Part shown: in pieces, positions 1-32,384 of the stretch
How positions within the stretch are numbered: the stretch's first letter is position 1
Layout: the number at the start of each line of letters is the position of its first letter
Assembly: GCA_002069755.1 (NCBI GenBank)
Contig: MWBX01000012.1
Location: forward strand, 1 to 32,384
Source of the DNA: Parcubacteria group bacterium ADurb.Bin247
GTDB taxonomy: Bacteria > Patescibacteriota > Minisyncoccia > Minisyncoccales > CSSED10-335
Direction of reading: 5' to 3'
DNA: 32,384 nucleotides
The notes under the pieces: generated by a model
What the model was told of the DNA's origin: nothing
The model's input: the letters and a program-made list of their open reading frames with translations, nothing else
The model's database searches: none
Made by a program: the position numbers and the translations under genes

Positions 1-72
1 TACCATAAAACTAACAAAGAAAATTGAAAACACTATTCCACAAAACAAACTAATATTTTTTATTGTTTTCAT
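1..72 (-). CDS. Partial CDS, N-terminal signal/anchor segment
   Basis: An ATG at 72..70 on the minus strand opens a frame that stays open to the window edge, giving 24 codons. The peptide starts MKTIKN and continues with about 17 hydrophobic residues rich in F, I, V and S. This is the layout of a Sec signal peptide or N-terminal membrane anchor. There is no Shine-Dalgarno sequence. A TTGACA/TAATAT promoter-like pair lies 43-72 bp upstream, which supports a real start. The rest of the protein is outside the window, so no function can be given. Confidence 0.4.
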   Translation of the reverse strand, partial: MKTIKNISLFCGIVFSIFFVSFMV

Positions 73-114
73 AATATTTTTATTATCAATTAATTCTAAT
101 GTTATTATGCTTTA

Positions 115-144
115 ATATTACTATAACTATATATTTTTGTCAAA
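115..144 (-). promoter_or_regulatory. Candidate sigma70-type promoter
   Basis: On the minus strand a perfect -35 TTGACA (144..139) is followed after 18 bp by TAATAT (120..115, 4/6 matches to TATAAT). It points toward the partial gene starting at 72, giving a leader of roughly 35 nt. Confidence 0.4.
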
Positions 145-158
145 TAATTAAAAATACT

Positions 159-266
159 ATGTCAGAATATTTCACATTTAAATGCCCTTAATGCGGACAA
201 CTTCTAGGATTATACTTCCTAGATCACAATGATTGCCGTGCTAATTATATTTCAAAAACTACTTAA
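159..266 (+). pseudogene. Possible broken zinc-ribbon mini-protein
   Basis: A plus-strand frame starts at ATG 159 and reads MSEYFTFKCP, then an in-frame TAA (189-191), then CGQLLGLYFLDHNDC and about ten more codons to TAA at 264-266. Across the stop it would read C-P-x-C-G with a later H-x-x-C, the pattern of a small zinc-binding knuckle. UAA is not known to be routinely recoded, so a point nonsense mutation in a degenerate gene is the simplest reading; chance is also possible in such a short frame. There is no SD. A 6-bp hairpin (204-222) lies inside it. Confidence 0.22.
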
Positions 267-393
267 TACTATAAAAGATTGAAACTGATGAACGAATAGT
301 ATTTTCTCCAACTTGAATATCTGGAACTGAAGACTCTAACATATCCATTCCAACAACTCTTTTTTTCTTTTTTATTTCAAAAATATCAAACAT
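259..393 (-). CDS. Small hypothetical protein, 44 aa
   Basis: ATG at 393..391, stop TAG at 261..259. The peptide has a basic KKKKR stretch near residues 8-12, then VVGMDMLESSVPDIQVGEN. I do not recognise it. It lies about 110 bp downstream of tRNA-Gln in the same direction and lacks a Shine-Dalgarno sequence. The residue mix is protein-like rather than low-complexity, but the frame is short enough to be chance. It could also be a fragment of a decayed gene, since the neighbouring 159-266 frame also looks broken. Confidence 0.3.
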   Translation of the reverse strand: MFDIFEIKKKKRVVGMDMLESSVPDIQVGENTIRSSVSIFYSIK

Positions 394-504
394 ATTATTT
401 TTGTGTTAATTTTTAATACTTAGAACCAGTGAGAAAGAGCTTTAACATAATATCATTATACCACAAAACAAAACCATTTCAATCTAGAAAATGGCTTTAC
501 TCTG

Positions 505-575
505 CTCGGAGGCAGGGATTCGAACCCCAATTGCCAGGGCCAGAACCTGGTGTCCTACCATTAGACGACCTCCGA
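505..575 (-). tRNA. tRNA-Gln (anticodon CTG)
   Basis: Full cloverleaf on the minus strand. Acceptor TCGGAGG (575..569) pairs with CCTCCGA (512..506). The anticodon stem CCAGG/CCTGG encloses loop TTCTGGC, giving anticodon CTG. The T-arm contains GGTTCGAATCC. The 3' CCA is not encoded. It starts 4 nt after the ftsX stop, so it is probably processed from the ftsEX transcript. Confidence 0.95.
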
Positions 576-579
576 ATAA

Positions 580-1485
580 TTATACCTTTAAATATCTTGT
601 TACAGCAAGAATACTAGAAATCACTCCAAGCATAAATGCAACAAAAACATGCACCTGTAACAAAAACATTGAATTTTCTTCTAAGTAGTTAGCAACATCT
701 AAGCCAAATACAATATTTTTAACATCTTCTCCAAACAAAAACACAAGTGCAATTGTTATTAAAAAACTAAGGGCAATACTAAACAATCCGATAATTAATC
801 CCTGAAAGGTAAAAGAGGCAAACAAAAAATTTCTAGAGACACCAACCAAACGCATAATTGAAATTTCGTCTCTCATTCCACGGATTGAAGATTTAATGAT
901 ATTAAAAACCACTAAAATAGCTATTAAGCTCATAATCACGGCGATTAATAAACCTGCCTTTTTAACTGTATCTGTAATATAGAAAAGATCTTCAATGATT
1001 GGTTTTCTCTGACCATAATCAATCTTTTCAAAAAATACCTGAGAAGGACTATCTTCTAAAAAGTAAACAATAGCATCATAACCCTCAACGCTATCTGAGC
1101 TTACACTTATAGATGCAGGAAACGGATTACCCACTTCGGCTAAAGCAGCCATTAAAAGAGGATCATTTTTATACCTTTGTATAAAAGACTCTAGGGCATC
1201 TTCTGTTGAAGTATAACTAACATCAACTACATCAGGTAATTCTTCTAGTCCCGATTTAACATCCATAATTGTGTCTTCGTCTACTCCATCTTTAAAATAG
1301 ACACTCACCGACACCTTTTGCTTAATTTCAGAAGATACTGATTGAGCAAAATCTTGAATCACAAAAGCAAATGTTGTAAATATTAAAACTATCGCAATTG
1401 CAAAAACAGCTACCAGAAAAAGACCCGAATTATGTTTTAAATTATTCCAAGCTAATTTTAATGTTCTTTTTAATATAGTAAACAT
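580..1485 (-). CDS. ftsX: Cell-division protein FtsX
   Basis: 301-aa permease-like partner of FtsE. FtsEX is an ABC-type complex in the inner membrane that links the divisome to peptidoglycan hydrolase activation. The visible layout is typical: a cytoplasmic N-terminus (MFTILKRTLKLAWNN), a first membrane helix near residues 22-45, a roughly 120-residue external domain, then three C-terminal membrane helices with the conserved cytoplasmic segment RDEISIMRLVGVSRNF. The frame is open 18 codons further upstream, but those overlap ftsE. ATG at 1485 sits 4 nt after the ftsE stop and matches the family start. There is no SD, so translational coupling to ftsE is likely. It is followed immediately by tRNA-Gln. 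Confidence 0.92.
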   Translation of the reverse strand: MFTILKRTLKLAWNNLKHNSGLFLVAVFAIAIVLIFTTFAFVIQDFAQSVSSEIKQKVSVSVYFKDGVDEDTIMDVKSGLEELPDVVDVSYTSTEDALESFIQRYKNDPLLMAALAEVGNPFPASISVSSDSVEGYDAIVYFLEDSPSQVFFEKIDYGQRKPIIEDLFYITDTVKKAGLLIAVIMSLIAILVVFNIIKSSIRGMRDEISIMRLVGVSRNFLFASFTFQGLIIGLFSIALSFLITIALVFLFGEDVKNIVFGLDVANYLEENSMFLLQVHVFVAFMLGVISSILAVTRYLKV

Positions 1486-1489
1486 AATA

Positions 1490-2185
1490 TTATAATCTAA
1501 ATTTACCTCCCATTTCATCTCTAACAATAACACCATCACTTAGGGTAACCACCCTTTTGTCTAGGCTATTAACAATATCTTTATCATGGGTTGCCAAAAG
1601 AACAGTAGTCCCCTTTTCGTTTATCTTTAATAATAAATTGATAATATCCATAGTATAGTATGGATCAACGTTACCCGTTGGTTCGTCAGCTAAAATCACA
1701 TCGGGATTGCACACTAATGCCCTAGCGATAGCAACTCTTTGCTTCTCTCCACCAGATAGCTCATCGGGATAATGATAAGCTCTACTCTCTAATCCCACCA
1801 GCTCTAAAAGCTCGGGGACATTTCTTTCTATATCTTTGTCGGGCACGCCTAATGCCTCCATAATATATGATATATTTTCGTAAACATTTTTAGTTGATAA
1901 CAGTTTGTAATCTTGGAATATAATACCCATCTTCCTTCTTATAGTATGAATCTTGCTATGACTAATCTTAGACAAATCTTTATCTTCAAAATATATCTTA
2001 CCTTTAGTCGGTTTTTCTTCTCCAATTAGTAGGCGAAACAATGTTGTTTTTCCAGCTCCAGACTTTCCAGTAATTAAAACAAATTCCCCTTTTTCTATTC
2101 TAAGAAAAATATCTTTAAACACGATATTTTCTTTTTTATTCAAGTGTGCCGGATATATTTTACTTACTTTGTCAAAAAAAATCAT
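1490..2185 (-). CDS. ftsE: Cell-division ATP-binding protein FtsE
   Basis: 231-aa ABC ATPase. Walker A GKSGAGKT is at residues 40-47, the ABC signature LSGGEKQR is in the middle, Walker B VILADEPTGNVD follows, and the H-loop is ATHD. The DEPTGNVD form is characteristic of FtsE and LolD-like ATPases; adjacency to ftsX makes this FtsE. It powers conformational signalling through FtsX at the division septum. The start lies 2 nt after the prfB stop and the stop lies 4 nt before ftsX, so prfB-ftsE-ftsX-tRNA-Gln reads as one transcription unit. Confidence 0.95.
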   Translation of the reverse strand: MIFFDKVSKIYPAHLNKKENIVFKDIFLRIEKGEFVLITGKSGAGKTTLFRLLIGEEKPTKGKIYFEDKDLSKISHSKIHTIRRKMGIIFQDYKLLSTKNVYENISYIMEALGVPDKDIERNVPELLELVGLESRAYHYPDELSGGEKQRVAIARALVCNPDVILADEPTGNVDPYYTMDIINLLLKINEKGTTVLLATHDKDIVNSLDKRVVTLSDGVIVRDEMGGKFRL

Positions 2186-2187
2186 TG

Positions 2188-3271
2188 TTAATTGTTATTT
2201 TTATAAAGCATTCTTAATTCTGACTCAATAAACATATCTAGATCGCCGTCTAAAACACTCTCTACATTAGAAATTTCAACTCCTGTTCTTAAATCTTTTA
2301 TCATTTTGTAAGGGTGCAAGACATAAGATCTAATTTGGTTTCCCCAAGCTACTGCTAACTTTTCTCCTTTAATTTCACCTATTTCTTCTAATTTCTGCTC
2401 TTCTTGAATGGCTAGTAACTTAGAAAAAAGTATACCCATTGCTTTTTCTTTATTCTGCGCTTGAGATCTTTCATTTTGAGAAGATACCGCAATGCCAGTT
2501 GGAATATGAATAATTCTAATTGCTGTTTCTCTCTTGTTAACATTTTGACCTCCTGGACCTGAAGATTTAGATGTTTCTATTCTTAAATCTTCTGGTTTAA
2601 TTTCAAAACTCTTATCCTTTATCTCAGGCAATATGTCTACCATCGCAAAAGAAGTGTGTCTTAATCCTTTTCCAGAAAATGGTGAATTTCTTACCAATCG
2701 ATGAACTCCTTTTTCATGTTTTAATGTTCCAAACGCCCACGAACCCTTAACTTCAAGTGTTGCCTCCTTAATACCACCAACTTCTCCCAAAGACTGATCT
2801 ATTACTGTCACTCTAAACCCTTTTGAGCTAAGATATCTCTCATACATTCTTAAAATCATACCTGCCCAATCTTGTGCATCAACTCCTCCTGCTCCAGCAA
2901 ATATCTGCAATAATGCATTATTTTTATCATACTTACCAGACAGAAAAACTTTAATTTCTTCTTTAGATATTTCTCTTTCTAGTTCAAATAACTTTTCTTT
3001 AATCTCTCCTTCTAGACTACCGTCGGAATCAATACTTGTCATATTCGCTAAATCAGCCAAACTACTCTTGATTCTATCAATAACACCCAACTCTTCTTTT
3101 ATATCAGAATATTCTCTACCAATGATAATAGCATCGCTAGAACCCCAAAAGCTAGGGTCTTTTTGAATCTCATCAATCTCTAATAATCTCTTTCTTTTGT
3201 TTTCAAGGTCAAAGACATTCCTCTAACGAGAGGATTTTCTTTTCTAATTCTTTAATATCTTCAATTGCCAT
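2188..3271 (-). CDS. prfB: Peptide chain release factor 2 with programmed +1 frameshift
   Basis: RF2 terminates translation at UGA and UAA. The coding frame is split: ATG 3271 reads 20 codons (MAIEDIKELEKK...EECL) to an in-frame TGA at 3211..3209. Skipping one base (3211) and reading GAC from 3210 continues DLENKRKRLLEIDEI and joins the main 340-codon body. The full product is about 360 aa, normal for RF2. The SPF tripeptide that recognises the second and third stop bases is in RLVRNSPFSGKG, and the peptidyl-hydrolysis GGQ motif is in SSGPGGQNVNKRE. The first in-body ATG at 3090 would lose the N-terminal helical domain and is not the true start. It shows directly that UGA is read as a stop here. 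Confidence 0.95.
3208..3226 (-). promoter_or_regulatory. prfB +1 programmed frameshift site
   Basis: The minus strand reads TTAGAGGAATGTCTTTGAC. It has the canonical CTT-TGA-C slip site, preceded by a Shine-Dalgarno-like AGAGGA a few nucleotides upstream, as in the known RF2 autoregulation element. When RF2 is scarce the ribosome pauses at TGA, tRNA-Leu slips from CTT to TTT and the full-length protein is made. Confidence 0.93.
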
Positions 3272-3313
3272 AGCTTGAATAATACACAAAATTTGATTTT
3301 GTTTCAATACCTG

Positions 3314-3384
3314 AGCCTCCTACCAGAATCGAACTGGTGTCTACGGTTTACGAAACCGTTGCTCTGCCACTGAGCTAAAGAGGC
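3314..3384 (-). tRNA. tRNA-Thr (anticodon CGT)
   Basis: Minus-strand cloverleaf. Acceptor GCCTCTT (3384..3378) pairs with AGGAGGC (3321..3315). The anticodon stem ACGGT/ACCGT holds loop TTCGTAA, giving CGT. The T-arm has AGTTCGATTCT. CCA is not encoded. It lies 6 nt from tRNA-Gly and about 42 nt before prfB. Confidence 0.95.
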
Positions 3385-3390
3385 ACTGTG

Positions 3391-3461
3391 AGCGGGATAC
3401 CAGAATCGAACTGGCACCTCAACCTTGGGAAGGTTGCGTACTACCACTATACTAATCCCGC
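3391..3461 (-). tRNA. tRNA-Gly (anticodon CCC)
   Basis: Minus-strand cloverleaf. Acceptor GCGGGAT (3461..3455) pairs with ATCCCGC (3398..3392). The anticodon stem CAACC/GGTTG holds loop TTCCCAA, giving CCC. CCA is not encoded. Its first 10 nt overlap the end of the upstream divIC-like ORF, whose TAG stop is tRNA positions 8-10. Confidence 0.95.
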
Positions 3462-3826
3462 ATAAATATCTTTTTCCACCAAGGAACATCTACCTCCTCT
3501 TTTTTAATATCTTCTTCCTCTATTTCAGGGTATTTAATTATGACTACTTCTTCTCCTGGTTTTTTAAAAAGAAATTGCTCCCGAGCCATCTTTTCAATGT
3601 TATAAAGTTCTTCACTTGGATCTACGCTAAGATTCTCTTTCGCTTCTTTTTCTAATATCATTAATTCTTCTTTCTTTCCATCAAGATATTCTTCAATTGA
3701 AGCTCTTTTCTGATATATCCGAATATTTGAAACAATTAAAAGAATTAAGATAAAAAACATACAAAAGAAAACAATAAGAGTAATGTAATCTTTTTCTTTG
3801 TGAATGATTTTTTTATTTGTCTTCAT
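3452..3826 (-). CDS. FtsB/DivIC-type septum formation initiator
   Basis: 124-aa bitopic protein. It has a basic cytoplasmic N-terminus (MKTNKKIIHKEKD), one membrane helix near residues 15-34, then a charged coiled-coil region with QKRASIEEYLDGKKEELMIL and the family-like tail EELYNIEKMAREQFLFKKPGEEVVIIK. The last part matches the FtsB/DivIC pattern in which a REQY/F..PGE..I motif follows the coiled coil. Such proteins bridge FtsQ/DivIB and FtsL in the divisome. It starts one base into the lepA stop (TAATG). Its C-terminal WWKKIFMRD is encoded across the junction with tRNA-Gly, so RNase P processing of the transcript would cut away its stop codon. Confidence 0.8.
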   Translation of the reverse strand: MKTNKKIIHKEKDYITLIVFFCMFFILILLIVSNIRIYQKRASIEEYLDGKKEELMILEKEAKENLSVDPSEELYNIEKMAREQFLFKKPGEEVVIIKYPEIEEEDIKKEEVDVPWWKKIFMRD

Positions 3827-5607
3827 TATTTCTTAAAAACATTAAAAAATACTTCAGGTGGAACTCTAATCTTGCCCATTCTTTCTTGAAGTTTCTTTTT
3901 TCCTTTCTTTTGTTTGTCTAGTAACTTTCTTTTTCTAGTAACATCACCTCCATAAAGTGGAGCGGTAACATCTTTTCTTTGAGCTTTAACAGTTTCTCGA
4001 GCAATAATTTTACCATATATTGCAGCTTGAATAGCTAAAGCAAATTGTTGAGATGGTAATAGTTCTTTAAGCTTCTCAGTTATCTTTTTCCCTTCGTTAT
4101 ATGCTTCTTTTTTGTCTACTATTTGTGAAAAAACTTCTTCTACATTACCACCAACCAAAACCTCTAGCTTGACCAAATCTCCCTCTCTTAAACCAATAAG
4201 GCTATAGTTAAATGAAGCATAACCCTGAGTTACTCCCTTAATCTTATCATGAAAACCAGTAATAATCTTTCTTAGTGGAACCTCATAGACAACTAAAATC
4301 TTATCTCCCTTAAAATATTTGTTTTCAATCACCTTGCCACCCATAGAACTTAGCAACTCCATTACTCCTCCGATATATACCGATGGTGTCATAACTTCTA
4401 GACGAACCCACGGCTCTAAAATTTGCTTAATATTTGATCCATTAGGCCAATCAGCTGGAGACATAATTGTCATCTCGTCACCCTTACCATCTATTATCTT
4501 ATAAACTACAGATGGAGATGTAATAACTAAATCTAGATTAAATTCGCGATGAAGTCTCTCGGATATTATTTCAGCGTGCAAGGAACCTAAAAAGCCACAA
4601 CGAAAACCACGCCCCAATACTTCTTTAAACTCTGGTTCAAATGTAATAGCTGGATCCGTCAACCTTATTCTGTCCAATGCTTCTCTTAAAAGATTGTAGT
4701 CGTCAGTGTCTTCGGGGTAAAAGCTTACAAAAACAACAGGATTAAGCTCTTTGTAACCTGGTAATGGCTTAGCCTCTTTATTATTACTAATAGTATCTCC
4801 AATTTTAATAATCCCCGCCTCTTTAATTCCTGTTGCAATGTATCCAATATCTCCACAGTTTAGTATATTTTGAGGAGAAAATGTAGGAATGAAATAACCA
4901 ACTTCTTTTACTTCTCCTTTTGCATTTACTGACAAAAGATAAATCTTCTCACCTTTTTTAATAGAACCGCTAACCACTCTAACATATGCGACAACTCCCT
5001 TAAAAGAGTCGTATTCAGAATCAAAGATTAAACCTTTAAAATCTTCGCCTTCTACTTTTTTAGGAGCTGGGATTTTCTCTATTACCCTAGCTAATAATTT
5101 ATCTACATTGATATTCTTTTTAGCTGAAATACGAATTACCTCAGATGAATCTATACCCAAGAGCTCGGCTAAGTTATTAGATACATCTTCGGTCATTGCA
5201 TTGGGTAAATCTATTTTATTCACCGCTGGAACAATTACAAGATTTTGTCTTTTAGCAAAATCTAGGTTGGCTAGTGTTTGAGCTTGAATTCCTTTAGTAG
5301 CATCAACTAACAACACTACACCTTCTACGGCGGCTAAAGATCTAGAAACCTCGTAGGAAAAATCAACATGACCAGGAGTATCTATCATATTAATAATATA
5401 TTCTTCTCCATTTAAAGAATACTTCATCCTTACTGGTTGCATTTTAATTGTAATTCCCCTTTCACGTTCCAAATCCATAGAATCAAGCATCTGCTCCCCT
5501 ATTTTCTCCGAAGATACGGTTCCAGTAATTTCAATCATTCTATCAGCAAGAGTAGACTTACCATGATCAATGTGCGATATTATTGAAAAGTTTCTTATAT
5601 TTTTCAT
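3826..5607 (-). CDS. lepA: Elongation factor 4 (LepA) GTPase
   Basis: 593 aa, full family length. The G1 motif is in SHIDHGKSTLADRM, G2 in RERGIT, G3 is DTPGHVDF, G4 is NKID and G5 is ISAKK. The LepA-specific C-terminal domain ends KKKLQERMGKIRVPPEVFF. EF4 binds stalled or mistranslocated ribosomes and promotes back-translocation. The start overlaps the murJ stop by ATGA and the stop shares a base with the downstream divIC-like start, so the three genes are probably translationally coupled. Confidence 0.97.
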   Translation of the reverse strand: MKNIRNFSIISHIDHGKSTLADRMIEITGTVSSEKIGEQMLDSMDLERERGITIKMQPVRMKYSLNGEEYIINMIDTPGHVDFSYEVSRSLAAVEGVVLLVDATKGIQAQTLANLDFAKRQNLVIVPAVNKIDLPNAMTEDVSNNLAELLGIDSSEVIRISAKKNINVDKLLARVIEKIPAPKKVEGEDFKGLIFDSEYDSFKGVVAYVRVVSGSIKKGEKIYLLSVNAKGEVKEVGYFIPTFSPQNILNCGDIGYIATGIKEAGIIKIGDTISNNKEAKPLPGYKELNPVVFVSFYPEDTDDYNLLREALDRIRLTDPAITFEPEFKEVLGRGFRCGFLGSLHAEIISERLHREFNLDLVITSPSVVYKIIDGKGDEMTIMSPADWPNGSNIKQILEPWVRLEVMTPSVYIGGVMELLSSMGGKVIENKYFKGDKILVVYEVPLRKIITGFHDKIKGVTQGYASFNYSLIGLREGDLVKLEVLVGGNVEEVFSQIVDKKEAYNEGKKITEKLKELLPSQQFALAIQAAIYGKIIARETVKAQRKDVTAPLYGGDVTRKRKLLDKQKKGKKKLQERMGKIRVPPEVFFNVFKK

Positions 5608-7232
5608 CTTTTAATTAGTGAGTATAATTCTTTAGTATGGAGTAAATAAAGAGTAGCGACATATGCTAGAGCACCAAAAGTAAAAGCAAACATTAGCTGA
5701 AATAGCACCGCGCCAAATGTAGTCAAATCAACAAAGAAAAGAGCTACTCTCAACGAAAAGTATGTAACAACCACCATAACTAAAGATCCAATACAAACTT
5801 TAGCGAAAGAAACTCTAATTTCTCTTAATGGAATCTCTTTAACCTTTCTTTTTAAGAAGACGAAAAGAAGAACCAGCTGAACAATTGATGTTACGGTCAC
5901 CGCTAAAGCCAAACCAATGACTCTAATATCATCTATACCACCAAGTTTTAAAAAAGACGATAGCCAAAGACTAACTAATTGATTTTTATCTATTATCCAA
6001 ACAAAAGCAAAAGAGAGTAATATGTTAATACCAACTGAAAAAACACTCAAAATTGCAGGCGTCTTAGTGTCTTTAAAAGCAAAAAATGCTCTAATTAAAA
6101 TTGGTGTGATACCAGCAAATATTATTCCTAGAGAAAAAACACCTAAAGAAGCTGCCGTTAGTCTGGTTTCGGTCCAGCCAAACTCTCCAGTTCCCAATAC
6201 AACCCTCACAATCTGAGCTCTTAGAATAAAGCACATTAGACCGATTGGAACAATGGCCAATATCACCTGACGCAAAGAAAGAGAAAGAGCTGAAACAAAT
6301 TCATTTTGGTTTCCATTTACTAAAGATCTAGAAAAACTAGGAAATGCAGCAACTGCAAAAGAAACACCAATAATTGATACTGGGAAAAGATACAAATTGT
6401 TAGCAAAGTTGAAAACAGCTACACTACCAGCAGTTAAAAGAGATCCGATAGCAGTAATAACTATCAAATTAATTTGTGAAGATGCCTGACTTATCATTCT
6501 TGGAATTATTAAGTAAAATATCTTAATTAACTGATTGTCTCTAATATTAAAATAAAACTGATATTTAAAGCCACATTTAATTGCTGGGGGTATTTGAATT
6601 AATAGGTGTAGCAGTGAACCAAAAACAACCCCATAAGCAACACCAAAAATCATTTTATCTTCTGGAAAAAAACTAGTAAAGAATAAAATGCCAAATATGA
6701 TACCAATATTATACAATATTGGAGCCAAGGAATATGCAAAGAATCTATCAAAGTGTTGCAAAATACCTGAAAAAACAGCTGAAAGAGCAAAAATCAAAGG
6801 AGCAATGAACATTATTCTAGTAAGATCTACTGTCAATTCTTTTTGGTCAATTGAAAATCCTGGAACGATAAAATCTATTAAATATGGAGCAAAAAACCAT
6901 ATTAAAAAAGAAATGCCGGCTAAGATAACAAACGATATATTAATCATATTATTTGCTAACCGCCAAGCACTCTTTTCGTTTTTCTGAAACTCTTCAGAAA
7001 ACAAAGGCAGAAAAGACACTATAATTCCTCCTGTGATAATGATAGCAGAAATTAAATCAGGTATTCTAAAAGCAGCGAAATAACAATCCAGAGTAAAAGC
7101 AACATCAAACTTGCCAGCTAATAGACGCATCTTTAATATTCCTAATAACCCACTTATCAAAGTAGAACATCCGATTAAAAGCGCTGCGAATGTTATTGTC
7201 TTAGCTTTAGAATTAAAAATCTTTTCAACCAT
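5604..7232 (-). CDS. murJ: Lipid II flippase MurJ (MviN family)
   Basis: 542-aa polytopic membrane protein with about 14 hydrophobic segments. The MurJ/MviN N-terminal signature is seen in GLLGILKMRLLAGKFD...DCYFAAFRIPDLI. Further family segments include AGSVAVFNFANNLYLFPVSIIGVSFAVAAFPSFSRSL and the downstream AFFAFKDTKTPAILS. MurJ moves lipid II to the outer face of the membrane for peptidoglycan synthesis. It begins only 13 nt after the 3' end of RNase P RNA with no SD, so it is likely made from an rnpB read-through transcript. It overlaps lepA by 4 nt. Confidence 0.95.
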   Translation of the reverse strand: MVEKIFNSKAKTITFAALLIGCSTLISGLLGILKMRLLAGKFDVAFTLDCYFAAFRIPDLISAIIITGGIIVSFLPLFSEEFQKNEKSAWRLANNMINISFVILAGISFLIWFFAPYLIDFIVPGFSIDQKELTVDLTRIMFIAPLIFALSAVFSGILQHFDRFFAYSLAPILYNIGIIFGILFFTSFFPEDKMIFGVAYGVVFGSLLHLLIQIPPAIKCGFKYQFYFNIRDNQLIKIFYLIIPRMISQASSQINLIVITAIGSLLTAGSVAVFNFANNLYLFPVSIIGVSFAVAAFPSFSRSLVNGNQNEFVSALSLSLRQVILAIVPIGLMCFILRAQIVRVVLGTGEFGWTETRLTAASLGVFSLGIIFAGITPILIRAFFAFKDTKTPAILSVFSVGINILLSFAFVWIIDKNQLVSLWLSSFLKLGGIDDIRVIGLALAVTVTSIVQLVLLFVFLKRKVKEIPLREIRVSFAKVCIGSLVMVVVTYFSLRVALFFVDLTTFGAVLFQLMFAFTFGALAYVATLYLLHTKELYSLIKR

Positions 7233-7245
7233 GAATATTTAAAAA

Positions 7246-7603
7246 GTCCAAGAGGATGTATAAGCCGAATTCTGTTCTCTTTTTAAAAAAAAGAGTGGCA
7301 ATCATTTATCTGTTTTGCAAGTTACCCTGCAAAATCAAGCGAACTACTTTTTCTTCACAAAGTGAAGTTTGTTCTTGCACCCGAGTAAGGATTTAGCCGT
7401 TTCACACCTTAATTTGGATATATAAGGACTTATCCCGTAAAGGATATCTTATCTCTTTCGATCAAAGACGTCTCTGTTCGCACCTCTTTTTGCCTTGCGG
7501 CAAAAGACGGGTATTACCCGCTACCCTGTTTCTCACTATATGTGAGAGAGTGTTCGGACTTTCCTCCCCTTATAAAAGGAGCGATTGCCCCAACCTCTTG
7601 GAC
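7246..7603 (-). ncRNA. rnpB: RNase P RNA (bacterial type)
   Basis: The ends form a perfect 10-bp P1 helix: GTCCAAGAGG at 7603..7594 pairs with CCTCTTGGAC at 7255..7246. The conserved core near the 5' end is GAGGAAAGTCCGAAC and the matching 3' core is ACAGAATTCGGCTTATA. The CCGAA/TTCGG pairing of P4 covaries against the E. coli CCGGG/CCCGG, which is strong structural support. Length is about 358 nt. It is the catalytic RNA that matures tRNA 5' ends, including those of the three tRNAs in this window. A T5 run follows P1. Confidence 0.95.
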
Positions 7604-7609
7604 AATAAT

Positions 7610-7637
7610 ATGATAACAAAAATAATGGAAAAGTCAA
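7610..7637 (-). promoter_or_regulatory. rnpB promoter
   Basis: Minus strand: -35 TTGACT (7637..7632), 16-bp spacer, -10 TATCAT (7615..7610) preceded by TGT, an extended -10. The predicted start about 7 nt downstream coincides with the first base of P1 at 7603. The IS30 left end lies 17 bp upstream of the -35, so the insertion left this promoter intact. Confidence 0.75.
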
Positions 7638-7653
7638 AACAAACTCTCCCAAG

Positions 7654-7679
7654 TTCAACAATCAATTGCAACACCTATG
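7654..7679 (+). repeat. IS30 left inverted repeat
   Basis: Starts TTCAACAATC and runs through AATTGCAACACCTATG. It matches the reverse complement of 8700-8725 at 22 of 26 positions, with an uninterrupted shared core AATTGCAACACCT. Confidence 0.85.
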
Positions 7680-7686
7680 GTAAAAT
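7678..7686 (+). promoter_or_regulatory. Extended -10 promoter of the transposase
   Basis: TGG-TAAAAT is an extended -10 (TGn plus 5/6 of TATAAT) ending exactly 6 nt before ATG 7693. No convincing -35 is present. The predicted start is the A of the ATG, giving a leaderless mRNA. The TGG part overlaps the left inverted repeat, so transposase binding could self-repress. Confidence 0.5.
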
Positions 7687-7692
7687 ACAAGT

Positions 7693-8724
7693 ATGAAAAA
7701 AAACATTAAACAATTACGCACATTTAAACAATTCACTCTCCAAGACCGTATAGAGATTGAAATTAATTACCGCAATGGGATAAGTATCCGAGGTATTGCC
7801 AAAAAAATCAGGCGAGATCCTGGATCAGTCAGCCGAGAAATCGATGGGCGACCTTCTCGAGGAGTTGGTAAATATCAAGCATATATAGTTCACGGGAAAG
7901 CCTTAAAAAAACGACTAGGCAAAAAATCAGAACGACTAAAAAATGAATTAATACGGTCATACGTTTCCGAAAAGTTGAAAATTGGCTGGTCCCCTGAGCA
8001 AATTTCTCTACGTTTACCAATCGACCATTCTGGTAACAACATATCTCACGAGGCCATCTATCAATTTATCTATACTCAAATACAAAGAGGTGGAAACGGG
8101 AAAGTAAAAAGGGGCTGCGAAGATCTACGACCATATCTTGCTCGCCGCAACACCAGGAGACAAAGAAAGGGATTTAGACAATCACGGAAAGCGGAGAGAC
8201 CAATATTACCTTCAATTGAAGATAGACCGGTTGTCGTGGCTAAAAGAGCACGCATTGGAGATTGGGAAGATGATACTATAGTATCAAGACAAAGCAATGA
8301 AAGACTTAAAACTATTAATGAAAGATTTTCAGGGGTTGTCTTGATTGGAAAAATGAAAGATGGTACCATCAGTGAATCTAATAGGGTGGTTGAAGAACGA
8401 TTGAGTAACATCCCTGGACATATTCGTAAAACACTTACACGAGACAGGGGCACGGAAAATTTAGGATGGCAGGAACTTGAGAAACGTCTGGAAATTTCTT
8501 GTTACTTTGCTAGAGCATATTGTTCACAAGATCGCGGATCCAATGAAAACATTAACGGACTTATCCGAAGATTCTTTCCCAAAAAAACTGACTTTGCAAA
8601 AATATCTGAAGAAGATATACGCCATGTCGAGTATCTACTTAATTCACGCCCACGCAAACGTCACGGTGGTAAAACTCCCTTAGAGGTATTAAGAGAACAC
8701 ACAGGTGTTGCAATTACTTATTGA
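7693..8724 (+). CDS. IS30-family DDE transposase
   Basis: 343 aa. N-terminal helix-turn-helix (residues 11-52, LQDRIEIEINYRNGISIRGIAKKIRR region) typical of IS30 proteins, followed by an RNase-H-fold integrase core. The catalytic triad is visible as WEDD (D194), TRDRGTE (D251) and SNENING (E285), and the C-terminal segment YLNSRPRKRHGGKTPLEVL is diagnostic. Full length and intact, so the element may still be active. Its codon use is less AT-rich than the flanking genes, consistent with recent acquisition. The stop lies in the right inverted repeat. Confidence 0.95.
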   Translation: MKKNIKQLRTFKQFTLQDRIEIEINYRNGISIRGIAKKIRRDPGSVSREIDGRPSRGVGKYQAYIVHGKALKKRLGKKSERLKNELIRSYVSEKLKIGWSPEQISLRLPIDHSGNNISHEAIYQFIYTQIQRGGNGKVKRGCEDLRPYLARRNTRRQRKGFRQSRKAERPILPSIEDRPVVVAKRARIGDWEDDTIVSRQSNERLKTINERFSGVVLIGKMKDGTISESNRVVEERLSNIPGHIRKTLTRDRGTENLGWQELEKRLEISCYFARAYCSQDRGSNENINGLIRRFFPKKTDFAKISEEDIRHVEYLLNSRPRKRHGGKTPLEVLREHTGVAITY

Positions 8725-8725
8725 A
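8700..8725 (+). repeat. IS30 right inverted repeat
   Basis: CACAGGTGTTGCAATT followed by ACTTATTGAA, the inverted partner of 7654-7679. The transposase TGA (8722-8724) is inside it. The rnhA stop begins 2 bp beyond it. Confidence 0.85.
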
Positions 8726-8726
8726 T

Positions 8727-9161
8727 TCAGCTCTTCTTATTCCTCTCATCTAGAGCCTCATTAGCTAACCGATCAGCTTCTTTGTTTTTCTCTCTAGGAA
8801 TTGCCTTAAATACAACTTTGGCAAAATCTATCTTTAAATTCCAGACTTGTAAAAACAATTCTTGTATTTTAGGATTCATAATTTTATACTCCCCTTTCAT
8901 CTGCTTTACTAATAGCTCTGAATCGCTTCTTAATTCTATCTCAGTACTGGCAGCCAACTTCTTACCAAAAACTGAACTAAACTTTTTAAGAGCAAATATG
9001 ACAGCTAAATATTCTGCTTCGTTGTTAGTAACACTGTCTCCCAAATATTCACTATACCTTTTAATAATTTCTTCTTTTTCGTTACAAAAGACAACCCCAA
9101 TAGAACCAACTCCTGGATTACCACGAGAAGCCCCATCAGTATATATTATTACTTTTTTCAT
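8727..9161 (-). CDS. Ribonuclease HI family protein
   Basis: 144 aa. Four acidic catalytic positions are visible: D9 in YTDGASRGNPG, E48 in TNNEAEY, D80 in LRSDSELL and D130 in KEADRLAN. These define RNase HI, which cuts RNA in RNA-DNA hybrids such as primers and R-loops. It resembles the short archaeal/Gram-positive RNase HI type without the basic protrusion. The start overlaps the upstream phosphoesterase stop by ATGA. The IS30 element begins 2 bp beyond its stop, so the native last residues or stop may have been altered by the insertion. Confidence 0.92.
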   Translation of the reverse strand: MKKVIIYTDGASRGNPGVGSIGVVFCNEKEEIIKRYSEYLGDSVTNNEAEYLAVIFALKKFSSVFGKKLAASTEIELRSDSELLVKQMKGEYKIMNPKIQELFLQVWNLKIDFAKVVFKAIPREKNKEADRLANEALDERNKKS

Positions 9162-10312
9162 TTCTTTTTAAAATATTTAATCAATCTTGATTCAAACTCA
9201 TCAATATTTTTATTAGCCAAATTAAAACCAGCAGCTGGAGGATGTCCTCCATAAGTTAAAAGAATGTCTGAACTTTTACTCATTGCTAAAACAGCATTGA
9301 GCTTAGCTGGAACTCTAACTGCTCCCCGACTACTCTTAATCCCTTTTTTATAAAGAAATACAGGTTTTTTATATTTGTTTTCTATCTTTGATGCGGCCGA
9401 GCCTAATAAATTAATTTTCCAATCTGGACTACCAAAAAATATAATTGGTGAGTCTAGATTAGCTGACTTTTCTACCTTATCTATCATTTTTAAAACTCTT
9501 CTTTGCTTCTCTTTATTCTTTTTAACTAAACGACTAACAATCTTTTCTGCTTTTTTAATATCATCAGCAACCAAAAAATTATATATCTCAATTTTATGAT
9601 TTTTAATTCCGCTAGAACCTAAAATTGAATTAATTCTCTGAACTACATCTCTTTCTTGGGCACATTTAGAAACCAAACCGCTTTTCCAAAAAAACTTTAA
9701 CCCTGGTCTTTTATTTTGTTTTAAATACTCTAAACCACGATCAATAATCATTTTATTATCCTTCTCTTGTTTCATCATATCAGCTATTGTCGCTAATGCC
9801 GCCAAAGTCAAAAAGTCTTTTTCTTTTTTAACAAACTTAGAGCCTAACATCTCTCTACAAAGATAAAAAGCAATCCCAGCATTAGCTAAATCTTTAAAAG
9901 GATATTTGTCACCTTTTTGCTTAGGACAAACTATGATATCAGCCAAAGGCAAATCTTTATGAGGTTGATGATGATCAGCAATAATTAAATCAATTTTTAA
10001 TTTTTTAGCTAATTGAGCTTCTTCAAGATTAGCAATTCCACAATCAAGAACAACTAAAAGAACATTTGATTTTTTGGCTTTTTGCTTTATCAACCTCAGT
10101 GCTTTAGCGTTTATTCCATAACCTTCTATTTCACGATCAGGGAAATATACCATAAAAACTTTGCCACCCAATAATTCAATAGTATCTTTTAACAAAACAA
10201 CCGATACGGTTCCATCTAAATCCGCATCGCCATAGAGAACAATCTTTTCTTTATTTTCAATTGCACTCTTAATTCTTTGTGCGGCCAATTCAATGTTTTT
10301 AATCTTGGTCAT
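9158..10312 (-). CDS. DHH-family phosphoesterase, RecJ-like exonuclease
   Basis: 384 aa. DHH domain motifs: DADLDGTVSVVLL (DxDxDG), a middle DCGIAN, and the name motif IIADHHQPHKDLP. The C-terminal DHHA1 domain carries the substrate-binding GGHPPAAGF. RecJ-like proteins degrade single-stranded DNA 5' to 3' in repair and recombination. This protein is shorter than the usual 550-600 aa RecJ and lacks the long C-terminal OB region, so a nanoRNase or general DHH nuclease role is also possible. It overlaps the pgk end by 14 nt and rnhA by 4 nt; the RNase H neighbour fits a nucleic-acid processing role. Confidence 0.85.
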   Translation of the reverse strand: MTKIKNIELAAQRIKSAIENKEKIVLYGDADLDGTVSVVLLKDTIELLGGKVFMVYFPDREIEGYGINAKALRLIKQKAKKSNVLLVVLDCGIANLEEAQLAKKLKIDLIIADHHQPHKDLPLADIIVCPKQKGDKYPFKDLANAGIAFYLCREMLGSKFVKKEKDFLTLAALATIADMMKQEKDNKMIIDRGLEYLKQNKRPGLKFFWKSGLVSKCAQERDVVQRINSILGSSGIKNHKIEIYNFLVADDIKKAEKIVSRLVKKNKEKQRRVLKMIDKVEKSANLDSPIIFFGSPDWKINLLGSAASKIENKYKKPVFLYKKGIKSSRGAVRVPAKLNAVLAMSKSSDILLTYGGHPPAAGFNLANKNIDEFESRLIKYFKKK

Positions 10313-11414
10313 AATATTTTAATGCTTTCAACCCAGGTAATTCTTTATTAGCCAAGAAATCAAGCATTGCCCCTCCTCCAGTAGATATGTGATCCACTTT
10401 CTTCTTAATATTAAATTTAGTAATTGCAACACCCGTATCTCCGCCTCCAATAACCTTAAAGGCTTTGTTATTTCTGGCAATAGCTAGAGCAATTTCCTTA
10501 GTGCCAAGCTCAAACTCTTTTTTTTCAAAAAACCCCAATGGGCCAGCCCAAACAATCATACTTGCCTCAGCTATTATATCAGAATATATTTTTATTGTCT
10601 CAGGACCAATATCATAAATTTCTTCTTCATTTTTAACAACCCCTGGTGCATCAATTTTGTTTAAGGAACCTTCACTATTAGATAGTTTAACATCTATGGG
10701 TAAATGAAGTTTAGTTGAAGTTAAGTCAATTGTCTCAATTTCTGAAACAACATCTTCTTTGGGCCATGGCTTGTTAACTGAGATACCTTTGACAACAAGA
10801 ATATCGTTAGCAACTTTCCCACCAAGTAATATGTGATCTGCTTTTTCCAAAAAAGCCTTAATAACTTTTACCTTAGAAGGAACTTTAGCTCCTCCGATTA
10901 TTACAACCAGTGGTTTCCATGGATTATCTTTAACCCTAGACAACACTTTGATTTCTTTTTCAAACAAAAAACCAACACAACTAGGCATTAATAATGGTGT
11001 TTTGGCAACTGATGCATGGGCTCGGTGAGAAACAGAAAAAGCCTCATTGATGTAAATATCGGCCATAGAAGCTAACTTTTGAGCAAAAACATCATCATTT
11101 TCTACCTCGCCTTCAAAACTTCTAACATTTTCTAGAATAGATACATCACCATTAACGATATTATCCTTTACCAAATTAACTTTTCTCTGAAGAATATCTT
11201 CTAATAACGGAATAATTAATTTAACACTATTTTTAATATGAGTAACTAATAACACTCTGCCACCTTGATCTAAAACATAATTAATTGTTGGAATTGATTC
11301 TCTAATTCTAAAATCATCAGCTATTTCTCCCAAATCATTAAAAGGAACATTAAAATCACATCTAATTAAGGCAACTTTACCTAAGAAATCTATATCTCTA
11401 ATTGTCTTTATCAT
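10299..11414 (-). CDS. pgk: Phosphoglycerate kinase
   Basis: 371 aa, somewhat short for a family usually near 390-410. Transfers phosphate between 1,3-bisphosphoglycerate and ADP in glycolysis. Visible motifs: RCDFNVPF, DDFRIRESIPTI, LENVR, YINEAFSVSHRAHAS, the nucleotide-side GGAKVPSKV, and GPLGFFEKKEF with GGGDTGVAI and STGGGA. The usual S-H-L-G-R-P segment is replaced by T-H-I-K-N-S with a shortened following loop, so an arginine that normally contacts 3-phosphoglycerate is missing. The rest of the active site looks intact. It overlaps the upstream ATPase by 17 nt and the downstream DHH gene by 14 nt. Confidence 0.95.
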   Translation of the reverse strand: MIKTIRDIDFLGKVALIRCDFNVPFNDLGEIADDFRIRESIPTINYVLDQGGRVLLVTHIKNSVKLIIPLLEDILQRKVNLVKDNIVNGDVSILENVRSFEGEVENDDVFAQKLASMADIYINEAFSVSHRAHASVAKTPLLMPSCVGFLFEKEIKVLSRVKDNPWKPLVVIIGGAKVPSKVKVIKAFLEKADHILLGGKVANDILVVKGISVNKPWPKEDVVSEIETIDLTSTKLHLPIDVKLSNSEGSLNKIDAPGVVKNEEEIYDIGPETIKIYSDIIAEASMIVWAGPLGFFEKKEFELGTKEIALAIARNNKAFKVIGGGDTGVAITKFNIKKKVDHISTGGGAMLDFLANKELPGLKALKYYDQD

Positions 11415-12939
11415 TTCTTTTAATCTTATCTAGAGAGTTTTTTAAAACATCTCTTAATTTATTAATTTCAACTGACTTTTTAGGTTTTTCTTCTTGTTTT
11501 TTTAAAGAAGAAAAAAGTATTGGCTTTTTTTCTATCTCTAAAGGTTTTTTCTTACGACAAGTTTTGCAATATATTTCTCTACCTGGTTGAGGCTCAAAAA
11601 CAACTTTGGTCTTCTTGCCACAAATTGAACAAACTGCATCGTATAATTTCTGAGGAGGTTCTTCAGGCTTAAAAGAATTAAACCATTGTTGAATCTTTCT
11701 TTCTACTTCTTCTTTTGAATTACCATATTTTTCCCTAGAAACACGAATTATTTTCTCTTTATTGTCTTCATGTTCAATTCCTATTGGTGGGAGCGATTCT
11801 GCTGAAAAAGGATTACTAGTAATTCCATCTATCATCAACTTAACATAATAGTTGTATTTCGGCAAATTAACCAAATCATTGGCAGTAAACTCGGGACTAA
11901 ACTCTTTTTCCAAAAACTCAGCATCTGATGGACCAACTCTAAAAGATATTAATGTGCCAACATTACCAAAAACAGCATCCCTAACAGTTTCTTCCATTTG
12001 AGCAATATATTGATGACCAAGGATTAATGCTAACCGATACTTTCTCGCCTCGGATAGTATTGTTACGAAAGAGCTTGTGGCAAAGTTTTGAAATTCATCA
12101 ACATATAGAAAGAAGTCTTTTCTGTCCTCTTCCGGTAAAGAAACTCTAGACATAGCAGCTAATTGAATCCTTGTGATTAATAATGACCCAAGTAACTTTG
12201 AATTATCTTCACCAATTCTTCCTTTAGAAAGATTCATAATGAATATCTTCTCTCCGTTCATAATGTCTTGAATATCTATTGTAGACTTTACTTGGCCAAC
12301 AATGTTTCTAATTAACGGGTTGGATATAAATTGACCTACTTTATTTTGTATTGCCGCTGTAGCCTCTGATTCATATTGTTTACTATATTGAGCATATTCG
12401 TTAGTCCAAAAAGCTTTAACTATTGGATCAGTCACTTTATCTACTACTTTCTCTCTAAATTCTGGATCAGCAAACATACGATTAATTCCTAAAAGAGTCG
12501 CATTAGGATATTCAAGTAAAGCTAAAACAGCATTATTTAAAATATACTCCATTCTAGCTGACCAAACATCGGGCCATATTTTTTTGAAAACACCCATCAA
12601 ACCAGAAGAAACTAAATAACGATGAACCGGATCAACACTTTCCATTACATTAAAAGCTATTGGATGAGATAAATCCGCTGGATTAAAATATACAACATCA
12701 TTAATTCTCTCAGGTGGAACAAAGCTGAGTATTTTTTCAGCAGCTTCACCATGAGGATCAATAAAACCCATACCATGCCCAAGACGAATATCTTGTACTG
12801 CTTTGTTTTCCATTAAAGATGTTTTCCCTACACCAGTCTTACCAATTATGTAAACATGTCTTCTCCGATCGTCTGTTTTAATTCCAAACTTTTTTCGCTT
12901 ATTTCTAAATGTTGTTTCTCCAAAAAATATAATACTCAT
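11398..12939 (-). CDS. TraG/VirD4-like P-loop ATPase with zinc ribbon
   Basis: 513 aa. Walker A GKTGVGKTS is at residues 33-41, FIDPHGEA follows near 59-66, Walker B YVDEFQNF is near 279-286 and GHQYIAQM is at about 308-315. This is the HerA/TraG/VirD4 hexameric motor family that pumps DNA or protein through membranes. The C-terminus has a four-cysteine zinc ribbon (C437, C440, C458, C461) and a Lys-rich tail. No transmembrane anchor is present. The adjacent upstream gene encodes a Trp-rich membrane protein 2 nt away, a likely membrane partner. Candidate roles are type IV secretion, DNA uptake or pilus-linked transfer; the substrate cannot be read from sequence. Confidence 0.8.
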   Translation of the reverse strand: MSIIFFGETTFRNKRKKFGIKTDDRRRHVYIIGKTGVGKTSLMENKAVQDIRLGHGMGFIDPHGEAAEKILSFVPPERINDVVYFNPADLSHPIAFNVMESVDPVHRYLVSSGLMGVFKKIWPDVWSARMEYILNNAVLALLEYPNATLLGINRMFADPEFREKVVDKVTDPIVKAFWTNEYAQYSKQYESEATAAIQNKVGQFISNPLIRNIVGQVKSTIDIQDIMNGEKIFIMNLSKGRIGEDNSKLLGSLLITRIQLAAMSRVSLPEEDRKDFFLYVDEFQNFATSSFVTILSEARKYRLALILGHQYIAQMEETVRDAVFGNVGTLISFRVGPSDAEFLEKEFSPEFTANDLVNLPKYNYYVKLMIDGITSNPFSAESLPPIGIEHEDNKEKIIRVSREKYGNSKEEVERKIQQWFNSFKPEEPPQKLYDAVCSICGKKTKVVFEPQPGREIYCKTCRKKKPLEIEKKPILFSSLKKQEEKPKKSVEINKLRDVLKNSLDKIKRNDKDN

Positions 12940-12941
12940 AA

Positions 12942-14264
12942 TTATTCTTCAACCGGCAACTCTAAAGGGGCTTCACCCTTCTTAGCCTCTACTCTTGGAA
13001 TCATAGATGCTGGGGTTAAAACTTTAGATGGGAAATGATATATTGTTGCCAATTCTTCAGCATTTAAAACAAATGTGCCACCAGGGAGTGGAAAGAAAAA
13101 AGGCAATCTTTCAATGTATCTTCTAAATATCAATCTTTTTTTTAAATGAAGCCTTCTCTCGGGAAACCAAAAAGGATCATACCACTTTTTTCTAACCTTA
13201 GGAATTGTTTTCCCATCAGGAATAGGAGCATTGGCATGTTTAGTATTAAAATTGGTGAAATAGCTCATTGGAAGCCTAAGATTAGATTTTACCATAACAT
13301 CTTTTTTAGCAAGATAAATATACCTAATCCCAACTTCAAAACCAACTTTGTCCATTTTTCTTTCAATTGCAGCAACAGTTTCTTTCTCAACTTCAGTGAG
13401 ACGCATTTCAGGCGGAAGAAGTCCTTCATCTTTAGTTTCTTGTTTTTTTCCAAAACCAAAAAAGACATCTATTATTTCTTGATATAATGGTTTTGGCTTT
13501 GAAGGCATCTTTCTAGACAAAAGCTGGTTTTTTATCTTCTTACCTTCTTCAATCCAAGGAATTTCAGAAAATATTGGTGTAGCTCGAATTTGAACCCAAA
13601 CTTGCTCTCCTTTCTTTAAAAAACTCATTCCTTCTAACAATGAAGTAATTGGATCTATTCTTTTTTCTTCTTTAGATTCCCGTTCGGTTTCAAAATCATG
13701 ATATGTTTTGATAGGATAACAATTTGCTTTGGCAAGCTTAAAATCTGTCCCCCATAAATCCCATTTACTATTAGGTATATCCTGAGGAACTTTTTTGGTA
13801 TAATCTTCTACTTCAAATACTTCAGCTTCAGGAAATTGAGCATATATATGAGTTTCTACCATACCCAATGCTGATTTAGGACAACGTATAAGAAAATGAG
13901 GAACTCCATCTATGGCAACTATTTCAAAAGAATAAGAAAGGAGAGACTGACCATCCCACCATTTTTCTATCCAATTTGGTTCAGCCCATATTTGCCATAA
14001 ACCAGTAAAAACCAACTCCATTGCTCTCATCGGCTTAAGATTTTCTTTCGGTATCTTAATCTCTAATAATATTGTTTTTTGTTTAGCTTCCCAAAGATAA
14101 TTTCTCCACCAAAGCCAGAAGTATAAAAAATGCTTCCATAAAAGAAAAGGCAGTGGTAACCACCACCATGCCAAAATGAATTGCCAAAAAATAACTAGTC
14201 CGGGTTTTGCGGCAATTAAAAGACCATTAATTTGAATTAAGATCTCAGCCCAATTAATTTCCAT
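12942..14264 (-). CDS. Membrane-anchored protein paired with TraG-like ATPase
   Basis: 440 aa, family not recognised by name. Residues about 20-56 form a very Trp-rich hydrophobic segment (FWQFILAWWWLPLPF, then YFWLWWRNYLW) with probably one or two helices. The remaining 380 residues are soluble, mixed alpha/beta and presumably cytoplasmic. The stop is 2 nt before the ATPase start, so the two are co-translated. Type IV secretion coupling proteins normally carry their own N-terminal membrane helices; here those are absent from the ATPase, and this protein may supply the membrane anchor. That is inference from layout. Confidence 0.6.
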   Translation of the reverse strand: MEINWAEILIQINGLLIAAKPGLVIFWQFILAWWWLPLPFLLWKHFLYFWLWWRNYLWEAKQKTILLEIKIPKENLKPMRAMELVFTGLWQIWAEPNWIEKWWDGQSLLSYSFEIVAIDGVPHFLIRCPKSALGMVETHIYAQFPEAEVFEVEDYTKKVPQDIPNSKWDLWGTDFKLAKANCYPIKTYHDFETERESKEEKRIDPITSLLEGMSFLKKGEQVWVQIRATPIFSEIPWIEEGKKIKNQLLSRKMPSKPKPLYQEIIDVFFGFGKKQETKDEGLLPPEMRLTEVEKETVAAIERKMDKVGFEVGIRYIYLAKKDVMVKSNLRLPMSYFTNFNTKHANAPIPDGKTIPKVRKKWYDPFWFPERRLHLKKRLIFRRYIERLPFFFPLPGGTFVLNAEELATIYHFPSKVLTPASMIPRVEAKKGEAPLELPVEE

Positions 14265-14275
14265 TAAATTTTAAA

Positions 14276-15250
14276 TTATTTCGCTAAATATTTACCATCC
14301 GAAGTCCTTTCAAAGTAATCCTTGTTGCACAAATTCTGAATAATAGTATTCTTTTTAACTATTCTTTTCTCTAAAACTCGAGTAATTATTTCTTCTTTGG
14401 TCATTGGCTTACCCTCTATTAAAAGAATCTTTTTAATAACATCTTTAACATCTCCTGGTTCATAACCCCATTCTTTTAGAGCATATATCCCTCGTCCAAC
14501 CAATACAAATCTTTCATCTTTAATTAGTTCGTTATGAACAGTTTGCTCGCTATGATTACCTAACAATTTTGCAATTTCTCTAAAATGTAAAGCCTTTCCC
14601 TTTTTTCTTAATAATAAATATGCCTTATCTTTAGTACCTCGTGGATTAATTTCGGGCCAATTCTTAAAACCAATAACCCCATCTGGAGTTAAATGAATCT
14701 TTTTAGAAAGATCTAAATAAGAATTTACTTTTTTGCTCGCCTTAACAGGAGCAATATTTATACAATGCTCAATTTTTATTGGTTTTCTGCTTTCTGATAA
14801 TATTTGATGTATTCTCTTAATAGTTTCTTGAGCATTATTAAAACTATTTTGGTCAATAGCCCAAAAAGAATAAATATCTTTACTTTCTGAAGATCTATAA
14901 AAAGAATTATTAAGCGATAATAAAAATGATATATAATTATAATCCTCTAATTTACCCAAAGACTTAATGTATTCGTCTTCTTTTTTAATTCCCCCAAAAG
15001 ATATCATCTGCTCTCTAAAAACATCAAAAACAGGTTGATATTCTTCTTCAGCTCCCCTTTGCATTTTTTTAATAGCATCTTGCTCAATTTGACGAACCCT
15101 TTCTCTAGTAATACCATAGTCTACACCAATAGCCTCTAATGACTCTTTCTTGCTTTCTTGATTAAGACCAAAACGACGAGATATAATATCCCTTGTTCTG
15201 TCGGGCAATTTACTAACAATATTTGTTGAAATTTGTCGGTAATCAAACAT
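14276..15250 (-). CDS. Sigma-region-4 plus HARE-HTH DNA-binding protein
   Basis: 324 aa. Residues 12-64 (LPDRTRDIISRRFGL...SLEAIGV...ITRERVRQIEQDAIKKM) match sigma-70 region 4.2, the -35 recognition helix-turn-helix. No region 2 or 3 is present, so it cannot act as an ordinary sigma factor. Residues 204-262 (KAYLLLRKKGKALHFREIAKLLG ... GRGIYALKEWG) look like a HARE-HTH winged helix of the kind found in the delta subunit of Firmicute RNA polymerase, and 266-324 look like a second winged helix. It is probably a transcription factor or polymerase accessory protein. The stop lies 11 nt before the membrane-protein gene; the start lies 2 nt after the secF stop. Confidence 0.75.
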   Translation of the reverse strand: MFDYRQISTNIVSKLPDRTRDIISRRFGLNQESKKESLEAIGVDYGITRERVRQIEQDAIKKMQRGAEEEYQPVFDVFREQMISFGGIKKEDEYIKSLGKLEDYNYISFLLSLNNSFYRSSESKDIYSFWAIDQNSFNNAQETIKRIHQILSESRKPIKIEHCINIAPVKASKKVNSYLDLSKKIHLTPDGVIGFKNWPEINPRGTKDKAYLLLRKKGKALHFREIAKLLGNHSEQTVHNELIKDERFVLVGRGIYALKEWGYEPGDVKDVIKKILLIEGKPMTKEEIITRVLEKRIVKKNTIIQNLCNKDYFERTSDGKYLAK

Positions 15251-15252
15251 AA

Positions 15253-16134
15253 TTATTTTTTATTATTAAACCAAGTTACCAAAAGTGGTCCAGCCAAAAA
15301 TATTGAAGAATAGGTACCTACAGATATACCCAATATCATAGCAAAAACAAACCAACGAATTGTTTCTCCGCCTAGAACAAATATTGCAATTAAAACAAAC
15401 AATGTTGTAGCTGATGTGTTAATCGATCTTTCTAACGTTTCATTTAAACTTTTATTAACAATATCAGGAAATACAAGACGAGGGTTTTTAGCAATGTTTT
15501 CTCTTATTCGGTCAAAAACAACTACAGTATCGTTAATTGAATAACCAAGCACAGTTAAAAGAGCAACCGCTATCGGAACACTAAACTGTATTCCGTATAA
15601 ATATCCCATAATTGAAAAAGCCCCTAAAACTATCAAAACATCGTGAAAGAATCCAATCCCAGCTGCAACCATACCGTACTGCCACGATCTTATATTCTTA
15701 CTCCCCATATTTCTAAAGGTTAACGCAATGTATAATACGATAGCCAGGGATGCTAAAATAATACTAATAACTGATTTATTTTTTAATTCTTCTCCTATGG
15801 TTGGACCAATTGATTCAAAGTATTTTTCTGTCGCGCCGCTCAAAGAATCTTTTAACAAAATATATTTATCTTGTGATATATTAGGCATTCTTAGCACAAA
15901 ACCATTTTCTCCAATTGATTGTATAGTAACATCGTTTAGACCAATACCAGAAAGTGTTGATCTTAATTCAGAAACACTAGGAACATCTTCACTATATTCT
16001 ATTTCCATCATACTCCCTCCAGTAAATTCTATTCCAAAGTTAACTCCAAAAAACACAAGAGAAAACAAGCTTGCTAAAATTAATATAGAAGAAATTCCAT
16101 AATATATTCTTTTGTATTTAATAAAATTTATCAT
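15253..16134 (-). CDS. secF: Protein-export membrane protein SecF
   Basis: 293 aa with six membrane segments and an external P1-like domain. Family motifs: FGVNFGIEFTGGSMMEIEYS after the first helix and the transmembrane signature YSINDTVVVFDRIREN. With SecD it uses the proton gradient to complete and release translocated proteins on the outer side. ATG 16134 overlaps the secD stop as ATGA; an in-frame ATG 18 nt further upstream lies inside secD and is less likely. Confidence 0.95.
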   Translation of the reverse strand: MINFIKYKRIYYGISSILILASLFSLVFFGVNFGIEFTGGSMMEIEYSEDVPSVSELRSTLSGIGLNDVTIQSIGENGFVLRMPNISQDKYILLKDSLSGATEKYFESIGPTIGEELKNKSVISIILASLAIVLYIALTFRNMGSKNIRSWQYGMVAAGIGFFHDVLIVLGAFSIMGYLYGIQFSVPIAVALLTVLGYSINDTVVVFDRIRENIAKNPRLVFPDIVNKSLNETLERSINTSATTLFVLIAIFVLGGETIRWFVFAMILGISVGTYSSIFLAGPLLVTWFNNKK

Positions 16135-17783
16135 TTCTTTTTCCAAAGCCAATTAATTTTCTCAAATCTGGTTCCCTCAAAAGATTTAAGCAAAGACCTT
16201 GTTATAACCAAAGCAGCAAACAAACTAACTAATATTCCAATAATCAATGTAAAAGCAAATCCTTGAACAAAACTAGTTCCGACAAAGAAAAGAATAAAAG
16301 CAACAATCAATGTTGTAAAGTTTCCATCTCTAATAGAAGGCCAAGCTCTTTCAAATCCAATATCAATACTATCTTTTAATGATTTTCCTAAATCCAACTC
16401 TTCTTTCATTCTAGAAAATACTAAAATATTAGCATCTACTGCCATACCAATTGAAAGAATAAATCCAGTTATACCCGATAATGTTAATGTAACTGGTAAT
16501 AATTTAAATATTGTCAATACAAATATGGTGTAGCAAATCAAACTAATAGCCGCTAATAATCCTGGTAATCGATAAAATGCAATAATAAACAAAACTATAG
16601 CTAAAAAGCCCCAAAAACCAGCTACCAAAGACTTTTCTAACGATTCCATACCCATAGTTGGTCCAACATTTTGATAATTTAAAAGCTCAATCGGAACTGG
16701 TAAAGCTCCACTTCTAAGACGAGTTACAATTTGTCTCACAGTATCTAAATCAGCTTCTCCAGTAATAACTGCCTTGCCTCCTGATATTTTCTCTTGAATT
16801 GTGGGAGCATAGAGATCATCATCTGTAATTTCACCATCTCCGTTTGTATCAATAATTGACATACCATCTAAAAATATTGCTAAAGGTTTGCCAACATTTC
16901 TCTCGGTAATTTTTTCAAATATTTCACCACCTTCGGAAGTAAAATCTAATTCAATAATAATATCTCTTGTGCTTTGGTCAAAGAAGTATCTAGCAGTTTT
17001 TAAATACTCTCCACTAAGCTCAGTTCGCTTCCACTCACTAATATATTCTTGTGGATAAGCCTTTTTAATTAAAATATGACTAGCTTTTATCTCTCCTTCT
17101 TCGTTTTCATCTTCATCTTTTCTAATAATATGATACCCAAAATCAGTCTCTACAACTGATTCGTAAATCTCACCAGCATTTAAACTAAATACAGCCTCGT
17201 CAAATTCTGAAACCATGTCTCCTTTTTTAAAGGAACCAAGAGATCCTCCTTCTTGAGCACTCAAAAAGTCATCGGAATATTCTTTAGCGGTCTCTTCAAA
17301 ATCAGCACCATCTAAGATCATCTGAAAAACTGATTCCGCTTTTTCTAAAGCTTCTTTATTCTTCTCTTCAATAATCTCTAATATCTCGGGCGTTATATCT
17401 TCTTCGGTGCTAAGCTCCTTAAATTCTAAAAAAGGAGTTTCGCCAATCATTTTAATTGCCTCTACTGGATCAACAACTCCAGCCAATTCTACTACTAAAC
17501 GATCTCCTCTTACTTGGACCAATGGTTCAGATACTCCGAAATAATTAACCCTTCTTTCAATTAAATCCCTAAGTCCATTCATTCTATTGTTATGCTCACT
17601 TTCATCAACATCGCTAAGATCGGCCTGATAAACCAATTGAGTTCCGCCTTGCAAATCAAGGCCCAATTTAAAATCAACCTTAGGAATATCAACAAAATTA
17701 CTGAATGGTGTTGGATAAACAAAAGCTCCTAAAGCCAGAGTTATTACAAATATGAGTACGACTGTTATTCTATAGTAATTCAT
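16131..17783 (-). CDS. secD: SecD with inserted parvulin domain and EF-hand-like loop
   Basis: 550 aa. SecD hallmarks: first helix (res 5-24), DFKLGLDLQGGTQLVYQADL (37-56), LDG and LRSGALPVPI in the P1 domain, and GMAVDANILVFSRMKEEL in the transmembrane core. Residues about 130-245 are an extra domain. DFEETAKEYS, GGSLGSFKKGDMVSEFDEAVFSL and VETDFGYHIIR are classic parvulin (PpiC) segments, but the strand ASHILIK that normally opens a parvulin comes after GYHII (234-240), a circularly permuted order. Residues 312-323 (DTNGDGEITDDD) form a canonical 12-residue EF-hand loop between LDGMSII and the APTIQEKI strand. It may combine translocation pulling with prolyl isomerisation outside the membrane. 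It has its own promoter and no SD. Confidence 0.93.
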   Translation of the reverse strand: MNYYRITVVLIFVITLALGAFVYPTPFSNFVDIPKVDFKLGLDLQGGTQLVYQADLSDVDESEHNNRMNGLRDLIERRVNYFGVSEPLVQVRGDRLVVELAGVVDPVEAIKMIGETPFLEFKELSTEEDITPEILEIIEEKNKEALEKAESVFQMILDGADFEETAKEYSDDFLSAQEGGSLGSFKKGDMVSEFDEAVFSLNAGEIYESVVETDFGYHIIRKDEDENEEGEIKASHILIKKAYPQEYISEWKRTELSGEYLKTARYFFDQSTRDIIIELDFTSEGGEIFEKITERNVGKPLAIFLDGMSIIDTNGDGEITDDDLYAPTIQEKISGGKAVITGEADLDTVRQIVTRLRSGALPVPIELLNYQNVGPTMGMESLEKSLVAGFWGFLAIVLFIIAFYRLPGLLAAISLICYTIFVLTIFKLLPVTLTLSGITGFILSIGMAVDANILVFSRMKEELDLGKSLKDSIDIGFERAWPSIRDGNFTTLIVAFILFFVGTSFVQGFAFTLIIGILVSLFAALVITRSLLKSFEGTRFEKINWLWKKK

Positions 17784-17799
17784 AATTAATTTATACCAT

Positions 17800-17828
17800 A
17801 TTCTATATTAAATTTGAATATTTGTCAA
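17800..17828 (-). promoter_or_regulatory. secD promoter
   Basis: Minus strand: perfect -35 TTGACA (17828..17823), 17-bp spacer, -10 TAGAAT (17805..17800, 5/6). The start is expected near 17793, only about 10 nt before the secD ATG, so the mRNA is nearly leaderless. It probably drives secD-secF and perhaps the following genes. Confidence 0.75.
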
Positions 17829-17834
17829 TTTTTT

Positions 17835-17948
17835 TTATGAGTAAATCACTTTATTTAAAAAGTGAATTAATACATAAATTCCGATTGCTATTAAAGCAAC
17901 AATCAGGATTATTTCAGCAATGTTGGCGTTTCTTTCTATTTCTTCCAT
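17835..17948 (-). CDS. 37-aa single-pass membrane microprotein
   Basis: ATG 17948 reads MEEIERNANIAE, then about 19 hydrophobic residues (IILIVALIAIGIYVLIHFL), then NKVIYS and TAA. The layout is an acidic N-terminus, one membrane helix and a short basic tail. A textbook Shine-Dalgarno GGAGG lies 9 nt before the ATG, notable because most genes in this window have none. The upstream leader holds a run of perfect hairpins. The frame is open further upstream to 18221 but would run through those hairpins. Position next to secD recalls yajC, but it is far too short and lacks YajC motifs. Alternatives are a type I toxin-like peptide or a Sec accessory microprotein. Function unknown. Confidence 0.6.
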   Translation of the reverse strand: MEEIERNANIAEIILIVALIAIGIYVLIHFLNKVIYS

Positions 17949-17957
17949 ATTTTGCCA

Positions 17958-17962
17958 CCTCC
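17958..17962 (-). promoter_or_regulatory. Strong Shine-Dalgarno that sets the microprotein start
   Basis: GGAGG on the minus strand (within TTTGGAGGTGGC), 9 nt upstream of ATG 17948. It supports translation starting there rather than at the far-upstream in-frame ATG at 18221. Confidence 0.7.
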
Positions 17963-17980
17963 AAAGAACTTTAATAAGTA

Positions 17981-18008
17981 GGAACTGAATTATCAGTTCC
18001 TTTTTTTT
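17981..18008 (+). terminator. Plus-strand intrinsic terminator
   Basis: Read on the plus strand, H6 (GGAACTGA-ATTA-TCAGTTCC) is followed directly by eight T residues, a textbook rho-independent terminator. No plus-strand protein gene of clear quality precedes it; only the antisense of the microprotein and the secD promoter region does. It would end any antisense transcript just upstream of the microprotein SD. Confidence 0.5.
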
Positions 18009-18108
18009 CACACTCATCTTTTTTTTGATGAGTGTCCCTATTCTTCTCTTCCTGCTTTCTGCAGGAAGAGCCCGCGTACCTATATGCCGTATAGCTACAC
18101 ATACGGTT

Positions 18109-18137
18109 ACTTTACTGCCTTTTAGTATAAATGTCAA
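18109..18137 (-). promoter_or_regulatory. Candidate promoter inside the hairpin region
   Basis: Minus strand: perfect TTGACA (18137..18132), 17-bp spacer, TAAAGT (18114..18109, 4/6). It lies just after H2 and just before H3, so H1 and H2 could be DNA-level operator palindromes and H3-H6 the transcribed leader. The predicted start near 18102 would fall inside the 5' arm of H3 and favour the alternative CTATA/TATAG hairpin. Confidence 0.45.
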
Positions 18138-18221
18138 TACCTTGTATGCGTCCAATACAAGATGAGCATAAATTTCATGCTCATCTTGCGAAAAATATAA
18201 CAATATCAATGAACGACTCAC

Positions 18222-18403
18222 ACATTGTTACTTAATTGATGATTAGAATTATCCAGGATAAAAAAGAAAGGTGTTGTCTTCTTTCATCTGAGAAGAGTAA
18301 ATTCGGGTCTAGACAAAAAATTGTTTAAAAACTTTAAACACGTACTTTAGAAATATTCTCGCTCACGGGTTTTGTTTTATACGCATTGCTGGATTAAAAA
18401 ATA
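18222..18403 (-). other. Non-coding stretch downstream of secA
   Basis: No convincing gene on either strand. Besides the weak secA terminator, a GAAAG/CTTTC pairing followed by T6 on the minus strand around 18264-18288 could act as a second weak terminator. Only very short frames are present on the plus strand (for example 29 codons from about 18239). Confidence 0.4.
18315..18340 (-). terminator. Likely secA terminator
   Basis: Minus strand TGTTTAAA-GTT-TTTAAACA (18340..18322), then A and TTTTTT. An 8-bp stem low in GC with a six-base U-run, about 64 nt beyond the secA stop. Confidence 0.5.
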
Positions 18404-20899
18404 CTACTTACCACAACACTGTTTGTATTTCTTAGGTCTTCCATCAGGATGTTTGGCTCCACAAGGACAAGGATCATTTCGCCCAACCTTATTAGACTTT
18501 CTTGGCACAACAACATTTGATTGTTGTCGCATTTCTGTTCTACCTTTTTCTATTGGACTAGGTGCAAAAGAAACCGATTTAACCTTAAATATTATTTCTA
18601 CAACTTCTTTTTCCCAAGTATTTATAAGATCCTGAAACATTTTACGGGCTTCATTTTTGTATTCAATCAAAGGATCCTTTTGACCATAAGCTCTAAGTCT
18701 AACCGAATCTCTTAGAGATTGAAGATTTTCTAAATGATCAACCCATAAGGAGTCTAACACTCTGAGACAAACAACCTTTTCTAAACTTCTCATATTCTCT
18801 AGGCCAATCTCTGTTTCTTTTTTAATATAATCATCTTCTGTATAGCCATAATTAGTAATCAAAGATAACATTGTTTCTTTAAGCGTTCCGTCTTTCTCTT
18901 TTTCAATAATATCTAGTCTTTTTTTATAAACAACTTCTCTTTGCTTATTGGAAACATCATCATAATCAAGTAAATGTTTTCTGGCATCAAAATGAAAGCC
19001 CTCTATTTTCCCCTGAGCCGATTCAATAATACCCGAAAGCATTTTCGTTTCAATTGGTTGATCTTCGGGCATATTGAGATATCCAGCCAAAGCTTCTATC
19101 TTTTCAGCTCCAAATATCCTTAAAAGATCATCTTCTAGAGACAAGAAGAATTGACTTGAGCCCGGATCTCCTTGTCTTCCTGCTCGACCTCGTAATTGAT
19201 CATCTATTCTTCTGGCTTCGTGTCTTTCTGTTCCAATAATATGTAATCCGCCAACATCAATAACTTTCTGAGGATCTTCTGGTGGATTACCTCCTAAAAC
19301 AATATCAACGCCCCTTCCCGCCATATTAGTAGCAACAGTTACCGCCTTAAACTTTCCTGCTTGAGCAATAATCTCAGCTTCTTTTTCATGATTCTTAGCG
19401 TTAAGTATACGATGAGGGATACCCTCTCTTTCTAAGAGCTTGCTCAATAATTCGTTCTTTTCAATTGATGTTGTTCCTATTAACAGTGGCTGACCTTTCT
19501 CGTGCCTTTCTTTTATTTCTCGAACAATAGCCTGATACTTACCAGATTTAGTTCGATAAACTAAGTCTGGCAAATCTTTTCTAATCATTGGCTTGTTAGT
19601 TGGAACAGCAATAACTTCTAGTTTGTAAACTTTATCAAACTCTTCGGCTGAAGTAAGAGCAGTTCCCGTCATTCCAGATAGCTTATCGTACATTCTAAAA
19701 TAGTTTTGAAATGTTATTGAAGCTAATGTTTTTGATTCGGGCTGAATCAAAACACCCTCTTTAGCTTCAATTGCTTGGTGAAGACCACCAGACCACCTTC
19801 GGCCAGGCATTTGCCTTCCAGTTGATTCGTCAATAATAATAACCTGATTATCTTTAACGATATAATGGTGATCTTTTTCAAAAAGAGGCCTTTTGGTTGT
19901 TGGATTTAATGCCTGAGCTCTTAGAGCTTGCTCTAAATGATGAAGATATTTAATTCCTTTTTCTTCATATATATTTTCTACACCTAATATCTTTTCTAAC
20001 TCAGCTACACCCTCTTCGGTTACAGTAACAGTTTTTTCTTTTTCAAATACTTCATAGTGTTTTCCGGGCTCAAGCTTAGGTACAATACGAGAAAAACTCC
20101 GATACATATCTGAACTCTCAGCGTCAGGTGCAGAAATAATTAATGGAGTTCTAGCTTCATCAATTAAAATGGAATCAACTTCATCAATTATGGCATAATT
20201 AAATTCTCTTTGTACTTTAGCTGATAGATCATAAACCATATTATCTTTAAGATAATCAAAACCAAACTCATTATTAGTTCCATATGTAATGTCGGCGCTA
20301 TAAGCTTCTTTTCTGGTAGATGGTCTTAAGTAATCCTCAACTACCTTAAAACCACCAAGCTCATCTCTTTTAAAATCTTCGGTACTTCCCTCGGCAGAAA
20401 AATCAGCATCATAAACAAAAGACTGCATATGATTAATACAAGCAGAAGACAAGCCAAGAAAATTATAAATTTGACCCATCCAAACCAAATCTCTTCTAGC
20501 TAAATAATCATTTACTGTTACTACATGAACTCCCTTTCCACTAAGAGCATTTAAATAGATTGGAAGAGTGGCAGCAAGAGTTTTACCTTCGCCTGTTTTC
20601 ATCTCAGCAATTTTGCCCTGATGAAGAACAATACCACCAATAACTTGTGAATCGTAATGTCTTTGACCTAAAACTCTTTTTGAAGCTTCTCTAACAACAG
20701 CAAAAACCTCAGGTAAAATGTTATCCAGTGTTTCACCAGAATTCAATCTATCTTTAAACTCTTGAGTTTTTAATTGAAAATCTTCGTCTTTTAAAGACGC
20801 TAAACTACTCTCTAGAGAATTAATTGCCTCAACTGTTGGTTGAAGTTTTTGAATATACTTTTCATTTGGATCGCCAAATATTTTATTTAAAAAAGACAT
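18404..20899 (-). CDS. secA: Preprotein translocase ATPase SecA
   Basis: 831 aa. DEAD-like motor that pushes unfolded preproteins through SecYEG. Motifs: Walker A in AEMKTGEGKTLAATLP, VTVNDYLARRD, the DEVD box in IIDEVDSILIDEARTPLI, a PTNKP segment, and GRAGRQGDPGSS in motor domain 2. The C-terminal SEC-C zinc motif is present as DPCPCGAKHPDGRPKKYKQCC. ATG 20899 (MSFLNKIFG) is chosen because a TATAAT box ends 6 nt upstream; an in-frame ATG 18 nt further up lies across the -10 box. It has its own promoter, likely leaderless, and the gene appears monocistronic. Confidence 0.97.
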   Translation of the reverse strand: MSFLNKIFGDPNEKYIQKLQPTVEAINSLESSLASLKDEDFQLKTQEFKDRLNSGETLDNILPEVFAVVREASKRVLGQRHYDSQVIGGIVLHQGKIAEMKTGEGKTLAATLPIYLNALSGKGVHVVTVNDYLARRDLVWMGQIYNFLGLSSACINHMQSFVYDADFSAEGSTEDFKRDELGGFKVVEDYLRPSTRKEAYSADITYGTNNEFGFDYLKDNMVYDLSAKVQREFNYAIIDEVDSILIDEARTPLIISAPDAESSDMYRSFSRIVPKLEPGKHYEVFEKEKTVTVTEEGVAELEKILGVENIYEEKGIKYLHHLEQALRAQALNPTTKRPLFEKDHHYIVKDNQVIIIDESTGRQMPGRRWSGGLHQAIEAKEGVLIQPESKTLASITFQNYFRMYDKLSGMTGTALTSAEEFDKVYKLEVIAVPTNKPMIRKDLPDLVYRTKSGKYQAIVREIKERHEKGQPLLIGTTSIEKNELLSKLLEREGIPHRILNAKNHEKEAEIIAQAGKFKAVTVATNMAGRGVDIVLGGNPPEDPQKVIDVGGLHIIGTERHEARRIDDQLRGRAGRQGDPGSSQFFLSLEDDLLRIFGAEKIEALAGYLNMPEDQPIETKMLSGIIESAQGKIEGFHFDARKHLLDYDDVSNKQREVVYKKRLDIIEKEKDGTLKETMLSLITNYGYTEDDYIKKETEIGLENMRSLEKVVCLRVLDSLWVDHLENLQSLRDSVRLRAYGQKDPLIEYKNEARKMFQDLINTWEKEVVEIIFKVKSVSFAPSPIEKGRTEMRQQSNVVVPRKSNKVGRNDPCPCGAKHPDGRPKKYKQCCGK

Positions 20900-20905
20900 G
20901 CCGAG

Positions 20906-20934
20906 ATTATAGCACAAAAGAGGCTAAACAACAA
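20906..20934 (-). promoter_or_regulatory. secA promoter (leaderless)
   Basis: Minus strand: TTGTTG (20934..20929), 17-bp spacer, perfect extended -10 TGC-TATAAT (hexamer 20911..20906). Only CTCGGC separates it from ATG 20899, so the expected start is the A of the ATG. Confidence 0.75.
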
Positions 20935-20960
20935 ACTTTGTATTAAATCGTGCAAAATCT

Positions 20961-20989
20961 AAAAAAAAGATTATTAACTAAATCATCTT
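20961..20989 (-). terminator. Likely speDE terminator
   Basis: Minus strand AAGATGATT-TAGTT-AATAATCTT with one G-A mismatch, followed by a T-run of about eight, 11 nt after the speE stop. Confidence 0.5.
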
Positions 20990-20999
20990 ACATTTAACG

Positions 21000-21836
21000 C
21001 TATAATTCACTTGTTGGCATAGCGCTAGAAACAAAATGAATTTTTGGAGAATAGTATTTTAAATTAATCTTTGATTTTTTAATACTTATTTTATCAAGGT
21101 TAATTTTCTTAGATCCAAAAGAGAAAGCATATTCACTAAAAGGAAAACATTCAATAAATGCTCTGTGTGTTTTAAAATAATTAAATGTTTTAGACAAATC
21201 TCTCCTTACTTTCTTTGAAAAAGGTTCATTTAGAGAACCACTTTGAAAACCACTAACACCATCGTCTTTTAGGGCATTTGAAACATCTTGATAAAACTTT
21301 TTGTTCCAACAAAATTTAGCTACTGGAGTTGGATCTGTTAAGTCTACAATAATAATATCAAAATGTTTTTTATATTGCTTGATAAATGATAATACATCTT
21401 CATTAAAAACTTTGACTCTTTTATCACTAAAAGCACCTTGAATTTGTTTAGCAAAATATTTTTTAGATACCTGAATAACTTCTTTATCAATATCTACCAA
21501 AACAACTTCATCAACTCTATGTTTTAAAACCTCTCTTAGCGCCATTCCATCTCCCCCACCAATAATTAATACTTTCTTAGGATTTGGATGATAAAACATA
21601 GCTGGATGAACTAACATCTCATGATAGACAAATTCATTTTTAACTGACAACTGAACTATTCCGTCTAAAACAAGAACTCTGCCAAAATCTTGTGTGTCAA
21701 AAACTTCAATCTTTTGAAATTTACTCTGACCCGAGAATAATTCTTTTTTAATTTCAAATCCCCAAGTTGAATAACTAGATTCTACATCTAAAAAATCTTC
21801 AAAAAACCATTTCTTGCCAAGAAAATTCTTTTTCAT
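21000..21836 (-). CDS. speE: Spermidine synthase (polyamine aminopropyltransferase)
   Basis: 278 aa, full family length. Transfers the aminopropyl group from decarboxylated SAM to putrescine or a related amine. Motifs: FGRVLVLDGIVQLSVKNEFVYHEMLVHPAM, the SAM-binding loop VLIIGGGDGMALREVLKH, the acidic VDIDKEVI, and the active-site DIIIVDLTDPTPVAKF (usually DS/TDP.GPA). The C-terminal 30 residues are Lys/Ile/Asn-rich and less conserved. A purine-rich AAGAGGGGGG lies 9 nt upstream of the ATG at the end of speD, a plausible SD. It starts 2 nt after the speD stop, so the pair is coupled. Confidence 0.93.
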   Translation of the reverse strand: MKKNFLGKKWFFEDFLDVESSYSTWGFEIKKELFSGQSKFQKIEVFDTQDFGRVLVLDGIVQLSVKNEFVYHEMLVHPAMFYHPNPKKVLIIGGGDGMALREVLKHRVDEVVLVDIDKEVIQVSKKYFAKQIQGAFSDKRVKVFNEDVLSFIKQYKKHFDIIIVDLTDPTPVAKFCWNKKFYQDVSNALKDDGVSGFQSGSLNEPFSKKVRRDLSKTFNYFKTHRAFIECFPFSEYAFSFGSKKINLDKISIKKSKINLKYYSPKIHFVSSAMPTSEL

Positions 21837-21837
21837 A

Positions 21838-22230
21838 TTATTCTACCCCCCTCTTAATTTCTAAAACTTGAACACTCTTAGGTTTTAAAATCTTTTTAAA
21901 ATGATTAAGTGCTTCATATGGCTCAGAGTATTCTCCACAAGTAAATATATCTAAAGCAAGATATTTCATCTCAGGCCAAGTATGAAAAGTAATATGGGAT
22001 TCAGCAAGCACAACAACCCCAGTCATTCCTTGGGGTAAAAACTTATGAACATATACTTTTAATGGCTTAACTTTAGCTAATACCGCTGCCTCTAATAATA
22101 TTTGCTCAAACTTTTTGGGGTCTTTAATATTTAGCACACCCCAAAACTCAGCAATAATATGAACTCCTGCACTTTGAGAGTTGTTTTTAGTCGGGATCCA
22201 TTTACAGGACCTCTTTGTTTTATTGACCAT
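21838..22230 (-). CDS. speD: S-adenosylmethionine decarboxylase proenzyme
   Basis: 130 aa from ATG 22230; an upstream in-frame TTG at 22236 is less likely. The class 1b bacterial SpeD motif is LAESHITFHTWPE: the Ser after Glu becomes the pyruvoyl cofactor upon self-cleavage, and the His residues assist. A later Cys in LDIFTCGEYSEP matches the catalytic acid. It makes decarboxylated SAM for the adjacent speE. About 22 residues precede the usual start of the fold (GVHIIAEFWG), rich in Lys and Ser. No putrescine-making enzyme is visible in this window, so the amine acceptor may be imported or made elsewhere. Confidence 0.93.
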   Translation of the reverse strand: MVNKTKRSCKWIPTKNNSQSAGVHIIAEFWGVLNIKDPKKFEQILLEAAVLAKVKPLKVYVHKFLPQGMTGVVVLAESHITFHTWPEMKYLALDIFTCGEYSEPYEALNHFKKILKPKSVQVLEIKRGVE

Positions 22231-22252
22231 AGTCAAATACTAGTTGCTTACC

Positions 22253-22285
22253 TTGCACAATGGGCTAATTTAGATCATTGCACAA
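22253..22285 (-). other. Hairpin / TTGTGCAA direct repeat before speD
   Basis: Minus strand TTGTGCAATG (22285..22276) pairs with CATTGTGCAA (22262..22253) over 10 positions with two G-U wobbles. On the plus strand those two positions are A-C mismatches, so the fold favours minus-strand RNA. The 8-mer TTGTGCAA also occurs twice as a direct repeat. The hairpin covers the end of the putative small ORF at 22275-22394 and lies about 23 nt before the speD start. Confidence 0.45.
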
Positions 22286-22394
22286 AGCCATCCTCGCTAC
22301 TAAAAAGTAACGGAACTTCTTCTACTCTACTAATATTTAGTAAAGCTAAAAAACAAAGAGTTAAAAAAAAGCAACCAGCGATTAATTTGTAAAT
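22275..22394 (-). CDS. Possible 39-aa membrane microprotein with ATT start
   Basis: A strong Shine-Dalgarno AGAGGAG (22410..22404) is followed after 9 nt by ATT, then YKLIAGCFFLTLCFLALLN, ISRVEEVPLLFSSEDGFVQ and TGA at 22277..22275. The product would have one membrane helix and an acidic tail. ATT is a rare initiation codon, as in infC; no ATG, GTG or TTG is in frame at a suitable distance. Alternatively the SD serves a TTG start a few bases earlier in another frame that stops after five codons, a minimal leader peptide. It lies in the speD leader, so a regulatory upstream ORF is conceivable. Confidence 0.35.
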   Translation of the reverse strand: MYKLIAGCFFLTLCFLALLNISRVEEVPLLFSSEDGFVQ

Positions 22395-22432
22395 AGCAAT
22401 AAGCTCCTCTTAACACGAAAACTTAATTTTGT

Positions 22433-22885
22433 CTAGCGTCCCTCTTCTCTCACCCTTTCCCCTTCATCTTTATGAGCTGCTGAATCAAAGTTTAAAAGCC
22501 TCTTAAATTTTCTTGCCGCTCTTTTCTTTAAACTATCAGGTTTTTCTTTAGTATTAACTAATTGTTTAATGGTAATATCTTTAACTTCATCTATCGCGCT
22601 ATATAAATCTCCGGAAATAGCTCGAGCAATAATATCATTATTTTTGCCTGGAATTGATATTATTACCTTACAAAAAAACAGTCCTTTTTTAGAACCAGTA
22701 GATTCTGTTCCAATTTCCCAAATTACTTCAATCCTATTTTTTCTAGATTCTATTGGATTTTCTTGGACATCTTCTTCATTTAAAAAACTAGTAAGCGGTC
22801 TCTCCAGAGAATTCATTTTTTTCTCTATATATAATTTAATTGCTTCAGTAACTTCAATGTTTGGTGACTTAATAATTGTATTCAT
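22433..22885 (-). CDS. hpf: Ribosome hibernation promoting factor (HPF/YfiA family)
   Basis: 150 aa. The HPF beta-alpha fold signature is visible: MNTIIKSPNIEVTEAIKLYIEKKMNSLERP at the start and FFCKVIISIPGKNNDIIARAISGDLYSAIDEVKDITIKQL before a basic tail. It binds the 30S decoding centre in stationary phase and blocks translation. It resembles short HPF with a Lys/Arg-rich linker but without the C-terminal dimerisation domain of long HPF. An AT-rich leader with an extended -10-like TGC-TAAAAT (22920..22912) lies upstream. There is no SD. Confidence 0.85.
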   Translation of the reverse strand: MNTIIKSPNIEVTEAIKLYIEKKMNSLERPLTSFLNEEDVQENPIESRKNRIEVIWEIGTESTGSKKGLFFCKVIISIPGKNNDIIARAISGDLYSAIDEVKDITIKQLVNTKEKPDSLKKRAARKFKRLLNFDSAAHKDEGERVREEGR

Positions 22886-22929
22886 ATATTTTTTTAATTT
22901 TAACTAAATACATTTTAGCAAATAATTTT

Positions 22930-22967
22930 AAAAAGAAAAGCCCTGTACTTTCGCACAAAGCTTTTCT
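22930..22967 (-). terminator. Intrinsic terminator with GAAA tetraloop
   Basis: Minus strand arm AGAAAAGCTTTGTGC (22967..22953), loop GAAA, arm GTACAGGGCTTTTCT (22948..22934), then T residues. All 15 positions pair, three or four as G-U wobbles. It is 6 nt after the lysine-rich ORF stop and isolates it from hpf. Confidence 0.8.
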
Positions 22968-22973
22968 AAAAAA

Positions 22974-23072
22974 CTATTTCTTTTTCTTAGCAACTTTCTT
23001 GACAGGTTTAGTAACCTTCTTTGCTACCTTCTTAACAGACTTTTTTGTTGCAGTTTTTTTCTTTACAGGCAT
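22974..23072 (-). CDS. Lysine-rich histone-H1-like peptide, 32 aa
   Basis: ATG 23072 reads MPVKKKTATKKSVKKVAKKV then TKPVKKVAKKKK and TAG. Half of the residues are Lys, spaced as KKVAKK-type units with Ala, Val, Thr and Pro, like the tails of bacterial histone-H1-like proteins (for example Hc1, AlgP). It is likely a nucleic-acid-binding or nucleoid-associated peptide. No SD is present. The clean terminator 6 nt downstream and its own intergenic leader suggest a separately transcribed gene. Confidence 0.7.
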   Translation of the reverse strand: MPVKKKTATKKSVKKVAKKVTKPVKKVAKKKK

Positions 23073-23129
23073 TTTTTTATAATCTAAAAACTTTCTAAAA
23101 AGTTTTAAAATTTTTTAAAAACCCAGGAA

Positions 23130-23152
23130 GCAAATAGCCGACCATTATTTGC
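23130..23152 (-). other. Leader hairpin upstream of the lysine-rich peptide
   Basis: Minus strand GCAAATA-ATGGTCGGC-TATTTGC, a 7-bp perfect stem about 60 nt before the ATG at 23072, with a poly-T/poly-A stretch between. It may be a 5' UTR element or a weak terminator for something starting in the gap. No gene is visible in 23073-23196. Confidence 0.35.
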
Positions 23153-23196
23153 AAAAATTAATATCAAGGTACTTAACTAATTCCATTATCTTAGTT

Positions 23197-24147
23197 TTAT
23201 TCTTTTTTGTCAATAGTTTTGAATCCTAAAAAAATAATTTCTTCTTTTATTTCAATTTTAAATTTTTGTTTTATCTTTTTTTTAGCAATATCTATTATGT
23301 CTAAAACATCTTTTGATGTGGCAGACCCGTTGTTAATAATAAAATTAGCATGATTAGGCGCCACCATCGCATTGCCTACTTTTAATCCTTTTAATTTTAC
23401 CGAATCTAGCAATATTCCTGTAGCAATAACGTTATTAAAAACAAATTTACCTAACTCGGGAAAATTATTTAAGAATTCTTTCTTTTCCTTTTGGTTTTTA
23501 AATTGATAATTTTTAAAAACACTACCAGCCGAAAAACCAACAACTTGTTTTTTTCTTCTCAAATCTAGACATTTTTTAATTTCTGCCTTTATCTTTGTTG
23601 AGTCGCTTTTTTTAAATTTTAATTTTGCTCTCAAAATTATTAAATATGGATTCTTTTTGAAAAAGCTTTCTCGATAACCAAATTTACATTCTTTGTTTTT
23701 GTATCTCTCAATCTTTTTTGTTTTAATATTTAGCACATCCACCCAAATAACATTGTCAACCATAGATTTTCCAAAACAACCAGCATTACCATAAATTGAG
23801 CCACCCACTGTTGCTGGTATTCCACTAGCCCATTCAATACCACTAAGATTGTTTTTAGTACAAAAAACTATTAGATCTGACAAAAATACTCCAGCATCAA
23901 CTATTACGCAATTATTAGCAAGAAGTATTTCTCCGCCAACAATTCTAATCACTAATCCAGGATAATCATCACTATTAATTAAAACATTGCTTCCATTACC
24001 TAAAACAAAAAATGGAATATTGTTTTTCTCAGCGTAATTAATTGCTTCTTTAATTTCTTTAATATTATTTGCATTGACAAAATACTTGGCTCGCCCACCA
24101 ATTTTAAGTGTAGTGTATTTTTTTAAACAAATATTTTTTTTGATCAT
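23197..24147 (-). CDS. murB: UDP-N-acetylenolpyruvoylglucosamine reductase MurB
   Basis: 316 aa. Makes UDP-MurNAc, the second step of peptidoglycan precursor synthesis, with FAD and NADPH. FAD-binding segments: TTLKIGGRAKYFV, VLGNGSNVLINSDDYPGLVIRI, and GIEWASGIPATVGGSIYGNAG. The catalytic Ser is in FSAGSVFKN and the C-terminal Glu in KEEIIFLG. ATG 24147 is taken as the start, one base after the methyltransferase stop; an in-frame TTG at 24162 would overlap that gene. Confidence 0.95.
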   Translation of the reverse strand: MIKKNICLKKYTTLKIGGRAKYFVNANNIKEIKEAINYAEKNNIPFFVLGNGSNVLINSDDYPGLVIRIVGGEILLANNCVIVDAGVFLSDLIVFCTKNNLSGIEWASGIPATVGGSIYGNAGCFGKSMVDNVIWVDVLNIKTKKIERYKNKECKFGYRESFFKKNPYLIILRAKLKFKKSDSTKIKAEIKKCLDLRRKKQVVGFSAGSVFKNYQFKNQKEKKEFLNNFPELGKFVFNNVIATGILLDSVKLKGLKVGNAMVAPNHANFIINNGSATSKDVLDIIDIAKKKIKQKFKIEIKEEIIFLGFKTIDKKE

Positions 24148-24148
24148 T

Positions 24149-24840
24149 TTAAGATTTAACAATTAAACATTGGGATCCTGATAATTCTATTATTGGCTCG
24201 GATTTATCTTTAAAAAATTCGTCAAATGCTTTTTTAACTCCCGGTGTAGAAATATAGTCGTGGAAAATAATAATGCCACCTCTAGACATTCTCGGATAAA
24301 AGAATTCTATAGAATCTTTAGTCCCCTCATACAAATCAACATCTAAATTTACAAAAGAAAACTTCTTATCTTTAATATTATCAGCCGTCTTAGGAAAAAG
24401 ACCTTTGGTAATAAAAACTCCAGAATAATCTTTTAAATAGTTTTTTACATAATCTAGCGAAGACCTAAACTCTCCTACCTGAAAATGAATATTATTATCT
24501 TTGTCTGATAATTCTGGTAAACCATTAAATGTATCAAATAAATAAATTTTTTTGTTTTCTTTTCTGGCTTCGCATATTATTTTAGCCGAACCACCCATAT
24601 ATGTTCCTACTTCGGCAATATCACCTGCTACCTTGCTTGTGGCTTTTACTGCCATAAATAATTGATAGGCTTCTTTTTTACTAACTCTAATACTTTTAGT
24701 CTCTCAGGATTATTGTAATAAACCAGATAACCAGAATTAGTAGATACAATCATATAGCCTAAAACATCGTTAGTAATCTTTTGAATCGGAGCAAAAGAAA
24801 ATACCTTTTTGTAAACTCTTTTTAGTATTTTAATTGCCAT
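24149..24840 (-). CDS. TylF/MycF-like methyltransferase with -1 frameshift
   Basis: Two frames together encode one protein. Frame A (24840..24673) gives MAIKILKRVYKKVFSF...NNPERLKVLELVKK; frame B (24673..24149) continues EAYQLFMAVKATSKVAGDIAEVGTYMGGSAKII to QCLIVKS. Total is 230 aa, normal for the family. SAM-binding GDIAEVGTYMGGSA, YLFDTFNGLPE and FVNLDVDLYEGTKDSIEFFYPRM with GGIIIFHDY are diagnostic of TylF-type O-methyltransferases. The frames meet at A-AAA-AAG (24679..24673), the dnaX-type slippery heptamer, in the correct register. Either programmed -1 frameshifting or a recent indel or sequencing error in the A6 run explains it. Without the shift, frame A stops at 24646. It lies among envelope genes, so a sugar or glycan substrate is likely. 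Confidence 0.75.
24673..24679 (-). promoter_or_regulatory. A-AAA-AAG slippery heptamer
   Basis: In the upstream frame the codons are GTA AAA AAG, so the heptamer has X-XXY-YYZ phasing. A -1 slip leads into GAA GCC TAT and the conserved methyltransferase body. No strong downstream pseudoknot or upstream SD was evident by eye. Confidence 0.55.
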
Positions 24841-26923
24841 ATTCTACAAAAACATCTTTCCATTCTGGATTAATTTCTATTGCTTCCTCAACTTTCTTTT
24901 GAGCCAAATCCTTATCTGCTAAAACTATTTCAGCAGTTCTGATTAATTTTTCATGAGATGATAAAAATCTTGGCTCTAAGTCTACTGCGGTTTGTAAAGA
25001 ATTAAACGCCTCTAGGAAATATTTATCAGAATTATCAAAATCTAGAGATAGATAATATATCTTACCAATGTTTATCTTTGCTTGAGCAACCTCCCAATAA
25101 CCTTGAACATTTTTAGGGCTCTCGGCTACTCCCATTTCGGCAACTTCTAATGCTCTGGAAATTGTCTTCATAGCTTGCTCTCTGTTTTCTTCACTATTAT
25201 CGGCTATCAATTGTTCTAAGTGATAATAATCAAAATAGTGGTTATATAACTTAGATAATGTCCAATAATCCTTAAACCTAACAGAATCTCTCTCTAGTAT
25301 TTGTTCTAATTTTTCAATCAAATACTCCATTTTTTGAATATCAAAAGCCATTTGTTTTGCTCTTAACTCTTCGTCTTCTATCTCTAATAATGTTTCTTTA
25401 TTAATCGAAGATATTACTCTCTCGGTGATAGACAATAATGTATTTTCTTTACCCATTGGGATACTCACAGCAGTTTCAAAATAATCTAGTGCATCTTCAA
25501 AATCTATTGGTGCAGACAATGACATTGACCCATAACGATTAACATTATATGGCTTAGCAACAAAAGTAATAAAAGAGAAAGCAAATACTATTGTGATTAT
25601 TAGCAAAACAAAAAGGTTGAATTCTTTAGGACTATCAGTTGTTAATTCTTCTTTTTTAGTTGTAGAAGATATAAAAGCCAAAGCTAAAAATACAAGCATA
25701 TAGCTAGCTATCATATCAAACACAGTAAGATTCTGAATAAAATGAGCAACAAACAAAGATGTAAACACCGCCGGCGGAATAATATCACCATCGCCTCTTA
25801 AATATCTTCTCCACAAAGCATATATTGATATTACAAACATCGCAAAAAACGCTATTGTTCCTACTAAACCAAATGCAACCAAAGAATCAAAAACAATATT
25901 GTGAGCTCGATCAAACCAAACCTCAGCTCCATATTCTTGAAGTAATAGCTTTGGTTCAAAATGTCTTTCAAAGGGAACACGATAATTTTCAATTCCCCAG
26001 CCTAATATTGGCCTCTCTTTAAAAGATTGCCAAGATATATCCCAAACAGTAAAACGAGGCTTCATTCCACGCAAATCAAGTATCTTTTCTCTAACTGGAT
26101 TGCCGTCAATAAAGGCAGAAAACCCAATTACAATTGCTGACAAAAAACCTAGAACTAAAATAACCCGACACCCACTCTTAACATATTTGTTATTGTTAAA
26201 TGCATAATAAAACAAAGAGAATAAAATCATCCCAGCCAAAAAAGCTCCTTTCATAGCTCTTCCGCCTGGATTAGTTAATATTCCCAAAGCAATTACTGCA
26301 AAATTAATTAAGAAAAAGTATTGAGCGGGTTTAATTGATTTTAATAACCCATAAAAAGCAAAGAATGCTGCTATTAATAAATAGCTACCCATAAAAGAAG
26401 TGTTGCCTAACACAGAGCCGTTCTTGTAATAGCTAGGTAAATCTAGAAAATAAACATCGGCTATGCTTATTAACGCGACTATTGAAGCAACAACAGATAT
26501 ACCAGCAAAGACATTCATCCACTCATTGTGTGTTTTAATAAAAGAAGAAAGCACCAAGAAAAAAGCAAATATATGTAAATGCATCAACAAGCCCATTGAT
26601 CTTTCATAGTTAGACCAAAAACTAAATTCAAAATCTACTCCTAATATCGCACTTACAAAAACTATTATAATAAATGCCAGAACCGACAAAGTTATAGCAT
26701 CTCTATTGGGGCGATACTTTTTATCAAAAATAGCTAGAGCAAACCAAGCAAAGAATATTACCTGAACTACTCCCATAAAAAACAATGCTCTTGGACCCAT
26801 AAAAGGGTACATCATTTTTAAATTGACTACTAACGGCACAAGAAGAGATATAAATATACCTATCCGAATAATATATTGTAATAAATTGTTTATTATACTC
26901 TTATCTCCGTAAGTTTTTTTCAT
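24830..26923 (-). CDS. O-antigen-ligase/polymerase-like membrane protein with TPRs
   Basis: 697 aa. The first 460 residues hold roughly 10-12 membrane helices. The Wzy_C/WaaL signature is seen in FTVWDISWQSFKERPILGWGIENY, then WFDRAHNIVFDSLVAFGLVGTIAFF, with the conserved HN pair. The C-terminal 210 residues are helical, with TPR-like repeats (SRALEVAEMGVAESPKNVQGYWEVAQAKI, FNSLQTAVDLEPRFLSSHEKL). Proteins of this kind ligate or polymerise lipid-linked glycans, or glycosylate surface proteins, on the outer face. Neighbours murB, methyltransferase and YdcF-like support an envelope role. The stop overlaps the methyltransferase start by 11 nt. Confidence 0.85.
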   Translation of the reverse strand: MKKTYGDKSIINNLLQYIIRIGIFISLLVPLVVNLKMMYPFMGPRALFFMGVVQVIFFAWFALAIFDKKYRPNRDAITLSVLAFIIIVFVSAILGVDFEFSFWSNYERSMGLLMHLHIFAFFLVLSSFIKTHNEWMNVFAGISVVASIVALISIADVYFLDLPSYYKNGSVLGNTSFMGSYLLIAAFFAFYGLLKSIKPAQYFFLINFAVIALGILTNPGGRAMKGAFLAGMILFSLFYYAFNNNKYVKSGCRVILVLGFLSAIVIGFSAFIDGNPVREKILDLRGMKPRFTVWDISWQSFKERPILGWGIENYRVPFERHFEPKLLLQEYGAEVWFDRAHNIVFDSLVAFGLVGTIAFFAMFVISIYALWRRYLRGDGDIIPPAVFTSLFVAHFIQNLTVFDMIASYMLVFLALAFISSTTKKEELTTDSPKEFNLFVLLIITIVFAFSFITFVAKPYNVNRYGSMSLSAPIDFEDALDYFETAVSIPMGKENTLLSITERVISSINKETLLEIEDEELRAKQMAFDIQKMEYLIEKLEQILERDSVRFKDYWTLSKLYNHYFDYYHLEQLIADNSEENREQAMKTISRALEVAEMGVAESPKNVQGYWEVAQAKINIGKIYYLSLDFDNSDKYFLEAFNSLQTAVDLEPRFLSSHEKLIRTAEIVLADKDLAQKKVEEAIEINPEWKDVFVEYGN

Positions 26924-27615
26924 CTTTTTATATTATAAAAAATAATACCGAAATACTCGTGCATCGCCAAATCAGAATTTCTTAAATTCTTAGAATTTGG
27001 AATATAGCTTAAGATACCATATTCTCCTACACTTTTAAAGTCTATTGGAGCTGGAATTGGATTTGCTCCAAGTTTTTCAAACTCTAACATAGCTCGTTTC
27101 ATATGATAAGCCGATGTAACTAAGAAAAAATGTTCATCTCCAACAATATTGTAAATGTTTTTAACATTTTCTTTAGTATTTCTAGAGTTTCCCTCAATGA
27201 TAATATTGTCTTTTGGAACTCCTCTATTGATAAAAAAGTTTCTAACCGCTAATGCTTCTCCACTATCAGGGTTTTGTGAGTCTGTTCCGGATATAATAAT
27301 CTGAGTAGTATGATCTGTTAAATGGGCAATTCTTAAAACTTCGCTAGAGCGCAACACATCGCTCTCCCGACCACCCAATAACAAGGCAATCTTATCTGCT
27401 TTTTGAATATCACTTACAGTACTATACTCTTGCTCCAATGGTTTTAATAATAAATCTACAATTGGAGTTATTGAAAAGATATAGTATAATGCCAAGCCTA
27501 TTATTAATAATATTCTACCAAACTTATATCTTTTAGAACTAAAAACAAAAACAATCCCAATTAAAATTATAATAGGAATAAAGACGCTTGGTAATATAAT
27601 TTGCTGTAATATCAT
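26920..27615 (-). CDS. YdcF/SanA/ElyC-family (DUF218) envelope protein
   Basis: 231 aa. Two N-terminal membrane helices (about 5-27 and 33-55), then the DUF218 domain: ADKIALLLGGRESDVLRSSEVLRIAHL, IIISGTDSQNPDSGEALAVRNFFINRGVPKDNIIIEGNSRNTKENV and FFLVTSAYHMKRAMLEFEKLG. Family members (ElyC, SanA) are linked to peptidoglycan precursor and envelope integrity. It overlaps the ligase-like gene by 4 nt (ATGA) and is the first gene of the envelope operon, read from a leaderless promoter. Confidence 0.88.
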   Translation of the reverse strand: MILQQIILPSVFIPIIILIGIVFVFSSKRYKFGRILLIIGLALYYIFSITPIVDLLLKPLEQEYSTVSDIQKADKIALLLGGRESDVLRSSEVLRIAHLTDHTTQIIISGTDSQNPDSGEALAVRNFFINRGVPKDNIIIEGNSRNTKENVKNIYNIVGDEHFFLVTSAYHMKRAMLEFEKLGANPIPAPIDFKSVGEYGILSYIPNSKNLRNSDLAMHEYFGIIFYNIKR

Positions 27616-27621
27616 TGACTA

Positions 27622-27650
27622 ATATTAGCAAATTTATCTTCAAATGTCAT
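27622..27650 (-). promoter_or_regulatory. Promoter of the envelope operon (leaderless)
   Basis: Minus strand: ATGACA (27650..27645, 5/6 of TTGACA), 17-bp spacer, extended -10 TGC-TAATAT (hexamer 27627..27622). The six bases TAGTCA separate it from ATG 27615, so the mRNA should start at the ATG. Confidence 0.6.
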
Positions 27651-27665
27651 TACTTGGTTGTGATT

Positions 27666-28499
27666 TTAATCTTTCCACTTTGAAAGATTATTTAATATAA
27701 TATCTTTAATATTGGGCGATACTCTTGAAACAAAGTCTTGATCAGATATGAATGCCCTTAAGTCATATTCTATACTTTTACTATCGGCATTGTTAACTTT
27801 TTCTAATAAAATGCTCTTGAGCTCTTCTTTGGTTTCTACGCCCTCAATACAATCAAGATTTGGCTCTATTTCTTTTTCTAAAAACCACATTAAGTCAAAA
27901 AAGTCTCTGCCTTTAACCGAAGCCAGCAATTCCCCTTCCTTGTTAGTCTTCTCCCACTTTCTGTATAATATAGCTCTAACCTTAGTGGCCATTAGTGTTT
28001 CAATATCAAATGTTTTTACCAAAACCGAGTGATTGAATTTAAAAATTGACTTAAATTCTGTTTTAAACTTACTACAAAAGTTAAAATCAGAAAAAACCTC
28101 TATTTTAATAAAAAGGTGGGTTGGTTCGGACAAATCTTTAGCAAGGCCTAGTTCTTTTAATATTGGAAATTTAAAATATATTCTAAATTTCTGAATCTTA
28201 ATCTCTGGAGTAATATCCGTATTGTTTTTGAAGAAATTATGGATATCTAGAGCAAGATTCTCTAGATTAATATCTTTTTTAATATCTACAAAGTCTAAAT
28301 CTTCTGACAAACGAGGAATACCATAACACTGAGACAAACAAGTTCCGCCATAGAAGAATAAGTCTTTGTAATCTTTAGAAGAATAGATATATTTTAAAAT
28401 TAAAACCTGTAAATATTCTTTTAGAAGGTTACGAGTATAGAAATCAGGCTTATCGTAATTATCGCTAACTATTTTTTTTAATATTTCTTTAGTGTTCAT
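27666..28499 (-). CDS. AbiEii-family nucleotidyltransferase toxin, copy 1
   Basis: 277 aa from ATG 28499. Motifs of the AbiEii/MenT nucleotidyltransferase fold: FFYGGTCLSQCYGIPRLSEDLDF (residues 48-70; GG at 51-52, acidic pair D67/D69) and the later GRDFFDLMWFLEK. In characterised members the toxin inactivates translation, some by adding nucleotides to tRNA 3' ends. It overlaps the upstream antitoxin gene by 11 nt, the usual AbiE order of antitoxin then toxin. A TTG in frame at 28511 is a less likely start. Confidence 0.88.
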   Translation of the reverse strand: MNTKEILKKIVSDNYDKPDFYTRNLLKEYLQVLILKYIYSSKDYKDLFFYGGTCLSQCYGIPRLSEDLDFVDIKKDINLENLALDIHNFFKNNTDITPEIKIQKFRIYFKFPILKELGLAKDLSEPTHLFIKIEVFSDFNFCSKFKTEFKSIFKFNHSVLVKTFDIETLMATKVRAILYRKWEKTNKEGELLASVKGRDFFDLMWFLEKEIEPNLDCIEGVETKEELKSILLEKVNNADSKSIEYDLRAFISDQDFVSRVSPNIKDIILNNLSKWKD

Positions 28500-29121
28500 A
28501 GAATTTTGCAATTTCTTTCATCTTTTGATTGTTTGAAATTGAAACATATTTCTTAAATTCTTTTAAATCACTATCACTTAACATCTCTTTATTAACCCTA
28601 AAAGATTCTAAAAAATCATCTCCAGTAATTATGTTCTTACGGAAATACAAAAAATCAAACAAAGCTTTTGCTTTAGTCGCTTTGTATATTAAAAAATCAC
28701 CGCTCTTAATTAAATTAAAACCAGTAAAAAGACTTTCTTTAATGTTGCGATAACAAAATAGTCCAAGATCATTTTTTACCTCAAATGTTTTCTTGGTGCT
28801 TACTAAAGAAAAGCTAAAAGAAGACTCACTCAAAATATTATATTCATTTAAAACATACTCTAGGCTTAAATATGATGGAGAATACAATACTCCAGATATC
28901 ATTTCTAAGTATTTACTATACTCACCATTTCTTTTTACTTTATCTAAATACTCTACTGAAACATAAATTCCTCTTTTAAGGGGAATAATATCTCCTCTTT
29001 TTTTAAGCCGAGATAATGATATATTCAAATAGCGCCTTTCAAAACCTAAAGATAATAGATTTTCAGGTAAGAAATATGGCATACCTCCAATCACATTATT
29101 AAACTCTTTTAATTTATTCAT
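28489..29121 (-). CDS. AbiEi-family antitoxin, copy 1
   Basis: 210 aa. N-terminal winged helix (LPENLLSLGFERRYLNISLSRLKKRGDIIPLKRGIYVS) typical of AbiEi, then a domain with YSPSYLSLEYVLNEYNIL and KATKAKALFDFLYFRKN, also family-like. AbiEi antitoxins neutralise the toxin without direct binding (type IV) and repress their own promoter through inverted repeats. Here a perfect 10-bp-arm palindrome lies 12 bp upstream of the ATG. Translation is coupled to the toxin by overlap. Confidence 0.85.
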   Translation of the reverse strand: MNKLKEFNNVIGGMPYFLPENLLSLGFERRYLNISLSRLKKRGDIIPLKRGIYVSVEYLDKVKRNGEYSKYLEMISGVLYSPSYLSLEYVLNEYNILSESSFSFSLVSTKKTFEVKNDLGLFCYRNIKESLFTGFNLIKSGDFLIYKATKAKALFDFLYFRKNIITGDDFLESFRVNKEMLSDSDLKEFKKYVSISNNQKMKEIAKFYEH

Positions 29122-29132
29122 AACTTGTTTCT

Positions 29133-29175
29133 GATAATATACAGTTATTGTATATTATCGGAAATAGGTTGTCAA
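29133..29175 (-). promoter_or_regulatory. AbiE-1 promoter and palindromic operator
   Basis: Minus strand promoter: TTGACA (29175..29170), 17-bp spacer, TACAAT (29152..29147, 5/6). An inverted repeat GATAATATAC-N7-GTATATTATC (29133-29159) covers the -10 box and start region. The -35 lies inside the end of polX and the palindrome overlaps the polX stop codon. Consistent with AbiEi autorepression. Confidence 0.7.
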
Positions 29176-30843
29176 GTCTTTGGTATTAACAATATCCGTC
29201 TTACTAGCCCAACCCCTTCTTGCTTGAGCTACACCTAAGTTCATTAAATCCATGTGTCTTTCTTCGTGGGCATCGGTATTAATTATCATCTTCACCCCAG
29301 CTTTAACTGCTTTGCGAATATTAATATCGTTCAAGTCTAGTCTAGATGGATTAGCATTAATCTCAAGAATAGTATCTGTTTCTTTAGCTACAGTTAGTAT
29401 TTTATCAAGATCTATTTCGTACTCAGCTCTTTTGCCAATGATTCTCCCGGTTGGATGTGATATAATATCTACATAAGGGTTACTCATTGCTTTTATCATT
29501 CTCTTTGTCATCTGATCTCTACTAAGCTTAAAATGGGAATGTATTCCAGCGATAACAAAGTCTAGTTTTTGAAGAACACTATCTTTAATATCAATAGAGC
29601 CATCGGCTAAGATATTGGCCTCGCACCCTTGAAGTATTTTAATATCCAACTTCTTGTTCACTAAATCAATCTCTTTTCTTTGCTCTTTTAGTCTTTTCTC
29701 ATCTAGTCCATTTTCTATTCTTAAATATTTAGTATGGTCTGTAATACCAATATATGAATAACCCAAACTCATTGCCTTTCTAGCCATTTCTTCTATTGAG
29801 TTAAATCCCCCAGACCAATTGGTATGACAATGCAAATCCCCTTTAATATCATTGTAGTTAATTAAATTAGGTAATTTAGAATTAAGTTCTCCTAATCCCT
29901 CTCTTAGCTCAGGTGGAATCCAGTCAACTCCTAAAGCAGAATAGACAGCTTGTTCGGTTTCTCCGGCAACCTTTTTACTGCCCTTAAAAACTCCGTATTC
30001 ATTTAATTTCAAGCCTTTTGCAATGGCAACCTTTCTCAAGGCAATATTGTGTTCTTTTGACCCAGTAAAGTATTGCAAAGCTGAACCAAAACTAGACTTG
30101 GGCACAACTCTAAGATCTACATTATACCCCCTATCCATTCTTACTGATGTTTTGGTTTTTCCCTTACCCCATACCTTTTGAACTCCTGGCATTTTAATAA
30201 AATAATCCATTACCTTACTTGAATTCTTTGAACTTACTAAAATATCAATGTCGCCAACAGTTTCTTTCATTCTTCTAAGCGAACCCGCTATGCTAATATT
30301 ATCAACCTCAGGCATAGCTTTTAAGTAATCAATTATTCTTTTGGTTTCAGTTATGGCTACTACTATAGATACCCTGCCTTCGTTTTTACTTAAAAAACCA
30401 ATACCTTCTAGTATTGCTTGCTCTTTTTTATCTCCAAATCCAAAAAGAGGAGCAATCTTATGCTCCTCAGCTGCTCGCTTCAAATCTTTAATATTTTTTA
30501 CATTCAATTTTTCATAAAGAGTTTTTACTGTCATTGTTCCAACGCCTTCTACTTTGGTTAACTCTTCAACATCTGCTGGTATTTGCCTTTTTAATAACTC
30601 ATATTGTTTTATCTTCCCCGTTTTAATATACTCCTCAATCTTTAAGGCAATATGTTTGCCTATTCCGGGCATACTCTCTAGCTCCTTTAGTCCGCCTCTT
30701 TGGTAAACCTTTTCAATATCTTCTTTTTCCGAAACCAAAACATCAGCTGCTTTTCTATAAGCATAGGGTTTAAATGCCACTCCATCCATAGAAAATCGGT
30801 CAGCCATATCGTATAGTATTTTAGCAATTTCTTGATTTTTCAT
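29155..30843 (-). CDS. polX: DNA polymerase X family protein with PHP domain
   Basis: 562 aa, full length for bacterial PolX. N-terminal helix-hairpin-helix repeats (MPGIGKHIALKIEEYI; VEGVGTMTVKTLYEKL), palm nucleotidyltransferase motif AGSLRRMKETVGDIDILV (D198, D200) with third Asp D243 in YNVDLRVV, and a C-terminal PHP domain starting GDLHCHTNWSGG (H338, H340) with GITDH, HSHFKLSRD, ISHPTGRII and NTDAH. It fills short gaps in base excision repair; the PHP domain gives 3'-5' exonuclease and AP-endonuclease activity in known members. It sits between two AbiE-like modules and its promoter carries three copies of an 11-bp half-site. Confidence 0.95.
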   Translation of the reverse strand: MKNQEIAKILYDMADRFSMDGVAFKPYAYRKAADVLVSEKEDIEKVYQRGGLKELESMPGIGKHIALKIEEYIKTGKIKQYELLKRQIPADVEELTKVEGVGTMTVKTLYEKLNVKNIKDLKRAAEEHKIAPLFGFGDKKEQAILEGIGFLSKNEGRVSIVVAITETKRIIDYLKAMPEVDNISIAGSLRRMKETVGDIDILVSSKNSSKVMDYFIKMPGVQKVWGKGKTKTSVRMDRGYNVDLRVVPKSSFGSALQYFTGSKEHNIALRKVAIAKGLKLNEYGVFKGSKKVAGETEQAVYSALGVDWIPPELREGLGELNSKLPNLINYNDIKGDLHCHTNWSGGFNSIEEMARKAMSLGYSYIGITDHTKYLRIENGLDEKRLKEQRKEIDLVNKKLDIKILQGCEANILADGSIDIKDSVLQKLDFVIAGIHSHFKLSRDQMTKRMIKAMSNPYVDIISHPTGRIIGKRAEYEIDLDKILTVAKETDTILEINANPSRLDLNDINIRKAVKAGVKMIINTDAHEERHMDLMNLGVAQARRGWASKTDIVNTKDLTTYFR

Positions 30844-30853
30844 TTTAGTTGTC

Positions 30854-30900
30854 TAATCGTATCATTTTATACCTTTAATCGTATCACTTTGATACGATTA
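30854..30900 (-). promoter_or_regulatory. Triple half-site operator at the polX promoter
   Basis: TAATCGTATCA occurs at 30854-30864 and 30876-30886 on the plus strand, 22 bp apart, and inverted as TGATACGATTA at 30890-30900. The last two form a palindrome with 11-bp arms and a 3-bp centre. A TATAAA -10-like box (minus strand, 30871..30866) lies exactly between the copies, 22 nt before the polX ATG. The palindrome also contains the stop codon of the AbiE-2 toxin gene. No U-run follows, so it is not a terminator. Confidence 0.65.
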
Positions 30901-31467
30901 GGGCAATTGACTAATTTCAGAGTTAATAAAATTGATGGTTTCTTGTTTAAGATGTTTACGAATAACCTTAAACTTATCATAGACATCTCTTCCAGCAATT
31001 CCACCGCCTTGCTCAAAACGATCAATAAGAGCTATTAGTTTATGAGCAAACATAGTCTCAATTGTTTGGCAAATTGCAGTTCTATTTATTGGCAAAAGAT
31101 ATTGAGGAGAATATTTGTTAGAAAGAAATACCTTATCTAATATCTCAACTTTAATTGTGTTTCTTTCATCTTTTAGAGCTGGGCATTTTAAGAAGAATTG
31201 CAAAGCCCTGCTACTCTCATCTTTAATTTCTAAGTTAAGCTTTTTAAAAATCAAGTGAAATTGCTCTCTAATCTCTTTCTTGTCTGCACCATCTTTTAGA
31301 TCAAAATCTAAGTCCACTGAAAATCTATCTAAAAAGCCCAACATTCGTGCACATGTTCCTCCTTTAAAAAAAACATTTAGCGCTAGGTTCTTGTCATCTA
31401 GTATCTCTATAAGCAAACGGTACATTTGCGCTTCATGCCTAGCTTGTTCTCTTTTTTTATTATACAT
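30898..31467 (-). CDS. AbiEii-like nucleotidyltransferase, copy 2 (short)
   Basis: 189 aa. FKGGTCARMLGFLDRFSVDLDFDL (from about residue 34) carries the GG and the D-x-D pair of the nucleotidyltransferase fold, and GRDVYDKFKVIRKHL matches the third motif. It is shorter than copy 1 (277 aa) and diverged, so it is not a recent duplicate. The preceding gene is an AbiEi-like winged-helix protein overlapping by 8 nt. It probably acts as the toxin of a second AbiE-type pair. Confidence 0.8.
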   Translation of the reverse strand: MYNKKREQARHEAQMYRLLIEILDDKNLALNVFFKGGTCARMLGFLDRFSVDLDFDLKDGADKKEIREQFHLIFKKLNLEIKDESSRALQFFLKCPALKDERNTIKVEILDKVFLSNKYSPQYLLPINRTAICQTIETMFAHKLIALIDRFEQGGGIAGRDVYDKFKVIRKHLKQETINFINSEISQLP

Positions 31468-31999
31468 ATCCTATTTTCTTTTTAATTTTATCTACTTCCG
31501 ACCAATTAATCTTTTTGTTGCAATCAAAATGGTATTTTGGATTAAAGTAAGTTATGTCGGCTATAGCTCTTTCAACTGAAGCAACAGGAATTCCATTCTT
31601 AATAGCAATACCTATATCGTTATACAAAAAATCATCTTTCATTTGACGTACTAGAAAGCTATATCCAGCAATATCAAATCTTCTAGAGACACTAGATACT
31701 AGTGTAGTGTATTTAATATCTTGAAATATTAATCCCTCGCTAACTAATATGCTTTCAGTACTAACATATCCATATCTATGAATAGCTAAAAGTCCTAGAT
31801 AAAAAGGATTAATATCTTTTAGTGGAATGGTAGAATAAAAGCCCTTATGAATCTTATTCAAAAGGCCCTTTTGAACATATCTTTTAATTGTAGTATAGAG
31901 AGTGTTTTGATTATTAATGCTCCAGATAACGGCCAAATCTTGAGTGTGGTAAACACCTTTTCCATCTTGGAGAAGCTTTTGAATTTTTGATTTATCCAT
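31460..31999 (-). CDS. AbiEi-like antitoxin, copy 2
   Basis: 179 aa. N-terminal winged helix (VYHTQDLAVIWSINNQNTLYTTIKRYVQKGLLNKIHKGFYST) followed by a domain with IHRYGYVSTESILVSEGLI and GIPVASVERAIADITYFNP, as in AbiEi-type antitoxins. A 12-bp-arm palindrome covers its promoter and TATAAC ends 6 nt before the ATG. It may repress itself and, since the triple half-site lies at the end of its operon, perhaps polX; the half-site sequences differ, so this is speculative. Confidence 0.75.
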   Translation of the reverse strand: MDKSKIQKLLQDGKGVYHTQDLAVIWSINNQNTLYTTIKRYVQKGLLNKIHKGFYSTIPLKDINPFYLGLLAIHRYGYVSTESILVSEGLIFQDIKYTTLVSSVSRRFDIAGYSFLVRQMKDDFLYNDIGIAIKNGIPVASVERAIADITYFNPKYHFDCNKKINWSEVDKIKKKIGYV

Positions 32000-32005
32000 A
32001 TTCTT

Positions 32006-32039
32006 GTTATATTATCCTGTACACTTTTGTACAGGATAA
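32006..32039 (-). promoter_or_regulatory. AbiE-2 promoter and palindromic operator
   Basis: The palindrome TTATCCTGTACA-CTTT-TGTACAGGATAA (32012-32039) has perfect 12-bp arms. It abuts the -10-like TATAAC (minus strand 32011..32006, 5/6), which ends exactly 6 nt before ATG 31999. The palindrome fills the region where the -35 and spacer would be, so repressor binding would exclude RNA polymerase. The predicted mRNA is leaderless. Confidence 0.65.
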
Positions 32040-32051
32040 CACAACACGAAA

Positions 32052-32384
32052 CTATTGTAAATATACTTGTTCAGTTTTGGAAAGCATTTTATCAAGTGTA
32101 AAACTTTCTTCTATTCTCTTTCTGGCATTGTTTCCTTTTTCTAATCTAATGGCTTTGCTATCAATCAATTCTTTTAAAGCTCTTTTCAACCCCTCTTTGT
32201 CTCCCCTTTTAATTAAATATCCAACACTATTGTCTACAATCTCAGAGACTCCGCCAACATCAGATGCAATAACAGGTAAGCCAAAGCTCATTGCTTCTAA
32301 AATAGTAATCGGAAAGCCCTCGTAGTTAGAAGTTAATACAAATATGTCGGCATTCTTTAATTTGTTTAGTGTTTCTGCTCTGGT
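32052..32384 (-). CDS. Glycosyltransferase, GT4 family (C-terminal part)
   Basis: 111 codons visible; the 5' part lies beyond the window. The frame is open from the edge (TRAETLNKLKNADIFVLTS). The GT4 donor-binding signature is NYEGFPITILEAMSFGLPV followed by IASDVGGVSEIV, with the E-x7-E type pair. The C-terminal helix region ends MLSKTEQVYLQ. It uses nucleotide sugars to build surface glycans, in line with the envelope genes at 23-28 kb. The AbiE-2 operator begins 12 bp after its stop. Confidence 0.9.
   Translation of the reverse strand, partial: TRAETLNKLKNADIFVLTSNYEGFPITILEAMSFGLPVIASDVGGVSEIVDNSVGYLIKRGDKEGLKRALKELIDSKAIRLEKGNNARKRIEESFTLDKMLSKTEQVYLQ

Follow-up and report, generated by a model that had tools for sequence, protein, structure and literature searches.

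A candidate membrane-microprotein gene with a hairpin-rich 5' region between secA and secD of a Parcubacteria group bacterium

Background

In ermC-type translational attenuation leaders, a short leader ORF and hairpins precede an ORF whose ribosome-binding region is partly paired, while in hok/sok (with its coupled mok ORF) and tisB/istR a structured mRNA encodes a short, single-helix hydrophobic peptide. Peptides that monitor the Sec/YidC machinery, among them SecM, VemP, MifM, ApdA and ApdP (PMC7897499, PMC10987492), require an N-terminal signal or transmembrane segment, a spacer of more than 30 residues and sequence conservation at the C-terminus (PMC10987492).

The locus described here, on the minus strand of the window (the whole stretch of DNA that was analysed, 32,384 nucleotides), is flanked by secA (18404-20917) and secD (16131-17783) and consists of palindromes and a microprotein ORF (ORF2). 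Like the ermC-type leaders, the unit has a short leader ORF (ORF1), hairpins and a partly paired ORF2 ribosome-binding region, but its hairpins form locally, one next to the other, its product is a microprotein, and no switch between alternative pairings was found. With hok/sok and tisB/istR it shares, as far as the general features given in a review go (PMC8309996), a hydrophobic single-helix peptide, a structured mRNA, a close upstream ORF and a terminator-like site on the antisense strand, whereas no antisense promoter, sequence family match or second copy was found here and toxicity is putative. The resemblance to SecM, VemP, MifM, ApdA and ApdP consists of a small membrane-targeted ORF before a sec gene and of mRNA stem-loops; unlike in those systems, an arrest domain at the C-terminus and a spacer are lacking, secD is preceded by a promoter of its own, and the hairpins precede the microprotein instead of lying between it and secD. 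The best reading of the locus is that of a small, separately promoted, genus-level membrane-microprotein gene with a hairpin-rich 5' region, its function being unproven.

Results

Layout of the unit

The predicted order of parts is a promoter, an ATG at about +1 that opens a 43-codon ORF1 spanning hairpins H3 to H6, a GGAGG motif and the microprotein ORF2. The features of the region are as follows, the sister species being G001, the sole other genome of the genus compared (G002-G004 are further genomes of the family).

18158-18188, minus strand: H1, perfect palindrome, 12 bp
About 18141-18161, minus strand: H2, CTTGTAT/ATACAAG, 7 bp, read from the sequence
18109..18137, minus strand: predicted sigma-70-like promoter, TTGACA-17-TAAAGT, 10/12 matches
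18087..18106, minus strand: H3, 6-bp stem at the ORF1 start, straddling the predicted +1
17971..18102, minus strand: ORF1, 43 aa, MCSYTAYRYAGSSCRKQEEKNRDTHQKKDECEKKGTDNSVPTY, probable leaderless start, encloses H3-H6
18046..18070, minus strand: H4, 10-bp stem; a different yet still paired stem at this place in the sister species
18010..18035, minus strand: H5, 9-bp stem, retained in the sister species with one compensatory change
17980..18001, minus strand: H6, 9-bp stem, arms invariant in the sister species
17980..18001, plus strand: H6 with T-run, TTTTTTTT, intrinsic-terminator-like, best such site of the window
17835..17948, minus strand: ORF2, 37 aa, MEEIERNANIAEIILIVALIAIGIYVLIHFLNKVIYS, hydrophobic microprotein with a single helix, GGAGG 9 nt upstream of the ATG
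17846..17865, minus strand: ORF2 3'-end stem, TCACTTT/AAAGTGA, shared with the sister species
17800..17828, minus strand: predicted secD promoter, TTGACA-17-TAGAAT, 11/12 matches, separate and directly before the secD start

The end of the -10 hexamer lies 6 nt before the ORF1 ATG, and at the equivalent place in G001 the sequence TTGACT...TATAAA is followed by eight bases and then ATGTG; these promoter-like hexamers make it likely that transcription starts at or near the ORF1 ATG. An earlier note on this DNA had proposed six consecutive perfect hairpins (6-12 bp) leading a 37-aa ORF with a GGAGG, in the manner of a structured leader. The GGAGG and the 37-aa ORF are indeed there (17835-17948, minus strand), and the stems are perfect palindromes beyond chance, but H1 and H2 overlap by 4 nt (CTTG), so that at most five can coexist. 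Nor do all six lead the microprotein, as H1 and H2 form a repeat copy upstream of the TTGACA-17-TAAAGT promoter and H3 straddles the likely transcription start. The leader proposal agrees with the layout, with the retention of hairpins in G001 and with selection on ORF2 for hydrophobicity; the unit is not a pure leader, however, since a short ORF starting at the predicted +1, on which the earlier note is silent, crosses the hairpins in both species.

Folding and conservation of the hairpins

The segment 18190-17960 (minus strand) folded with -85.4 kcal/mol (z -9.2); for the core, bounded by the ATGs of ORF1 and ORF2, z was -9.0 in the sense orientation and -8.3 in the antisense one. The window as a whole has 13 strong perfect hairpins, and four of them sit within this 230-nt segment, the densest cluster of the window; on the basis of this density and of a sense-RNA fold z of about -9, the palindromes and the SD-preceded ORF were taken as real, beyond chance. 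With Rfam covariance models at the gathering score, only RNase P and three tRNAs were matched in the window, none of them at the hairpins, and Pfam, PADLOC and NCBIfam yielded no credible match for either ORF of either species.

In G001 the unit was found at L046:3531-3830, likewise upstream of secD, with a promoter, a 52-codon ORF, hairpins, H6 and a 27-codon hydrophobic ORF, so that layout, pairing and hydrophobicity are all retained in the close relative. The hairpins there are mostly other sequences, still pairing (fold z -5.7). At H5 (sequences read by eye) a T-A pair has become C-G by a double change, the outer pair is lost and the loop is different, while the H4 counterpart and one additional stem have different sequences and rely on G-U pairs possible only in sense RNA. 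The arms of H6, identical in the two genomes, are the best-conserved block of the unit. With only two sequences, the support from covariation is thin.

Beyond these two species the unit was not recovered. Among 247 genomes of the order, unit DNA was found in G000 (the genome of the window) and G001 only, the remaining short matches being chance-like; the H6 pattern was absent from the other 245; the region upstream of secD in G002-G004 had no strong hairpins; and a secD-based scan of genome contigs returned no close relative.

The two ORFs

ORF2 has a hydrophobic counterpart of 27 aa in G001, the ATG of which lies one base past the TGA of the ORF1 counterpart; the stop-to-ATG distance is thus 1 nt there and 22 nt in the window. 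In both species ORF2 starts in relative frame +1 (offsets 154 and 160), and its SD and AUG are paired in part in G000 and strongly in G001, where the SD is weak (GGTG). Alignment of the helix (51 nt) revealed 18 differences, distributed 7/3/8 over the codon positions, with synonymous changes in five codons and hydrophobicity kept or raised. In a simple neutral simulation of the helix, a stop arose in 56% of cases and equal hydrophobicity was reached in 7/100,000 (7e-5). Given the spread over codon positions, the synonymous changes and the simulation, ORF2 was taken as a real coding sequence, and the comparison of the two sequences indicates that it is under selection for hydrophobicity. An upstream extension of the ORF2 frame, open in both species, was rejected because there is no common start codon.

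The evidence for ORF1 is of a different kind. Dinucleotide shuffling put the chance of its open frame at 0.031 in G000 and 0.039 in G001, but its codon usage scored -0.09 and -0.06 against 0.23 +/- 0.08 for real genes, and no SD was found in front of it. The ORF2 frame is likewise open across the hairpin array in both species, so that ORF1 may be open only through hairpin composition. As ORF1 is open in both species and begins at the likely +1 in both, its translation is plausible, but in view of the low codon usage and the second open frame it is unproven. When five genomes of the family were searched with the ORF1 proteins, each protein recovered its own copy alone, besides one chance-level match. 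The N-terminal pattern MCxYxAYR gave five further matches, with about five expected by chance (own estimate), and one such match (L103), read in place, had no hairpin array. On the minus strand of L105, in a distant genome of the order (G139), a small Cys-rich ORF starts with MCNYCAYR, like the start of ORF1, probably by chance.

The repeat at H1 and H2

As judged from its copies, H1/H2 is an incomplete copy of an interspersed palindromic repeat specific to the genus and lies outside the unit proper. H1 with a TATTGGA flank gave seven matches in its own genome and 21 in G001, on several contigs. Copies of the repeat family were located as follows.

Window 18141-18188; L052, L053, L056, L057; L046:429-545 and 3859-4025: repeat family copies

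The family looks MITE-like: ends resembling AGTATTTTTTAATCCAGCAATGAG and TTGCGTTGGATAAGACT enclose inner TTAAGGAGCTTAGCTCCTTAA palindromes. It occupies about 4 loci in G000, compared with about 14 in G001. In the 3' flank of secA (window 18189-18404) there is a match to one repeat end at about 18371-18405, and the sequence suggests that most of the gap from secA to H1 is a decayed repeat element.

Discussion

The reading favoured here, tentatively and with somewhat less than even confidence, is that ORF2 is translated by coupling to ORF1 through a hairpin-rich mRNA, in a separately promoted unit found in one genus so far. Transcription would start near the ORF1 ATG, with ORF1 leaderless; a ribosome on ORF1 would have to open one strong hairpin after another and would terminate beside the ORF2 start. 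As the ribosome-binding region of ORF2 is partly paired, ORF2 would be made mainly via coupling to ORF1, and the hairpins would hold its output low and dependent on ORF1 translation efficiency. Consistent with this are the common order of parts, the promoter-like hexamers 6-8 nt before ATGTG, the full-length ORF1 frame, the fixed relative frame of ORF2 and the pairing of its SD and AUG in both species, as well as the excess folding by stems that have mostly changed yet still pair (in part through sense-only G-U pairs) and the pattern of change in ORF2. The poor codon usage of ORF1, the equally open ORF2 frame, the missing SD of ORF1, the weak one of ORF2 in G001 and the thin covariation count against it.

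A type I toxin-antitoxin-like locus is the main rival, because on the antisense strand H6 is the best intrinsic terminator of the window; in such a locus ORF2 would be a small membrane toxin silenced by a structured mRNA and by a plus-strand antisense RNA that ends at H6 and would cover the SD and start of ORF2. The earlier note had seen no U-run in the direction of the gene at any stem, which holds; on the plus strand, H6 is followed by T7-8, and the site is also the best-conserved block. A hairpin like H6 with flanking A/T runs occurs as one terminator-like site in four related viral (phage) contigs, the leader is structured, and ORF2 is a hydrophobic single-helix peptide below the limit of about 60 aa, matching type I toxins in size and hydrophobicity (general features in PMC8309996). 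This reading is nevertheless unlikely: the terminator-like site recurs in G001, but its T-run shrinks from 8 to 5, neither species showed a convincing antisense promoter upstream of H6 (best matches 8 and 9/12, at places that do not correspond), PADLOC, Pfam and NCBIfam held no match, and the unit is single-copy. A rival of equal weight, likewise unlikely, is a plain lineage-specific membrane microprotein with hairpins serving mRNA stability or insulation, free of leader peptide and regulation; the poor ORF1 codon usage and the fast change of hairpin sequences between species would suit it, but both species retain the start ATG, the spacing of the promoter and the small gap from stop to start.

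Decayed mobile palindromic repeats at an insertion hotspot, functionless for the cell, would account for H1/H2, which is such a repeat, and for the several repeats just downstream of ORF2 in G001; H4-H6, however, have no second copy detected in G000 or G001, the arms of H6 do not differ between the species and H5 persists through a compensatory change, making this quite an improbable origin of the array. Least credible, to the point of being very improbable, is a secretion monitor, with ORF2 as an arrest peptide like SecM, VemP or ApdA controlling secD. The unit lies upstream of secD in both species and ORF2 is a membrane segment, but ORF2 has only 37 aa (27 aa in G001) and stops within about 10 residues of its helix, which almost reaches the C-terminus, so that it lacks both the spacer and the C-terminal arrest region that Sec-monitoring peptides need (PMC10987492, PMC7897499), and an export role is unsupported. 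No SD precedes the secD ATG in the window, so that co-transcription with an SD masked by a stem-loop does not describe secD, although read-through may occur. The promoter directly before secD has the same arrangement in G001-G004 and is thus conserved in five genomes of the family, and in G001 a deaminase-like gene lies between secA and the unit, and about 250 nt containing repeats lie between the unit and secD. In view of this promoter and this separation, the link to protein export that the earlier note drew from the position beside secA and secD, a tempting step that is corrected here, is not supported.

Coupling between the two ORFs would, in a bolder form that is doubtful at present, make the unit an undescribed regulatory layout of a reduced, Patescibacteria-like genome, in which a leaderless mini-ORF running through a fast-evolving hairpin chain gates a membrane peptide, possibly as a chromosomal type I toxin-like locus of this lineage whose antisense RNA ends at H6. 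In bacteria with tiny genomes that are hard to culture, hardly any small proteins and regulatory RNAs have been mapped, and a microprotein mRNA with changing yet paired stems would be a concrete case on which translational gating, or a unit resembling type I toxins, could be modelled and tested.

Two observations concern the neighbouring genes. The deaminase-like gene of G001 (L046 about 3200-3534, motif CMHAEW), located between secA and the unit, does not occupy that position in the window. In SecD (16131-17783, minus strand), a parvulin domain of the PpiC type (Pfam Rotamase_3, E 1e-24) occupies residues 139-222, between the P1 subdomains, an insertion that looks clade-limited because most relatives from other families of the order align only in two flanking pieces.
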